Origin: an uncultured Opitutaceae bacterium
GTDB taxonomy: Bacteria; Verrucomicrobiota; Verrucomicrobiia; Opitutales; Opitutaceae
Direction: 5' to 3'
Length of the DNA: 64,000 bases
NCBI GenBank assembly: GCA_903929355.1
Contig: CAIYUN010000062.1
Location: forward strand, 1 to 64,000
Of the stretch, positions 1-64,000 are shown in pieces (the first letter of the stretch is position 1; each line of letters starts with the position of its first letter). The translations under genes and the position numbers were made by a program. The notes below the pieces were generated by a model. The model searched no databases, was not told the origin of the DNA, and was given only the letters and a program-made list of their open reading frames with translations.

Positions 1-360
1 GGGACCAATACCTTTGACGTGAGCAGCCTCTCCAGCGGCAACCGGGCGGTGATCCAGCTCAACCCGGTGGCGGGCAACCTGATCGACGTGCCGTTCACCA
101 ACTACACGTGGACCCTGGTCACCTCGACCAGCGTGGTGAGCACGTTTGTGAACGACTTCGCGATCAACCCCGGCACGTTCGCTGCGGGCGCGCAGGGCCT
201 GTTCACCCTCAGCGTGGTGGGGAACAGCCTCGACCTGAACTATGTGGGCATCCCCGAGCCCTCGACGGTGGCGCTGCTCACCGGCCTCGGCGTCCTCGGC
301 CTCGTCGCCCTCCGCCGTCGCCGGTCCGGCCTTCCGTCCTGCACCCCGACCACCGGGTGA
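1..360 (+). CDS. PEP-CTERM sorting-domain protein, C-terminal fragment
   Basis: The reading frame is open from the first base, so the gene starts before the window and only about 119 C-terminal residues are visible. The end is a typical PEP-CTERM sorting signal: the motif P-E-P-S-T, a hydrophobic stretch rich in L, G and V, then a cluster of arginines (RRRR) just before the stop. Such signals are recognised by exosortase-type systems in Gram-negative bacteria that make exopolysaccharide. The residues before the signal are Thr/Ser/Val-rich and beta-strand-like, as in surface proteins of this class. The function of the missing N-terminal part cannot be judged. Confidence 0.85.
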   Translation, partial: GTNTFDVSSLSSGNRAVIQLNPVAGNLIDVPFTNYTWTLVTSTSVVSTFVNDFAINPGTFAAGAQGLFTLSVVGNSLDLNYVGIPEPSTVALLTGLGVLGLVALRRRRSGLPSCTPTTG

Positions 361-454
361 TCGGCGGGCGCTGATCAAGCGACCACGGGTCGTTTGCGCT
401 GACCGCCGGCCAGGTCGGTTCATTCGCCTGGCGAATACGGATGGCCGGGCCAGG

Positions 455-958
455 TCAAAGGCAAAGTGGCGACGTTTTGCTGCGATTGAATGCCTGCTCC
501 AACTGTTCCGCTCCGCTTTTGTCGCGGATATAAAGGGTGAGCGCTTCCGGCCGGGTCCAACTTTTACAGAGTTGCAGCGTGATGCGGTAACTCGCCAGCG
601 CCGGTGTGACCCGGCCAAGCCGAATGTCGGAAAAACGGATCGTTATCCTCCCAAAGGCGATGCGGCCCGCTCCGGAGATGGTAATCCTATCTTCAAAGAG
701 GCGCAGACGGCACGGGGCGAAGTACATGAGCCAATCCTTCAGCATGCTTAAAAAACAGGTGAGCAACGTGCCAACCGAGACCAGAATCGGTTGGTTGAAA
801 CGATGGGCAATATAGGCCGCGGGACCAAGCAGGATGAGCGGGGTCAGGGCCAGCTTGAAATACCTCCAGCGGTCGTCCGCCCAGTCATGGTCTTCCAGCG
901 GCTCCTCCTTCACATAGGGGCCTTCCCACAAACAGCGGTTTTGAACGAAGGCGGACAT
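455..958 (-). CDS. Small membrane protein of unknown function
   Basis: The 167-residue product is not a family I recognise. An acidic and aromatic N-terminus (residues 1-35) is followed by two adjacent hydrophobic segments at about 37-55 and 58-80. The remaining ~90 residues are soluble and mixed alpha/beta, with a pattern of short strands (for example RITISG and RFSDIRLGRV) that recalls bacterial PH-like or photosystem-assembly-type domains of membrane-anchored proteins; this resemblance is only impressionistic. The gene stands alone between the PEP-CTERM gene and the rpsA terminator. An open frame with sensible composition and paired membrane segments supports a real gene, but no motif proves it. 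Confidence 0.55.
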   Translation of the reverse strand: MSAFVQNRCLWEGPYVKEEPLEDHDWADDRWRYFKLALTPLILLGPAAYIAHRFNQPILVSVGTLLTCFLSMLKDWLMYFAPCRLRLFEDRITISGAGRIAFGRITIRFSDIRLGRVTPALASYRITLQLCKSWTRPEALTLYIRDKSGAEQLEQAFNRSKTSPLCL

Positions 959-1026
959 GGTGGGCGGATTGAGGTTCGGCCGGGAGGCGCTCCACCCAGT
1001 CTGGGGCCGCAGCGTCCGGTGGACAC

Positions 1027-1063
1027 AAAAAAACGCGCGCCCGGCGGTGAGGCCGGGCGCGCG
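1027..1063 (-). terminator. Rho-independent terminator of rpsA
   Basis: A perfect 12-bp GC-only stem (1034-1045 with 1052-1063) encloses a 6-nt loop. Read on the minus strand it is followed by seven U residues. It lies about 30 bp after the rpsA stop codon, the classical position and form of an intrinsic terminator. Confidence 0.93.
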
Positions 1064-1091
1064 GTGAATGGGGATGCCGTGGGGCGGGGAC

Positions 1092-2765
1092 TTATTCCTT
1101 CTTGCCGGCGGCCTCGTCGAGGATGTCGCCGAGGTTCATCATGTCGTTGGCGGCGTCGCGGTTGATCGCCTCGAAGCTGGCCGTCTCGGCGGCGAGCTGG
1201 TCGGCGCTGTAGTTGGCCGCCTTGATGGACAGACCTAGCCGGCGCTCGTCGCGGTCGATCTTGATCACCCGCGCGCTCACCTCCTGGCCGTGCTTGAGGA
1301 GGTCCTTGATCTTCTCCACGCGATCCTCGCTGATCTGCGAGATGTGGACCAGACCGTCGATGCCGTCCTTCAGGTCGAGGAACGCGCCGAACGAGGTGAT
1401 CTTGGTCACCGTGCCCTGCACGACGTCGCCGATCTTGAAGTGCGCGTCGATGTCGGACCAGGGGTCGGACGCGAGCTGCTTCATGCCGAGGCTGATGCGC
1501 TGCTGCGTGGGATCCACGTCGAGCACGAGCGCATCCACCTCGTCGCCCTTCTTGAGGACCTCCGAGGGGTGGTTGACCTTGCGGGTCCAGCTCATGTCGG
1601 AGACATGCACCATGCCGTCGATGCCCTCCTCCAGCTCGATAAACGCGCCGTAGGTGGTCATGTTGCGCACGCGGCCGCGCACGCGCGCGCCGGTCGGATA
1701 ATTGTGGCGGACCATGTCCCAGGGGTTGGGCTCGAGCTGCCGCAGGCCGAGGGAGATCTTCTGCTCCTCCTTCTGGATGCCGAGCACCACCGCGTCCACC
1801 TCCTGGCCGACCTTGAGCAGCTCGGAGGGTTTCGTGATGCGCTTGGTCCAGGACATCTCGGTGATGTGCACCAGGCCCTCGACGCCGGGCTCGATCTCGA
1901 CGAACGCACCGTAGGGCACGAGGTTGACGACCTTGCCGCGGACCTTGGCCCCGACCGGGAACTTGCGGTCGATCTCGTCCCAGGGGTTCTTCGTGGTCTG
2001 CTTGAGGCCGAGGGAGACGCGCTCTTTCTCACGGTTGACCTCGATGACCATGACCTGGATCTCCTCGCCCTGCTTGACCATCTCGCTCGGGTGGGAGATG
2101 CGGCCCCAGCTCATGTCGGTGATGTGAAGGAGACCGTCCATGCCGTCGAGGTCCACGAAGGCCCCGAAATCGGTGATGTTCTTGACCACGCCCTTGCGGA
2201 CCTGGCCGGGCTGGATGGAGTCGAGCAGGTTGCGGCGCTTGCTGGTGCGCTGCTCCTCGATCAGGTCGCGGCGGGAGAGGACGATGTTCTTCCGGTCGAG
2301 GTTGATCTTGATGACCTTGAAGTCGTAGGTCTGGCCGACATACTGGTCGAGGTTCTTGGGAGGCTGGATGTCGATGTGCGACGCGGGCAGGAACGAGTCC
2401 ACGCCGATCGAGACGATGAGCCCGCCCTTGACCTTGGCCTTGACGCGCCCGGCGGCGACGGAGCCCTCGGGAAACTTGGTGAGGATGTTGTCCCAGTTCT
2501 TCTTCTGCTCGGCCTTGTCGAACGAGATGAGGGGGCTGCCGTTCTTGTCCTCGATCTTCTCGACAAAGACATCGATGGTGGAGCCGATCTGCAGCTCGCC
2601 GACATCGACGAATTCGCTGGCGTTGACGATGCCCTCGGATTTGCCGCCGATGTCGACGACGACCTCGTGCTGGCGGATTTCGGTGATGACACCCGGGACG
2701 ATGGCGCCCTCCCTCAGTTTGTCGAACGAGGACTGGGCGAGCAATTCTTCCATTATGGAACTCAT
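1092..2765 (-). CDS. rpsA: 30S ribosomal protein S1
   Basis: The 557-residue product has the same length as E. coli S1 and carries six consecutive S1 OB-fold repeats. Repeats 3-6 show the repeated signature of G-x-V, YGAF/FGAF, then GLVHI, followed by MSW in repeats 3-5 (for example GKVVNLVPYGAFVEIE and GRVRNMTTYGAFIELE). S1 binds mRNA on the small ribosomal subunit and helps initiation on leaders without a strong Shine-Dalgarno sequence. The frame is open much further upstream, but homology begins at MSSIMEELL, so the ATG at 2765 was chosen; an ATG four codons later (2753) is also possible. Neither start has a Shine-Dalgarno sequence; the leader ends in CCC. A strong terminator follows the gene, so it appears monocistronic. 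Confidence 0.96.
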   Translation of the reverse strand: MSSIMEELLAQSSFDKLREGAIVPGVITEIRQHEVVVDIGGKSEGIVNASEFVDVGELQIGSTIDVFVEKIEDKNGSPLISFDKAEQKKNWDNILTKFPEGSVAAGRVKAKVKGGLIVSIGVDSFLPASHIDIQPPKNLDQYVGQTYDFKVIKINLDRKNIVLSRRDLIEEQRTSKRRNLLDSIQPGQVRKGVVKNITDFGAFVDLDGMDGLLHITDMSWGRISHPSEMVKQGEEIQVMVIEVNREKERVSLGLKQTTKNPWDEIDRKFPVGAKVRGKVVNLVPYGAFVEIEPGVEGLVHITEMSWTKRITKPSELLKVGQEVDAVVLGIQKEEQKISLGLRQLEPNPWDMVRHNYPTGARVRGRVRNMTTYGAFIELEEGIDGMVHVSDMSWTRKVNHPSEVLKKGDEVDALVLDVDPTQQRISLGMKQLASDPWSDIDAHFKIGDVVQGTVTKITSFGAFLDLKDGIDGLVHISQISEDRVEKIKDLLKHGQEVSARVIKIDRDERRLGLSIKAANYSADQLAAETASFEAINRDAANDMMNLGDILDEAAGKKE

Positions 2766-3075
2766 GGGAACAGACGGGATGCCGCCACCCCGCTCCAGGG
2801 GCGTCGGCCCTCCGTGATGACCCCTGTGAAGGGGCCGTGGGTTGAGGGTTGGACTGACGAAGGGAGGGCCGGCGGGAGCATCGCGGCAGACGCCAGCCTG
2901 ACCAAAAGAACCGCCGCGAAGGGTGAGCGTCGCAGAAACAGGTTCCTGACCGCAAGCGCAAACTTTGACCAATTCCGGCCTGGGGCCTGTGCGCCGCCAT
3001 TGTCCTTGTACCCCGGCCAGGTTCGGCCCAGCCTGATCACGCTTGGAAATTGGAATGTCCGCCCCGTTGTACCCC
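2766..3075. other. Divergent intergenic region between rpsA and malectin-like gene
   Basis: This 310-bp stretch has no convincing gene. It must hold the promoters of rpsA (minus) and of the malectin-like lipoprotein (plus). I see no clear sigma-70 hexamer pair. Short GC-rich inverted repeats near 2800-2845 could fold in the rpsA leader, and rpsA leaders are often autoregulated in other bacteria, but nothing here is diagnostic. Confidence 0.4.
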
Positions 3076-3735
3076 ATGCAAACATCCACCCCATCCCTGA
3101 CCCGCCTTGTCACCCCTCTTGTTGTGATATTGGCCGGCCTGCTGCTGACCTCCTGCCAATCCGCCCATGTCGCGAGCACACCAGCGGCCAGCGCACCCCT
3201 GCCGGCCGCCGCTCCCGTGGCGTCGCCGCCCGCACAGTTACCCGTGCCCGCTGCCGTGCCACCCGCCGCCCCGGCGCGGGCGGTCATCCGCATCGATGCG
3301 GGTTCGGCCACCCCTTTCACCGACTCGGCGGGCAATGTCTGGCTGGCCGACCAGGGATTTGACAACGCCGCCGGGGTGGTGGATCGCGGCGACATCGCGA
3401 TCGCCAACACCAAGGATCCGGCCATCTACCGTACCGAGCATTATTCGATGAGCACCTTCTCGATGAAGGTGCCCAACGGCCCATATACGGTGAGGTTGCA
3501 CTTTGCCGAAACTTACACGGCCGAGGTCACCGCCCCCGGCCAGCGTATTTTCACCCTCAACGTCGCCGGCCATGAGATCAAGGATTTCGATGTTGTGGCC
3601 AAAGCCGGCGGTGCCCTGCGCGCCTACATTGAGTCGGTTGACGTGGTGATCACTGATGGCGAGCTCAAGATCACCTTCACCCCCACGACCCAGAATCCCG
3701 AGATCAATGGAATTGAAATCATCCCCAAGGGCTGA
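3076..3735 (+). CDS. Malectin-domain lipoprotein
   Basis: The predicted product of 219 residues starts with a lipoprotein signal peptide ending in the lipobox L-L-T-S-C (Cys27), so it should be anchored in a membrane. A Pro/Ala linker (about 28-72) precedes a domain from about residue 73 to the end that matches the malectin/CBM-like beta-sandwich: I-R-I-D-A-G, W-L-A-D-Q-G-F, Y-x-V-R-L-H-F-A-E and a closing I-N-G-I-E-I. Malectin domains bind di- or oligosaccharides. The start at 3076 was chosen because it gives a normal signal peptide; an in-frame ATG at 3055 would only add a polar extension. The likely role is carbohydrate binding at the cell surface or in the periplasm; the ligand is unknown. 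Confidence 0.85.
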   Translation: MQTSTPSLTRLVTPLVVILAGLLLTSCQSAHVASTPAASAPLPAAAPVASPPAQLPVPAAVPPAAPARAVIRIDAGSATPFTDSAGNVWLADQGFDNAAGVVDRGDIAIANTKDPAIYRTEHYSMSTFSMKVPNGPYTVRLHFAETYTAEVTAPGQRIFTLNVAGHEIKDFDVVAKAGGALRAYIESVDVVITDGELKITFTPTTQNPEINGIEIIPKG

Positions 3736-3775
3736 AGGCCAGGCCAAGGGTACGGAGGACAAACAGCGGAGGGGT

Positions 3776-3863
3776 TGAACCACTGGTTTTCACTGATCCA
3801 CACTGATGGATGGAAAGGACGGAGTTTCGGAGTTTTTTCACCACGGATGACACGGATGGACGG
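3776..3863 (+). repeat. 10-nt-periodic CACTGA/CACGGA intergenic repeat
   Basis: Two blocks of degenerate 10-nt units lie downstream of the malectin gene: CACTGAT-type units at about 3776-3815 and CACGGATGA/CACGGATGGA at 3838-3863. The same unit type recurs near 52310, 57240 and 58430. No gene is visible here. Confidence 0.6.
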
Positions 3864-3924
3864 AAGGGTGCAGCAAGTCTGCGCCCCTACGAAGGCAGGC
3901 GTGCCGGGCGTGCCGTCCGCCACC

Positions 3925-5529
3925 TTACATGACGTTCAGGCCGCCGATCATGAGCACAAAGCCATAGCGCCCGGGCTGGGTGGCCGGCAGGTTCACCGTG
4001 AGTCCGGTGGCATCTTGCTTGAATGTCACCGCCTCCCCGCTGCCGATCAACGCCACCTTTGCCACCTGACCGACCGCCGGGGTGATGGATCCAATATGGG
4101 CTTGTGCGCCCGCCCAGGCCGACCCAATCGCATAAAGCGCACCGTCCTTGACGGTGAAATGGTAGCCAACGCTCCCGCGTCCTCCGGGGCCGTTCTCCGA
4201 AAACTTGACCCAAGGATGGGTGCCATAGATGGCCTCGCCGTTCTGGTCGAGCCATGCGCCCATCTCCAGCAGCGTGCGCTGCTGCGCGTCGGGGATGGTG
4301 CCGTCCGCCATCGGGGAGATGTTGAGCAGGTAAAACCCGCCTTTGCTCACCGTGTCGATGAGCTTGCCGAGAATGGCGGCCGGGCCCGACACGGTCATCC
4401 CCGTGCTGTAACCCCAGGTGCTGCCGATGGGATCATCGACCATCCACGGTCCCGGGCGGATGCCGGCGGGAGAACGGCCACCGACTTTCTCGAAATCCAC
4501 GATCGAGCCAATCTGCTTGGTGTCGTCATTGCTGGGGGCGTAGGCGTTGAACTTGGTGCCGAGTGAGACCTCCTTGTTCCAGCCTTTCGCCCGGTTGTAA
4601 TAGTAGGCGGCGACCTGGAGCTTCAGCGGATCAAGCACGCGCAGGTTGACGCCGTTGTCGAACCAGAGCATGTCGGGCTGGTATTGGTCGATCAGCTCCT
4701 CGTTGCGGTTGACCCAGTCCGTGAGGAACCGGCTCATGGCGGCGTCGCTGCGGTCGGCCACGTTGTAAAATGTCGCCCAGGCCGGATCATACAGGTCGGC
4801 CTTGGCGGCCTTGAGCCGGGCCTCAATCGCGGCGTCGGGGACCACGAAGGTGAAATTCTCAATGCCATGGTTTGACACGCCAAACTTGAGCCCCTGCTTG
4901 CGCACGGCGGCGGCGAGGTCGCCGACCAGGTCGCGCTTCGGTCCCATCTTTTTGGCGTTGATGGGGGTCACGGCGCTGTCCCACATGGCGAAATTGTCGT
5001 GGTGCTCGGCGGTGGGCATCACCAGCCGCGCGCCGGACTTCTTGAACAAGAGGGCCCAGGCTTCCGGGTCCCACTTGGCGGCGGTGAACAGCGGGATGAA
5101 ATCCTTGTAGCCGAATTTCTCGATCGGACCAAAGTTCTGCTCGTGCCACTGCGTCGCAGCGCCGGCATACATGTGCTTCTCATACCATTCGGCGGCGCTG
5201 GGGCCGTGGGCCGGCACCGAATACAGGCCCCAATGCATGAAGATCCCAAACTTGGCATCCTGAAACCAGGACGGTGTCCGGTAGTTCTGCTGCACCGAGT
5301 CCCACGTCGGCGCCATCGGGCCGGCGGCCATCGGGTTGGTGACGGCCAGGGTTGCGGCGGCGACCACTGCGGGCGAGGCCGGCGGCCCCATGACCCCGTA
5401 GTCGTAGGGGCCGGTGTCGACGACCCCCATCCGGTCCGGCTTGGGTGGAGCGGCACCGAAAGCGGGGGCCGTCGCGGCGGCGGCGAGCAGCACCACCGCC
5501 GTGATGGCGAGGTGGCGGGCGGTTTTCAT
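3925..5529 (-). CDS. GH29 alpha-L-fucosidase, exported
   Basis: The 534-residue protein has a cleavable signal peptide (about 1-26, ending A-F-G-A-A) and a GH29 catalytic TIM barrel from about residue 85. Family landmarks are F-M-H-W-G-L-Y-S (97-104), the A-E-H-H-D-N-F motif (174-180) and the nucleophile region M-L-W-F-D-N-G, with Asp291 as the expected nucleophile. A beta-sandwich-like C-terminal part follows (about 440-534). GH29 enzymes release terminal L-fucose from glycans. The frame is open upstream into the next gene, so the start was set at the ATG preceding the signal peptide. It is the last gene of a GH28-SGNH-GH29 series on this strand, which suggests fucosylated pectin such as rhamnogalacturonan side chains as substrate. 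Linkage specificity is not predictable. Confidence 0.93.
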   Translation of the reverse strand: MKTARHLAITAVVLLAAAATAPAFGAAPPKPDRMGVVDTGPYDYGVMGPPASPAVVAAATLAVTNPMAAGPMAPTWDSVQQNYRTPSWFQDAKFGIFMHWGLYSVPAHGPSAAEWYEKHMYAGAATQWHEQNFGPIEKFGYKDFIPLFTAAKWDPEAWALLFKKSGARLVMPTAEHHDNFAMWDSAVTPINAKKMGPKRDLVGDLAAAVRKQGLKFGVSNHGIENFTFVVPDAAIEARLKAAKADLYDPAWATFYNVADRSDAAMSRFLTDWVNRNEELIDQYQPDMLWFDNGVNLRVLDPLKLQVAAYYYNRAKGWNKEVSLGTKFNAYAPSNDDTKQIGSIVDFEKVGGRSPAGIRPGPWMVDDPIGSTWGYSTGMTVSGPAAILGKLIDTVSKGGFYLLNISPMADGTIPDAQQRTLLEMGAWLDQNGEAIYGTHPWVKFSENGPGGRGSVGYHFTVKDGALYAIGSAWAGAQAHIGSITPAVGQVAKVALIGSGEAVTFKQDATGLTVNLPATQPGRYGFVLMIGGLNVM

Positions 5530-5585
5530 GGGAGCGTGGAGCACGGGCCGGGACTCACTGGGTTGCGGCCGGTCTGCGCGGTGGC

Positions 5586-6911
5586 TTAGCTGCCGAGCGG
5601 GGTCTGCGTGGTGACGCGACTGCTGGGCGGCACCTTGAACTCGGCCACGGGATCGGGATGCGCCGGATTGAAGGCGGGCACGTCCGTGAAGAGCGACTTG
5701 GCCAACGGAAGGTTGTTGGCCTTGAGGCCCTCGACGATGCACCTGGCGAGCTCGTAGGCGCCGTAGTTGCAGTGATGGGTGGCGTCGAACTTGCTGAGGT
5801 CGCTGCCGACGTGCTCGAAGAGGTTGATCGAGCCTTGCGGTCCGAGCGCCTCGTACAGGGTCTTGCTCATGGCGTTGAGGTCGATGAGCGCCACTTTCTG
5901 CTCGGCGGCAAGCGTGCGCACGGCATCGGGGAAATCCTTCAGGCTGTTGGTCACGACGTCCCCTTGGAAGGTGTGGCGGTTCATCGGAGTGATGAGCACG
6001 GGGATGCCGCCCTTGGCCTGCACCTGCGCGACCCAGGACTTGAGCAGGCTGCCGTAGGCGGCGGCGGTGGTGTTCTTCATGTCGTTGTGGCCATACTGCA
6101 TGAGCAGGTAGTCGCCGGGCTTCATCAGGCTGAGGACTTTTTTCAGCCGGCCCGCGCCGGCGGAGCTGGCGACGGTCTCGCCGGACTCGGCGTGGTTGGC
6201 GACGGCGACCTCGGGCTTGAAGAAGCGCGTAAGCATCTGGCCCCAGCTGCAAAACGGCTCGCCCGACTGGTCGCAGACGGTCGAGTCGCCGAGGATGAAC
6301 ACGGTCGGCACATCGTCCACCTTGGTGATCTCGATCGAGCGGAGACAGGGGCGGCTGTTGCTGAACTCCAGCGTGAGCCGGTTGTCCCAGCCCCAGGCCT
6401 CCTGCGTCGTCTCGCGCGGCGATTTCAGCTTCACCTGGCCGCCCGGATACTGCGGCACGCGGACATTGACGATGAAGGTGCGGGTCTCGAATTTTCCCGG
6501 CTCGGTTCGCACCTGCTCCAGCATGAGCCGGCGCAGCTCGGCCTTGACGGTGGTGACCGACTCGCCCTTCGCGTCGCCGAGCGTGACGGTGACCTTGTAA
6601 TTGCCCTCCGGCACATTGGCGCTGAAATAGAATCCCTTCTCGCTCGTGACAAAACCGCCGGGCGCGGCGCCGGCGCCGCCCTCGTCCACGGCCTTGAGCG
6701 CCGCGCCCGGCTCGAAGCCGAAGCCGCTGGCCTTGCTGTAGGTCTGGTCCGGCGGGACCGAGGTGAAGCCCGGCGCGGCAGCTCCGGGGGCGAAGGAAAA
6801 CTTGAGGGCGGTAGGGGCGGCGGCGGGCTGCGCGGGCGCGGACACACTGCCCAGCACGACCAAAGCGGCGGCCACCGCCGTGGTGAACAGAGAGGAGGGG
6901 GTGTTTTTCAT
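5586..6911 (-). CDS. Exported SGNH esterase (rhamnogalacturonan acetylesterase-like, CE12)
   Basis: The 441-residue protein has a signal peptide (1-28), a beta-rich N-terminal domain (about 35-195, carbohydrate-binding-like) and an SGNH hydrolase domain (about 200-410). Catalytic blocks are V-F-I-L-G-D-S-T with Ser210, Y-G-H-N-D-M with Asn276, and D-A-T-H-H with Asp376 and His379. The order and wording of these blocks match rhamnogalacturonan acetylesterases of family CE12, which remove O-acetyl groups from pectic backbones. The gene lies 56 bp before the GH29 gene and 90 bp after the GH28 gene on the same strand, so a joint pectin-processing operon is likely. The exact acetyl substrate is inferred from family and context. 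Confidence 0.9.
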   Translation of the reverse strand: MKNTPSSLFTTAVAAALVVLGSVSAPAQPAAAPTALKFSFAPGAAAPGFTSVPPDQTYSKASGFGFEPGAALKAVDEGGAGAAPGGFVTSEKGFYFSANVPEGNYKVTVTLGDAKGESVTTVKAELRRLMLEQVRTEPGKFETRTFIVNVRVPQYPGGQVKLKSPRETTQEAWGWDNRLTLEFSNSRPCLRSIEITKVDDVPTVFILGDSTVCDQSGEPFCSWGQMLTRFFKPEVAVANHAESGETVASSAGAGRLKKVLSLMKPGDYLLMQYGHNDMKNTTAAAYGSLLKSWVAQVQAKGGIPVLITPMNRHTFQGDVVTNSLKDFPDAVRTLAAEQKVALIDLNAMSKTLYEALGPQGSINLFEHVGSDLSKFDATHHCNYGAYELARCIVEGLKANNLPLAKSLFTDVPAFNPAHPDPVAEFKVPPSSRVTTQTPLGS

Positions 6912-7001
6912 GGGGAAATGGGTGTGAAGCAGTTGCGGCTCAAGTTCGTGGGACGAGCGCGGGGGCCAGGACCGTGCAGGTTTGTCCCGCGGCTGGCAAA
7001 A

Positions 7002-8729
7002 TCAAAGTTTGGTGTCCGGCGCGTCGGCCAGTTGCACATCGGAGAGCCCGGTCGTGCCCTTGGTCGAGAAACCCGTGACATGGCGGAGCACAAAAAACGG
7101 CGCATCCTGACCCCTTTGGGCCTTGAGCTGGTCGAACTTTGCGCCCTGCACATCATCCAGGACGACCACCGGACGGGTGTCCTCCTGCTCAAAGGCGACG
7201 GTGACGTTCCGGCAGGTGAGATTGGCCGCGTGCCGCGCATAAACTCCGTAGCCCGGGAGCAGTCCAAACATGCTCGGCTCGGGATAGGCGGCCGCATTCT
7301 CGGGCACGGCGTAGGGGTCGCGTGGCGCACGCGGGGTGACGGGCGCGGCCGCCGCACCCGGCGGGGGAGGTGAGACCGGAGTGCCCGCTGGCGCGGCGGC
7401 GCCACGGCCGGCCCCACCGCGGCCGCCCCGGCCGCCGCGTTGCGAAAAGCCGAGGCCCACCCCCGGCGGAGGCGACGCCACCATCGCAAGGGAAAAGCCT
7501 CCCTTGTAGGTGATATGGATATTGCTGAGCGTCACGTCCTGCACCGGGTGGTCCGGCAGGCCGGCAATGAGGATGGGAAAGCGCGGGTCCACCCCGGTCG
7601 CGGTGACCTGGTCCACCGTCACGCGGCGGATGATGCCAATGGGCGGATTGTTGGGGCCGCGGGCACGGTTGCCGATGCGGAAGAAAATCGGCGCGGTGTT
7701 GATGTCGGTCATGGTCAGATTGGTCGCGCTGACATCCTCGATGGTCCCGCCGTCCACCGTTTCAAACGCCAGGCCACGGGAATGGTCAAAGACGCAATCG
7801 CTGATGCTGATGCGGCGGAAGGCACTGTCCGACTCGGTGCCGAACTTGATGCGCCCGGTCGGGCCGTCGCCATCGGGCGCGCGCGGGTTCGCGCGGAGCT
7901 TCGTGCCGTCGTAAAACGTACCCTGATCATAGCCCGTCACGGTGCAGTGGGCGATGACCAGATCCTCGCAGGGGCGGCCCTCGCCCAGGCCGAAGGAGGT
8001 TTTCAACACCAGCGCGTCGTCGTTGTGCGAGTTGAGCTGACAGTTGGTGATGAAACCGCGGCGGCAGCAATCAATGTCGAACGAGTCGCGGTTGGTGTCG
8101 GTCTTCACGCCGTCGATCAGAAAATCATCCACCCCTGAGGCGAGCAGCGCGAAATGGCCCCCGTTGAGCACCCAAAAATCCTTGAGCACCACGAGGCGGC
8201 AGTTTTTGAGCGCGATGGCCTTGTTGCCCGGCACCCCGTCGCCGCGGTTCAGCCCCGCGCCGTTGATGACGCCCGGGCCGGTGATGGCGACATGGTCGAG
8301 GCCGATGCCAACGATGAGGCTGTTCATCCAATGGCTGTGACCGCCGTCCTGATACTGGCTGAAGGCGTTGGCCTCCGGCGGGTCGTAGGCGTTGCCCGCA
8401 CCCGGCTGCCCGGCGAGGAGCACGGCGTCCTTTTCGAGTCGCAGCGTGAGGTTGCTCCGCAGCCGGACGGTGTAGCTCAAATAGGTGCCGGCGGGAAGGC
8501 GGACGACCCCGCCGCCGGCGGCCGCGGCGGCATCAATCGCCTGATTGATGGCGGGCGAGTCCACTGCCACGCCGTCGCCCTTCGCGCCGAAGTCGCGCAC
8601 GTTGAATTCGCGAGTGGGAAAGTCCGCGAGGCTGACCGGGACGGACACCTGCGGCGGGGCCGGCGGCGTTTGGGCCGGAGCCATGGGCAGGACGAGGCAC
8701 GCAAGCACAAGGAGCAGGGGAACTTTCAT
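7002..8729 (-). CDS. Exported GH28 polygalacturonase-like protein with RGG/Pro-rich insert
   Basis: The 575-residue protein starts with a signal peptide (1-19) and the pectate-lyase-3-like motif F-N-V-R-D-F-G-A-K-G-D-G, then a right-handed beta-helix. GH28 landmarks are N-R-D-S-F-D-I-D (213-220), N-D-D-A-L (236-240) and R-I-K (293-295). The usual G-H-G motif between the last two is not obvious, so activity or substrate may differ from classical polygalacturonases. Residues about 431-470 form a low-complexity insert rich in R-G-G, then Pro and Ala. The start is the ATG before the signal peptide; the frame continues 16 codons upstream. Putative role: hydrolysis of galacturonic-acid-containing pectin, first in the operon with CE12 and GH29 genes. 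Confidence 0.88.
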   Translation of the reverse strand: MKVPLLLVLACLVLPMAPAQTPPAPPQVSVPVSLADFPTREFNVRDFGAKGDGVAVDSPAINQAIDAAAAAGGGVVRLPAGTYLSYTVRLRSNLTLRLEKDAVLLAGQPGAGNAYDPPEANAFSQYQDGGHSHWMNSLIVGIGLDHVAITGPGVINGAGLNRGDGVPGNKAIALKNCRLVVLKDFWVLNGGHFALLASGVDDFLIDGVKTDTNRDSFDIDCCRRGFITNCQLNSHNDDALVLKTSFGLGEGRPCEDLVIAHCTVTGYDQGTFYDGTKLRANPRAPDGDGPTGRIKFGTESDSAFRRISISDCVFDHSRGLAFETVDGGTIEDVSATNLTMTDINTAPIFFRIGNRARGPNNPPIGIIRRVTVDQVTATGVDPRFPILIAGLPDHPVQDVTLSNIHITYKGGFSLAMVASPPPGVGLGFSQRGGRGGRGGAGRGAAAPAGTPVSPPPPGAAAAPVTPRAPRDPYAVPENAAAYPEPSMFGLLPGYGVYARHAANLTCRNVTVAFEQEDTRPVVVLDDVQGAKFDQLKAQRGQDAPFFVLRHVTGFSTKGTTGLSDVQLADAPDTKL

Positions 8730-8840
8730 AAACGGGGTGGGGGTGGGAAAGCTGCGCGGGAACGGGGCAGGGGGCAATCACGTTTATTGGGGGGGGAAAG
8801 AGTGTTCGACGCCAGTGGAAAGATCCTCCAGCCTCCGACC

Positions 8841-9713
8841 ATGCCCCGTTTGTTGCGTTTGTTTGGTTTGATGTTGCCGATCATCCTCGCCGGTTGCGCC
8901 GGAGGTCTATCCTTGGGTCCTGCGGCTGCTACCGCCAAGACGGCCAAGGGTGGCTACAAACTGGTCTGGTCCGACGAATTCTCCACCGCCGGCCCGCTCA
9001 ATCCCAACGACTGGACTTATGAGACCGGATTCGTGCGCAACGAGGAACTGCAATGGTATCAGCCGCAAAACGCCCGCTGCGAGAACGGCCAGCTGGTCAT
9101 CACCGCCAACCGCGAGGCTGTCCCCAACCCGCGTTACCAGCCTGGTGCGACCGCCTGGCAGCGGGCCCGCCCCGCCGCCACCTACACTTCTGCCAGCGTC
9201 ACGACGAGGGGCCGGCATTCGTGGCTTTACGGCCGGTTTGAGATGCGCGCCCGCATCGACACCCGCGCCGGCCTCTGGCCCGCCTTCTGGACCCTCGGGG
9301 TCAGCGGGGCCTGGCCGGCCTGTGGCGAGGTGGACATCATGGAGTATTACCGGGAGATGTTGCTCGCCAATGTCGCCTGGTCCTCGGCCCGGCGTGGCAC
9401 CCCCACCTGGCACACGGTCAAGACGCCCCTCTCCACGTTCCCTGATCCGGGCTGGTCGGATAAATTCCATGTCTGGCGGATGGATTGGGACGTGAATTTC
9501 CTCCGGCTTTATGTGGACGGCCAGCTCCTCAACGAGACCAACCTCAAGGACACCGTGAACGGCGACGACACTGGGGTGAATCCCTTCCATCAGCCGCAGT
9601 ATATGATCATCAACCTCGCCATCGGTGGCCAGAACGGCGGCGACCCGCTGGCGACCACCTTTCCCGCGAAATTTGAGATCGATTACGTGCGGGTTTACCA
9701 GAAAACTCCGTGA
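8841..9713 (+). CDS. GH16 beta-glucanase-like lipoprotein
   Basis: The 290-residue product carries a lipobox L-A-G-C (Cys19) and a single GH16 domain filling the rest. The active-site motif is G-E-V-D-I-M-E with Glu163 as nucleophile and Glu168 as acid/base; the extra Met gives the beta-bulge form found in laminarinases and related endo-beta-1,3-glucanases. W-P-A-F-W and the closing F-E-I-D-Y-V-R-V-Y are also typical. The start was chosen at the ATG giving a lipoprotein signal; the open frame extends far upstream without homology. The gene is divergent from the GH28 cluster. Substrate could be laminarin, mixed-linkage glucan or a galactan; the motif alone favours beta-1,3-glucan. Confidence 0.92.
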   Translation: MPRLLRLFGLMLPIILAGCAGGLSLGPAAATAKTAKGGYKLVWSDEFSTAGPLNPNDWTYETGFVRNEELQWYQPQNARCENGQLVITANREAVPNPRYQPGATAWQRARPAATYTSASVTTRGRHSWLYGRFEMRARIDTRAGLWPAFWTLGVSGAWPACGEVDIMEYYREMLLANVAWSSARRGTPTWHTVKTPLSTFPDPGWSDKFHVWRMDWDVNFLRLYVDGQLLNETNLKDTVNGDDTGVNPFHQPQYMIINLAIGGQNGGDPLATTFPAKFEIDYVRVYQKTP

Positions 9714-9740
9714 GGCTGGTTTCAGGTTTCATCATGGCTC

Positions 9741-9767
9741 ATTCGTAATTCGTAATTCATAATTCAT
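9741..9767 (+). repeat. Heptanucleotide tandem repeat (ATTCGTA/ATTCATA)
   Basis: Four near-identical 7-bp units (ATTCGTA twice, ATTCATA, ATTCAT) stand in tandem 9 bp before the next start codon. The repeat is AT-rich in an otherwise GC-rich region and resembles heptanucleotide STRR repeats known from filamentous cyanobacteria. Confidence 0.85.
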
Positions 9768-9776
9768 CCTTTCAAT

Positions 9777-10820
<1,044 letters not shown>

Positions 10821-11039
10821 TTTCTACAGGAGGAAACAGAGGAAACTGAGACCGGCCATGGCTCCAATCTCGATTCGCTCATTTCCCCTTCGTCTATCCG
10901 TGTCATTCGGGCTTAGACTCCTCCTTCCTCATCCCAAACTCTGTACCTACTGACCTCCGACCTCCACCATTCGTGTTAATTAGTGTCCATTAGTGGTTAA
11001 AAACTTCGTCCTCTGTTCTCTCCGTTTCCTCCTGTAAAT
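10821..11039. repeat. MITE-like element with imperfect terminal inverted repeats
   Basis: The whole space between the isomerase and oxidoreductase genes is bounded by related ends: ACAGGAGGAAACAGAGGA at 10827-10844 on the plus strand and ACAGGAGGAAACGGAGAG read on the minus strand from about 11036. Between them lies a 10-nt-periodic block (about 10969-11004). The right half is shared with 13700-13776. No coding sequence is seen inside. Confidence 0.6.
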
Positions 11040-11061
11040 ACATTCCAACCCGTTTGTCCCC

Positions 11062-12219
11062 ATGAATCGAAAACTACGTTTTGGCATGATCGGCGGCGGA
11101 CGCGGCGCGTTTATCGGCGCGGTCCACCGCCTTGCGGCCGTGATGGACGGCCGGGCGGAGCTCGTCGCGGGCGCCTTCTCCTCGGATGCCGCGCGCTCCC
11201 GCGATTCGGGTGCCGACCTGGGGCTGGACCCCGCGCGGGTCTATGGCAGTTACGCCGAGATGGCGCACGCCGAGGCCGCCGGTCCGGCGGCCAGCCGCCT
11301 CGACTTTGTCGTGATCGTCACCCCCAACCACCAGCACTTCGCGCCCGCCAAACTTTTTCTGGAGGCCGGCTTCAATGTCGTCTGCGACAAGCCCGTGACC
11401 CTCAACCTGGCCGAGGCGAAAAAGCTCCGCGCGATTGTGCGACGGACCGGGAAGGTCTTTGTGTTGACCCACAACTACACCGGTAACGCGATGGTCAAGC
11501 AGGCGCGCGACCTGGTGCGCGAGGGGAAGCTTGGCCCCATCCGCAAGGTCGTCGTGGAGTATCCGCAGGGTTGGCTCAGCACGCGCCTGGAGGCCACCGG
11601 GCAAAAGCAGGCGGACTGGCGCACCGACCCGAAACGCAGCGGCGCGGCCGGCTGCCTTGGCGACATCGGCACCCATGCGGAGAACCTGGCGCGTTACATC
11701 ACGGGACTGCGGATCGCCGAGCTGTGCGCGGACCTGACCACCTTCGTCAAGGGCCGCCGCCTCGACGACGACGGCAACCTGCTGCTGCGTTACGTGGGCG
11801 GGGCCAAGGGCGTGTTGCACTGCTCACAGATCGCCGTGGGCGAGGAGAACAATTTGAACATTCGTGTCTATGGCGAGAAGGCGTCGCTGGAGTGGCACCA
11901 GGAGCATCCGAACGAGCTGGTCGTCAAATATCCCGACCGACCGCGTGAGACCTGGCGGCGCGGCAACGGCTACGTCAGCGAGACCGCTAAGAAATTTACC
12001 CGCGTCCCCTTCGGCCATCCCGAGGGCTACCTGGAGGCTTTTGGCAACATCTACCAGGAGGCGTTCCGCGCCATTGAGGCGGAGGTCGCCGGCCGCCCTC
12101 TGCCGAAGGATTTGGATTTCCCGACCATTGACGACGGGGTGGACGGCATGCGGTTCATCGAGACCGCCGTGAAATCGGCGAAGCGCGGCGCCAAATGGGT
12201 GAAGCTGCCGCAGGGTTGA
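11062..12219 (+). CDS. Gfo/Idh/MocA family NAD(P)-dependent oxidoreductase
   Basis: The 385-residue protein has an N-terminal Rossmann fold with F-G-M-I-G-G-G-R-G (residues 6-14), the [10 protein letters not shown] segment and the E-x-G-x-x-V-x-x-x-K-P motif (C-D-K-P), followed by the alpha/beta substrate domain with G-D-I-G-T-H, which provides the conserved His of this family. No export signal is present. Members oxidise or reduce sugars, inositols and their glycosides. It follows the TIM-barrel isomerase on the same strand, separated only by a repeat element, so the two probably act in the same sugar pathway. The substrate cannot be named from sequence. Confidence 0.92.
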
Positions 12220-12231
12220 GCGGTAAGGTCG

Positions 12232-13557
12232 TCAGGCGCGTTTGAGCACGTCGCGCGGCGGGGTCTCGACGGGCGCGGGCGCGGTGAGTTCCTTGGTGCC
12301 CTTGGCGCCGAGTTCGGCAAATTTCCGCGCGCCCGGCAGCAACGTTTGCTCGAAGGAGCCGACGGCGGCGTTGTAGGCTTTGCCGGCCGTCTCGAGGCCA
12401 CGGCCGACCTTGTCCAGATTATCGGCAAAATTGGCCACGCGGTCGTAAAGGCTTCGACCGAGCTCAGCGATGACTGAGGCATTGCGCGCGACATCCTCCT
12501 GACGCCAGCCGTAGGCCGCCGCCTTGAGGAGCGCGATCAACGTGGCGGGGGTGGCCAGCAGAACCTTTTTTCCAATCGCCCGGTCAATCAACGTCGGCTC
12601 GGCCTGCAACGCGCCAGAGAGGAACTGGTCACCAGGCAGGAACAGCACGACGAATTCCGGTGAGGGCTGGAACTGCTCCCAGTAGTTTTTCGCGCCCAGG
12701 GCGTCGATGTGCCCGCGCACCTTGGCGGCGTGCTCGGAGAGCTTGGCGACCCGGGTAGACTCATCCGGGGCGTTGGCCGCCTCGCGGTAGGCCTCATTGG
12801 GTGCCTTGGCATCCACCACAATTTGCTGGCCGCCGGGGAGGCGGACCACGAGGTCGGGGCGGTCGCGCGATCCGCCGCCCTGGGTGGTCTGTTCGGCAAA
12901 ATCACAATAGGAGGTCATGCCAGCCAGCTCAACCACGCGGCGGAGCTGGAGCTCGCCCCAGGTGCCGGCGGTCTTGCTGGCACTCAGCGCGGTCGAGAGG
13001 TTGCTCGTGACCGATTGCAACTGGGCCTGCGCGGTGCCGAGCGATTTGAGCTGCTCGGAAAGGCGGCCGTAGGCGTCGGCGCGGGATTTGTCGATTTCGA
13101 CCACGCTTCGGCCCACATGGTCCAAGGTTTCCCGCATCGGCTTGAGGAGGGCGTCGATGGCCAGCTGGCGTTTTTCCAGGTCACCGGTGGATTGTTGGTG
13201 GAGCTTGGCAAACGTCTCGCCGGCGAGCTTGAGAAATTCGTCGGTGTTTTTGCTGAGCGCGTCGGCGGAAAGGGATTTGAACTCAGTCTTCAGTCGCTCG
13301 TGGGCTTCGGTCAGGCTTTGGATGCGCTCATTGGCGCCCGCCCGTTCCGCGGCAAGGTTTTGTTCAAGTTGGGCTTTAAGGGCGGCCAGTTCAGCCATTT
13401 CGCTCCGGACGGTGGCGAGTTCGCCGTTGAGGCGGACATTTTCCTCCTCACGGCCGCGCAGCCGCTCGACCAGCACGGCCGCCTGCTCGCGCAGCCAGAG
13501 CCAGATGGCGGCACCGGCGAGCGAAGCGAGGGCAAGGGCAAGAAACAGCGTTTCCAC
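12232..13557 (-). CDS. rmuC: DNA recombination protein RmuC
   Basis: The 441-residue protein has one N-terminal membrane segment (about 3-22), a long coiled coil (about 25-200) and the RmuC nuclease-like domain (about 205-400) with G-T-W-G-E-L-Q-L, D-L-V-V-R-L-P, I-V-V-D-A-K-A-P and F-L-P-G-D-Q-F. This architecture is that of RmuC, which limits recombination at inverted repeats in E. coli and has a predicted PD-(D/E)XK fold. The gene is convergent with the Gfo/Idh/MocA gene (12 bp between stops). A link to the many inverted repeats in this window is tempting but only speculative. Confidence 0.94.
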   Translation of the reverse strand: METLFLALALASLAGAAIWLWLREQAAVLVERLRGREEENVRLNGELATVRSEMAELAALKAQLEQNLAAERAGANERIQSLTEAHERLKTEFKSLSADALSKNTDEFLKLAGETFAKLHQQSTGDLEKRQLAIDALLKPMRETLDHVGRSVVEIDKSRADAYGRLSEQLKSLGTAQAQLQSVTSNLSTALSASKTAGTWGELQLRRVVELAGMTSYCDFAEQTTQGGGSRDRPDLVVRLPGGQQIVVDAKAPNEAYREAANAPDESTRVAKLSEHAAKVRGHIDALGAKNYWEQFQPSPEFVVLFLPGDQFLSGALQAEPTLIDRAIGKKVLLATPATLIALLKAAAYGWRQEDVARNASVIAELGRSLYDRVANFADNLDKVGRGLETAGKAYNAAVGSFEQTLLPGARKFAELGAKGTKELTAPAPVETPPRDVLKRA

Positions 13558-13699
13558 CCCGCGAGCGTGGGCCGTGGGCGGCGGAGGTCAAAGGTGGAAA
13601 TCTGGTGAATGCGGGCGTCCGGCTGTAGCCGGGGTCGCCCTGTCGCGCCGTAGCCTTGGCGAAGGCGGATCACCCCGTTCCGAGTCCGACCTCATCACC

Positions 13700-13776
13700 A
13701 TCAGTGCCAATCAGTGTTCATCAGTGGTTAAAACTCCCCCTGTTCCCCTCTGTTCTCTCCGTTCCCTCCTGTAAAA
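13700..13776 (+). repeat. Intergenic repeat shared with 10969-11039
   Basis: A block of 10-nt units (ATCAGTG-type, 13700-13734) is followed by TCTGTTCTCTCCGTTCCCTC and CTGTAAAAA (up to 13776). The same two blocks in the same order occur at 10969-11039. Both copies lie upstream of a plus-strand start codon (108 and 23 bp). The 326-bp gap between rmuC and the peptidase gene shows no other feature. Confidence 0.7.
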
Positions 13777-13883
13777 ATCCATTTCGATCCGTTCTTCCAT
13801 CCGCGCTCATCCGCGTGATCCGCAGTGGTATTCACCCCGGATTTCACTTGGCCCAACGCCCCCCTTTCCCCCACCGTTTCCCC

Positions 13884-15257
13884 ATGTTCGATCCCATTGA
13901 GAAACTTAAGGAATTTGTCCGCCACCCCAGCGTCTCCACCGACCCGAAGTTCGCCGCCGGCATGACCGGCGCGCGGGAGTTTGTGGCCGGGCTGCTGCGC
14001 TCCATCGGCTTTGCGGTCGAGGTGGTGCCAACCGCCCTGCATCCCGTCATCCTCGCCGAGCGGGGGGGGGACCCCAAATGGCCGCATGTGATCATTTACG
14101 GGCACTACGATGTGCAGCCGGCCGATCCCCTTAATCTGTGGACGACGCCGGCGTTTGCGCCCGAAATCCGGGGCCGGCGGATTTACGGTCGCGGCACGGC
14201 GGACAACAAGGGGCCGCTGATGACGCACATCGCCGCGGTCGGGCGCCTGCTGGAGCGCGTGCCGGACCTGCCGCTGCGGATCACCTTCATGATCGAGGGC
14301 GAGGAGGAGATGGGCAGCCCCAGTTTCCCCGCCTTCCTGGCCCAGCAGCGCGACCGCCTGAGAAAGGCTGATTTCGTCTTCCTCTCCGACACGGGCATCC
14401 CCCGCGAGGACCAGATCGTCATCACCTGCGGGCTGCGCGGGCTGGTGCTCTGCGATGTCGAGGTGACGGGGGCAAAGATGGACTTGCACTCGGGGCTGCA
14501 CGGCGGGGTGCTGCGCAACCCGATCCAGGCGCTGGCGGAGCTGTGCGCCTCGCTGCACACGCCCGACGGGCGGGTCAACGTGCCGGGTTTTTATGACGAC
14601 GTGTTCGAGGTGGAGCCATGGGAGCGCGCGGAGCTGGCCAAGCTCGGGCAGAGCGAGGAGCAATACCGCGAGTTTCTGGGCATCCCCGCCTTTCACGCGA
14701 CCGAGGGGTTTTCTCCGTTCGAGTCGGCGCGGTTTCTGCCCACGCTGGAGTTCAACGGCATCGGCGGCGGCTACCAGGGGGAGGGGACCAAGACGGTCAT
14801 CCCGAGCAAGGCGCTGGTGAAGATCAGCTGCCGGCTGGTGCCGAACCAGACGCCGGCCAAAATCCGGGCGTTGCTGTATGCCGCCATTCGCGCGCGGATG
14901 CCCGCGGATGTGACCTTTCGCATCGTGGACCAACACGAAGGGATGCCCTATGTGGTCGTGCCGCCGGGCCGCCCCAACACGCCGCCGGACCAGCGCCCGG
15001 TGCTTGCCCGCGCCTTCCGGGCGGCGGACACGGCCGTGGCGGAGGTGTTTGGCCGGCCGCCCCTGTATCTGCGTGAAGGGGGCAGTGTGCCGATCATCGC
15101 GGACATCCGGCGGGTGCTCGGTCTCGACTCGGTGATGCTCGGGCTGTTCCTGCCCGAGGACAACCTGCACGCCCCCAATGAGAGCTTCCATCTCGGCGTG
15201 ATGGCCCAGGGCATGCTGGCCTCGGAGAAAATCCTGGAGGCAGTGGCCCGCGGGTGA
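13884..15257 (+). CDS. M20 family metallopeptidase (dipeptidase)
   Basis: The 457-residue cytoplasmic enzyme shows the M20 signatures Y-G-H-Y-D-V-Q-P (72-79, His74 and Asp76 around the metal), G-R-G-T-A-D-N-K-G (102-110, bridging Asp107) and E-G-E-E-E-M-G-S (138-145, general base and metal Glu). A dimerisation domain is inserted at about 190-350 and a late metal-binding His lies near the C-terminus. Spacing and wording resemble the M20 dipeptidases of the CNDP/DapE-like branch that hydrolyse dipeptides. The start was chosen at MFDPIEKL, where family similarity begins; the open frame extends 76 codons upstream through repeat DNA. It likely recycles peptides; specificity is unknown. Confidence 0.92.
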   Translation: MFDPIEKLKEFVRHPSVSTDPKFAAGMTGAREFVAGLLRSIGFAVEVVPTALHPVILAERGGDPKWPHVIIYGHYDVQPADPLNLWTTPAFAPEIRGRRIYGRGTADNKGPLMTHIAAVGRLLERVPDLPLRITFMIEGEEEMGSPSFPAFLAQQRDRLRKADFVFLSDTGIPREDQIVITCGLRGLVLCDVEVTGAKMDLHSGLHGGVLRNPIQALAELCASLHTPDGRVNVPGFYDDVFEVEPWERAELAKLGQSEEQYREFLGIPAFHATEGFSPFESARFLPTLEFNGIGGGYQGEGTKTVIPSKALVKISCRLVPNQTPAKIRALLYAAIRARMPADVTFRIVDQHEGMPYVVVPPGRPNTPPDQRPVLARAFRAADTAVAEVFGRPPLYLREGGSVPIIADIRRVLGLDSVMLGLFLPEDNLHAPNESFHLGVMAQGMLASEKILEAVARG

Positions 15258-15290
15258 GGGCGGGTTCCGGGACGCCCCGGCTCAACCCAC

Positions 15291-15319
15291 AAAAAAGCCC
15301 CGGAGATTTTCTCCGGGGC
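15291..15319 (-). terminator. Rho-independent terminator of the pal-like gene
   Basis: A perfect 10-bp stem (15297-15306 with 15310-15319) and 3-nt loop are followed on the minus strand by six U residues. It sits 10 bp after the stop of the Pal-like gene and lies between convergent genes. Confidence 0.92.
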
Positions 15320-15329
15320 TCGGCAAAAT

Positions 15330-15944
15330 TTACGGTGCCGCAGGTGGGGCGGTCTTCAGGTCAGTCGCGGGGGGCGGTGCCCCGGCCATCACAACCACCA
15401 GCTCGACGCGGCGGTCCTTGCCCATCTGCTCCTCGGTGCCTTTCTCTGCGGCCCCGATGCTGCCCTTGGAGAGAGTGTCGAGCTTCTCCGTCGGAACCTT
15501 GAGCTTTTCGAGGTATTGCCTGACGGCGGCGGCGCGACGGTCGCCAAGGCTGAGGTTGTATTCGGCGGTGCCGCGCCAGTCGCAATGGCCTTCGAGTAAC
15601 AGGCGCTGGTCGGGATGCTCGCCCAGATATTTCACCGCAGCCTGCAGCTTGGCGGACTCACCCGGCTTGATGGTGGACTTGTCGAAATCAAAATAGACCG
15701 GAATCAGCAGCGTGCGATCCCCCTCCGCGCCAATGCCGCCGGGACGACCCGTCAATCCGTTCAGTGGCTCCGGGGGGGGGATCTGGGTCTGAATGGGCTG
15801 GGCAGTGCCCGCTCCGGTGTTGCCAAGGTTGGGGTTGTTTTCGGTGTCACCCGGCGTCGAGCGGACCGGCGTGTGATTGCACCCGGCGAACAGGAGGGCG
15901 AGGCTGAGGGCGGCGAGGCAAAAAGGCTTCGAGAGAAGATTCAT
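15330..15944 (-). CDS. pal: Peptidoglycan-associated lipoprotein (Pal/OmpA domain)
   Basis: The 204-residue lipoprotein has a signal peptide with lipobox F-A-G-C (Cys22), a disordered Pro/Asn/Thr linker (23-75) and an OmpA C-terminal domain (about 78-190). The domain shows V-Y-F-D-F-D-K-S-T-I, L-L-L-E-G-H-C-D-W-R-G-T-A-E-Y-N and L-G-D-R-R-A-A-A-V, containing the Asp and Arg that bind diaminopimelate. Pal anchors the outer membrane to peptidoglycan and works with TolB. No tol genes are adjacent. The C-terminus has a short Pro/Ala tail. A clear terminator follows. Confidence 0.92.
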   Translation of the reverse strand: MNLLSKPFCLAALSLALLFAGCNHTPVRSTPGDTENNPNLGNTGAGTAQPIQTQIPPPEPLNGLTGRPGGIGAEGDRTLLIPVYFDFDKSTIKPGESAKLQAAVKYLGEHPDQRLLLEGHCDWRGTAEYNLSLGDRRAAAVRQYLEKLKVPTEKLDTLSKGSIGAAEKGTEEQMGKDRRVELVVVMAGAPPPATDLKTAPPAAP

Positions 15945-16025
15945 AGTGGTGAGGTGGTGCGGCGTGAGTTGACCTTATTTGTCAATTCCGATACGTCGAC
16001 AAGCTATTTTTCCGCCCGCTTTCCC

Positions 16026-16871
16026 ATGAATATGCCCCGGCCACCCGTTTGTTTTCTGTTCGACAACGGTTCGCTGCGCGCGGAGTCGACCCAGAGCCTG
16101 CGGCGGGTTGCCGCCGCGCTGGCGGGGCGGACGGCACGCGAGGTCCGGGCGGTTTCACTGCTGCACTCCAGCCGCGTGCCGGCGGAGGAGCTGGGCGGCC
16201 GGCCGGCGCTGCTCATGGAGCCGGCGCTGCGGGAATTTCTCGCAGCGGAGCCGACGGGCGCGGCGGATTTGCTGCCGCTGTTTTTCGGGCCGGGCACGGC
16301 CCTGACGGAATATGTGCCGGGTCGAGTGGCGGAACTACGGCGACAGTACCCCGCCGCGCGTCTCCGGCTGGCGCGGGCCCTGGTGGACCCGGGCACGCCC
16401 GACGACCGCCGCGTGGCCCGCATGCTGGCCGACCAAGTGCGCGCCGCCGCCGAGGGCGCTGGCTGGCGCCGGCCCAAGGTGCTGGTCGTGGACCATGGCT
16501 CGCCCACCCGGGCGGTGACGGCGGTGCGCGACCACCTCGGGGGGCAGTTGCGCGCGGAACTGGCCGGCGAGGCCGAGGCGGTGGGCGTCGCGTCCATGGA
16601 GCGGCGCGTGGGGACCGAGTTTGATTTTAACGAGCCCCTGCTGGCGGCCGCGCTGCGGCTGCCGCCCTTTGATCGCGGCGAGGTGGTGGTCGCGCTGCAA
16701 TTCCTCTCTCCCGGCCGGCACGCCGGTCCCGACGGCGACATCGCGGCCATCTGCCTCGCGGCGGAGGCGGCCAGTCCGGGCCTGCGCACCCGCATGACCG
16801 CGCCGCTGGCTTCGCATCCGCTGCTGATCGAGGTGCTTGCAGAGCGCCTCGCCGCGGCGCAGGACGCTTAG
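16026..16871 (+). CDS. CbiX/sirohydrochlorin chelatase-like protein
   Basis: The 281-residue protein resembles the CbiX superfamily of small chelatases. The N-terminal half begins V-C-F-L-F-D-N-G-S-L-R-A and contains L-L-P-L-F-F-G-P-G-T; the C-terminal half begins V-L-V-V-D-H-G-S-P-T and contains V-V-A-L-Q-F-L-S-P-G-R-H. The two halves look like a tandem of the same fold, as in long CbiX proteins, and the D-H-G-S and G-R-H histidines could bind metal. CbiX inserts cobalt or iron into sirohydrochlorin, but no other tetrapyrrole genes are near, so the metal and substrate remain open. The start at ATG 16026 follows a CCC-ending leader. Confidence 0.75.
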   Translation: MNMPRPPVCFLFDNGSLRAESTQSLRRVAAALAGRTAREVRAVSLLHSSRVPAEELGGRPALLMEPALREFLAAEPTGAADLLPLFFGPGTALTEYVPGRVAELRRQYPAARLRLARALVDPGTPDDRRVARMLADQVRAAAEGAGWRRPKVLVVDHGSPTRAVTAVRDHLGGQLRAELAGEAEAVGVASMERRVGTEFDFNEPLLAAALRLPPFDRGEVVVALQFLSPGRHAGPDGDIAAICLAAEAASPGLRTRMTAPLASHPLLIEVLAERLAAAQDA

Positions 16872-16879
16872 TCCGCGTT

Positions 16880-16934
16880 GCGGCAGGTCCGTTCCGTCCG
16901 ATCGGTCTGATTCGTCAGATCAGGCACCTGCCGC
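16880..16934. terminator. Nested inverted repeat between convergent genes, probable bidirectional terminator
   Basis: An outer 9-bp stem (16880-16888 with 16926-16934) encloses an inner 5-bp stem with a TTCG tetraloop (16906-16919). It occupies the space between the stop codons of two convergent genes. There is no T-run, so termination is inferred from structure and position only. Confidence 0.5.
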
Positions 16935-16935
16935 C

Positions 16936-17583
16936 TCAGAGCGGCTGCTTCCGCTCGATGATCCCGACCTCGAGCGCATACCGGGTCAGGCTCGCGACGT
17001 CGTGGAGGTTGAGCTTGCGCATCAAATTGGTGCGGTGATTGTCCACCGTCTTCACACTGATTCCGAGCTTGGTCGCGATCTCCTTGGTGCTGTGGCTCTC
17101 GGCGACCAGCTGCAGGATCTCGCGCTCGCGGTCGGTGAGGAAATCGGCAGTGTCGCTGGCAGAGGGGTTGGCGACGACGTTGCGGAGCAGACCGGCCACG
17201 GCGGGGCCGAAGTAGGTGCCACCGTTGGCGACGGTCTCGAGGCCCTTCTTGAACTCAAACAAGCCGGCGGTTTTTTCCACAAAGCCATGCGCACCGGCCT
17301 CCAGCATCTCGCGCACGAGCACCGGATTTTCGTGCCCGGAGAACACCAGCACGCGGACATGCTTGAGCTGCTTGGTCAGGCGGCGGAGCAGGTCCACGCC
17401 GTTCAGGCCGGGCAGCTTGGCGTCGAGCACCAGCAGGTCGGGCTTGACCTCCAGGCAGAGGGCGAGGGCGCTCTGGCCGTCGCCGCTCTCGCCGACGAGC
17501 TTGTAGTTCGGGTCGGTGCGGAGAATTTCCACGAGCATCTCACGGATGGCGGTCTGGTCTTCAATGATGACAAGTCGCTTCAT
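16936..17583 (-). CDS. NarL/FixJ-type response regulator
   Basis: The 215-residue protein has a receiver domain (1-120) with acidic pocket E8-D9, phosphoacceptor Asp54 (L-V-L-D-A-K-L-P-G) and a late conserved Lys (V-E-K-T), and a C-terminal LuxR-type helix-turn-helix (about 148-212; L-T-D-R-E-R-E-I-L-Q-L-V-A and S-V-K-T-V-D-N-H-R). Phosphorylation by a partner kinase would control DNA binding. No histidine kinase is adjacent, so it is an orphan here. The start at 17583 is where the receiver begins; an upstream extension of 47 codons lacks homology. Confidence 0.94.
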   Translation of the reverse strand: MKRLVIIEDQTAIREMLVEILRTDPNYKLVGESGDGQSALALCLEVKPDLLVLDAKLPGLNGVDLLRRLTKQLKHVRVLVFSGHENPVLVREMLEAGAHGFVEKTAGLFEFKKGLETVANGGTYFGPAVAGLLRNVVANPSASDTADFLTDREREILQLVAESHSTKEIATKLGISVKTVDNHRTNLMRKLNLHDVASLTRYALEVGIIERKQPL

Positions 17584-17690
17584 GCGGGTGGGATGGTGAC
17601 GATAGGAGGTGGAGGGGAGGAAGTCAGAGGGCGGACCCGGCGCAGGTGCCATCGTCCGGTCCAATAACGACCGATTTCCCCGAGACTTAA

Positions 17691-18194
17691 ATGGACATAA
17701 CCATGGATGCGAACATTTTTTCAACCGCCCCTGGCCGCCGCCCTGGCGGCTGGCTGGCCCTGACCGCCGGGTGTGCGGGCCTGCTGGCCGGTTGCGCGTC
17801 CGACCCGGCCCCCCGGGCGGCGCAGCCCGCCCCCTCCATTGATGTGGGGCGGGTGGAGGCCTGGCAGGACGCGGAATTGATCACCGGCCTAAGCCGCGAC
17901 CGCTTCACCCTGATCGGCTCGGGGGAATCCATGCTGCCGGTTTACGGTGAGAATACGGTGCTGGTCATCACCAAGATTGACTACGCCCAGCTCCAGCCCG
18001 GGATGCAGGTCGCCTATATGTCGCACGGGGGCGCCCAGGTGGTGCACGTGCTGATCCACAAGGAGGAAGAGGGCTGGCGGGTGAAGGGGCTCAACAACGA
18101 GGTCGAGGACTACGACCGCGTGACGCCCTCCGATCTCATCGGCGTCGTGTACGCGTCGTTCGCCACCAATGGCAAAGGGGGATTGGGGAATTAG
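17691..18194 (+). CDS. Lipoprotein with signal-peptidase-like (S24/S26) domain, Ser/His dyad
   Basis: The 167-residue product has a lipoprotein signal with lipobox L-L-A-G-C (Cys35 from this start). The rest resembles a signal peptidase I/LexA-type domain: G-S-G-E-S-M-L-P carries a Ser80-Met81 pair like the catalytic box of S26 peptidases, and Q-V-V-H-V (His119) lies where the general base is expected. K-G-L-N-N-E-V-E-D-Y-D-R-V resembles the late G-D-N-N/D-S-R box. A His in place of Lys is the arrangement of ER-type and archaeal signal peptidases. Presence as a periplasmic lipoprotein, rather than an integral membrane protease, is unusual. Another ATG at 17703 is equally plausible. Proteolytic activity is inferred, not shown. 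Confidence 0.65.
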   Translation: MDITMDANIFSTAPGRRPGGWLALTAGCAGLLAGCASDPAPRAAQPAPSIDVGRVEAWQDAELITGLSRDRFTLIGSGESMLPVYGENTVLVITKIDYAQLQPGMQVAYMSHGGAQVVHVLIHKEEEGWRVKGLNNEVEDYDRVTPSDLIGVVYASFATNGKGGLGN

Positions 18195-18527
18195 GGTGGG
18201 GGGCCGGAGCTCCGACCGGTCGAAGTGTGTGGGGTGTCCCCGGAACTGCACGGACGCAATCCCGGGGCACTGCGGGAGAAAATCCATGGTGCCGGGCTGA
18301 TGGCCGCTGAAGATTTTCTGCTTTGCACCTCCAGACCGGATGCCGCGCGCAACTTCTTCGCCTGCCCTTGATGAAGGCAGTCATTTACCATCAGCCGCCA
18401 CGCCAACCTGGCGAAGGCTGGGTCGGTCAGTGGATTGAGCCGGCGATTGTTTCGAATGGGTGACATTGCGCGCCGGCGACGGACTTGGGGTTGTGCCGGG
18501 GCCCCGGGCGTGAATGGCTCTCACCCG
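18195..18527. other. Intergenic region before btaA
   Basis: This 333-bp gap contains no supported gene. The btaA frame stays open back to an ATG at 18435, but this 31-residue extension is Arg-rich and unlike the family. I see no recognisable Pho-box or promoter by eye. Confidence 0.4.
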
Positions 18528-19715
18528 ATGACGGCCGAACTTCGCCCGACCCGCGCCAAACGTTTTCTCAAGGCCACCCATGACCTGGTGTTTCACCACG
18601 TCCACGGCGGGCAGTTGATCTACAACGCGTGCTGGGAGGATCCGCGCATCGACCGCCAGCTGCTCGGGCTCACGGCCGACAGCCGCGTCGTCATGATCAC
18701 CAGCGCCGGATGCAACGCCCTCGACTACCTGCTCGACGATCCCGCCGAGATTCACGCCATCGATGTCAATTTCCGCCAGAACGCCGTCCTCGAGCTCAAG
18801 CTCGCACTCATCCGTCGGAAGGATTTTGCGGACTTGTTCGAGTTTTTCGGGATCGGCTCACACGAGGACTTCAAGGCCGTTTACCGGGCCGTCCGGCCAG
18901 GGCTTTCCGCCGGAGCCCGGGGTTTTTGGGACAAGCACATCGCTTTTTTCAACCCCGGCAGCCTCAAGAAATCGTTCTACTACCATGGTGCGGCCGGCAT
19001 CGCGGCCTGGGTCATGGGCGGGGCGCTTTTCCGCGCCAAACCCAACATCAAGAACCACGCCCTCTGCCTGCTCGACGCCGACACCCTCGCACAGCAGGCG
19101 CGCATCTACGCGCGGATCGAACCCAAGATCTGGGGCAAGCTGAGTCACTGGCTCATCCGGCAGCGCATCATCATGACCCTGCTCGGCGTACCCGCCCCGC
19201 AGATCAAGCTGATCGACGACCATTATCCGGGCGGTGTCACCGCCTATGTGAAGGACAAGCTGCGGCATGTGATGTCCGACCTGCCGGCGCGGGAGAATTA
19301 TTTCTGGCGCGTGTACATGACCGGCTCCTACACGCTCTCCTGCTGTCCGAATTACCTGCGCGAGGAAAACCTGCCCGCGCTCGCCGCCCGGGCCGGACGG
19401 GTCCACCCGCACACCTGCACGGTTTCCCAGTTCCTGAAAAAACACCCCGGCGTCTATTCCCACTATGTGCTGCTCGACCACCAGGACTGGCTGGCGCACC
19501 ACGCACCCGCCGCCCTCGCCGAGGAATGGGAGCTGATCCTCGCCAACAGCCGGCCCGGGACGCGGATTCTCATGCGCTCCGCCGGTCTGGACCTCAGCTT
19601 CGTGCCGGCCGGGGTGCGCACGCGGCTGCGGTTCTTCCCCGAGCGCACCACGCCCCTCCACCTCACCGACCGGGTGGGCACCTATGGCAGCCTGCATTTT
19701 GCCGAGGTGCGGTGA
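18528..19715 (+). CDS. btaA: BtaA, S-adenosylmethionine:diacylglycerol 3-amino-3-carboxypropyltransferase (DUF3419)
   Basis: The 395-residue protein matches the DUF3419/BtaA family along its length. Typical segments are the N-terminal V-H-G-G-Q-L-I-Y-N-A-C-W-E-D-P, the SAM-binding strand V-V-M-I-T-S-A-G-C-N-A-L-D-Y, H-A-I-D-V-N-F-R-Q-N and the C-terminal S-H-Y-V-L-L-D-H-Q-D-W. BtaA transfers the 3-amino-3-carboxypropyl group of SAM to diacylglycerol to make diacylglyceryl-homoserine, the first step of betaine-lipid synthesis. The next gene, 25 bp downstream, is a BtaB-type methyltransferase, which supports the assignment. In other bacteria the pathway is induced by phosphate starvation to replace phospholipids. 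Confidence 0.87.
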   Translation: MTAELRPTRAKRFLKATHDLVFHHVHGGQLIYNACWEDPRIDRQLLGLTADSRVVMITSAGCNALDYLLDDPAEIHAIDVNFRQNAVLELKLALIRRKDFADLFEFFGIGSHEDFKAVYRAVRPGLSAGARGFWDKHIAFFNPGSLKKSFYYHGAAGIAAWVMGGALFRAKPNIKNHALCLLDADTLAQQARIYARIEPKIWGKLSHWLIRQRIIMTLLGVPAPQIKLIDDHYPGGVTAYVKDKLRHVMSDLPARENYFWRVYMTGSYTLSCCPNYLREENLPALAARAGRVHPHTCTVSQFLKKHPGVYSHYVLLDHQDWLAHHAPAALAEEWELILANSRPGTRILMRSAGLDLSFVPAGVRTRLRFFPERTTPLHLTDRVGTYGSLHFAEVR

Positions 19716-19740
19716 CCCAACCTGCGCCGCCCCCCCTCCC

Positions 19741-20394
19741 ATGCGCCCCCCCGCCGAACCCTCCGCGACCGCGCCGGCCTGTGACCTGGGCATCGAGGGC
19801 TATTACCGGCTCCATGCGCGAATTTACGACGCGACCCGCTGGAGCTTCCTGTTCGGCCGCGACGCCATCCTCGGTCGCGCCGCCGCCGCCGGGCCGAAGC
19901 CGGCCCGGATTCTCGAGATCGGCTGTGGCACCGGGCGCAACCTGGTGGCGCTGGCCCGACGTTTCCCCGGCGCGCAGCTCACCGGCCTGGACCTGTCGCC
20001 CGCGATGCTGGCCATCGCGCGACGCAAAACCGCGGCCCTGGGCCCCCGGGTGAACCTCGTGCAGCGGGCCTATGCCTCCCCGCTCGACGAGGCCGGCGGG
20101 TATGATCTGGTGCTGTGCTCCTACGCCCTCTCGATGTTCAACCCCGGCTTCGAGCAGGCCATTGCGGCGGCCGCGCGCGACCTGGCGCCCGGCGGTCATC
20201 TGGCGGTGGTCGATTTTCACACCACCCGCTTTTCCTGGTTCGCCCGCTGGATGGGGGTCAATCATGTGCGCATGGACGGGCAGCTCCGGCCGCTGCTGCG
20301 TGAAAGCTTGGTTCCGGTCACTGACCAGTTGTGCTTCGCTTATGGCGGGGCATGGGCCTACCTGCTGTTTGTCGGTCGTCGGATGAATCTGTAA
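19741..20394 (+). CDS. btaB: BtaB-like SAM-dependent N-methyltransferase
   Basis: The 217-residue class I methyltransferase has motif I I-L-E-I-G-C-G-T-G-R-N (residues 56-66), motif II L-T-G-L-D-L-S-P-A-M-L and the post-motif V-L-C-S-Y-A-L-S-M-F. The stretch I-Y-D-A-T-R-W-S-F-L-F-G-R near the N-terminus is characteristic of BtaB-type enzymes, which methylate diacylglyceryl-homoserine three times to give the betaine lipid DGTS. Its position directly after btaA makes this role likely. The ATG at 19741 was chosen because the domain starts soon after it; the frame extends 19 codons into the end of btaA. Confidence 0.82.
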   Translation: MRPPAEPSATAPACDLGIEGYYRLHARIYDATRWSFLFGRDAILGRAAAAGPKPARILEIGCGTGRNLVALARRFPGAQLTGLDLSPAMLAIARRKTAALGPRVNLVQRAYASPLDEAGGYDLVLCSYALSMFNPGFEQAIAAAARDLAPGGHLAVVDFHTTRFSWFARWMGVNHVRMDGQLRPLLRESLVPVTDQLCFAYGGAWAYLLFVGRRMNL

Positions 20395-20411
20395 AACTTA
20401 AGTAACTCTAT

Positions 20412-20417
20412 TATAAT
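20412..20417 (+). promoter_or_regulatory. Possible -10 element in an AT-rich island upstream of secG
   Basis: A perfect TATAAT lies in a short AT-rich island (about 20390-20430), rare in this GC-rich sequence, 76 bp before the secG start. No convincing -35 hexamer is found 16-18 bp upstream, so the call rests on composition and the single hexamer. Confidence 0.3.
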
Positions 20418-20492
20418 AGCTAATGTAATTGAGTGACCGCGCCAGACCGCAATTGACAAGTCTGGGGATATCCGCTCTTTTCATCAGTTCCC

Positions 20493-20972
20493 ATGTCCAT
20501 ACTCATCGGCATTTTCACCCTCCTCCTGATCCTGGTTGCCCTGTTCCTCGTTCTCGTCGTCCTGGCGCAGAAGACCAAGGACGGCGGCATGGGCGCGGCC
20601 CTTGGCGGCGGTGCGACCGAGTCGGCCTTCGGGCACGAAACGGGCAATGTGCTCACCAACGCGACGATCTACGCCGCCGTTCTGTTTTTCGTGCTGAGCT
20701 TTGTGCTTTACCTCGCCCAGATCTACGAGTCGAAGCACCGTGGTGCCAGTGGCGGCGCCCTGCCCGTCATCGCCGCGCCGGCGGCGCTGCCGGTCCCGTC
20801 GGCTGCCTCCCCTGGCGGGCCCGGGTCGTCCGCTGCCAGTACCTCGGAGCCCAATTTCAAACTGAATGTTCCGACGACAGCCGCGAACTCCGCTCCCACG
20901 CCGGCGCCGGTGACGAGCCAGACCCCGCCTCCGGCTGCGGCCACAGGGGCCCCGAAGCCAGCCACCCCCTGA
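20493..20972 (+). CDS. secG: Preprotein translocase subunit SecG
   Basis: The 159-residue protein begins with the SecG fold: a membrane helix (about 3-25), the conserved cytoplasmic loop V-V-L-A-Q-K-T-K-D-G-G-M-G-A-A-L-G-G-G and a second helix (about 57-78). SecG assists SecYE in protein export. Residues about 85-159 form a Pro/Ala/Ser/Thr-rich tail that doubles the usual length and looks disordered. The following gene starts 3 bp after the stop, so the two are co-transcribed. Confidence 0.92.
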   Translation: MSILIGIFTLLLILVALFLVLVVLAQKTKDGGMGAALGGGATESAFGHETGNVLTNATIYAAVLFFVLSFVLYLAQIYESKHRGASGGALPVIAAPAALPVPSAASPGGPGSSAASTSEPNFKLNVPTTAANSAPTPAPVTSQTPPPAAATGAPKPATP

Positions 20973-20975
20973 GTC

Positions 20976-21893
20976 GTGCGGCGTGGAGCGACCAACCGGA
21001 TAACCTTTCCAAGGCAGGCGGTCGCTTCCGCCTGCCTTGTCTTTTTGCTGGTGGCCGCGACGCGTTCTTGGGCTCAGCCGCGTCTGAACCCTCCGACCCC
21101 GGGCTACCTGCACCTTGGGACGGCCGATCAGGAGGAGGGTCGGAAGGTAATGGGCGATTTTCGCCAGCATGGCTGGGGCCAGGGCGGCGCCTACTATCTG
21201 GAGTTTGAATTGCATGTGCTGCCGCGGCGCGGCGATGAGCGGGTCGTGCCGGGCCGCCTCTGGGGCGGTCGCAACGAGACCGGTCCCATCACCCGCGTCG
21301 AGCTCCAGCCGGGCGTGAAGGATGCCGAACGCCGCCTGCTGGTGCAGGTCGGCGCCCAGAGCTCCGTCTGGAGCTGGCCGGCCACCGCCGGCGGTGTGGC
21401 GCCGGTCGGTCCGGTGACGGTGTTTGAACCGCTGGCGGGGACGGATTTGTCGGCCTTCGATTTGCAGATGCCGTTCCTGTATTGGAAGGACTTTACCTAC
21501 GAGGGGGTGGAGCCCCTGCGCGGCCGGCCGACCCATGTTTTCCTGATGGGCCCACCGATTGGCGACGACGACGGCCAATTGAAGAAGGGCGTGGCGCGGA
21601 ACGTCCGCATCTGGCTGGACACCCAGTTCAATGCCCTGGTGCAGGCCGAGGAGCTGGACCGGGACGAGCAGCCACTCAAGGCCATCACCGTGCTCGACCT
21701 CAAGAAAGTGGGCGAGCAATGGATCGTGAAGACGGTCGATGTGCGCAACGAGGCCACTCGCGACAAGACCCAGTTCACCGTGACCGGCGCGGCCCTGGAC
21801 CAGAAGTTTCCCCCTGCGCTGTTCGACCCGGCCCACCTGGGCGACGCTGCCGCACCTCCCCCGCCGGACCAGATGCACAAAGTTGACCAGTGA
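20976..21893 (+). CDS. LolA-like outer-membrane lipoprotein-sorting family protein, periplasmic
   Basis: The 305-residue protein has a signal peptide (about 12-34, ending W-A-Q) and a beta-rich body. Segments such as Y-L-E-F-E-L-H-V-L-P-R-R, F-L-Y-W-K-D-F-T-Y-E-G-V and V-R-I-W-L-D-T-Q-F-N-A-L-V-Q-A-E-E-L-D resemble the LolA-like half-barrel of outer-membrane lipoprotein-sorting proteins common in Bacteroidetes/Verrucomicrobia. Such proteins bind acyl chains in the periplasm. It begins with GTG just after the secG stop, consistent with translational coupling and an envelope-biogenesis role. The C-terminus ends in a Pro-rich tail. Exact client is unknown. Confidence 0.65.
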   Translation: MRRGATNRITFPRQAVASACLVFLLVAATRSWAQPRLNPPTPGYLHLGTADQEEGRKVMGDFRQHGWGQGGAYYLEFELHVLPRRGDERVVPGRLWGGRNETGPITRVELQPGVKDAERRLLVQVGAQSSVWSWPATAGGVAPVGPVTVFEPLAGTDLSAFDLQMPFLYWKDFTYEGVEPLRGRPTHVFLMGPPIGDDDGQLKKGVARNVRIWLDTQFNALVQAEELDRDEQPLKAITVLDLKKVGEQWIVKTVDVRNEATRDKTQFTVTGAALDQKFPPALFDPAHLGDAAAPPPPDQMHKVDQ

Positions 21894-22023
21894 TCCTGAG
21901 CTGGGGCGCGACCGCTGGGCGCGCCGTAGCCGGTGCGCAAGTTTACCGGCATCTGACGGCTTCGCCTGATGCGACTGATCCCGGACCTTCCTTTTGACCT
22001 GCTGTTGATTTCATCCTTGCCCG

Positions 22024-22686
22024 ATGCATACCCTCCCACCGCCGCTCCGCGCCGTCGTGTTCGACTTTGACGGCACCTTGCTCGACTCGCTCCCCATGGT
22101 GCTGCGGGCGCACCACCATGCCATCGCGCCCTTTCATCCGCCGCTGACCGACGCCGAGATGTTTGACCGCCTTGGTGGTCCACCCGAGCGGACGCTCCAG
22201 GCCATGTTGCGCGATCCAGCCCACGCCGCCGAGGCGCTGCGCCGGATCGAAGCCTATTGGACGAGCAACGAGCACGAGGCGCAGCCGTACCCCGGCGTGC
22301 GCGAAACCCTCGCCGGTCTGCGGGCACGCCGACTTGCGCTCGGCCTGTGGACGGGTCGCGACCGGGCTTCAACGCTGCGGCTACTGCAGGCGCATGATTT
22401 CGACGGTCTCTTCACGACGAGCGTGTGCGGCGACGACCTCGCCACGCACAAGCCGGACCCGGCCGGCCTGCGGGAGGTTTTGCGGCGGCTCGCGGTGGGC
22501 GCGGACGAGGCGATCTACCTTGGCGACGCCGCGGTGGACGTGCAGGCCGGAGCGGCCTGTGGCGTGCGCACGGTGTTCATCCACCATGGCCGCGAGGTCG
22601 CCCCGGAGATCACCACACTGGCCTGGCGCGTCGTGGAGACCCCCGCCGAAGCCTACGCCCTGCTCGCCGCGACGCTGGAGGCATAG
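22024..22686 (+). CDS. HAD-family phosphatase (phosphoglycolate phosphatase-like)
   Basis: The 220-residue cytoplasmic protein has HAD motif I V-F-D-F-D-G-T-L-L-D-S (residues 12-22), a helical cap (about 23-95), motif II L-W-T-G-R-D, the K-P-D-P segment with the conserved Lys and motif IV Y-L-G-D-A-A-V-D. Layout matches subfamily IA phosphatases such as Gph or pyrophosphatase PpaX. Substrate is not predictable; motif II is T-G-R instead of the more common T-N/S-K. Confidence 0.88.
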   Translation: MHTLPPPLRAVVFDFDGTLLDSLPMVLRAHHHAIAPFHPPLTDAEMFDRLGGPPERTLQAMLRDPAHAAEALRRIEAYWTSNEHEAQPYPGVRETLAGLRARRLALGLWTGRDRASTLRLLQAHDFDGLFTTSVCGDDLATHKPDPAGLREVLRRLAVGADEAIYLGDAAVDVQAGAACGVRTVFIHHGREVAPEITTLAWRVVETPAEAYALLAATLEA

Positions 22687-22824
22687 GCCCGATCATTCTC
22701 ATTCCCCGTCTGTGGAAGCTTCTGCGATCGTGTCCTCCAAACCCGGCGACGGAGGAAGGAGGATTATGCTCCTGCTCGTTCTAAGTCCGCCCGCCTGCTT
22801 GCCCTCTGGCTTCAGTGTCTGGAT

Positions 22825-22922
22825 CTGACATCTGACCTCTGACCTCTGGCTTCTGGCCTCTGACATCTGGCCTCTGACACCTGGCCTCTGACACCTGATC
22901 TCTGACGTCTGACCTCTGACCT
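22825..22922 (+). repeat. 14 tandem heptanucleotide units (CTGACCT family)
   Basis: Fourteen consecutive 7-bp units fill exactly 98 bp. All begin with CTG; the variants are CTGACCT, CTGACAT, CTGACAC, CTGGCCT, CTGGCTT, CTGATCT and CTGACGT. The last unit overlaps the stop codon of the minus-strand SDR gene (22921-22923). The phase is never lost over the array. Confidence 0.93.
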
Positions 22923-23679
22923 AACCTCGTCCGACATAGGGCATCCTTGTGGCCATGACCGTGATGTTCGGCACATTGGTGTCGAGCGGCAGCCCGGCCA
23001 TGTAGAGCACCGCATCGACGACATGTTGCACGTCGAACACCGGCTCGACCGCGATGGAGCCGTCGGCCTGCGGAACACCTTTTTTCATTTTTCCGGCCAT
23101 GGCGGTGTCGGCGTTGCCGATGTCGATCTGTCCGCACGCGATGCCAAACGGCCGACCGTCGAGCTGGGTGGACTTCGTGAGGCCCGTGACCCCGTGTTTC
23201 GCGGCCGTGTAGGGCGCGTAGTGCGGACGCGGCACATGCGCGGAGATGGAGCCGTTGTTGATGATGCGGCCGCCCGATGGCTGCTGGCTCTTCATCAGGC
23301 GGAACGCCTCCTGCGTGCAAAGATACGGCCCGGTGAGATTGGTGGCGATGACCTCCAACCAGCGCTCAAACGGAAAGTCTTCCATCGGCATGCTGGGTGC
23401 GCTGACCCCGGCGTTGTTGAACAACACATCGAGCCGGCCAAAAACATCGCGGGTTCGCGCAAAAAGATTCTTCACGGACTCGGGCTGCGTGATGTCGGTC
23501 GGGACAACCAGAAACTGTCCGGCCGGTGCGCCGGATTCGGCGGCGGTGGCCGCGAGAGCCTCCGGGCGGCGGCCGGCGAGCACGACGGCGTAACCGGCTT
23601 TGAGCAGTCCTTGGGCGGTCGCGCGCCCGATGCCGGAGCCGGCGCCGGTGACGAGGGCAATTTTGCGGGGGGATTCCAT
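22921..23679 (-). CDS. Short-chain dehydrogenase/reductase
   Basis: The 252-residue protein is a classical SDR: cofactor motif T-G-A-G-S-G-I-G (residues 11-18), N-N-A-G (about 92-95), the catalytic Ser in N-N-G-S-I-S and Y-T-A-A-K for the Tyr/Lys pair. It would oxidise or reduce an alcohol/ketone with NAD(P)H. The start was set at [12 protein letters not shown]; the frame is open far upstream, but only as the antisense of the GH29 gene. The stop codon abuts a heptamer tandem array, so the 3' end of the transcript consists of repeats. Confidence 0.92.
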
Positions 23680-24024
23680 GCGCCGAACATGAGGTTGTTC
23701 CCGCGCTTGCCGAGCCTTTTTCACCCAGGAAACCACCTGTGAGCCGATGCCCGTTTTCCGTCGACGCCATGGCAGTCTGATACGGCTGGCGCGAGATCGA
23801 ACGAACGGCTCTTTGGGCCGCACTTGGTTCTCAATGCCGATCCCCCGACCAATGTCTGCAATCCACCCGCAAGACAGCAGGGTGTTGGGGCATGATCGCA
23901 CGAGAGACCTTCGCCGCGCGTTTCTGCTTTGATCTTTTGGGCGCAAGGGTGTTTGGTTCCCACCAGTTCCGGCGGTCACCCCTCCGTCATCCGCCCCTCG
24001 CAAAGTCAACCCCTCCTTGTCCCT
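23680..24024. other. Divergent intergenic region between SDR and GH29 genes
   Basis: The 345-bp gap carries no supported gene. It must contain promoters for both neighbours, but no clear hexamers or operator-like palindrome stand out by eye. Confidence 0.4.
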
Positions 24025-25746
24025 ATGCCCTCCCATTTTTCCCGCCGCGATTTTATCAAAAAAGGTGCGCTCGCCACCGGCGCCGGCCTGGCCGGGCCAT
24101 TGCTCTCGTCCCACCTGTTGGGCGCGGCCGCTGCGCCGATTGCCGTCCCGGCGGGCTCTTCCGTGCCGCCCGCTCCGGCACCCATTCCCACTCCCGTCGG
24201 CTGGGGCGTGACGGACGGTCCGTTTCAGCCCACGATGGAGTCGCTGACTCAATACCAGTCGGCGCCGGAATGGTTTCGGGATGCCAAGTTCGGCATGTGG
24301 GCCCACTGGGGCCCGCAGTGTGTGCCCGAACAGGGAGATTGGTATGCGAAGAACATGTACATCGAAGGCCACGCGATGCACAAATTCCACGTCGCCAAAT
24401 ACGGCCATCCGTCGAAATTCGGCTTCAAGGATGTGGTCAACCTGTTCAAGGCGGAGCGTTGGGATCCGGAACACCTGATCGGCCTCTACAAGCGTGCCGG
24501 GGCCAGGTACTTCATGGCGCTGGCCAACCACCACGACAACTTCGACCTCTTTGACTCGACCTACCAGCCATGGAATTCCACCGCCATCGGGCCCAAGCGC
24601 AGCTTGGTGGGCGGCTGGGAAAACGCGGTGCGGGCCGCCGGGTTGAAGTTTGCCGTCTCCAGCCATGGCGACCGCGCTTGGAGCTGGTACCAGGAGTCTG
24701 CGGGCTCCGACACCATGGGGGCCATGTCCGGTGTGCCTTACGACGGACGAATGACCAAGGCCGACGGCAAGGGCCTGTGGTGGGAGGGGCTGGATCCCCA
24801 GGATTACTACGCCCAATACCATGAACTCGGAAAGTATGACTGGCCGCAACAGGGCAATCCGCCCCTGGCGAAGGCCTTCACCGAGAAATATTTCAACCGT
24901 ACAATTGACCTCATCAACAAGCACAACCCGGACTTGTTGTATTTTGACGACACGGTCCTGCCGATCTACCCCTCCACGGACATTGGCCTGCGCATTGCCG
25001 CCTACTACTACAACCACAACCTCAAGCGCAACGGCGGCAAACTCGAGTGCGTGCTCACCGGCAAGGGCCTCAACGCCCAGCAGAGCCAGGCCATCGTCAT
25101 GGACATCGAGCGCGGCGGTGCCCCCGCCATCCGGGCCGAGCCCTGGCAAACGGACACCTGCATCGGCGACTGGCATTACAACATTAAACGACTCAACGAC
25201 CACAGCTACAAAAACGCGCGCGACATCGCCCGCATGCTCGTCGACAACGCGAGCAAGAACGGCAACCTGATGCTCAACATCCCGCTGCCCGGCCACGGTG
25301 AGCCCGATGGGGACGAGCTGGCGATCATCGCCGATTTCACCACGTGGATGGACCGGAACAATGCGGGTATTTACGCCACGCGACCGTGGAAGGTGTTTGG
25401 CGAGGGCTCCAGCGCGCCGGCGGCTGGCAATGGCATTGGCGGACGGCGCGGCGGCCCGGCCCCGACCTTCACGTCCAAGGACTTCCGCTTCATGAAGAAG
25501 GACGACAACCTGTTTGCCTTTGTGATGGACTGGCCGGCCGACGGGAAGCTTGTGATCAAATCGCTTGCCGACGGTGCGCCGACCGCGCCGGGCCCGGTTG
25601 AGCGGGTCGAGATCATTGGAGTGAACGAGCCGCTCTTCTTCACCCGCGACAAAACCGGCCTGATCGTGACGCTGCCCGCGCAAAAGGTCGGGGACCATGT
25701 CTATGGTTTCAAAATAAACGGCAACGGTCTCACCGTCACCACCTGA
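24025..25746 (+). CDS. Tat-exported GH29 alpha-L-fucosidase-like protein
   Basis: The 573-residue protein starts with a twin-arginine signal S-R-R-D-F-I-K-K (6-13) and an Ala-rich hydrophobic stretch. The GH29 barrel spans about 80-440, with M-W-A-H-W-G-P-Q (91-98), L-A-N-H-H-D-N-F-D (166-174) and L-L-Y-F-D-D-T, where Asp308 is the expected nucleophile. A short Gly/Arg insert (I-G-G-R-R-G-G-P) lies at about 475-485, before the C-terminal beta domain. It differs clearly from the other GH29 enzyme of the window and is probably not a recent duplicate. Tat export implies folding in the cytoplasm. The start at 24025 is set by the signal sequence. Confidence 0.92.
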
Positions 25747-25860
25747 TCGCCTCACCGCCCGTCGCAACACTTCCTCCGCCCCGTCCCCGGCCGCCCCGCT
25801 TCATCATCTGTCCCCTGATGAAAGCGGGGATTTGTTTCCACCCACGAACTGGATTCACAT

Positions 25861-27180
25861 ATGTCAAAATCTTCCTTTGCCTTCGTCTCTCACCACCCCC
25901 TGTGCCATCTGGCACAGGGGGTGGTGGTCGGACTCGCCGCGGCCACCGTGGGCTTCGGTCAGGCTGCTGCCGGGTCCAAGCCTGCCGCGCCGGAACAGGG
26001 GGTGACGTTGGTCGGTGCCATCGCTGCCGCCGGCGTGGTAAACCCCAAGACCTTCATCGATTATTTTTTGCCGACACCCCTGGACGGTCCTCTATCCAGC
26101 ACCGCCTGGGGCGCACCCAATGTGCTTCCGCGGGACCCGCAAAACGGCCTCGAGGATCCCTCCATCAAACAGTGGTGCTACTGGGACGGACAGATCATCA
26201 AGGGGCCGGATGGCCGATTTCATATGTTTGCCAGCCGTTGGGACCAGGCAAAGGGCCACGGTGGCTGGCCCTCCTCGGTGGCCATCCATGCGGTCAGTGA
26301 AAAAGTCACCGGCCCCTATGTGGACAAGGGCATGACCTGGCCGGACAATCTTGGCGGTAAAGGCCACAACGTGACCGCACTGGCATTGCCCGATGGCCGC
26401 TATGCCGCCATCGTCAGCGAGACCCGACCCACCGCTGATGTGTTTGTGGCCAAGTCCCTCGACGGACCCTGGGAACAGTTGGGTTCGATCAAGGTGGATC
26501 AGCCCAACTGGCGCCCGTCCAATGTGAGTATCATGGTCCGCCCCGACGGGGACTTCGAGATCGTGCCGCGTTCAGGGCAGATACTGATCAGCAAGGCTGC
26601 CGACGGCATCCTCGGTCCGTACAAGGTCATGGGCCCAAGCATCTATCCGACGGTGGACCAGTTGCCGCTGCGCAACTTGGAGGATCCCGTGGTCTGGTTC
26701 AGCGGCGGCCTCTATCACATCGTGGTCAACGGCTGGAGCGACCGGAAGGCGTATCATCTGACCTCGAAGGATGGGATCACCAACTGGACGTTCCGGGGCC
26801 TGGCCTATGACCCGACGCAGGACTTTGTGCACTACCCTGACGGGACGGTGAACCATTGGTTCAAGATGGAACGTCCGGGTGTGCTCATCGAGAACGGCCA
26901 TGTCACGGCCTTCACTCTGGCCTCGCTGGACGTTGAAAAAAACCTGGAGCTGGGCAACGATATTCATGGCAGCAAGGTGGTCGTGATTCCGTTCGACGGC
27001 GCCGCGTTGGACCGCGACTTGGAAAATGCCCCCACGCCGCCGCCAGTCGCCGTGCCGTTCCATCCGGGTGGAACCGGGGGCCGGGGCGGAAGGAGAGGCG
27101 GGCAACCACCCGCCACCGCACCCACACCCAATCCGGCTGCTGCCCCGTCAACCGCCACCGCCGCGCAGCCCGCGCCGTGA
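25861..27180 (+). CDS. Exported GH43-like five-bladed propeller protein with RGG/Pro-Ala tail
   Basis: The 439-residue protein has an N-terminal signal-peptide-like stretch and a body of repeated propeller motifs: W-D-G-Q-I-I-K-G-P-D-G-R-F-H-M-F, G-H-N-V-T-A, N-L-E-D-P-V-V-W and Y-H-I-V-V-N-G. These suit the GH43/GH117-like five-bladed beta-propeller glycosidases, with candidate carboxylates in E-D-P-S (early) and E-D-P-V (late); the exact family is uncertain. The tail (about 395-439) is Gly/Arg-rich, then Pro/Ala/Thr-rich. Codons 11-22 are a perfect palindrome (25891-25926) that inserts 12 residues in the signal region. It follows the GH29 gene by 114 bp and may be co-transcribed. Substrate unknown, possibly arabinose- or galactose-containing glycans. 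Confidence 0.72.
   Translation: MSKSSFAFVSHHPLCHLAQGVVVGLAAATVGFGQAAAGSKPAAPEQGVTLVGAIAAAGVVNPKTFIDYFLPTPLDGPLSSTAWGAPNVLPRDPQNGLEDPSIKQWCYWDGQIIKGPDGRFHMFASRWDQAKGHGGWPSSVAIHAVSEKVTGPYVDKGMTWPDNLGGKGHNVTALALPDGRYAAIVSETRPTADVFVAKSLDGPWEQLGSIKVDQPNWRPSNVSIMVRPDGDFEIVPRSGQILISKAADGILGPYKVMGPSIYPTVDQLPLRNLEDPVVWFSGGLYHIVVNGWSDRKAYHLTSKDGITNWTFRGLAYDPTQDFVHYPDGTVNHWFKMERPGVLIENGHVTAFTLASLDVEKNLELGNDIHGSKVVVIPFDGAALDRDLENAPTPPPVAVPFHPGGTGGRGGRRGGQPPATAPTPNPAAAPSTATAAQPAP
25891..25926. repeat. Perfect 16-bp inverted repeat inside a signal-peptide coding region
   Basis: The arm CACCACCCCCTGTGCC (25891-25906), a 4-nt loop ATCT and its exact complement (25911-25926) make a 36-bp hairpin. It begins and ends on codon boundaries, so it adds exactly 12 codons (residues 11-22) to the GH43-like gene. 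Confidence 0.93.
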
Positions 27181-27243
27181 GGTCGGCGGACTCGGCGGCA
27201 TTTCAAAATCAGCACGCCCGCGACGACGAGAGGAGCAATCCCG

Positions 27244-27350
27244 GAAGAGGATTTAACGCGAAGACGCTGGGACGCAGAGGCGCCAAGCCCAATATTCGCC
27301 TCTGCGTCTTCGCGCCTTTGCGGCTTTGCGTTGATGGATTGATGGGCGGT
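27244..27350 (+). repeat. ~100-bp imperfect palindromic repeat, copy 1
   Basis: The core runs from TTTAACGCGAAGACGCTG and ACGCAGAGGCG to CGCCTCTGCGTCTTCGCG, CTTTGCG and GTTGATGGATTGATGGGCGG. Left and right halves are complementary, giving a long hairpin. Highly similar copies lie at 39905-40002 and 53567-53675, and a fragment of the left arm in reverse orientation at about 57561-57590. It occupies the 421-bp gap before the DUF2059 gene; the rest of that gap shows nothing else recognisable. Confidence 0.88.
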
Positions 27351-27601
27351 ATTCATGTGGCAGGGGGTTGCCCGGGCTACAGGTCTTTCCAATCCCCATG
27401 GTAAACTCGACCATTCCTCCGATATTGGCGTCCATGGCAGCCTGTAGCTTCGCTCGGTACGCGGTTATAAAACTCCACGTCCGCCCCGCGTCTTTGGCCA
27501 ATCGCTTCAGTTCTTGCCTCCGGCCCGAAAGAGCCGCAATTAGAACCGGACTTTCTCTCGGTCGATTCCACCATCCCCGACCGCTACCTCCGCTCCCTCC
27601 C

Positions 27602-28375
27602 ATGAAATCCCTTCGTCGTCTCCTGCTCCTGTTTCCGCTCCTCGTCTCACTGGCGGTTGCGGCCGAAAACCTGCCCGTTTTTCGCGGGATCATCTCGGCC
27701 GGGAAGGATTCAAAATTCGGCCTCACCAGCGCCACCGGCGGCGGAACCTCCTGGGTGAGTGTGGGCGACACCTTCGACGGCTGGACCATCGCGGACTACC
27801 ACGCGACGGCGCAGACCTTGGTGATGAAGAACGGCACCAGGGAAGTGACGGTGCCTCTGGCCGGCAGCGGTGCGGGCCAGGACGCCCCGGCCGGAGCGGA
27901 CGTGAAAGCCACCCTGGCGCAGGCCGACGACGTGCTGAAGAAAATGAATTTTGACCAGATGATGACCCGCATGCTCGACCAGCAGCAGAAGGCGAGCACG
28001 CAAATGATTGACCAGATGATGGGCCAGATTGCACCGGGCAACACTTCGCCGGAGGATTTGGCGGCGATCAAAAAAATGCAGGGTGAGATGATGGACAAGA
28101 TGATGGCGGCGTTGAATCCGGCGGAGATGCACAACGACATCGCGAAGGCCTACGCCGACACCTTCACCGGCGAGGAATTGGACGGGCTTGCGGCCTTCTA
28201 CACCACTCCCACCGGCCAGGCCCTGGCGGACAAGACTCCCGCCCTGCAGAGCCGCATCCAGCAGGCCATGATGCCGCGGATCATGTCGGTGATGCCGTCC
28301 ATCCAGCAATCCGCCCAGAACTTTGCCCAGCAGATGGCGGCCAAGAAAGCCGCCGCCGCCCAGCCGTCGCCGTAA
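27602..28375 (+). CDS. Exported protein with GspC-like and DUF2059 domains
   Basis: The 257-residue protein has a signal peptide (1-20). Residues about 22-85 (F-R-G-I-I-S..., S-W-V-S-V-G-D-T-F-D-G-W-T-I, T-L-V-M-K-N-G-T-R-E-V-T-V-P-L) look like the small beta domain of GspC/PilP-type secretion proteins. Residues about 105-240 are Met/Gln-rich helices with A-L-N-P-A-E-M-H-N-D-I-A-K-A-Y-A-D-T-F and L-A-A-F-Y-T-T-P-T-G-Q-A, the hallmark of DUF2059, a periplasmic helical domain of unknown function. The C-terminus is Ala/Lys-rich. No secretion genes are adjacent. The start is the ATG before the signal peptide. Confidence 0.78.
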   Translation: MKSLRRLLLLFPLLVSLAVAAENLPVFRGIISAGKDSKFGLTSATGGGTSWVSVGDTFDGWTIADYHATAQTLVMKNGTREVTVPLAGSGAGQDAPAGADVKATLAQADDVLKKMNFDQMMTRMLDQQQKASTQMIDQMMGQIAPGNTSPEDLAAIKKMQGEMMDKMMAALNPAEMHNDIAKAYADTFTGEELDGLAAFYTTPTGQALADKTPALQSRIQQAMMPRIMSVMPSIQQSAQNFAQQMAAKKAAAAQPSP

Positions 28376-28552
28376 GACAGACTGGGGGGGTGGTTTTGGA
28401 AGGTGGCTTCAGGTCTTTCGCGGCAACGAAGCGCTGGAGAAGTTTGCCAGGGTGCTTGGGGTAGGAACTGGTGGCACGGAATAATCCGTGGTAGAATCCG
28501 ACGGTCGTATTTAGGTTAAAACATCTCCGCGCGCTCCCGCATTCCCGGCCGG

Positions 28553-29350
28553 TCAGGCTTGGATCATGACCGGGTCCTGCGGGGGTGTGCCCCGGGCTTG
28601 ATCCATGGCAGTGACAATCGCTTCGTCGAACTGAGCCAGGGGGATGGTGCGGTGCGTGAGGTGGTGTTCGAATTCCGCCCACGATTGGTCCTCGTCGAGC
28701 AATCCGTCTGGCGTCAGAACATGGCTGAACCTTTTGTTCCTGGCGTGGTCGGTCCCGAACAGGCGGAGCGACACCACATCGTGGATCAGGCGGTTGGGAT
28801 ACAGGTTGATTTTGACGACCCGGTGGTCGTGGCCGGCCCGGGCCAGTGCGGCCATCGTATTCACCGCCGCGTGGGCCATGAAATCATGGAGCCGGTCGTT
28901 CCCCACCATCGCCTCCAGCCGGCCCCAGACATGATAGCCCCGACCACTCGCGATGACGAGGGGTTCGCACCCCAGTTCGGTCAGGCGGTCGCGGAGTGCG
29001 CCGATGGCACAAGCCATCGCCGGTGTCACCTCCGTGTTATTGGTCTTGTGGTTGTTGTCGAGGTTGAGGCAGAACACGTTGTTGGCCGCGCCCCCGAAGT
29101 AGAGGCATACGTTGCACTGCTTTTGGACATGGGCATGGAGCAACTCGTCCATCCGGCGCTCCGGGAGGTGCCCCAGCTTGTATTTGTGCAGCAGGCCGGA
29201 AAGCGTCAGCTCCCCATATTCGAGGGTCGTGCCGTCGTCGCCGAGGAGCGCCTCCAGAAATTCGAAACCGTGCCCGTGGGTTTCAACCTTGGCCCGGTCG
29301 TGCGGCAGCCCGCCATGGAAGGCTTTGAGCAGTTTTACCCTTGGATCCAT
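28553..29350 (-). CDS. Putative archaeo-eukaryotic primase (AEP)-like protein
   Basis: The 265-residue protein is not a family I can name with certainty. Its central part has the order of AEP-primase motifs: V-F-C-L-N-L-D-N-N (93-100; the usual D-x-D is N96-x-D98), I-A-S-G-R-G-Y-H-V-W (133-142; S-x-G-x-x-H box with His140) and H-D-V-V-S-L-R-L-F-G-T with a following Lys (190-206), resembling the third motif around R-x-P-G-s and Lys. The N-terminal 80 residues are helical and contain a short C-N-V-C. The first catalytic Asp is replaced by Asn, so it may be inactive or bind nucleotides only. It overlaps the preceding HAD gene by 16 bp and ends the six-gene glycosyltransferase operon. Confidence 0.5.
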   Translation of the reverse strand: MDPRVKLLKAFHGGLPHDRAKVETHGHGFEFLEALLGDDGTTLEYGELTLSGLLHKYKLGHLPERRMDELLHAHVQKQCNVCLYFGGAANNVFCLNLDNNHKTNNTEVTPAMACAIGALRDRLTELGCEPLVIASGRGYHVWGRLEAMVGNDRLHDFMAHAAVNTMAALARAGHDHRVVKINLYPNRLIHDVVSLRLFGTDHARNKRFSHVLTPDGLLDEDQSWAEFEHHLTHRTIPLAQFDEAIVTAMDQARGTPPQDPVMIQA

Positions 29351-29907
29351 GGCGTGATTTCCCCGAACGTGCGGAATCCCCGGGCGCCTTCCGCGGCCAG
29401 CCCCTGATGTTTCGCCATGATGGGATAATACACGTTCACCCCGTGTTTCCCTCCGTGGACGATGTTGAAGGGATCGTCGTCCACCAGATGTTTGATCTGC
29501 CACGACCGGCAGAACACAATTTTGTTTCCGGCCATGAACAGGTGGTCAAAGGGGATGTTGTTTTCGTCGAGCCATTGGCGGGTGACAGCCCCGGCGCGCC
29601 GCAGATCGCGGTAGGTGCAGATCACAATCCGCCAGCCCTGGTGTTTCAGCTCGCGCACGAAACTCACGCCGTCGGGACGCGCCGCCGCGCGCCGGTAACA
29701 CTGCTGGTGGATCCGGGCCTTGAAGTAGGTGAACTCGGTGCTGAGCAGGGCGCTCTCCTCCCTCGCCTGGCCGCGCACGCGCGTCAGGTATTCCGCGAAG
29801 ACCTCCGCCGACAGGCCTGACTCCTCGTCGTGATCAAAGACGGCTGATTGCAGGGTTTCCCCGAAGTTGTTCAGGGTGTCATCCAGATCGATGGCGATGG
29901 TGCGCAT
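29335..29907 (-). CDS. HAD-family 5'(3')-nucleotidase-like phosphatase
   Basis: The 190-residue protein has HAD motif I A-I-D-L-D-D-T-L (5-12), motif II V-I-C-T-Y-R-D, a conserved Lys in the G-N-K-I-V segment and motif IV V-D-D-D-P-F-N. This pattern fits the NT5C-type 5'(3')-deoxyribonucleotidases and related HAD phosphatases. The cap is a short helical bundle (about 30-85). It lies 15 bp after the third TPR-glycosyltransferase and overlaps the next gene by 16 bp, so it is translated with both. Substrate could be a nucleotide or a sugar phosphate; the pairing with a primase-like protein favours a nucleotide, the operon context a sugar nucleotide. Confidence 0.78.
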   Translation of the reverse strand: MRTIAIDLDDTLNNFGETLQSAVFDHDEESGLSAEVFAEYLTRVRGQAREESALLSTEFTYFKARIHQQCYRRAAARPDGVSFVRELKHQGWRIVICTYRDLRRAGAVTRQWLDENNIPFDHLFMAGNKIVFCRSWQIKHLVDDDPFNIVHGGKHGVNVYYPIMAKHQGLAAEGARGFRTFGEITPWIQG

Positions 29908-29922
29908 GGGATCAGGCCGTTT

Positions 29923-31575
29923 TTAGCCCGCGTGCTGGTGGCAGAGGGTGAGCAAGGCTGACTCCAGGTTGCGGGTGAACCGGGTGGGCTGGCCGAGCGG
30001 GCTGTCCAGCAGACGCGAACGCAGGGACGCACGCAGCGCGGCAAGCCGGGTCGGGTCGGCGGCGAGCTCGGCGGCGATGCGGCCGTATTCCGCCGGGGTG
30101 GTCGCGACCAGCTCCGGCAATCCGAGGCAGGAGAGCAGGCTGGTCCCGACCCGCGACGCATGGGTCCGCCCGGCGAGGGTGATGACGGGCACACCCATCA
30201 GCAGGGCTTCGCAGGTGGTGGTGGTGCCGTTGTAAGGGAACGGATCAAATGCGAGGTCGCACTCCTGATACAGCTCAAGATGCCGGCGCATGGGCAGGGG
30301 CTCGCCGTTGAAGTGGATGCGGTCCGGGGCGATGCCGTCGCTGGCGAACCGTGCCCGCATCCCCGCCTGGGTCGCCGGGTCGCCGGCGCCGGGTGACTTC
30401 AGCAGCAGGCGGGAGCCGGGATGTTGTCCCAGGATTTGGGCCCACAGGGCGATGGTGGAGGGCGAGAGCTTTGCGAGGTTGTTGAAACTGCAGTAGGTGA
30501 AGGGACGCCCGGCCGTCGGAGCCGGGCCCACCGGCGGACAATCGGGGGGTGGCTGGTAGCAACAGAAGACGTCGGGCAGACGCAGCAGGGTTTCGGGGCC
30601 GTGGCGGCAGTCCTCGCCGGTGGGAAGGCAGGTGGCGTCCGTGATGCGGTAATCCATCGCGGTCATGCCGGTGGTGTTCGGATAGCCCAGCCACGTCAGC
30701 TGGATCGGCGCCGGCTGGCGGGCAAAGACCAGCAGCCGGTTGCGCGCCGTGTGGCCCGCCAGGTCCACGAGTATGTCGATGCCGTCCGACCGGACCTGCG
30801 CCGCGACCGCGTCGTCGCCGAGTCCGGCGATGTCCCGCCAGTGCTCAGCCAGTACGCGCAGGCGGCCGGTGACGGTGTCGGCCCCGAGGCCGTTATCGTA
30901 GCAGAACACCTCGAACCGGTCGCGGTCGTGCGCCGCCAGAACCGGGGCGAAAAAGAAGGCGACGGAATGCTGGCGGAAATCAGGCGAGACATACCCGATT
31001 CGCACCCGGCGGCCGGTCAACGGCGGCAGGCGGGGCCGGCGCGCGGGCCGGAACCGACGCGCGTGCAGCTCATCCCACCGCCGGTGCCGGTCCACGAGAT
31101 CGGGCGGGGCGAGTTCGTCGGAGTAATTGCCGGCGAGCAGGTAATTGGCGTGGGTCCCGGGCGACGGGTTGCTGGCCAGGGCGGATTGAAAATGCGCCAG
31201 GGCCTCGGCGATCCGGCCCTGCGCGCGGCAGGCCCGGCCCAGATTGTCGTGCGCGGCCGGATACTGTGGGCGGAGCCGCAACGCCTCCTCCAGTTGGACC
31301 CGGGCGTCTGCAATCCGGCCCTCGCCCAGCAGCGCGCAGCCCAGGATGTTGCGGGCCTCGGGCATCGTGGGCGCGAGGTGCACCGCGCGCGAAAAAATCT
31401 CGGTCGCACGCCCGGCGTGGTTGAGCTCGAGGTGCGTCACCCCGAGATTGAGCAAAATGGTCGGGTTCGTCGCCTCGAGCCGCGCGGCGGTTTCCAGGTG
31501 CGGGAGCGCCTCGGCCGTGCGGCCTTGACGGCGCAGGCGGTTGCCAAGCTGGTGCTGGGTCTCGGCGGTGGTCAT
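29923..31575 (-). CDS. TPR-SPINDLY/OGT-like glycosyltransferase (GT41), paralogue 3
   Basis: The 550-residue protein has four or so N-terminal TPR units (about 1-145, for example N-P-T-I-L-L-N-L-G-V and A-A-H-D-N-L-G-R-A) and a C-terminal GT41 catalytic region. Landmarks are Y-V-S-P-D-F-R-Q-H-S-V, I-L-V-D-L-A-G-H-T-A-R-N-R, L-G-Y-P-N-T-T-G, F-N-N-L-A-K-L-S, L-L-L-K-S and F-P-Y-N-G-T-T-T-T-C-E-A-L. GT41 enzymes add GlcNAc or fucose to Ser/Thr of proteins. Its start codon overlaps the stop of the preceding paralogue as ATGA. It is the shortest of three tandem paralogues, mainly through fewer TPRs. Donor sugar and targets are unknown. Confidence 0.9.
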   Translation of the reverse strand: MTTAETQHQLGNRLRRQGRTAEALPHLETAARLEATNPTILLNLGVTHLELNHAGRATEIFSRAVHLAPTMPEARNILGCALLGEGRIADARVQLEEALRLRPQYPAAHDNLGRACRAQGRIAEALAHFQSALASNPSPGTHANYLLAGNYSDELAPPDLVDRHRRWDELHARRFRPARRPRLPPLTGRRVRIGYVSPDFRQHSVAFFFAPVLAAHDRDRFEVFCYDNGLGADTVTGRLRVLAEHWRDIAGLGDDAVAAQVRSDGIDILVDLAGHTARNRLLVFARQPAPIQLTWLGYPNTTGMTAMDYRITDATCLPTGEDCRHGPETLLRLPDVFCCYQPPPDCPPVGPAPTAGRPFTYCSFNNLAKLSPSTIALWAQILGQHPGSRLLLKSPGAGDPATQAGMRARFASDGIAPDRIHFNGEPLPMRRHLELYQECDLAFDPFPYNGTTTTCEALLMGVPVITLAGRTHASRVGTSLLSCLGLPELVATTPAEYGRIAAELAADPTRLAALRASLRSRLLDSPLGQPTRFTRNLESALLTLCHQHAG

Positions 31576-33581
31576 GATTGGCAGGTTGCGGCCCAGCAGG
31601 CCTGGACGGCCTCGCCAAAGCGGCGCGATTGGGCGGGATGATCCAGCAGCGGGCCGGCCTGCACCTCGGCCCGCAGGCTGGCGTTCACGCTGGCCAGCCG
31701 GGCCCGGTCGCCCGCCAGCCCGGCGGCGATGCGGGTGTAGTCGGCGTCGGTGGTTGCGATCCACTCGGGGTGGCCGGCCGCCGTCAGCAGCGAGACTCCG
31801 ACTCGGTTGCGATGCTCGCGTCCCGCCAGCGTCACCACCGGCCGTCCCATCCAGAGCGCCTCACAGGTCGTGGTGGTGCCGTGGTAGGGAAAGGGATCCA
31901 GCGCGATGTCCATCAGCCGGTAAAGCTCGAGATGGCCCGCGGTGCCGGGAGTGCGGCCGGCCAGCCCGATCCGCGCCGGGGCCAGGCCGGCGGCGACACA
32001 GCGTTGGCGGAAAGCTTCCTGGCGCGTGGCGGAGTCGAGCCCGTGGCCTTTGAGGAGCAGCCGGGCCCCCGGCACCGCCGCGAGCACGGCGGCCCAGCGG
32101 CGCAGGGTCCCGTCGGACACCTTGGCGGGGTTGTTGAACGACCCGAAGGTCACGGCCCCGTCCGCCCGGGACAGGCAGGGTGGAGGTGCGACGGGCGGCG
32201 CGGCTTCGGGCGGCTGCCAGGCCCAGGCGGTCGGGGCGAACCGCACCAGCCGTTCCGTGCAGAGGGCATCGGTCAGGCCCGCCGGATCGGCGTGGGCGTC
32301 GGTGAAACGGAAGTCCATCGCCGCCAGGCCGGTGGTGTTGGGATAACCCAGGTAGGTGATCTGAACCGGGGCCAGCCGCCGTGCATAGAGCGGAAGCCGG
32401 TTGATGCCCGTGTGGCCCGCGAGATCCACGAGCACGTCGGGCGCGTCGGCGCGGATCGCCGCCTCGACCACCGGCGCCGGCTGTCCCGCAAAATGACGCC
32501 AGCGGGTCGCATGAGTCCGCAACCGTTCGCTCACTCCGTCCATTAGGGGATGGTCGTGATACAGCCAGACCTCGAGCCGGGTGCGGTCGAGGTGCGTCAA
32601 CAGCGGCTCCAGGAACGTCGCCACGGAATGTTGGCGTAGATCGGGCGAAAGAAAGGCGACCCGCAGGATCGATTTTGGATTTCGGATTTTGGAATTTGGA
32701 ATGGGCGGTGGAGCGGACGGCAGATTGGCAGGCGGTGGCACCGGAATCGGCGTGTGGGCGCGGCCGTAGGCGTCGTGCGCCTCCTTGAGTTCGGTGGCGG
32801 AAACCTCCTCCAGATAGTTCAGACACAACAGGCGCGCGCTGCCGGCCTCGGCACAGTCAGGGTGATCGGCCAGCACCGCCCCATACTCCGCGATCGCCTC
32901 CCGCAGCCGGCAGGCCTCCTGCAGGGCCAGGGCCCGGCCGAGCCGCGCACCCGCCAGCCCGGGATCAAGCGCCAGGGCGCGGTCGAGCGCCGCGAGCGCC
33001 TCCTCCGCCTGATGCAATGTGGCGAGGGCGATGCCAAGATTCTTCCAGCCGGCGGCGTGTCCGGGCCAGCGCTGGGTGGTTTCCCGCAGCCACGGCAGGG
33101 CGACACCAAAGCCCTCGGCCTCAGCCAGGAGCGCGCCGACCCGCTCGTGCGGCCCAGGTTCGCCGGGCCGGAGGCGCACGGCCTGACGGGCCGCTGCAAT
33201 CGCCTCCCCCGGCTCACCCCGGCGGTGATGGACAAATGACAGATGTTCCCAGGCCTCGCCGAGGGCGGGATCCAACTCCAGCGCCCGCCGGAGGCTGGCG
33301 GCCGCAGCCTCAAGTGCACCGAGGGCCAGCTGCGCCGCCCCGAGGCGGAAGGCGCACAGCGCCGAGCGCGGGGCCAGCGTCAGGGCCCGGGAGAGCAGGG
33401 TCGCCGCCTCGTCATGGTGACCAAGCTGGTGGGCGGCGAGCCCGCCCAGATGCCAGGCGTCGAAGGCTTGCGGCGAGCTGCGCCGGACTTGGGCGTAGAT
33501 TTTGTACGCAGGTTCGAAGCGGCCGGCCTGGTGGTGGGTCACCGCCGCCTGGAGTTGCAGCCTGGGATTAGGTGGTCGCAT
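31572..33581 (-). CDS. TPR-SPINDLY/OGT-like glycosyltransferase (GT41), paralogue 2
   Basis: The 669-residue protein has about eight TPR units (residues 8-275) and the GT41 catalytic region (about 310-665) with F-L-S-P-D-L-R-Q-H-S-V, V-L-V-D-L-A-G-H-T-G-I-N-R, L-G-Y-P-N-T-T-G, S-F-N-N-P-A-K-V-S, L-L-L-K-G-H-G and F-P-Y-H-G-T-T-T-T-C-E-A-L. The linker between the two parts contains residues P-N-S-K-I-R-N-P-K-S encoded by an AT-rich heptamer repeat (32670-32704) that has no counterpart in the two paralogues. It overlaps the upstream paralogue by 14 bp and the downstream one by 4 bp, so translation is coupled. The protein is probably a protein O-glycosyltransferase. Confidence 0.9.
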   Translation of the reverse strand: MRPPNPRLQLQAAVTHHQAGRFEPAYKIYAQVRRSSPQAFDAWHLGGLAAHQLGHHDEAATLLSRALTLAPRSALCAFRLGAAQLALGALEAAAASLRRALELDPALGEAWEHLSFVHHRRGEPGEAIAAARQAVRLRPGEPGPHERVGALLAEAEGFGVALPWLRETTQRWPGHAAGWKNLGIALATLHQAEEALAALDRALALDPGLAGARLGRALALQEACRLREAIAEYGAVLADHPDCAEAGSARLLCLNYLEEVSATELKEAHDAYGRAHTPIPVPPPANLPSAPPPIPNSKIRNPKSILRVAFLSPDLRQHSVATFLEPLLTHLDRTRLEVWLYHDHPLMDGVSERLRTHATRWRHFAGQPAPVVEAAIRADAPDVLVDLAGHTGINRLPLYARRLAPVQITYLGYPNTTGLAAMDFRFTDAHADPAGLTDALCTERLVRFAPTAWAWQPPEAAPPVAPPPCLSRADGAVTFGSFNNPAKVSDGTLRRWAAVLAAVPGARLLLKGHGLDSATRQEAFRQRCVAAGLAPARIGLAGRTPGTAGHLELYRLMDIALDPFPYHGTTTTCEALWMGRPVVTLAGREHRNRVGVSLLTAAGHPEWIATTDADYTRIAAGLAGDRARLASVNASLRAEVQAGPLLDHPAQSRRFGEAVQACWAATCQS
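32670..32704 (-). repeat. Heptanucleotide tandem repeat (GGATTTT family) inside a GT41 gene
   Basis: Five 7-bp units (variants of GGATTTT, GGATTTC, GGAATTT) lie inside the coding sequence at the TPR-to-GT41 linker. On the coding strand the unit is AAAATCC, the same as the repeat at 43381-43412 in a different gene. Local composition is far more AT-rich than the gene around it. Confidence 0.88.
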
Positions 33582-35430
33582 GGGCGGACTCCTCCCAACA
33601 TTGGCGCAACGCGGCGGCGAGCCGCCGACCCTGCCCGACATGGTCCAGCAACGGCGACGCTTTGAGCGCGGCGCGCAGACTGCGGCAGCGGGACGCGAGC
33701 GCTTCCCGATCGGCCGCCAAACCAGTCGCAATCCGCACATAGTCATCGGCGGTGGCGGCGATGCAGTCGGACTGGCCGGCGGCAGTGAGCAGGGAGACGC
33801 CGACGCGGTTCGCATGGCGGTCGCCGGCCAGCGAGACCACCGGCCGCCCCATCCACAACGCCTCGCAGGTGGTGGTGGTGCCGTGATAGGGCAGGGGGTC
33901 GAGGGCGATGTCCACCCCATGGTAAGAGGCCAGATGGTTGGCCAGGCCGGCGACGGTGGGGGTGAGGACGATGCGCTCCCCCGGTATTCCTGCGAGCTGG
34001 GCCTCGGCCAGCAATCGCCCGGGTTCGGGCGTGTGGCCCTTGATGAGCAGGCGCGAGCCCGGTGTCGCCGCCAGCACGCGAGCCCAGAGGCTCAGGGTGG
34101 CGGGGGAGAGTTTGTTGAGATTGTTGAACGAGCCGAAGGTGATCCCGGGCCGGGACGGATGTGCGGCGGGAGGCAGGGTGACCTCGGGCGCTTGCTCCGG
34201 CGGTTGGTAGCACCAGGCGGTCGGCGCGAAACGCACCAGTTTCTCGGTGTGCAGCGCATCGGTGTCGCCGGGCGGGTCGGCCCATGCGTCGGTCAGCCGG
34301 TAGTCCATGGCGGTCAGTCCGGTGGTGTCGGGATAGCCGAGATAGCTGACCTGCACCGGCGCCAGCCGGCGGGCCAGCAGGGCCATGCGGTTGAAACCGG
34401 TGTGCCCGGCCAGATCCACCAGGATGTCGGGGGCGTCGGTGAGCACCCGGGCCTCCACCAGCGCGTCGGGCTGGCCCACGAAGTTCCGCCACAATGCCGC
34501 GCGAGCCTTCAGTCGTAAGCTCGTGGCATCCTGGGTGAAATGATCGTGATAGAGCACGAGCTCGAACTCCGCCGGATCCAGCTGCGCGAGCAACGGTTCG
34601 AAGAAGAACGCGACGGAGTGGGTGCGAAAGTCCGGCGAGAACCAGGCCACCCGCAACGGGCGCGCGGTCCCGGCCCGGCGGGGCCGCGCGCGGGGTGCGG
34701 CGGGGGCGACCGCGCGGCCATAGGCGGCATGCTCGGCGGCGAGCCGTTCGCGCGGGAGCCCGTCGACATAATGGAGCAGCAGGAGCCGGAAGCTGCGCGC
34801 CTCATGTTCGGCGGGATCGGCGGCGATGACCGCCTCGAAATCGGCGAGCGCCTCCGGGAGCCGGCGGCAGGCGTAAAGGGCCTGGGCGCGGGCGCTGCGG
34901 GCCTTGAGGTGTTGCGGGGCGACGGCGAGGGCGTGGTTCTGGGCGTCGAGTGCCGCCTCGGCCTGCCCGGTCGCCAGCAGCGCCGAGCCCAGGCTGCTCC
35001 ACGCGTGCGCGTCCCCGGGCCGCGCCGCCACGCTCTGGCGCAGTGTGGCGATTCCCTCGTCGGTCCGGCCGTTCACCAGCAGGAATGATCCGAGATTGCA
35101 CAGGGCTTCGGCGTTGCCGGGGTCCAGGCGCACGGCCGCACGCAACTGCTCCTCGGCGCTATCCGGCCGGCCGAGCCGGGCGAGGGCCAGGCCGAGGCAC
35201 ATGCGGGTGGCACCGGATTTTGGCTGCTGGCGCGCGGCCAGATTCAGCCATTCCACGGCCTCCGCCGGCTGGTTGAGCTGGAACAGCGCCGCGCCGCCGA
35301 TGTGCAGCACCCGGTAGTCGCGGGGTGCCACCGACCGCAGCCGACGGTAGAGGGTCACCGCCTGCGTGAGACGGCCGGCCTGATGGTGGGCGTAGGCGGC
35401 CTCAAAACCGTTGGCGGGGGGATGGCGCAT
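33568..35430 (-). CDS. TPR-SPINDLY/OGT-like glycosyltransferase (GT41), paralogue 1
   Basis: The 620-residue protein has about six to seven TPR units (residues 8-225) and a GT41 region (about 265-615) with F-S-P-D-F-R-T-H-S-V-A-F-F-F, I-L-V-D-L-A-G-H-T-G-F-N-R, L-G-Y-P-D-T-T-G, S-F-N-N-L-N-K-L-S, L-L-I-K-G-H-T and L-P-Y-H-G-T-T-T-T-C-E-A-L-W-M-G. The linker is Arg/Pro/Ala-rich. It starts 9 bp after a glycosyltransferase-like gene and is followed by two paralogues with overlapping ends. High similarity of the three catalytic parts points to tandem duplication and specialisation by their different TPR arrays. Confidence 0.91.
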   Translation of the reverse strand: MRHPPANGFEAAYAHHQAGRLTQAVTLYRRLRSVAPRDYRVLHIGGAALFQLNQPAEAVEWLNLAARQQPKSGATRMCLGLALARLGRPDSAEEQLRAAVRLDPGNAEALCNLGSFLLVNGRTDEGIATLRQSVAARPGDAHAWSSLGSALLATGQAEAALDAQNHALAVAPQHLKARSARAQALYACRRLPEALADFEAVIAADPAEHEARSFRLLLLHYVDGLPRERLAAEHAAYGRAVAPAAPRARPRRAGTARPLRVAWFSPDFRTHSVAFFFEPLLAQLDPAEFELVLYHDHFTQDATSLRLKARAALWRNFVGQPDALVEARVLTDAPDILVDLAGHTGFNRMALLARRLAPVQVSYLGYPDTTGLTAMDYRLTDAWADPPGDTDALHTEKLVRFAPTAWCYQPPEQAPEVTLPPAAHPSRPGITFGSFNNLNKLSPATLSLWARVLAATPGSRLLIKGHTPEPGRLLAEAQLAGIPGERIVLTPTVAGLANHLASYHGVDIALDPLPYHGTTTTCEALWMGRPVVSLAGDRHANRVGVSLLTAAGQSDCIAATADDYVRIATGLAADREALASRCRSLRAALKASPLLDHVGQGRRLAAALRQCWEESAHATT

Positions 35431-35439
35431 GGGGATGAT

Positions 35440-36549
35440 TCAAACGTCGCAGGCCACCGCGACGGTCTGGGCCTGGGCGGCGGCGATCGCCCCGGCGACG
35501 ACCACCCCGATGGTCTCATGGGTGTTGAAGTGCGCGTGAATCCGCCGGCGGGCGGCCGGCGGCAGCGCCAGTGCCCGTTCGCAGGCTTCCGCGAGCGCGG
35601 CGAGGTCCCCATGGGGATAGCGCATGATCAGCCCGGTCCGGGCCAGCCCGTCGAGTCGGTCTCCCGTGCGGGAATTCTCCGCCACCGGCACCAGGCCGAG
35701 GCAGCCGGCCCAGAACGGCCGGTCGGTGTGGGTGCGGCCCATGGCCGGGGTCGCAAATTTTCGCCCTTCCGGGCAGAAGGCAACCTGGTGCCGGTTCAGG
35801 CCGCCGCGGGCCGTCACATCAACCGAATGATCGGTGCTCGCGACAAACCGGTCCTTGAAGCGGGCCCGCAGAAAGGCGATCTGACGCTCCCGATGGGGCG
35901 TGAGACCAAGTTGCGAGCCAAGAAAATAGATACTGGTGTCGGGTGCCTCATGGCAGGGATGGGAAAAGGGGACGATGTTGGCCACCCAACTGCGGTGGAT
36001 CGTGGTGCAATCGACCGGCAGCAGGGAGGCGCCAAGAGGTTCCAGCGGCTGCTCATCGTGGATGAGCACGTCGAGGTGCGGGGCCAGGGCACGGAAACCC
36101 GGCATGGTGCGGCTGGCCTCGTCATAGGCGTAGAATAACACCCGGCCGCCGTTCCTCCGGGTGAAGGCGGCGACTTTGGCCGCCACCCCGGCGGGCAGTT
36201 CGCCCGGCTGCTGGCCGGTGAAGACCAGCCACCAGGTTTCGTCGGCGGGTCGGCTGGAAAAACTTCCCACAAAATCGCCGAGGCCGGCCGCCCCCAGCAC
36301 CTGCGCGGGCCGAAATTCCACGCCGGGATGGCTTAGTTCCGCGAGGCAACGCGCATTCTCCCCCTGCCAGTCGGAGTCGAGCCGCGCCATGCGCAACAGG
36401 CGCGGATCAGAGACCTGACCCAGCCGGTGGCTCAGGTCGGTTTCCGCGAGGCCGGCGAGGTGGCTTTCGGCCGAGGTCGGCCGACCCGCCCATGGACAGT
36501 AAATCCAAAGTCGGACCGCGGATTTGGGGTCGGGGTCGGACCAGCTCAT
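35440..36549 (-). CDS. Glycosyltransferase-like protein, first gene of the GT41 operon
   Basis: The 369-residue protein is not clearly assignable. A central run shows a GT-B-like order: W-W-L-V-F-T-G-Q-Q-P-G-E-L-P, V-L-F-Y-A-Y-D-E-A-S-R, V-L-I-H-D-E-Q, then a second half with I-Y-F-L-G-S-Q-L-G-L-T, Q-V-A-F-C-P-E-G-R-K-F-A-T-P, F-W-A-G-C-L-G-L-V-P-V and a C-terminal H-A-H-F-N-T-H-E-T-I-G. The second half resembles the donor-binding part of exostosin/CgeB-type glycosyltransferases, where a Pro-Glu-Gly/Cys-Leu-Pro-Val pattern is common. There is no signal peptide. A weak GGAAG precedes the ATG. Position as the leading gene 9 bp before paralogue 1 supports a glycan-transfer role. Confidence 0.55.
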   Translation of the reverse strand: MSWSDPDPKSAVRLWIYCPWAGRPTSAESHLAGLAETDLSHRLGQVSDPRLLRMARLDSDWQGENARCLAELSHPGVEFRPAQVLGAAGLGDFVGSFSSRPADETWWLVFTGQQPGELPAGVAAKVAAFTRRNGGRVLFYAYDEASRTMPGFRALAPHLDVLIHDEQPLEPLGASLLPVDCTTIHRSWVANIVPFSHPCHEAPDTSIYFLGSQLGLTPHRERQIAFLRARFKDRFVASTDHSVDVTARGGLNRHQVAFCPEGRKFATPAMGRTHTDRPFWAGCLGLVPVAENSRTGDRLDGLARTGLIMRYPHGDLAALAEACERALALPPAARRRIHAHFNTHETIGVVVAGAIAAAQAQTVAVACDV

Positions 36550-37018
36550 GCGGCTTCCGGGTCGTTAAAGGGGTGGGGAAAATACGGTGCCCCGGCCGGG
36601 TCGGGAGGGGTCGGGTGGCCGGGGTCGAAACGCAGGCACCTTCCCCAGGTCGAATCGGAATCGGCCGGGGCCGGACTGGTGTGCAATTCGTAAATAAAAG
36701 GAAGAATGGAACCGGCGGAGGAAATCATGCGCGGGTTGTTTTGCATGATTCGGGCCATTGCCATGGTTGGTGTTTCTACCGACTGTGGGGCAGTTAGTTA
36801 AAACTGAAACTTTCAGACCTCGGCACGTGGCCTGGAATCCCGCGCCGTGGCGGAAGAATTTGCCGCCCTGATATTGGCGGCAACGGAGGAGACAGCGAAT
36901 GATCAGGAGGAAAGAGAATAATTAGAGGGGAGCAAATGGCCGGTTTTGTTGGCAAAACCCCGGTGTTTCCTCCTTTCGGGTTAAGCCTGCGGCGCGATGT
37001 GCCGAAGACGTTGCCAAC
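36550..37018. other. Intergenic region between the GT41 operon and the HDOD gene
   Basis: This 469-bp divergent gap contains no supported gene. It holds the promoter of the six-gene operon (minus) and of the HDOD/kinase pair (plus). A small hairpin with a 7-bp stem (36942-36948 with 36953-36959, loop TTGG) lies about 60 bp before the HDOD start. G-rich runs occur at 36590-36640. I see no diagnostic operator. Confidence 0.4.
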
Positions 37019-37957
37019 GTGCAATCATCTTCCGCCCCCGATCTCTTGCCACGCGCCGAAACCGCCGGTGGCCCCTATTCCGACGATGAGATCCGCCGTC
37101 GCATCGAACGCTGCCCCAAACTGGCCTCCCTGCAGAGCATCAACCGCAAACTGGCCGGCTTGGTGGACTCGGAGCAGAGCTACACCACGCAGATCGCGGA
37201 GATCATCCGCCGGGACCCTTCGCTGACCGCCCGCCTGCTGCGGATGGTGAACAGCGTCTATTTCGGCCTGAGCGCCAAGGTCAACAGCATCGAGGAGGCG
37301 GTGCTCTACCTCGGACTGCGGCAGATCCGGGAGCTGTCCATGGCGACGCCAGTGATCGAGGATCTGGAGAAAATTGGCCAGTCCTCGCCGGCCCTCCCTT
37401 GGCGGGAGCTGTGGCGGCACTCGATCGGGACCGCGATCATGACCCGCGAAATCCTCGCGACCACGGATTTGCTGGTCGATGATGACACGGACTACATCAT
37501 CGGCCTGCTGCACAACGTGGGCAAGGTGGTGCTGGCCACGGCCTTTCCGCTGGAGTTTCAGGAAATCTTCGGCCGCGAGCATGAGAGCGCCGAGGCCGTG
37601 TGCGAGGCGGAGCGGGAGTTGGTCGGCTGGGACCATCCCATGATTGGCGGCTATTATTTGGAAAAGCACCGACTCGCGCCGGAGATTGTCGAGGCGGTCC
37701 GGTATCACGCCCAACCCGGGGGTGCGTCGGATTGCGCAGTGTATGCCGCCGCCGTCCAGGTCGCCGACCTGCTGGTCCGGGAGACCGGAATCAGCGGCGG
37801 GTTTGAACTGGTGCCGCCGCTGCCGATTGGCGCGGGTCAGCAATCCGAGGGCTGGCACATTCTGTTTGGAAAAAACGAACGCGAGGAGGCGCTCGCCAAG
37901 GCCGCCCTCGCCAATGCCATGAGCCAGCTGCCCGCGATGCTGAGCGGCATGGTCTGA
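37019..37957 (+). CDS. HDOD-domain signalling protein
   Basis: The 312-residue protein has a central HDOD domain (about 25-235): L-A-S-L-Q-S-I, I-I-R-R-D-P-S-L-T-A-R-L-L-R-M-V-N-S, S-I-E-E-A-V-L-Y-L-G-L and I-I-G-L-L-H-N-V-G-K-V-V-L, then H-P-M-I-G-G-Y-Y-L. HDOD is an HD-related domain lacking full catalytic residues; here L-H-N-V-G replaces the H-D pair, so it is probably non-hydrolytic and signalling. The gene starts with GTG and is followed after 6 bp by a hybrid histidine kinase, so the two form a signalling pair. Confidence 0.9.
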   Translation: MQSSSAPDLLPRAETAGGPYSDDEIRRRIERCPKLASLQSINRKLAGLVDSEQSYTTQIAEIIRRDPSLTARLLRMVNSVYFGLSAKVNSIEEAVLYLGLRQIRELSMATPVIEDLEKIGQSSPALPWRELWRHSIGTAIMTREILATTDLLVDDDTDYIIGLLHNVGKVVLATAFPLEFQEIFGREHESAEAVCEAERELVGWDHPMIGGYYLEKHRLAPEIVEAVRYHAQPGGASDCAVYAAAVQVADLLVRETGISGGFELVPPLPIGAGQQSEGWHILFGKNEREEALAKAALANAMSQLPAMLSGMV

Positions 37958-37963
37958 CCCGCC

Positions 37964-39886
37964 ATGAGCCCCACCCACCCCATTTCACTGGCGACGTTCC
38001 CGCCGGCTGCGGCCGACGCGCTGGAGCCCTGGGCGGGGAGCCTGGAGCTGGCCGTCCTGTTCGATCCCGAGGGGCGGATTCTGGCGGTCAACCGGGCGTT
38101 TGCGCGCAAGTTCGGGCACGCCGAGCCGACCTGGACCGGGCGGGCTTTGCCGTCGCTGCTGCATCCGGATGACGCCGATGACTGGGCCGAATCCATGCCG
38201 CGTCTGCGGCGTCCGCCCTTCCATCTCAGCCGCGAGCACCGCTGGCAGACCGCACAGGGCTGGCGCTGGCTGGCGTGGGAGGAGACGGCCCAGCGCGGTC
38301 CGGCCGGCGAACTGGTGACCGTGCGCGCCATCGGCCGCGATGTGACCCGACACCGGCTCTCCGAGGAGCATTTCCGGAAGATCGCCCAGGCGGTCGAGCA
38401 GGCGCCCGTGTCCATTGTGATGACGACGCCGGGCGGCATGGCCCAGTATGTGAACTCGCGCTTCACCGAAGTGACGGGCTACACACTGGAGGAAATTTTT
38501 GAGCGCGGGATTCCGGTGCTCCGCGAGGGGCACGCCAGCGAGTCCGCCTACCGCCAGTTCTGCGCCGTGGTCGCGGCCGGGCACAAATGGACCGGCGAGC
38601 TGCACACCCGCGGCAAGCACGGCCGCGAGGTCTGGGAGTTCGTCTCCGTCTCTCCGATCCGCAACCATCTTGACGAGATCACCCACCTTCTCTCCCTGCG
38701 GGAGGACATCACCGAGCGCAAAACGCTCGAGGACCAGCTGCGGCAGGCGCAGAAAATGGAGAGCATCGGCACGCTGGCCGGGGGCATCGCGCATGATTTC
38801 AACAACATCATCGCCATCATCCGCGGCTTCACCGAGCTGTCGCTGACCATCGCGCCGTCCGACCCGCGCCTCGTGCGCTACCTCGGCTCGGTCCATGACG
38901 CGGCGTTGCGGGCGTCGGGCTTGGTCGGGCAGATCCTCACTTTCAGCCGCAAAAACGAGGTGGCCTACCGGGCGGTCCGGCTGGACGAGGTCATCAACGA
39001 GCTGGTCGGGATGTTCGCGGAAACCTTCCCGCGCTCGATTGAGCTGCGCAAAAACCTGGACCGGTCCATCGAGGCCTTTTCCCTGGATCCGAACCAAATC
39101 CGCCAGGTCCTGGTCAACCTTTGCGTAAACGCTCGCGACGCGATGCCCGACGGGGGAGTGATCACGATTTCGACCCGCCGGGTGCCCGGCAGCCAGTTGG
39201 TGGCGCTCAAGGCCGACCCGGCACAGGAGTATGCGTGCATCAGCCTGGCCGACAACGGGCCCGGGATGTCGGCCGAGGTGCGCGCGCGGATTTTTGAACC
39301 TTTTTACACCACCAAGCAGGGCACCGGCGGCACCGGCCTGGGGCTCGCCGTGGTCTATGGGGTGGTCACGAACCACCACGGCCTGCTCGACCTGGAGACC
39401 GCGCCGGGCAAGGGGGCGACCTTTCATATTTATCTGCCGGTGAAAACCCGGCAGGACGACCTGCCGGCCCTTTATGGCCATGGTCGCGAGGCCCGCCTGT
39501 CGCCGGGGCGCGAGCGCGTACTCATCGTCGAGGACGAGGTGCCGCTCATGGAGCTCTTGGAGACGGTGATGATCAACGCGGGCTACGAGGTCCTGACCGC
39601 CGCCGACGGGGTCGAGGCGGTGGCCTGCCTCAAAAACTACGGCCGCCGGATGGACGCGGTGGTGCTCGATCTGAACATGCCCCGCCTCGGCGGCATTGAG
39701 GTGTTGAAATTTATCCGTCAGCATCATCCCGGGCTGCCGGTTTTGGTGATCAGTGGCCATCTGACGGCGGAGGTGAAGGACGAGCTGCGGGAACTGGGCC
39801 AGAACCACGTGTTGGAAAAACCCTTCGAGCTCTCCGCCCTGGGCGAGATGCTGCGCCAGACGGTCGACTCCCATAAATCCCACTGA
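37964..39886 (+). CDS. PAS-containing hybrid histidine kinase with C-terminal receiver
   Basis: The 640-residue protein has no membrane segment. Two PAS domains (about 25-130 and 140-260, with PAC tail E-D-I-T-E-R-K), an H-box G-G-I-A-H-D-F-N-N, an ATPase with L-V-N-L-C-V-N-A-R-D-A-M and D-N-G-P-G-M, G-T-G-L-G-L-A-V-V and a receiver domain (about 520-635) with V-E-D-E and V-V-L-D-L-N-M-P (phospho-Asp). It is a soluble sensor that would pass phosphate from His to its own Asp. No output domain is present, so a partner must act downstream; the upstream HDOD protein is a candidate. Signal unknown. Confidence 0.94.
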   Translation: MSPTHPISLATFPPAAADALEPWAGSLELAVLFDPEGRILAVNRAFARKFGHAEPTWTGRALPSLLHPDDADDWAESMPRLRRPPFHLSREHRWQTAQGWRWLAWEETAQRGPAGELVTVRAIGRDVTRHRLSEEHFRKIAQAVEQAPVSIVMTTPGGMAQYVNSRFTEVTGYTLEEIFERGIPVLREGHASESAYRQFCAVVAAGHKWTGELHTRGKHGREVWEFVSVSPIRNHLDEITHLLSLREDITERKTLEDQLRQAQKMESIGTLAGGIAHDFNNIIAIIRGFTELSLTIAPSDPRLVRYLGSVHDAALRASGLVGQILTFSRKNEVAYRAVRLDEVINELVGMFAETFPRSIELRKNLDRSIEAFSLDPNQIRQVLVNLCVNARDAMPDGGVITISTRRVPGSQLVALKADPAQEYACISLADNGPGMSAEVRARIFEPFYTTKQGTGGTGLGLAVVYGVVTNHHGLLDLETAPGKGATFHIYLPVKTRQDDLPALYGHGREARLSPGRERVLIVEDEVPLMELLETVMINAGYEVLTAADGVEAVACLKNYGRRMDAVVLDLNMPRLGGIEVLKFIRQHHPGLPVLVISGHLTAEVKDELRELGQNHVLEKPFELSALGEMLRQTVDSHKSH

Positions 39887-39904
39887 GCCGGACAGGGCGG
39901 ACAC

Positions 39905-40002
39905 GGAAGAGGCTTTAACGCGAAGACGCTGAGGCGCAGAGCCCAACCTTACCCTCTGCGCCTTCGCGCCTTTGCGTTGATGGATTGATTGGCGGTTTTC
40001 AA
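39905..40002 (+). repeat. ~100-bp imperfect palindromic repeat, copy 2
   Basis: This copy has TTTAACGCGAAGACGCTGAG, GCGCAGAG, the spacer AGCCCAACCTTA, then CTCTGCGCCTTCGCGCCTTT and TTGATGGATTGATTGGCGG. It lacks the inner AGGCGC segment of copies 1 and 3. It precedes the GH35 gene by about 105 bp. Confidence 0.88.
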
Positions 40003-40107
40003 AGTCGGCCGAAGCCAGGCTGTGCCTGGGTGCGGGCGCGAAAGATTTGAGCCTCGCGCACCCAGCTGGTGGCCGGCAACGTCCGGGTGAAACAGTTTTC
40101 CCACCCC

Positions 40108-42582
40108 ATGTCTTTCCGTAAAACTTTCGGCCGTTTCCTCCTTGTGCTTGGCTGGTCCTGCCTCGCGTTCGCGACGGTTGCCCGGGCGGAGGTCGTCACG
40201 ATTGACGCCACCACCCCCGCGCCCGCTCCGGCTGCGCTGCCGTTTGCCTCGGGTGGCAAGTCGCCCGACGGCCATACATTGGCCGTCAATTCACGTTACT
40301 TCACCCTCGATGGCCAGCCGTGGTTTCCGGTGATGGGCGAGTTTCACTTCTCGCGCTACCCGGCCGACGAGTGGGAGACCGAGCTGGAGAAGATGAAGGC
40401 CGGTGGCATCACCGTGGTCTCAACCTACGTTTTCTGGATATTCCATGAGGAGTCCCAGGGACAATTCGACTGGTCGGGTCAGCGGGATCTGCACCGCTTT
40501 GTCGCGCTCTGCCAGAAGCATGGCCTCTATGTCTGGCTGCGCGTCGGTCCTTGGGCTCATGGGGAGGTGCGCAATGGCGGTTTTCCCGACTGGTTGCTCA
40601 CGGCTGCGCCGCGTCGCCGGACGAACGACCCCGCCTATCTCGGTTTCGTGGAGACGTTTTTCAACCAGATCGGCCAGCAGGTCAAAGGGCAGTCCTGGGC
40701 GGACGGTGGGCCGATCATCGGGGTGCAGTTGGAGAACGAGTATCACCCCGGCGGCAACGGCGGGGTGCCCCACATGCAGCGGTTGCTCCAACTGGCCAAG
40801 GCCGCCGGGATCACGGCGCCCTTTTACAGCGCGACCGGTTGGGACAATGCCGTGGTGCCGACGACGGATTTCCTGCCGGTCTTTGGTGGTTACACCGAGC
40901 AGTTTTGGAGCAACAGCCTCAAGGAACTGCCGCCCAACGGGAACTTTTTCTTCACCAACATCCGCGCCGAAGACAACGTCATGGGCGACCTCTCGCCAAA
41001 AAACCCGGGTTACAACGCCAAGTATGATGGCTATCCTTTCCTCACTGCCGAGATGGGAGGAGGCATGGCCATCGCCTACCACCGGCGTCCGCTGATGGGG
41101 GCGGACGACTCGACGGTCGCCGCGCTCGTGAAGGTGGGCTCCGGCATCACCGGGCTCGGCTACTACATGTATCACGGGGGCACGAATCCCGACGGCAAAA
41201 CCTCCCTGGAGGAATCCCTGGGCCAGCCCGACGGCAACGGCTACAATGACATGGAGACCAAATCCTACGACTTTCAGGCCCCGCTGGGCGAATTCGGCCA
41301 GGTCAACCCGTCCTATCACACCATGCGGTTGTTGAATCTTTTTCTGGACGACTTCGGCGACCGCCTCGCCCCGATGACCGCGCATTTTCCTGACAAGCGG
41401 CCGGCCAACAACAACGACGCAACCACTCCACGGGTCACCGCCCGGACGGATGGCGACCACGGCTTTGTTTTCATCAGCAACTACGAGCGCAACTACCCGC
41501 TCGGCGACAAGAAGGATTTCCAGGTCGTCCTGAAACTCCCCGGGGGCGAAATGAAAATCCCGCGCCAACCGGTGACGATCCCGGATGGCGCCTACGCGAT
41601 CTGGCCGGTGAACCTGGACCTGGGTGGCGGGGTCACACTCTGTCAGGCCAGCGCCCAACTGGTCACCAAGCTCGACGACCCGGACATCTGGGTTTTCTTC
41701 GCCACACCCGGCGTCAGTCCAGAGTTTGTTTTCCAAATTGGCCCCAACGACCAGATCGACGCACACGACATACCTGGCGCAGTGGTTAAGCGCGAGGCGG
41801 ACAACATCGTCCTCGTTAGCGGTCTTATGCCCGGATTCGGCACCACGCTACGTCTCACGCGTGCCAGCGGGAAAACCACTCAACTGCTCTTGCTCAACCG
41901 CAGTCAGGTGCTCGATCTTCAAAAATCCCGGCTCGTTGACGGACGCAACCATCTGGTGCTGTTGCCAGCCCATCTGCACACTGTACTGCTTAACGCATCG
42001 GACGTCGAAAAGTTTCAGGCGCGCGTCTTCCCCTCACTTTCGCATGCCGGCCGTAGTTTCACTGAAGGAATATTCCAAAGCTTCAGTTTCGAGCAAAATT
42101 TCCCGATGCCCTATGCCGCCTTGGAGACAATAATGCAAACCAAGGAGGCCGCGCCCTCCGTCCCCGCCAAACTCAATCCCAACCCCAAGCGTCGAGTCGC
42201 CATGGAACCAGGTGACGCGGACTTCGATCGTGCCGCAGTCTGGGCGATCACGCTACCGGTCGAGGCACAGTCCGCCTCTTCCGGCCGTTTAATGCTCCAA
42301 ATTGACTACGAGGGCGACGTGGCCCGCCTCTATGCCGGCGACCGGCTCATCACCGACAATTTCTACAAAGGCACGTCGTTTGAGATCGGCCTCTGGCGGT
42401 TGACGCCGGAGGAATTGAAAAATGGTCTCACCCTTAAAATCCTCCCGCTGCGTGCCGACACGCCCCTTTATCTTCCACCCGGCGCGCGGCCCGCGTTCCC
42501 CGCCGGGGCCGACGCGCTTCGCCTGAAGTCCGTCCGTCTCGCGCCCATTTATGAGACGAGTCTAAACGTCTCCGCTCCCTGA
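40108..42582 (+). CDS. GH35 beta-galactosidase, exported
   Basis: The 824-residue protein has a signal peptide (1-27) and a GH35 TIM barrel (about 55-400). G-E-F-H-F-S-R-Y-P is the family entry motif, L-E-N-E-Y provides the acid/base (Glu211) and L-T-A-E-M-G-G-G the nucleophile region (Glu315). Several beta domains follow to the end. GH35 enzymes release terminal beta-galactose from polysaccharides and glycoconjugates. The start was placed at the ATG before the signal peptide; a GTG 13 codons upstream is also in frame. The 41.8-42.3 kb part looks a little less GC-rich in third positions than the first half, which may mark a recombined C-terminal domain. The next gene is DUF5107-TPR, a common carbohydrate-cluster partner. 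Confidence 0.94.
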   Translation: MSFRKTFGRFLLVLGWSCLAFATVARAEVVTIDATTPAPAPAALPFASGGKSPDGHTLAVNSRYFTLDGQPWFPVMGEFHFSRYPADEWETELEKMKAGGITVVSTYVFWIFHEESQGQFDWSGQRDLHRFVALCQKHGLYVWLRVGPWAHGEVRNGGFPDWLLTAAPRRRTNDPAYLGFVETFFNQIGQQVKGQSWADGGPIIGVQLENEYHPGGNGGVPHMQRLLQLAKAAGITAPFYSATGWDNAVVPTTDFLPVFGGYTEQFWSNSLKELPPNGNFFFTNIRAEDNVMGDLSPKNPGYNAKYDGYPFLTAEMGGGMAIAYHRRPLMGADDSTVAALVKVGSGITGLGYYMYHGGTNPDGKTSLEESLGQPDGNGYNDMETKSYDFQAPLGEFGQVNPSYHTMRLLNLFLDDFGDRLAPMTAHFPDKRPANNNDATTPRVTARTDGDHGFVFISNYERNYPLGDKKDFQVVLKLPGGEMKIPRQPVTIPDGAYAIWPVNLDLGGGVTLCQASAQLVTKLDDPDIWVFFATPGVSPEFVFQIGPNDQIDAHDIPGAVVKREADNIVLVSGLMPGFGTTLRLTRASGKTTQLLLLNRSQVLDLQKSRLVDGRNHLVLLPAHLHTVLLNASDVEKFQARVFPSLSHAGRSFTEGIFQSFSFEQNFPMPYAALETIMQTKEAAPSVPAKLNPNPKRRVAMEPGDADFDRAAVWAITLPVEAQSASSGRLMLQIDYEGDVARLYAGDRLITDNFYKGTSFEIGLWRLTPEELKNGLTLKILPLRADTPLYLPPGARPAFPAGADALRLKSVRLAPIYETSLNVSAP

Positions 42583-42602
42583 GTCATCCCGCCAATCCTC
42601 CG

Positions 42603-45600
42603 ATGTCCTCCGTCAGTGTCCGCCGCGAAGCGGTCGTCCTCCCAACCTACGAGCCGCACGCGCCCGACCGGAACCCGATGTTCCTGGAAAAACGGGTCTA
42701 CCAGGGTTCGAGCGGTCGCGTTTATCCGCTGCCATTCTGCGACCGCATTGCGGAAAAGGCCGTGCCACGGGTCTGGGACGCCATTTTTATCGAAAACCAA
42801 TATCTGCTGGTGATGATCCTGCCGCAGCTTGGCGGTCGCATCCACCGCGTCCTGGACAAGACCAACCACTACGACTTGGTCTATTACCAGCGGGTCATCA
42901 AGTCGGCGTTGGTCGGTCTGGCCGGCCCTTGGATTTCGGGCGGGATCGAGTTCAACTGGCCGCAGCATCACCGCCCCTCCACGTTCATGCCGGCGGACGT
43001 ACATATTGAGGAACACTCCGATGGCTCCGCGACCGTGTGGCTCTCCGAGCATGACCCAATGTGCCGGATGAAGGGCATGCACGGCGTCTGTCTCCATCCC
43101 GGCCGCGCGATCCTCGAGCTGAAGGCGCGGGTTTACAACCGCACGTCCGACCCGCAGACGTTCCTGTGGTGGGTCAACGCTGCCATCCGCGTCCACGAAG
43201 GCTACCAGTCTTTTTTCCCGCCCGACACCACCTACGTCGCCGACCACGCCAAACGGGCGATGAGCACGTTTCCACTCTGCACCGGCCGCTACTACGGCGT
43301 GGACTACGCCGCCCGCGCGAGGTCCGGCGTGCCCCCCGCCGAGCGTCCGCGGCAGTATGTTCCGTCCGATGGTTTGGAAAAATCCAAAATCCCAATTCCA
43401 AAATCCAAAATCGCGGCCTGCGCCGCGAATGATCTCTCCTGGTATGCCAACATCCCCGTGCCCACCTCCTACATGGCCATGGGCACGAGCGGGGACTTTT
43501 TTGGCGGCTACGACCACCAGGCGCAGGCCGGTCTCGTCCACTTCGCCGATCACCACATCGCGCCGGGAAAGAAGCAATGGACCTGGGGCAACCACGAGTT
43601 CGGTTATGCGTGGGACCGCAACCTCACCGACGCCGATGAGCACGGCGAACATGCTCCGTACATCGAGCTGATGGCGGGTGTCTTCACCGACAACCAACCG
43701 GATTTCTCCTGGCTCCAACCCGGCGAGACGAAGGCGTGGAGCCAGTATTGGTATCCCATCCAGAAAATCGGGCCCGCCCATCAGGCCAACTTGACCGCTG
43801 CCGTTTCGCTGGTAGTTGGCGCCGAAGGCCGGCGGATGGAAGCCCGGGTCGGTGTTGCCGTCACCTCCCCGCACGTCGGCGCGGTGGTCACGCTTTTCGC
43901 CAGAAACGAGCCTCTCGCCACCTTCCCCCGCAATCTGTCCCCGTCCTCCCCGCTCGTTGAGACCGTTGCCCTCCCGCGTGGAACGCATGCGACCGACCTC
44001 ACCCTGGCCGTCACCAATGCCGAAGGCCGTGAATTAATCCGGTACACTCCGGTCGCCCCAACTCCGCCCACCCAGGCCGAACTATCCCGCCAGTCAGCCA
44101 CCGAACCTCCGGCGCCCGCTGCGGTCGCCGGCAACGATGAGCTCTACCTCACCGGCCTTCACCTCGAGCAATACCGCCACGCCACGCGTGCGCCCGAGGA
44201 TTACTGGCGGGAGGGCCTGCGCCGCGACCCCGGCGACTCCCGCTGCCACCTCGCGCTCGGCCGCTGGCACGTCCGTCGCGGCGAGTTTGACGCCGCCGAA
44301 ACTCATCTGCGCGCCAGCCTCGCGCGCCTGACGCACCGCAATCCCAACCCCGCCGACGGCGAGGCCTACTATCAGCTCGGTCTCTGTCTCCGCCAGCAAG
44401 CGCTTTTCACTCCGCAGTCCGCAGTCCGCAATCCGCACTCAGAGTCCGCCTATGCGGCGTTTGCCAAAGCCGCCTGGAACCAGGCCTGGCAGGCCGCCGG
44501 CTTCCACGCGCTGGCGGAGATCGACTGCACCCGCCACGATTGGACCACGGCGCTCAATCACCTCGATCGCGCGCTCCGTTTGAGCACGGACAACCTCCGC
44601 GCCCGCAACCTCAAGGTGATGGTGCTGCGCCAGCTTAATCGTGAAACTGAGGCGGCCGCGCTATTGGCGGATACCCTCGCCCTGGATCCGCTCGACTGGT
44701 GGGCACGAGACCTTGACGGCCGGTCCCTGGACTGCCGCACACAAACCCGCCTGGACCTGGCGCTCGATTATGTCCGCGCGGGTTTCCACGCCCGGGCGCT
44801 CGCCCTCCTTGCCGTCGCCGGGGCCGAGGCTGACCCCGGCACCACTCCGTTGCTGAGCTATTACCGGGCCTGGCTATGTCAACTGATGGCTGACATTGCC
44901 TTGGTGCCGATCCACCTCGCGGCGGCGGCCAAAGCCTCACCGGCATACTGTTTTCCCGCGCGGGTGGAGGAGATCGCGATCCTGGAGTTTGCCATTGCCG
45001 CCAACCCGCGCGACGCCCGGGCGCCCTATTACCTGGGCAACCTGCTCTACGATCGCCGCCGCCATCGCGAGGCGATCAAGTGGTGGGAGCGCAGCGCGCG
45101 GCTGGACCCGAAATATTCGGTGGTTTGGCGTAACCTGGGCATCGGCTATTTCAATGTCCTGAAGCAGCCCGCCAAAGCGCGCGCCGCGTATGAGCGCGCC
45201 CGGCGGGCCAACCCCGCCGATGCCCGGCTCGTCTACGAGCGCGACCAGCTTTGGAAGCGGCTCGGTGTCGCTCCCGCCCGCCGCTTGCGCGAATTGGAGC
45301 GTCACCGCGGTCTGGTCGCGGCCCGTGACGATCTTTCCGTTGAATTGTGCGCGCTGTTCAACCAGACCGGCCGTCCGTGCGACGCTCTGGCCATCCTGAA
45401 CACACGCAAATTTCAGCCCTGGGAGGGAGGCGAGGGCGGTCCGCTCGCCCAGCACACCCGGGCGCTGCTGCTTTTGGGCCAGGCCGCGCTGGCCCATGTA
45501 GCCGGGGTCGCCGAGGCCATCACTCATTTCGAGGCCGCGCTCTCGGCCCCGGAGAATCTGGGCGAAGGGCGGCACCTCCTCGCCAACCAGAGCGACATCC

Positions 45601-46043
45601 ATTTCTGGTTGGGTGAAGCGTGCGCGGCCGCTGGCGACCGTGTCGCCGCCCGCTCCCACTGGCTGGTCGCCGCCACCTTCAAGGGCGATTTCCAGGAGAT
45701 GAGTGTCCGTGCGTATTCCGAGCTGACTTATAATTCCGCGCTGGCGATGAAACGACTCGGCCGTGCCGCCGCCGCGAAAAAACTGCTGGAGGCCCTGCGG
45801 ATGCACGCCCGGCGACTCGCGCCCGCACCGGCGAAGCTCGACTACTTTGCGACTTCGCTGCCGACCATGCTGCTGTTCGACGACGACCTGCCGGCGCGCC
45901 AGACAACCCTGGCGTGTTTTCTCGAGGCGCAGGCCCGGCTCGGCCTTGGGCAGCAGGCCGCTGCCACCCGACTCCTCCGCGCGGTCCTGGCCCGCGACCC
46001 GGCCCACGCGGGCGCGGCGGATCTGCTGGCCGGAGGTTCCTAA
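42603..46043 (+). CDS. DUF5107 and TPR-repeat protein
   Basis: The 1146-residue protein has an N-terminal DUF5107 domain (about 15-420; F-L-E-K-R-V-Y-Q-G-S-S-G-R-V-Y-P-L-P, L-P-Q-L-G-G-R-I-H-R-V-L-D-K-T, G-G-I-E-F-N-W-P-Q-H-H and the W-G-N-H-E-F-G motif) and about 12 TPR-like units (about 500-1140). No signal peptide is seen, so it is probably cytoplasmic. DUF5107 is a galactose-mutarotase-like beta-sandwich that often accompanies glycosidases. Two AT-rich or periodic heptamer repeats are translated in frame: K-S-K-I-P-I-P-K-S-K-I (43381-43412) and P-Q-S-A-V-R-N-P-H-S (44411-44438). It starts 20 bp after GH35 and overlaps araH tail to tail by 4 bp. Likely a sugar-binding or enzyme partner. 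Confidence 0.85.
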   Translation: MSSVSVRREAVVLPTYEPHAPDRNPMFLEKRVYQGSSGRVYPLPFCDRIAEKAVPRVWDAIFIENQYLLVMILPQLGGRIHRVLDKTNHYDLVYYQRVIKSALVGLAGPWISGGIEFNWPQHHRPSTFMPADVHIEEHSDGSATVWLSEHDPMCRMKGMHGVCLHPGRAILELKARVYNRTSDPQTFLWWVNAAIRVHEGYQSFFPPDTTYVADHAKRAMSTFPLCTGRYYGVDYAARARSGVPPAERPRQYVPSDGLEKSKIPIPKSKIAACAANDLSWYANIPVPTSYMAMGTSGDFFGGYDHQAQAGLVHFADHHIAPGKKQWTWGNHEFGYAWDRNLTDADEHGEHAPYIELMAGVFTDNQPDFSWLQPGETKAWSQYWYPIQKIGPAHQANLTAAVSLVVGAEGRRMEARVGVAVTSPHVGAVVTLFARNEPLATFPRNLSPSSPLVETVALPRGTHATDLTLAVTNAEGRELIRYTPVAPTPPTQAELSRQSATEPPAPAAVAGNDELYLTGLHLEQYRHATRAPEDYWREGLRRDPGDSRCHLALGRWHVRRGEFDAAETHLRASLARLTHRNPNPADGEAYYQLGLCLRQQALFTPQSAVRNPHSESAYAAFAKAAWNQAWQAAGFHALAEIDCTRHDWTTALNHLDRALRLSTDNLRARNLKVMVLRQLNRETEAAALLADTLALDPLDWWARDLDGRSLDCRTQTRLDLALDYVRAGFHARALALLAVAGAEADPGTTPLLSYYRAWLCQLMADIALVPIHLAAAAKASPAYCFPARVEEIAILEFAIAANPRDARAPYYLGNLLYDRRRHREAIKWWERSARLDPKYSVVWRNLGIGYFNVLKQPAKARAAYERARRANPADARLVYERDQLWKRLGVAPARRLRELERHRGLVAARDDLSVELCALFNQTGRPCDALAILNTRKFQPWEGGEGGPLAQHTRALLLLGQAALAHVAGVAEAITHFEAALSAPENLGEGRHLLANQSDIHFWLGEACAAAGDRVAARSHWLVAATFKGDFQEMSVRAYSELTYNSALAMKRLGRAAAAKKLLEALRMHARRLAPAPAKLDYFATSLPTMLLFDDDLPARQTTLACFLEAQARLGLGQQAAATRLLRAVLARDPAHAGAADLLAGGS
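43381..43412 (+). repeat. Heptanucleotide tandem repeat (AATCCAA) inside the DUF5107 gene
   Basis: Four and a half 7-bp units (AATCCAA, AATCCCA, ATTCCAA, AATCCAA) lie in the coding sequence. They are the complement of the repeat in the GT41 gene at 32670-32704. Confidence 0.9.
44411..44438 (+). repeat. Heptanucleotide tandem repeat (TCCGCAG) inside the DUF5107 gene
   Basis: Four 7-bp units (TCCGCAG twice, TCCGCAA, TCCGCAC) are followed by a degenerate unit and one more TCCGC. They encode a loop between TPR units. Confidence 0.85.
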
Positions 46044-47041
46044 CGGCCGGTGCCGCGCTGTTTCAGCCGGTCCACGCTCACTGCGGCGAGCAGGATGAGG
46101 CCGCGCGCGACATACTGCCAGAATGAGTCCACATTGGAGAGGTTCATGGCGTTCTGCACGGTGCCCATGATGAGGACACCGGCGACGACATGGCTCATTT
46201 TGCCGACCCCGCCGGTGAGCGACACGCCGCCGAGCACGCAGGCGGAGATGACCTCCAATTCCAACCCCTCCGAGGTCTTGGGCTGGCCACTGGTCAACTG
46301 CGAGCAGAGCACGATGCCGGCCGCCGCGGCGACCAGACCTTGCAGCGAGAAGATCATGATTTTCAGGCGATCGATGGAAATGCCCGCGAGTCGCGCGGCC
46401 TCCGCGTTGCCGCCGAGGGCCAGGGTGTTGCGGCCAAAGGTGGTCCGCGAAATGAGAAAACCAAACAACCCAAAGCACGCCAGGCACACGAGCACCGGGG
46501 TGGTGATGTTGAGATATTCAGGCTGGTGGGAAAACGGATTGGTGCCGGCCGGGATGGCGATCACCACCTTGTTGCCGAGCACAAAGAACCCCTCGTTGAC
46601 GATCCCCACGGACTTACCGCCCGAAACGATATAGCCCAACCCGCGCACGATCTGCATGGTCGCGAGCGTCGCGATGAGCGCGTTGATGCCGGCCTTGGCG
46701 ATCAGCAGGCCGTTGACGAGCCCGACGAGCAGCCCGAGACCGAGCCCGGCGGCGATGCCGAGGGTGATGCTTCCGGTCCGGTTTATGACCAAGGCGGTCA
46801 CGACCCCCGCGCAGGCCACGACGGAACCCACCGAGAGGTCAAACGCCCCGGAGGCGAGACAGAACAGCATCGTGCAGGCGATGGTGCCGGTGGTGGCAAC
46901 CGACAACAGCAGGCCTTCCATGTTTTTCGCGCTCAGGAAGTGGTCCACTCGCAATGAGCAGAGAATGAACAGGACGGCGAAAACGAGCAGCATGCCGGCG
47001 CTGTCCCAAAAGACACGAAACTTGGAGACGTTTTTGTCCAT
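46040..47041 (-). CDS. araH: L-arabinose ABC transporter permease AraH
   Basis: The 333-residue membrane protein has about eight to ten hydrophobic helices and the sugar-ABC permease signature. Wording is close to E. coli AraH throughout: G-M-L-L-V-F-A-V-L-F-I, M-L-F-C-L-A-S-G-A-F-D-L-S-V, T-L-A-T-M-Q-I-V-R-G-L, F-G-R-N-T-L-A-L-G-G-N-A-E-A-A-R-L-A-G and Q-Y-V-A-R-G-L-I-L-L-A-A-V. It forms the membrane channel for AraG. The start at 47041 leaves 5 bp after the araG stop; an ATG at 47071 would overlap araG. It is the last gene of araFGH and converges with the DUF5107 gene. Confidence 0.95.
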   Translation of the reverse strand: MDKNVSKFRVFWDSAGMLLVFAVLFILCSLRVDHFLSAKNMEGLLLSVATTGTIACTMLFCLASGAFDLSVGSVVACAGVVTALVINRTGSITLGIAAGLGLGLLVGLVNGLLIAKAGINALIATLATMQIVRGLGYIVSGGKSVGIVNEGFFVLGNKVVIAIPAGTNPFSHQPEYLNITTPVLVCLACFGLFGFLISRTTFGRNTLALGGNAEAARLAGISIDRLKIMIFSLQGLVAAAAGIVLCSQLTSGQPKTSEGLELEVISACVLGGVSLTGGVGKMSHVVAGVLIMGTVQNAMNLSNVDSFWQYVARGLILLAAVSVDRLKQRGTGR

Positions 47042-47046
47042 AAAGT

Positions 47047-48540
47047 TCAGCCGGAAACCGGCAGCGCGCATTTGAGCACCGCGGACTCGCCCGCCTCGCC
47101 GCGCGCGAGCGCGCCGGACAGCGCGCCCCCGCGCATCACCAGGATGCGGTCGGCCAGGCCCAGCACCTCGGGCAATTCGCTGGAGACAAACAGCACGCCG
47201 ACCCCCCGGGCCGCGAGCTGCTGGATGATGGCGTAAATCTCGCTCTTGGCGCCGACATCGATGCCGCGGGTCGGCTCGTCGAGCAGGATGACCTTCACGT
47301 TCTCCGAGAGCCACCGGGCGAGGATGACCTTCTGCTGGTTCCCGCCGGAAAGATAGACGATCTGGGTGGCGGCGGACGGGGTCTTGATCGAGAGCGAGGC
47401 GATGTGGCTGGCGGCGTTGGCCCGCTCCCACCCGCGGTCGAGCACGAAGCCGGCCGTGGCATGATGGCGGCGGGCGGAGATGTTGATGTTCTCCGCGACC
47501 GAGCGGACGGGCACAATGCCGTCGCGCTTGCGGTCCTCGGGGCAAAGCACGAGGCCCGCCTCGATCGAGCCGCGCGGCCCGGCGGCGGGGAGCGGGCGGC
47601 CCTCGATACGGACCTGGCCGCCGGTGCGGCGCTCCGCCCCGTAGATGAGGCGGAGCAGTTCGCTGCGACCCGCACCCACCAGCCCGAACATTCCGACAAT
47701 CTCGCCTTTCGCCACGCTGAAACTCGCCGGCGCGGTGAGGCCGGGACCGGTGACCGCCTCGACCTCCAGCGCCGGCCCGCCGTGCGGGCGCGGGGTGTAG
47801 TTGAACACATTCTTGAGGTCGCGGCCGACCATCGAGCGGATGACATCGTCCACCGTCAATCCGGCCATGCCATCGAAGGTTTTGATGTGCCGGCCGTCGC
47901 GCAGCACGGTGACGGCGTCGCACAGCGCGAAGACCTCGTCCATGCGGTGCGTGACATAGAGGATGACATGCCCGCGCGCCCGCAGGTCGCGGATGATGGT
48001 GAAAAGGCGGTCCACCTCGCGGGAGGACAGGCTGCTGGTCGGCTCGTCAAAGGCGATCACCCGCGCCCCGCGGGTGAGCGCCTTTGCGATTTCAATCAAC
48101 TGGCGCTGGGCGATGGGGAGGTAGCTGACCTTGGTGTCCGGATCAATGTCCTCCCCGATCCAGGCGAGCTGCCGGCGGGCATCCTCCCGGAGCTGGCGGC
48201 CCTTGATGACGCCGCCGCGGGCGGGCAGGTGGCCGAGGTAAAGATTTTCCGCCACGGTCATCTCGGGGACAAGAAACAACTCCTGGTAGATGACGGCGAC
48301 CCCGGCGGCGATGGCGGCGGCGGTCGAGGGGAAAACGTGGCGTTGGCCGTCGATCTCCAGCGAACCCGCCGTGGGCGAATAGGCGCCGGAGAGAATTTTA
48401 AGGAGCGTGGACTTGCCCGCGCCGTTTTCGCCCATGAGGGCGTGCACCTGGCCGCCCTCCGCGGTGAAGGAAACCCCGTCGAGCGCGCGCACGCCGGGAA
48501 ACTCCTTGACGACAGAATCGAAGGCGAGGCGGGTGGGCAC
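47047..48540 (-). CDS. araG: L-arabinose ABC transporter ATP-binding protein AraG
   Basis: The 497-residue protein has two ABC domains. Domain 1 shows Walker A G-E-N-G-A-G-K-S-T, signature-region L-P-I-A-Q-R-Q-L-I-E-I-A-K-A-L and Walker B V-I-A-F-D-E-P-T; domain 2 has a degenerate Walker A (G-L-V-G-A-G-R-S-E), L-S-G-G-N-Q-Q-K and L-L-D-E-P-T-R-G-I-D, as usual in sugar importers of this family. Length is near E. coli AraG. The start is the GTG at 48540, where homology begins and 14 bp follow the araF stop; no ATG is nearby. It powers uptake through AraH. Confidence 0.94.
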   Translation of the reverse strand: MPTRLAFDSVVKEFPGVRALDGVSFTAEGGQVHALMGENGAGKSTLLKILSGAYSPTAGSLEIDGQRHVFPSTAAAIAAGVAVIYQELFLVPEMTVAENLYLGHLPARGGVIKGRQLREDARRQLAWIGEDIDPDTKVSYLPIAQRQLIEIAKALTRGARVIAFDEPTSSLSSREVDRLFTIIRDLRARGHVILYVTHRMDEVFALCDAVTVLRDGRHIKTFDGMAGLTVDDVIRSMVGRDLKNVFNYTPRPHGGPALEVEAVTGPGLTAPASFSVAKGEIVGMFGLVGAGRSELLRLIYGAERRTGGQVRIEGRPLPAAGPRGSIEAGLVLCPEDRKRDGIVPVRSVAENINISARRHHATAGFVLDRGWERANAASHIASLSIKTPSAATQIVYLSGGNQQKVILARWLSENVKVILLDEPTRGIDVGAKSEIYAIIQQLAARGVGVLFVSSELPEVLGLADRILVMRGGALSGALARGEAGESAVLKCALPVSG

Positions 48541-48554
48541 GGTGGCGGGCGGGA

Positions 48555-49583
48555 TCAGCGGATGCCCTGGTCCTTGAGCACCTGCATGAAATTGGAACGG
48601 TTGATGATCATGCCCGTTGTCCGGGTGTCGAGCGGCGGCTCCTTGTTGTCCTTGACCCACTCGAAGAGCATCTTCGCGGTGTTGTAGCCGTGGTCCTTCG
48701 CCGAATTCAGGTTGGAGGCGAAGAACCCGGTCGGGCTCGACTTACTCAGCTCGTCGATGCAGTCCGTGCCGTTGATGCCGACGCCAATGACGTCGGTGGC
48801 CGCGAAACCGCGGCCCTCGGTGGAGCGCACCGCGCCGAGGACGGCCGAATCGTTCATGCCACAGATGAGCCAGTGCTTCACCTCCGGGTGTTGGACCAGC
48901 AGGATGTTGACGGCATCCCGGGCGCCGGGGATGTCGCTGGTTTTCTGGGGAGCCTTGAAGATCTTGTCGGCGGGAAAACCGGCGGTGGTGAGCGCCTCGA
49001 TGGCGCCCTCCGTCCGTTCCTTGGCGGTATCGAGCTCCTCAAAGGTGACGGCACAGACCCCCGTCTCGGCAACTGGCCAGTTGCGCGCCTTCATTTCGGC
49101 GTTCAGCGCGTTGCCCACGTTGGCGCCGACCTTGCGCGCGGACAGTCCGAGGTAATGGACGTTCGCCATCGGCTGGCCGTCGGAGCCGACGAAGCGGTCG
49201 TCCACCGCGATCAGCTTGAGGTTGTGCTCGGCCGCAGACTTGGCGATGGCGGGACCGAGCTTCACGTCGGGGGTGCAGATGACAAACCCCTGGGCGCCGC
49301 CGGCGGCGAGGTTGTTGATGGCCGACAGGGTTTTCTCGCCATCGGTCGCACCAATTTTCACCAGGTCAAAACCGAGATCGGCCGCGGCTTGGTCGGCGAA
49401 TTTCCACTCCAGTTGGAACCAGGGTTCCTCCGGCTGCTTGACGATGAAGCCGAGCTTGATTTTCGTGCCGGAGGCTGCGGCCGCGGCCGGAGCCGCGGCA
49501 TCGGGGCTGCTTTTGGCGCAGCCGGTGAGGAAGACGCCGAGGGTCGCGGCGATGACGAACGGGCGGAACAGGGAGGGTTTCAT
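48555..49583 (-). CDS. araF: L-arabinose-binding protein AraF, lipoprotein form
   Basis: The 342-residue protein is a periplasmic-binding-protein type I fold: K-L-G-F-I-V-K-Q-P-E-E-P-W-F-Q-L-E-W, A-V-D-D-R-F, V-T-F-E-E-L-D-T-A-K-E-R-T, W-L-I-C-G-M-N-D and G-V-G-I-N-G-T-D. These match the arabinose-binding residues region of AraF. Unlike E. coli AraF it carries a lipobox L-T-G-C (Cys22) and an Ala-rich linker, so it should be membrane-anchored. It is first in the araFGH operon and likely the most expressed. A 54-bp palindromic element lies about 107 bp upstream. Confidence 0.94.
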   Translation of the reverse strand: MKPSLFRPFVIAATLGVFLTGCAKSSPDAAAPAAAAASGTKIKLGFIVKQPEEPWFQLEWKFADQAAADLGFDLVKIGATDGEKTLSAINNLAAGGAQGFVICTPDVKLGPAIAKSAAEHNLKLIAVDDRFVGSDGQPMANVHYLGLSARKVGANVGNALNAEMKARNWPVAETGVCAVTFEELDTAKERTEGAIEALTTAGFPADKIFKAPQKTSDIPGARDAVNILLVQHPEVKHWLICGMNDSAVLGAVRSTEGRGFAATDVIGVGINGTDCIDELSKSSPTGFFASNLNSAKDHGYNTAKMLFEWVKDNKEPPLDTRTTGMIINRSNFMQVLKDQGIR

Positions 49584-49689
49584 GGGAAGAAATCAGGGGA
49601 AGGGTGATAATTCAACGCGCTCCGCGCCCCCGCCGCAATACATTCCTGAGGAAGGCGAGGGTGTAGTTGTGGGGCTTGCGACTTTCAAT

Positions 49690-49743
49690 GGTAGGGACGG
49701 CTCTCCGAGCCGTCCGCGAACGCCACGGAGTAGCGTCGCTACC
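49690..49743 (+). repeat. 54-bp palindromic element upstream of araF, copy 1
   Basis: It begins GGTAGGGACGGCTCTCCGAG and ends GTCGCTACC. Outer ends pair (9 of 10 bp) and an inner 9-bp stem (GGACGGCTC with GAGCCGTCC) overlaps the left outer arm. It is almost identical to 55549-55602. It sits 107 bp before araF and 87 bp before the divergent nitroreductase gene. Confidence 0.9.
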
Positions 49744-49829
49744 CGAATACACACCATGCGCCACCACCACCGGTGCCCGACACTTGCATTCCGCCGCCGG
49801 TCGTGCAGCTTCCCGGCTCCTCCTTCCTC

Positions 49830-51561
<1,732 letters not shown>

Positions 51562-51586
51562 GTACAAGCGGTGAAACCTGTTTGTA

Positions 51587-51639
51587 GGCGGGGTGCCCTC
51601 ACCCCGCTTGGCGGTGGTGCGGGGTGGGGGCACCCCGCC
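51587..51639. terminator. Long inverted repeat between convergent genes, probable terminator
   Basis: A 21-bp GC-rich arm (51587-51607) pairs with 51619-51639 with one mismatch around an 11-nt loop. It lies between the stops of the OYE gene and the convergent pseudouridine synthase gene. No T-run follows, so it could also be a REP-type element. Confidence 0.6.
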
Positions 51640-51661
51640 GGCATTTTAGGCGAATCGCAGC

Positions 51662-52354
51662 TCAACGGAACACCGCCGCGCGTTCCGCCTTCGTCAGCTC
51701 CCGCCATTCACCTGATGCGAGCCCCAAGGCGGCCAGCGTGAGCGCGCCAATGCGGACGCGAATCAGCCGCAGGGTGGGGTGCCCGACTGCGGCGGTCATC
51801 CGCCGCACCTGGCGGTTTTTTCCCTCGGTCAGCTCCAGCGCGATCCAGCAATCGGCGACGCTCTTCCGAAATCGCACTGGGGGAACCCGGGGCGGAACCT
51901 CCGGCGTCGGCTCGAGCCGGCGCACAACACAGGGGCGCGCAATCCCCGGGCCCAGCTTTCCGCCGCGTGCCAGCGTCTGGAGGGCGGCTGGATCGGGAAT
52001 CCGCTCCACCTGCACCCAGTATTCCCGCTGGTGGGCGTGCCGTGGGTCGAGCAGTTGGGTGTTCAGGCCCGCCTCGTCGCTTAACAGCAGCAATCCCTCC
52101 GAGTCCGCATCGAGCCGGCCCAGCGGATACACGCCCTTGGGCAGACCGCAGCTCGCCAGCGTCCGCCACACCGAGCCGGGCTCGGGGGTGAACTGCGAGA
52201 GCACGCCATAGGGATTGTTGAGCGCGAGGAGCAAGCGGGTATAAAGGCTGAAAGACTGAAGGGCTGAAAGGCTGAAGCGGCGTAAAGCCAAATTCGGCAG
52301 TCGGATTTGACCACGGTTCACACGGATATTCACGGATACAGAATAATAATTCAC
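51662..52354 (-). CDS. rluE: RluE-like 23S rRNA pseudouridine synthase, start uncertain
   Basis: The recognisable part (L-L-L-A-L-N-N-P-Y-G-V-L-S-Q-F-T onward) is a short RsuA/RluE-family pseudouridine synthase without an S4 domain. It has the catalytic motif G-R-L-D-A-D-S-E-G-L-L-L-L-S with the active Asp, and G-K-N-R-Q-V-R-R-M. RluE modifies U2457 of 23S rRNA in E. coli. The first ~40 residues from the ATG at 52354 come from repeat DNA (octamer repeat at 52245-52276 and CACGGATA units at 52308-52341) and have no family similarity. A TTG nearer the domain, or a lost start, is possible, so the N-terminus is uncertain. Product length (230 with, ~190 without the extension) fits the family. Confidence 0.82.
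   Translation of the reverse strand: MNYYSVSVNIRVNRGQIRLPNLALRRFSLSALQSFSLYTRLLLALNNPYGVLSQFTPEPGSVWRTLASCGLPKGVYPLGRLDADSEGLLLLSDEAGLNTQLLDPRHAHQREYWVQVERIPDPAALQTLARGGKLGPGIARPCVVRRLEPTPEVPPRVPPVRFRKSVADCWIALELTEGKNRQVRRMTAAVGHPTLRLIRVRIGALTLAALGLASGEWRELTKAERAAVFR
52245..52276 (+). repeat. Octanucleotide tandem repeat (AGGCTGAA) at the start of the rluE-like gene
   Basis: Four 8-bp units (AGGCTGAA, AGACTGAA, GGGCTGAA, AGGCTGAA) stand in tandem. On the minus strand they are read through as residues F-S-L-S-A-L-Q-S-F-S-L of the predicted N-terminus. Confidence 0.9.
52308..52341 (+). repeat. CACGGAT-type periodic repeat
   Basis: Units CACGG, CACACGGATAT and CACGGATACAG follow each other with roughly 10-11 bp spacing. 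They overlap the region upstream of the rluE-like domain. The same unit type occurs at 3838-3863 and 58424-58460. A 19-bp motif next to it (AAATTCGGCAG-T-CGGATTT, 52290-52308) recurs in reverse orientation at about 57471-57489 with one difference. Confidence 0.65.
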
Positions 52355-52394
52355 TGTCCCGCAGCCTCATCGCGCTCGACTTCTTATCGTCCTT

Positions 52395-52440
52395 TTCAAC
52401 CCTTAAACCCTTCAACCCTTCAACCCCTCAACCCTTCAAC
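52395..52440 (+). repeat. Octanucleotide tandem repeat (TTCAACCC) before a start codon
   Basis: Nearly six 8-bp units (TTCAACCC, TTAAACCC, TTCAACCC, TTCAACCC, CTCAACCC, TTCAAC) end 10 bp before the ATG of the quinone oxidoreductase gene. The leader is therefore almost purely repeat DNA, with no Shine-Dalgarno sequence. Confidence 0.92.
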
Positions 52441-52450
52441 TTTCCGCCCC

Positions 52451-53443
52451 ATGCGCGCCGTCCAACTTTCCGCTGTCAACCAACTTGTCCTGGCCGACGC
52501 GCCGGCCCCGGCGCCCGCCGCTGGCGAGGTGGTCGTGAGCCTCCGCGCCGCCGCGCTCAACCATCGCGATGTGTGGATTAAGCTCGGGCAGTATGCCGGC
52601 CTCAAGTTTCCCTGCATCCCCGGTTCCGACGGGGCCGGCGTGGTTTCCGCCGTGGCCGCCGGGGTGGACCCGGCCTGGATCGGGCGCGAGGTGATCATCA
52701 ACGCCAGTTTCGGCTGGGGTGACGACGAACGGACGCAGGGTGGCGGGTTCAGCATTCTCGGCCTGCCGCGCGACGGCACGCTGGCGGAGCAAATAGCCGT
52801 TCCCGTCACGCAGCTCGCCGCCAAGCCCGCGCATCTCTCCTGGGTGGAGGCGGCGGCGCTGCCGCTCGCGGGGCTGACAGCGTGGCGCGCGCTGTTCAGC
52901 CGCGCCCGGCTCCAGCCGGGCGAGCGTGTCCTGCTGAGCGGCATCGGTGGCGGGGTGGCGTTGTTCGCGCTCCAGTTCGCGTTGGCGCACGGGGCGGAGG
53001 TGTGGGTCACCTCGGGATCGACGGACAAGATCGCCCGGGCGGTCGCGATGGGCGCGCGGGGTGGCTTCAACTATGCTACGCCCGGCTGGGCGGTGGCCGC
53101 CGCGGCCGCACCGGGCTTGTTTGCCGTGGTGTTGGACAGCGCGGGCGGCGACGGGTTTGAGAGCCTGCTTGATCTCACCGCCCCGGGTGGCCGGGTGGTG
53201 TTTTTCGGCGCGACGCGGGGCAACCCCCCGGTGTTGCCGATGCGGAAGGTCTTCTGGCGTCAGCTCTCCCTGCTCGGCACGACGATGGGCAGCCCGACCG
53301 ACTGGGCGGCGATGACGGAGTTCGTCTCCCGCCACCGCCTCACGCCGGTTGTCAGTGATGTTTTCCCGCTCGCCCGCGCCGCCGAGGCCTTCGCCCTGAT
53401 GGAATGGGGCGGACAGTTCGGGAAGATCGTGGTGGAAATCTGA
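52451..53443 (+). CDS. Zinc-independent quinone oxidoreductase / MDR-family alcohol dehydrogenase
   Basis: The 330-residue medium-chain dehydrogenase/reductase has the N-terminal GroES-like domain (A-A-L-N-H-R-D, G-S-D-G-A-G-V-V) and the Rossmann domain (V-L-L-S-G-I-G-G-G-V-A-L-F-A-L-Q and V-V-F-F-G-A-T-R-G). The usual zinc-binding Cys/His set of alcohol dehydrogenases is absent, pointing to a quinone-oxidoreductase-type member. It uses NADPH; substrate unknown. The ATG directly follows the octamer repeat. Confidence 0.9.
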   Translation: MRAVQLSAVNQLVLADAPAPAPAAGEVVVSLRAAALNHRDVWIKLGQYAGLKFPCIPGSDGAGVVSAVAAGVDPAWIGREVIINASFGWGDDERTQGGGFSILGLPRDGTLAEQIAVPVTQLAAKPAHLSWVEAAALPLAGLTAWRALFSRARLQPGERVLLSGIGGGVALFALQFALAHGAEVWVTSGSTDKIARAVAMGARGGFNYATPGWAVAAAAAPGLFAVVLDSAGGDGFESLLDLTAPGGRVVFFGATRGNPPVLPMRKVFWRQLSLLGTTMGSPTDWAAMTEFVSRHRLTPVVSDVFPLARAAEAFALMEWGGQFGKIVVEI

Positions 53444-53566
53444 TCCGGTCTAAAAACCTCAGCAGATCGACCTGGAGCAGCATAGAGAGCGATCCAGAGG
53501 TCACGGAACAGGATTGGAGATTTTTATACTAAGAACAGCGAAAGAAACCAGAGGACACGAGGCCTG

Positions 53567-53675
53567 AAGGAGAATTTAGCGCAAAGCCGCTGAGATGCAG
53601 AGGCGCGAAGCCCAATCTTATCCTCTGCGCCTTGGCACCTTTGCGGCTTTGCGTTGATGGATTGCCCGGCGGTTT
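53567..53675 (+). repeat. ~100-bp imperfect palindromic repeat, copy 3
   Basis: Contains TTTAGCGCAAAGCCGCTGAG, GCAGAGGCGCGAAGCCCAAT, CTCTGCGCCTTGGCACCTTT and GCGTTGATGGATTGCCCGGC. It is the most diverged of the three copies but keeps the AAGCCCAAT spacer and the GATGGATTG flank. It lies within the 405-bp gap before araB, in which I see no other feature or gene. Confidence 0.85.
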
Positions 53676-53848
53676 GTCACAGACGACGGACCGGAGGTTT
53701 TTACACGAAGGCCGGGAAGACCGCAAAGGCGGAAACAGAGCGCGCAGATTGAATCAGCAAGAAACTGAGATGCTCGTGTGATCCCATGGGCGAAGTCGAA
53801 CAAAACCGCATTGCCAACGCCCCCTTTGCCGGGGAACACTCCCAGCCC

Positions 53849-55510
53849 ATGTTTACCCTCGGCATTGATTACGGCACCAACTCGGTGCGCGCCCTCGTCG
53901 TCCGCTGCGCGGACGGCCGCGAGCTCGGCTCCTGCGTCATCGACTACCCGTCCGGCCAACAGGGCGTGCTGCTCGACCCGCGGGACCACCACCTCGCCCG
54001 GCAGCATCCCGGGGATTATCTTTTTGGTCTCGAAAGATCCGTCAAGGGCGCCCTCCGGCAGGCGAAAAAAACCAAGGGCTTCGATCCCGCGAAGGTCGTC
54101 GGTCTGGGCGTGGACACCACCGGCTCCAGCCCGATTCCCGTGGACCGCACCAATGTCCCGCTGGCGCTCAACCCCCAATGGGCGAAAAATCTGCATGCCC
54201 AGTGCTGGCTGTGGAAGGACCACACGGGCTGGCGCGAGGCCGCGAAGATCACCGCCCTGGCTGCGGAACACCGGCCGCACTACATCGCCAAATGCGGCAA
54301 CACTTACTCCTCGGAGTGGTGGTGGGCCAAAATCTGGCACTGCCTGAACGTCGCCCCCAAGGTTTTCGACGCGGCTTTTTCCTGGGTCGAGCTCTGCGAC
54401 TGGGTGCCGTCGGTCCTCGCCGGGGTGACCGATCCCCGCGCCATCAAGCGCGGGGTCTGTGCCGCCGGCCACAAGGCGCTTTATGCCGCCGACTGGGGCG
54501 GCCTGCCCGACCAGGATTTTCTTGCCTTGCTCGACCCCAAGCTTGCCGCCCTGCGCGACCGCCTTTACACCGAGGCCCACGACGCCTCCGTTGCCTCCGG
54601 CACGCTCTGCGCGGAGTGGGCGAAGAAGCTCGGCCTGCCCGTCGGCATCCCCATCGCCATCGGCGAGTTCGACGTGCATTATGGCGCCATCGGCTGCGGG
54701 GTCACCGAGGGCACGCTGGTCAAGGTCATCGGCACGTCCACCTGCGACTGCGGCGTGGTCTCGGCGCAAAAAACTGTGCCCGACATCCCCGGCATCTGCG
54801 GCATCGTCAGGGGCGCCATTCTCCCCGGCTACTACGGCATCGAGGCGGGGCAGTCCGCCGTCGGGGATATTTTCAAGTGGTGGGTTGTAATCATCTGCCG
54901 CGGCGACGCGAAGCTCCATGCGCAGTTAACCGCCGAGGCCGCGCGCCTTGCGCCTGGCCGGAGCGGTCTGCTGGCGCTCGACTGGAACAACGGCAACCGC
55001 ACCATCCTCGTGGACCAGCTGCTCACCGGCCTGGTGCTCGGGCAGACGCTCTACACCACCCCGGCCGAGGTTTACCGCGCCTTGATCGAGGCGACCGCCT
55101 TTGGCGCGCGCGCCATCATTGAGCGCATCCGCGAATACGGCGTGCCCATCGACCGCGTCGTCTGCGCCGGGGGCATCGCGGAGAAAAATCCCCTCCTCAT
55201 GCAGATCTACGCCGATGTGACCGGCTGCACCATGCTCGTCGCCGGGTCGAGCCAGGCCTGCGCGCTCGGCTCGGCGGTTTCCGCCGCGGTGCTCGCCGGG
55301 GCGCATCCGGATTTCCCGACCGCACAGAAAAAGATGACCTCGCTCAAAAAAGTCGCGTACCGCCCGAAACCCGCCGCCCAAAAAACCTACCACCAGCTCT
55401 ACGCCCTCTACCGCCAGGTGCACGACGCCTTCGGCGGCCTGAACAAATCCGCCGACCTGTCGCGCGTGATGAAGGATCTGCTGGAGCTCAAAACCGCGAA
55501 ATCCTCCTGA
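53849..55510 (+). CDS. araB: Ribulokinase AraB
   Basis: The 553-residue FGGY-family kinase has L-G-I-D-Y-G-T-N-S-V-R (phosphate loop), G-V-D-T-T-G-S-S-P-I-P-V-D typical of AraB, the E-F-D-V-H-Y-G-A-I-G-C region, V-I-G-T-S-T-C-D and C-A-G-G-I-A-E-K-N-P-L-L-M-Q-I-Y-A-D-V near the end. It phosphorylates L-ribulose to L-ribulose 5-phosphate. The start was taken at MFTLGIDYG; 21 extra codons upstream lack homology. araA follows on the same strand after 207 bp. Length is close to that of E. coli AraB. Confidence 0.95.
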   Translation: MFTLGIDYGTNSVRALVVRCADGRELGSCVIDYPSGQQGVLLDPRDHHLARQHPGDYLFGLERSVKGALRQAKKTKGFDPAKVVGLGVDTTGSSPIPVDRTNVPLALNPQWAKNLHAQCWLWKDHTGWREAAKITALAAEHRPHYIAKCGNTYSSEWWWAKIWHCLNVAPKVFDAAFSWVELCDWVPSVLAGVTDPRAIKRGVCAAGHKALYAADWGGLPDQDFLALLDPKLAALRDRLYTEAHDASVASGTLCAEWAKKLGLPVGIPIAIGEFDVHYGAIGCGVTEGTLVKVIGTSTCDCGVVSAQKTVPDIPGICGIVRGAILPGYYGIEAGQSAVGDIFKWWVVIICRGDAKLHAQLTAEAARLAPGRSGLLALDWNNGNRTILVDQLLTGLVLGQTLYTTPAEVYRALIEATAFGARAIIERIREYGVPIDRVVCAGGIAEKNPLLMQIYADVTGCTMLVAGSSQACALGSAVSAAVLAGAHPDFPTAQKKMTSLKKVAYRPKPAAQKTYHQLYALYRQVHDAFGGLNKSADLSRVMKDLLELKTAKSS

Positions 55511-55548
55511 TTTTTAAAGTAATGACGCATTTTGTAACGGCACCCAAC

Positions 55549-55602
55549 GGTAGGGACGGCTCTCCGAGCCGTCCGCGGACGCCACGGAGTGACGTCCCTA
55601 CC
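55549..55602 (+). repeat. 54-bp palindromic element between araB and araA, copy 2
   Basis: It begins GGTAGGGACGGCTCTCCGAG and ends GACGTCCCTACC. The outer 10-bp ends are perfectly complementary. Same length and nearly same sequence as 49690-49743. It ends 116 bp before the araA start. Confidence 0.9.
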
Positions 55603-55717
55603 TAAATCGCCAAACTGCATCGCCTCCATTCTTGACCACAGAATGCCCAGGTCGAAACGGCCGCCCGCTCCTATTAACCTTCCCCCATCCCCGTTATCCA
55701 CGGAGAAAACCCATCCC

Positions 55718-57223
55718 ATGAAACTATCCTCCCCCAAGATCTGGTTCGTCTGCGGCTCGCAGCACCTCTACGGCCCGGGCCCTCTCAAACAGGTTGCCGC
55801 CAACGCCCGCACGGTCGCCGCCGCGCTCGCCGCCACGGAGAAGCTCCCGCTCAAGACGGTCTTCAAGGCCCTCCTCACCACGCCCGACGAGATCACCCGC
55901 CTCTGTCTGGAGGCCAACGCCGACGCCAACTGCGCCGGCCTGATCCTCTGGATGCACACCTTCTCCCCGTCGAAGATGTGGATCCGCGGCCTCGCCTCGC
56001 TCCAGAAGCCGTTTCTCCACCTGCACACCCAGTTCAACCGGGATCTGCCGTGGGAGACGATCGACATGGATTTCATGAACCTCAACCAGGCCGCGCACGG
56101 CGACCGGGAGGCGGGGTTCATCCACACCCGCCTCCGCCTCGGCCGCAAGGTCGTGGTCGGCCACTGGAGCGACCCGGAGGTGCAGGACCGGATTGGCGCC
56201 TGGATGCGTGCGGCTCGCGCGTGGCACGACGCCCAGGGGGCCAAATTTGTGCGCTTCGGCGACAACATGCGCCAGGTGGCCGTCACCGACGGCGACAAGG
56301 TCGCCGCCGAGCTGCGGCTGGGCTATGCGGTCAACAGCCACGGCGTCGGTGACCTGGTGGCCAAAATTGGCGCCATCACCGACCGGGCCGTGGACCGGCT
56401 CTGCGCCGAATACGGTGAAAAGTACAAGGTCGCGAAGGAGCTGCGCGCGGGCGGCGCACGGCACGACTCGTTGCGCTACGGGGCGCGGGTGGAGCTGGGG
56501 CTGCGCGCCTTTCTGACGGAGGGCGGCTTCAAGGGCTTCACCACCACCTTTGAGGATTTGCACGGCCTGCGCCAGCTGCCCGGCCTCGCGGTCCAGCGGC
56601 TCATGGCCGACGGCTACGGTTTTGGCGCCGAGGGCGACTGGAAGACCGCCGCGCTGCTCCGGGCGATGAAGGTCATGGGCGACGGCCTGCCTGGCGGCAC
56701 ATCCTTCATGGAGGATTACACTTATCACCTCGCTCCCGGCGCGCACCAGGTGCTCGGCGCGCACATGCTGGAAATTTGCGAGTCCATCGCGGCCGGAAAA
56801 CCCTCGCTGGAAATCCACCCGCTCGGCATCGGCGGCAAGGAGGATCCGGTCCGCCTCGTCTTTGACGCCCCGGCCGGTCCCGCGCTCAACGCCTCGCTGG
56901 TGGATTTGGGCAACCGCTTTCGCCTCATCGTCAACGAAGTCGTGGCGGTCACCCCGCCGGCGCTGCCGCACCTGCCGGTGGCGCGCGCGGTGTGGGAATG
57001 CCGGCCGGATTTCAAGACCGCCTGCGCCGCGTGGATCCTCGCCGGAGGCGCGCACCACACCGGCTACAGCTACAGCGTGACGACGGAGATGCTCGAGGAC
57101 TACGCGACCATCGCCGGCATCGAACTCGCCGTGATCGGCGCGGACACCCGACTCGCCGAGTTCAAGCAGACCCTCCGCAACAACGAAGTCTACTATCATA
57201 TCGCCCAAGGCCTCCGGGGCTGA
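55718..57223 (+). CDS. araA: L-arabinose isomerase AraA
   Basis: The 501-residue protein has the length of E. coli AraA (500) and matches along its length: [57 protein letters not shown] (metal Glu), S-F-M-E-D-Y-T-Y-H and G-G-A-H-H-T (metal His). It isomerises L-arabinose to L-ribulose with Mn2+. The start was set at MKLSSPKIW. No araD follows, so the next step must be encoded elsewhere. Confidence 0.96.
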
Positions 57224-57236
57224 ACATTCAGCAGTT

Positions 57237-57546
57237 GGACACAGAGCACACGGAGGAAAATACCGAGGGCACAGAGCGGAAGAATCCATGTGCGTCGGAA
57301 TTATCCAAGAGAACGGCGACGAAGTATTTGGAACTCAGGAAATCAGGAACGGAGGGAAGGGGAGAGTGCTTTCAGTTTGGATCAAATTCCGTATCCCTCT
57401 TTATCGGCGTGCATCTGCGCAATCCCTGATCGCCTCTGACGCCGCCTGAGGCGGGTAAACCGCGAGGAAATCCGTCTGCCGAATTTAGTTCAATTCCGTC
57501 CGTACTCTGTGCCCTCGGATTGATCCCTCCCTCACCTCTGTGTCAA
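57237..57546. repeat. 310-bp non-coding element with imperfect terminal inverted repeats
   Basis: The left end reads GACACAGAG, a 17-bp spacer, then CCGAGGGCACAGAG (57238-57277); the complement of the right end (from about 57544 back to about 57505) has the same two blocks with the same spacing. Inside are periodic GA-rich sequences but no gene. It lies in the 395-bp gap after araA. The motif AAAATCCGAATTC borders the right end (57545-57557) and recurs at 58848-58860. Confidence 0.75.
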
Positions 57547-57618
57547 AATCCGAATTCTTCCTTCGCACCTTGGCGTCTTCGCGTTAAATCCCCTCCAGCC
57601 CTTCGCGATTCAAAAGCA

Positions 57619-58386
57619 TCACAGCCCCGGGCTGCTTTGCATGATGCCGCCGTCGGCGAAGATGGTGGTTGCCGTCATGTAGCTGGCGCCGTCGCCGGCC
57701 AGAAATGTCACCAGGCTGGCAATTTCCTCCGGCCGGGCCATGCGGCCGAGTGGAATGGCGTTGTTCAGCTTTTGCAGCAGCGTCGGGTCCTGCATGGTCC
57801 CCAGGTTGATCGGGGTGGCGACGGCGCCGGGACCAACCCCGACGACGAGAATGTTGTGGGGCGCGAGCTCGACCCCGGCCGTCCGCGTCAGCATGCGCAT
57901 TCCGCCCTTTGACAGGCAATAGGCGGTGTTGCCCGGCATCGGCCAGTCCTCATGCACCGAGGTGATGTTGATGATGCGGCCGCCGCCGCCCTGTTTGATC
58001 ATCTGCCGGGCGGCCAGCTGCGTGCCGAAGAACGCGCTCTTGAGGTTGATCGCCAGGACCCTCTCATATTGCGCCTCCGTCGTCTCGAGCACCGAGGTGC
58101 GCGTCTCGACCCCAGCGTTGTTGACCATGATGTCCACCCGCCCGAACTCCAGGACGGCCGTGTCAATCAGGGTCTGCAAGTCCGCAACCGAACTCACGTC
58201 AGCTTTCACGCCGATGGCGCCGTCCCCGAGTGCCCGCACCTGCTGCTCCAGGTCCAGTTCCGTTTCGGGATGGACGACGTAATCAATGACAATGTTGGCG
58301 CCCTGCCGGGCGAGCTCCAACACGATGGCGAGGCCGATGCCGCTGTTGCCACCCGTGACGATGGCGGTTTTACCTTTGAGACTCAT
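57619..58386 (-). CDS. SDR-family oxidoreductase (3-oxoacyl-ACP reductase / glucose-1-dehydrogenase-like)
   Basis: The 255-residue classical SDR has T-G-G-N-S-G-I-G (residues 11-18), D-V-S-S, V-N-N-A-G-V, the catalytic Ser in I-N-I-T-S-V, Y-C-L-S-K for Tyr/Lys and the C-terminal G-R-M-A-R-P-E-E-I-A-S-L-V-T-F-L, as in the FabG/glucose-dehydrogenase group. The cofactor is likely NAD(P). Isolated between two repeat-filled gaps, so the substrate is open. Confidence 0.92.
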   Translation of the reverse strand: MSLKGKTAIVTGGNSGIGLAIVLELARQGANIVIDYVVHPETELDLEQQVRALGDGAIGVKADVSSVADLQTLIDTAVLEFGRVDIMVNNAGVETRTSVLETTEAQYERVLAINLKSAFFGTQLAARQMIKQGGGGRIINITSVHEDWPMPGNTAYCLSKGGMRMLTRTAGVELAPHNILVVGVGPGAVATPINLGTMQDPTLLQKLNNAIPLGRMARPEEIASLVTFLAGDGASYMTATTIFADGGIMQSSPGL

Positions 58387-58423
58387 GATGATTTTGCTTG
58401 GGTGAACAGGTTGAAAACTTCGA

Positions 58424-58860
58424 AGTTAACCACGGAATACACGGATGGGCACGGATATTCAAGACCGGACGGGTTGCGATCGCGGAGGTGAGTCACAGAT
58501 GGCAGGGAGGTTCAAGCCGAGGTCACGGAGTAGGGCAGGCGGATCAACCACGGAGGGGGACGGAAAGTTTTGGCCACAAAAAAGCACAAAGCACACAAAA
58601 CCAATCACGACCTCTCCGCGGATCACACAGATCTGGAAGCGGGTCACTGAGGGCGGTGAGGTTCGAGCCAAGTTCACGGACGTTAATGACAAATGACGCC
58701 CCTCCTTGGCTCGGGTGATCTCCTCCCGTGCGCCTATAGGCGCGACGCAGGGCACACCTTCGCCAAAAAATATTTGTGCCTTTTTGTGGCCAATCCATCC
58801 GTGCCCATCCGTGTGCCGAGCGAAGCGAGAGTCTGCCCACCCGTGGTAAAATCCGAATTC
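58424..58860. repeat. ~430-bp region of nested inverted CACGGA/CACAAA repeats
   Basis: Outer arms ACACGGATGGGCACGGAT (58438-58455) pair with 58797-58814; inner arms GGCCACAAAAAAGCACAA (58572-58589) pair with 58774-58791 with one mismatch; AACCACGG near 58429 pairs with CCGTGGT at 58841-58847. Between them are further CACGGA units (58523-58565, 58675-58681). No gene is supported; the region fills the 472-bp gap between two minus-strand genes and ends at the MFS stop codon. Confidence 0.82.
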
Positions 58861-60043
58861 AGGTTGGCTCGGCGGTCCTGCGGGTGACGACGAGGGCGAG
58901 ACCCGCCAGCGCCAGTGCCCCGCCGGCGGCTGCGCCATAGATGGTGTTCAGACTCCACCCCCAGCGGGTTTGCAGCGGGCCCGCCCCGAATGCAGCCAGT
59001 CCGTATCCCAGCTGATAAAAGGCGACCACGCCTCCGGCCACCGAGGCGGCGATGGTCGTCAACTCGTTCTGCGCAAAGCTGATGGTCAGGGGGAGCAGGG
59101 CGGAACATCCGAGACCGGCCAGCGCAATGGTCAGAAGTCCGAGCAGCGGACTCCTCGCCGGGGCCCAGGCGCTCGCCAGGACGGCGACCACGACCACGAA
59201 CGGCAACACCCGGCAGACGGTTCGCTCCGGCCACCACTTTTCCGTCCCGGCGAACAGCATGCGGCCGGCGGTCACAGTTCCCCAGAAAACCGTCAGGGCC
59301 ATCGAGGAGAGGGCCGCACTCGCGCCAAAATGTTTCACCATGTAGAGGGGTGCCCAGCTGCCGTTCACGGCCTCGCAACTGCCGTAGAGCAGGGCAAACG
59401 CGGCATAGATCCAAAACCGTGGGGGGAGGCTCGTTTTGCCCGGTGGCCCGGTCCCGGCGGTTCGCCCTTCCTCCAGCGGCAGTTTGGCACTGAACCCCAG
59501 CAGCCCGAGCAGCAGGACGCCGACCATGACGGGCAACCCCCACCAGCAGCCGAGCCCCACAAACACCGCGACAAACACCGGGGCCAGCGCCGTGCCCAAC
59601 CCCAGGAGCGCGTTCAGCGTCAGCACGGCCTTCCCCGCCGCCTGGGGGGAAAATGCCGCCGCATAGGTGTTCAGCGTCGGCACGGTGAAACCAAAGCCGA
59701 TCCCCAGGCAGGTGGTCGCGACCAGCAATAGACCGTAGGCCGGGTTGTGCTGTGCCATCACGAAACGGCTCGCGACCAGCAGGGTCATGGAAATCAGGTT
59801 GGCCGCCAGCCCCAGCAGATAAACGCGTTTGGCGCCAAGCCGGCTGCGCAGTCCCGCCCCCAATAGCGATGCCACGACTGCCATCATGGCCTGCGGCGCG
59901 AACATGCCGCCGTATTCCGTGGCCGACAATCCGTAGTCGGTCGGACTGGTGAAAACCGCGCCCGCCGCGGGAAACGTGACCAGCGCCACGCCTTGGATGA
60001 CGCCCGCCGCGTAGAGGGCCCGGATTTCGCTGCGTTGCGCCAT
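58859..60043 (-). CDS. MFS transporter
   Basis: The 394-residue membrane protein has about 12 hydrophobic helices and the MFS loop after helix 2 (L-R-S-R-L-G-A-K-R-V). Other blocks include G-F-G-F-T-V-P-T-L-N-T-Y and the second-half A-L-L-Y-G-S-C-E-A-V-N-G-S-W-A-P-L-Y, reminiscent of sugar transporters of the FucP-like branch. It is the last gene in the operon with the GMC oxidoreductase (9 bp upstream) and MGH1-like glycosidase. It could import a product of their reaction; substrate unknown. Confidence 0.88.
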   Translation of the reverse strand: MAQRSEIRALYAAGVIQGVALVTFPAAGAVFTSPTDYGLSATEYGGMFAPQAMMAVVASLLGAGLRSRLGAKRVYLLGLAANLISMTLLVASRFVMAQHNPAYGLLLVATTCLGIGFGFTVPTLNTYAAAFSPQAAGKAVLTLNALLGLGTALAPVFVAVFVGLGCWWGLPVMVGVLLLGLLGFSAKLPLEEGRTAGTGPPGKTSLPPRFWIYAAFALLYGSCEAVNGSWAPLYMVKHFGASAALSSMALTVFWGTVTAGRMLFAGTEKWWPERTVCRVLPFVVVVAVLASAWAPARSPLLGLLTIALAGLGCSALLPLTISFAQNELTTIAASVAGGVVAFYQLGYGLAAFGAGPLQTRWGWSLNTIYGAAAGGALALAGLALVVTRRTAEPT

Positions 60044-60052
60044 CGGGAGCCG

Positions 60053-61593
60053 CTAGCCCAGACGCTGGAGCAGATGGTCGCCGACCCGCAGGGCATTGGC
60101 GATGGCCGTCAACGAGGGGTTCACCGCGCCGATGCTGGGGAAGAAGCTCGTGTCCACCACATAGAGGTTGTCCAGCTCGTGCGTCCGGCAGTTCACATCG
60201 AGCACGGAGGTGTTTGGGTCGGTGCCGAACCGACAGGTTCCGGACTGGTGGCCGACCCCGCCGAGGGGGATCTGCTTCCCCAGGTAGACGTTGTTCGGGA
60301 TGAGGTGCGGATGCAGGTCCATGTGCTCCAGCATGCCCTGCAGTTTCTGCCGGAGCCGCTTCACCGGCTCCAGGTTATTGAACTCATAGTTCAGCACGAT
60401 TTCGCCCGCCCCGTTCAGCGTCACCCGGTTCTTGGGCAGGGGGAGATCCTCGCCGGTGAGCCAGAAGTCCACCGCGTGCCGCGCCATCTCGTCGAGGGTG
60501 AAGCCGGGCGCAAACTTGGGCGCATCGTCGTGAAACATCGGCCCCTTCGACTTGCCCAGCATCTGGATGTTGCCAAGGGGGAATTCATAGTCGGGCGCGC
60601 CCAGGTAAAAATCATTGATCGTGAGTGTCTTTTGGAACACTGTCAGATTCTCCCTCCGCGACAGGGCGACCAGCGCGATGGCATTGTGAAACATGTAGTT
60701 GCGGCCCACCTGGTCGGAGCCGTTGGCCAGCCCGCGCGGATGGCTGGCGTTCGCCGAGGCCAGCAGCAACCGGGCGGAATTTGCTGCGCCGCAGGCCACC
60801 ACCACCAAACTGCCGCGGTAGGTCACCGGCTGGCCGTCGTGGTCCACGATGACCTGGGTGATCTCGCGGCCGCTCGCGCTGGTCTCCAGTCGCTGCACGC
60901 CCGCGTTGGTCACCAGCGTCACGTTCGGATACGCCAACGCCGGCCGGACCGCGATGACTTCGGCGTCGGCCTTGGCGTGGACCAGGCAGGGGAAGCCATC
61001 ACAGGTGTCGCAGCGGATGCATCGGCTGTGGGGTGTATCGGACTCGTTGAGCATGATGCCGGTCGGCGCGAACGACGGGTGGTAACCTGCGCGCCGCAGA
61101 CTGTCCGCCAGTTCCTGGATGCGCGGCTCGTGGCTGACCGGTGGGAAAGGGTAGGGCGCGCTGGCCGGCGGGTCGGTCGGATCATCACCGCGCTGGCCGT
61201 GGACGTTGTAGAGCCTTTCCGCCTGGGTGTAATAGGGCTCCAAGTCTTCATAGCGGATCGGCCAGTCCGGCGTCATGCCGTCAGCCGTGCGATGCGCGGT
61301 GAAATCCTCCTTCCGCAGCCGGAACAGGGCCGCGCCATACATCTTGGTCGCACCCCCGACGAAATAATGCACCCCCGGTTGAAACTGCCGATTGTCCTGA
61401 TCATACCATGTGTCCTTGGACACATAGCGGTTTTTCACAAAGACCTCCGTGGGGTCCCAGTTTGGCTTCTCGCGCGGCAGATAACCGCCGCGCTCGAGGA
61501 TCAGGATGCGTTTGCCGGAAGGCGCCAGCTTGAGAGCCAGCGTGCCACCGCCCGCGCCGCTGCCAATGATGATGACGTCGTATTGATTCGTGC

Positions 61594-61597
<4 letters not shown>
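60053..61597 (-). CDS. GMC-family FAD-dependent oxidoreductase with Cys cluster
   Basis: The 514-residue flavoenzyme begins V-I-I-I-G-S-G-A-G-G-G-T (FAD Rossmann) and E-R-G-G-Y. C-terminal GMC signatures are G-G-V-G-H-Q-S-G-T, H-E-L-D-N-L-Y-V-V-D-T-S-F-F-P and A-V-N-P-S-L-T-A-I-A-N-A-L, with the conserved Asn of the active site. A compact cluster C-I-R-C-D-T-C-D-G-F-P-C lies at about residues 190-205 and could bind a metal or iron-sulfur centre, as in some membrane-associated GMC dehydrogenases. No signal peptide. The likely reaction is oxidation of a sugar or alcohol. The ATG overlaps the glycosidase stop (ATGA). Confidence 0.92.

Positions 61598-64000
<2,403 letters not shown>

Follow-up and report, generated by a model that had tools for sequence, protein, structure and literature searches.

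Six genes lie head to tail on the minus strand of a contig from an uncultured Opitutaceae bacterium, joining several predicted protein glycosyltransferases to a phosphatase-like protein and a primase-like protein. This arrangement raises the question of whether the run encodes one functional system or separate modules that lie side by side. We addressed this question within a window of 64,000 nucleotides – the whole stretch of DNA that was analyzed – in which the features of interest are as follows.

A369: 36549-35440, minus strand, GT-B-fold glycosyltransferase (predicted), first gene of the run
OGT1: 35430-33568, minus strand, TPR array plus GT41 (SPINDLY/OGT-like) transferase, 620 amino acids
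OGT2: 33581-31572, minus strand, TPR plus GT41, 669 amino acids, ATG at 33581
OGT3: 31575-29923, minus strand, TPR plus GT41, 550 amino acids
HAD: 29907-29335, minus strand, predicted HAD-superfamily phosphatase, 190 amino acids, one half of the HAD–AEP pair
HAD/AEP overlap: 29335-29350, minus strand, 16 nt, with the AEP start codon inside the last HAD codons
AEP: 29350-28553, minus strand, AEP/Prim-Pol-fold protein, 265 amino acids
Module 1 (A369-OGT1-OGT2-OGT3): 36549-29923, minus strand
Module 2 (HAD–AEP): 29907-28553, minus strand

An earlier note on this DNA had described six minus-strand genes with particular gaps and overlaps, and we reproduced every junction exactly. In order from A369 to AEP, these are a 9-nt gap (A369/OGT1), a 14-nt overlap (OGT1/OGT2), a 4-nt ATGA overlap (OGT2/OGT3), a 15-nt gap (OGT3/HAD), and a 16-nt overlap (HAD/AEP). 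Since HAD–AEP begins just 15 nt behind OGT3, co-transcription of the pair with module 1 is likely. A consensus-based promoter and terminator scan for the OGT3–HAD junction gave counts of 1 (0.8 in shuffled sequences) and 5 (4.7 in shuffled sequences). Both counts are at chance level and thus speak neither for nor against a separate HAD–AEP promoter.

The HAD–AEP pair

HAD contains the motifs IDLDDT, CT, NKIVFC, and VDDD. Its family assignment by Pfam is weak (PF00702, E 6e-4, below cut-off), and its strongest annotation comes from PHROGs, where it matched the polynucleotide kinase family phrog_415 (E 9e-13). A profile search against the PDB returned 1xpj as the best match (E 0.004) and Pnkp1 as a weak one (E 0.25). 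The model for the 5'(3')-deoxyribonucleotidase NT5C, PF06941, did not match the window's HAD at E 0.1, and a relative at locus L069 reached 17.3 bits, below the cut-off of 24.8. The DxD nucleophile is present as DLDDT or DIDDT in six of nine alignment rows and in the protein from L065 (the L070 row is incomplete), and HAD looks like an active phosphatase. In both copies from genome G618, a Desulfosporosinus relative, the first aspartate is replaced by E or F, so the nucleophile is lost there.

AEP was difficult to place by sequence. Its only Pfam candidate, PF24387, fell below cut-off (E 0.012), the single protein found no match in the PDB, and a profile search gave E values of 0.51 for LigD and 1.2 for a sorbitol dehydrogenase. 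Its predicted model (pLDDT 88), in contrast, superimposed on the Prim-Pol domain of CAPP with a Z of 22.4 and an rmsd of 2.5 over 205 residues of a 213-residue chain, and further fold matches were to Prim-PolC (Z 13.3) and LigD (Z 12.8). Of the earlier note's two calls for the last genes, the HAD enzyme has a weak family match (PF00702), and the primase likeness is weak by sequence and strong by fold.

We then asked which catalytic residues AEP retains. The consulted part of PMC10345425 gives the motifs of the AEP superfamily as hhhDhD/E (I), sxH (II), and hD/E (III), and that of PMC8211822 reports that a D177A+D179A double mutant of MpCAPP, from Marinitoga, is inactive. Motif II is intact in AEP, with SGxGxH invariant in all 11 members of the family that we aligned (G-Y-H140 in the window's protein). 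Motif I reads N-x-D rather than D-x-D/E in 11 of 11 (N96-L-D98 here). The placement of N96 at the position of the first aspartate is based on this pattern and on a weak hhalign profile alignment of N-L-D with the D-L-D of LigD (probability 1.2%, E 0.043), not on coordinates. E23 and D98 are the sole invariant acidic residues of the alignment. Beyond position 140 the members have no acidic residue common to all, and a profile alignment with LigD did not place motif III. Based on the substitution in motif I across all 11 members, AEP is probably not a polymerase and has probably lost its catalytic site.

HAD and AEP have the same restricted distribution. A sequence search identified AEP in 5 of 200 genomes of the family (6 of 252 with a profile), and HAD occurs in exactly these five genomes and in none of the others. 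Among 387 genomes sampled from the phylum, AEP was found only in the window's own genome. It was also present around an assembly titled Desulfosporosinus, of the Bacillota, in 4 of 73 genomes at the level of the order and 4 of 82 at that of the class, two sets that overlap. Every one of the 11 AEP copies (two of them in G618, and one copy with internal Ns) has a HAD gene directly upstream. The two genes overlap by 16 nt in 8 of the 11 copies, in both lineages, and the exceptions are 25 nt in G058, 19 nt in G618a, and, by coordinates, 46 nt in G618b. Neighboring genes vary from locus to locus: the pair lies ~6 kb from flagellin-like genes in L006, one G618 copy has its HAD fused to a methyltransferase, and in the other a methyltransferase gene follows AEP. 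Judged from these sequence comparisons, HAD–AEP is one two-gene unit that is separately inherited. In a tree of the 11 AEP rows five of the eight inner branches were open, so the direction of transfer between lineages is not decided. A literature search met no description of the pair in the partial texts it covered, and a term search of the retrieved part of PMC5862659 returned no HAD–AEP content.

Given how constant their overlap is and how strictly they co-occur, HAD and AEP may form a translationally coupled complex. AEP, with a Prim-Pol fold and motif II and without the first metal-binding acid, would bind a nucleotide or the end of a nucleic acid and then present it to the HAD phosphatase. 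We offer this role of AEP as a binding partner tentatively. The same caution applies to the broader proposal that HAD–AEP could be an undescribed two-protein complex, present in two distant lineages, in which a Prim-Pol domain with a disabled metal site serves as a receptor for a HAD phosphatase.

Another explanation for the pair is nucleic-acid end healing or repair, with HAD acting as a 3'-phosphatase in the manner of polynucleotide kinase/phosphatase and AEP extending ends as LigD does. Consistent with such a role are the phrog_415 match, the weak similarity to Pnkp1, and the closeness of the AEP fold to the LigD polymerase domain and Prim-PolC. We nonetheless consider it unlikely: against it stand the asparagine at the first position of motif I in all members, with E23 and D98 as the sole invariant acidic residues, and the loss of the HAD nucleophile in both G618 copies. 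LigD Prim-Pol itself was found in 3 of 38 relatives, and the window's own genome gave no match.

The sporadic occurrence of the pair in two lineages, among varied neighbors, would also suit a small anti-phage or mobile-element module. This explanation appears doubtful. A PADLOC scan of AEP, HAD, and A369 returned no match, and no nuclease or toxin gene was recognized by eye beside the pair. We rejected a viral or plasmid origin as well – searches of phage, plasmid, and viral collections yielded no confirmed match, and one of them gave 61 pattern matches that all failed confirmation. A HAD phosphatase served by a Prim-Pol-derived binding partner remains our tentative reading of the pair.

Glycosyltransferases and flagellin genes

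Consistent with the earlier note's recognition of three TPR–GT41 paralogues with different TPR arrays, the GT41 model PF13844 matched OGT1, OGT2, and OGT3 with 127.7, 115.0, and 207.2 bits (cut-off 25), and several TPR models scored above cut-off across the N-terminal array of each protein; the Pfam queries for OGT2, OGT3, and AEP began 2 to 10 codons before the final starts. We take the sequence pattern of the GT41 proteins to be SPINDLY-like. TPR models were the sole PADLOC matches to OGT3. A search of the 3.8-Mb assembly identified six stretches that match GT41, all within OGT1-OGT3 and none elsewhere in the assembly. Caulobacter vibrioides, whose genome served as a control, also gave a match in this search.

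A369, a gene that goes unnamed in the earlier note's title, had no match in four family libraries (Pfam, NCBIfam, PHROGs, and PADLOC). Its predicted model (pLDDT 90) nevertheless has a GT-B fold: the top Foldseek match was GtfC (E 1.2e-6), and VIA-align superimposed the model on Gtf3 with a Z of 17.0 and an rmsd of 4.0 over 285 residues, with further GT-B enzymes within 1 Z unit of Gtf3. A369 is probably a glycan-extending enzyme or a partner of the GT41 proteins.

We observed that A369 tracks flagellin genes. Counting the window's own, 39 of the 200 family genomes carry A369, and flagellin was detected in 38 of these 39 compared with 74 of the 161 genomes that lack A369 (Fisher p 2e-10, kinship ignored); G016 is the single exception. 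We fetched 22 A369 loci, as stretches of 5 to 20 kb, from the 38 other A369-positive genomes. Our own codon-usage gene caller put genes on the wrong strand in some GC-rich loci (L006) and missed the A369 of L038, so the tallies were taken from tblastn. A GT41 match lies within 150 bp of A369 in 11 of the 22 loci, a flagellin match lies inside the stretch in 10, and 17 have at least one of the two. The five loci with neither are L032, L040, L042, L067, and L068 (a 5.9-kb stretch), of which L067 and L068 are the A369 loci of G016 and G058, genomes that hold HAD–AEP elsewhere. In L030, a locus that shares module 1 with the window, a flagellin gene lies ~12 kb from A369. We used Pfam to verify a single representative each of flagellin, FliD, and FliS. 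The 97.7-kb contig that holds the window gave no match to any of the three, and we therefore infer the flagellin linkage from relatives.

In the consulted part of PMC7591256, Caulobacter crescentus FlmG is described as a soluble flagellin O-glycosyltransferase with a flagellin-binding TPR array at its N-terminus and a region similar to GT-B transferases at its C-terminus, and the modification is thought to occur before export. Given this precedent, and the linkage and co-occurrence of A369 with flagellin in relatives, we read module 1 as probably directing cytoplasmic, FlmG-like O-glycosylation of flagellin. Each of OGT1, OGT2, and OGT3 would use its own TPR array to recognize flagellin and would place a first sugar onto serine or threonine in the cytoplasm, and A369 would add more sugar, or act as a partner, before export. 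Gene content, conserved gene order and overlaps, flagellin linkage and co-occurrence in relatives, and the GT-B fold of the predicted model are direct observations; we infer the substrate, the sugar donor, and the order of action. Within the partly seen sources of our literature search, we met no report of flagellin glycosylation in this family and no GT41 flagellin system besides FlmG.

The three different TPR arrays, and an own contig without flagellin, could alternatively indicate that the GT41 enzymes act on a wide range of cytoplasmic proteins, like eukaryotic OGT, and that flagellins are mere neighbors. The co-occurrence and linkage of A369 with flagellin in relatives run against this broader role, which we regard as rather improbable. 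Module 1 is likely a flagellin-glycosylation unit of a known kind, joined by an unmodelled GT-B partner. The earlier note's proposal of a dedicated protein-glycosylation unit is thereby supported, with comparative genomics pointing to flagellins as its target; its inclusion of HAD and AEP in the unit is not supported by the comparison of gene order that follows.

Conservation of the six-gene order

Two relatives, L029 from the same genus and L030 from a different one, carry A369-OGT1-OGT2-OGT3 in identical order. Their 14-nt and 4-nt overlaps equal those of the window, and their OGT1 genes are 71 and 76% identical to the window's. Both loci thus share the first four genes of the run and lack the last two, and whole-genome searches identified neither AEP nor HAD in either genome. 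Among the 22 A369 loci fetched from other genomes, none has a HAD or AEP match (0 of 22). Conversely, the earlier note had made the integrity of the operon depend on GT41 linkage of the last two genes in other genomes, and we found neither GT41 nor A369 in the other 10 HAD–AEP loci (5.9 to 19.5 kb each). Across the genomes searched, this outcome favors chance adjacency. The position behind OGT3 is particular to the window's own genome among the loci read.

A369 occurs somewhere in four of the five HAD–AEP genomes, compared with 35 of the remaining 195 (Fisher p 0.005), in a comparison that ignores kinship, in which two of the five genomes are of the same genus, and that leaves out a sixth genome (G592). 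This co-occurrence signal is weak and not convincing. One functional system of six genes – in which HAD would clear a nucleotide or sugar-phosphate by-product and AEP would sense nucleotide – could draw on it and on the tight spacing of the run, but we rejected this explanation on synteny (L029/L030, the 10 HAD–AEP loci, and the 22 A369 loci) and, with the pair found too in the class of the Desulfosporosinus assembly, consider it very unlikely.

We favor two independent modules lying side by side, with flagellins as the target of module 1, as the likely explanation of the run. On the available sequences, the coupling of the six genes is most likely adjacency: in the window's own lineage HAD–AEP probably arrived at its place behind OGT3, and it may be co-transcribed with module 1 without sharing its function. 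The downstream flank of OGT3 differs in L029 and L030, so no empty site for an insertion of HAD–AEP could be read, and a search for repeats around the pair identified nothing convincing.

Significance and comparison with known systems

With this locus, a bacterial set of three GT41 paralogues that differ in their TPR arrays and probably target flagellins becomes open to testing. They are accompanied by an unmodelled GT-B family, A369, that tracks flagellated members of the bacterial family. In HAD–AEP, a Prim-Pol fold has been kept in distant lineages without the canonical metal-binding motif, and is tied to a HAD gene in every copy seen. The pair therefore asks what a Prim-Pol domain does without polymerising.

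Known systems resemble each module in part. The LigD polymerase with its phosphoesterase, or with polynucleotide kinase-phosphatase, combines an AEP-type fold with a phosphatase-type enzyme, as HAD–AEP does. HAD–AEP differs in the altered motif I of AEP and in that no ligase was seen, and the LigD-type phosphatase partner has a fold different from that of HAD. CAPP has the fold and motif II in common with AEP, which is distinguished by its N-x-D motif I and its pairing with HAD. For A369, Gtf3 and GtfC, which act in serine-rich adhesin glycosylation, are among the closest solved folds, but identity is ~10% and A369 fits no family model. The arrangement of OGT1, OGT2, and OGT3 – a TPR array followed by a C-terminal GT-B-type transferase – is that of FlmG. 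FlmG, as described in the part of PMC7591256 consulted, is a single enzyme with a pseudaminic acid donor, whereas the locus described here has three tandem GT41 paralogues and a GT-B partner.

Candidate member or regulatory genes beside the probable glycosylation module

The gene for A369, the predicted GT-B-fold glycosyltransferase that begins the probable flagellin O-glycosylation unit (module 1), has two divergent genes beside it.

Window 37046-39886, divergent from A369: genes encoding a hybrid histidine kinase and a protein of the HDOD type

Matches to them also lie close to A369 in relatives (loci L030, L038, L039, L041 and L067), and the HDOD protein and kinase may therefore be members or regulators of module 1.

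Methyltransferases beside HAD–AEP

One Desulfosporosinus relative (G618) carries two copies of the HAD phosphatase and Prim-Pol-fold protein (AEP) gene pair. In locus L071, a methyltransferase gene directly follows AEP; in L072, the AEP gene is overlapped by that of a fusion protein whose N-terminal part is a SAM methyltransferase and whose C-terminal HAD domain is degenerate.

L072:9942-12239: SAM methyltransferase–HAD fusion protein, 765 aa

An intergenic inverted repeat

Window 27257-27322: inverted repeat, 26-nt arms, 81% complementary, 14-nt spacing

This intergenic sequence looks like a repeated palindromic element.

Other neighbours of A369 in relatives

In the same-genus relative (L029), A369 adjoins a 1010-aa protein with two glycosyltransferase regions (L029:14290-17322); no counterpart adjoins A369 in the window. 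In L034, a gene close to A369 and flagellins (L034:5297-6826) encodes a product that presumably resembles Maf-type flagellin modification proteins.
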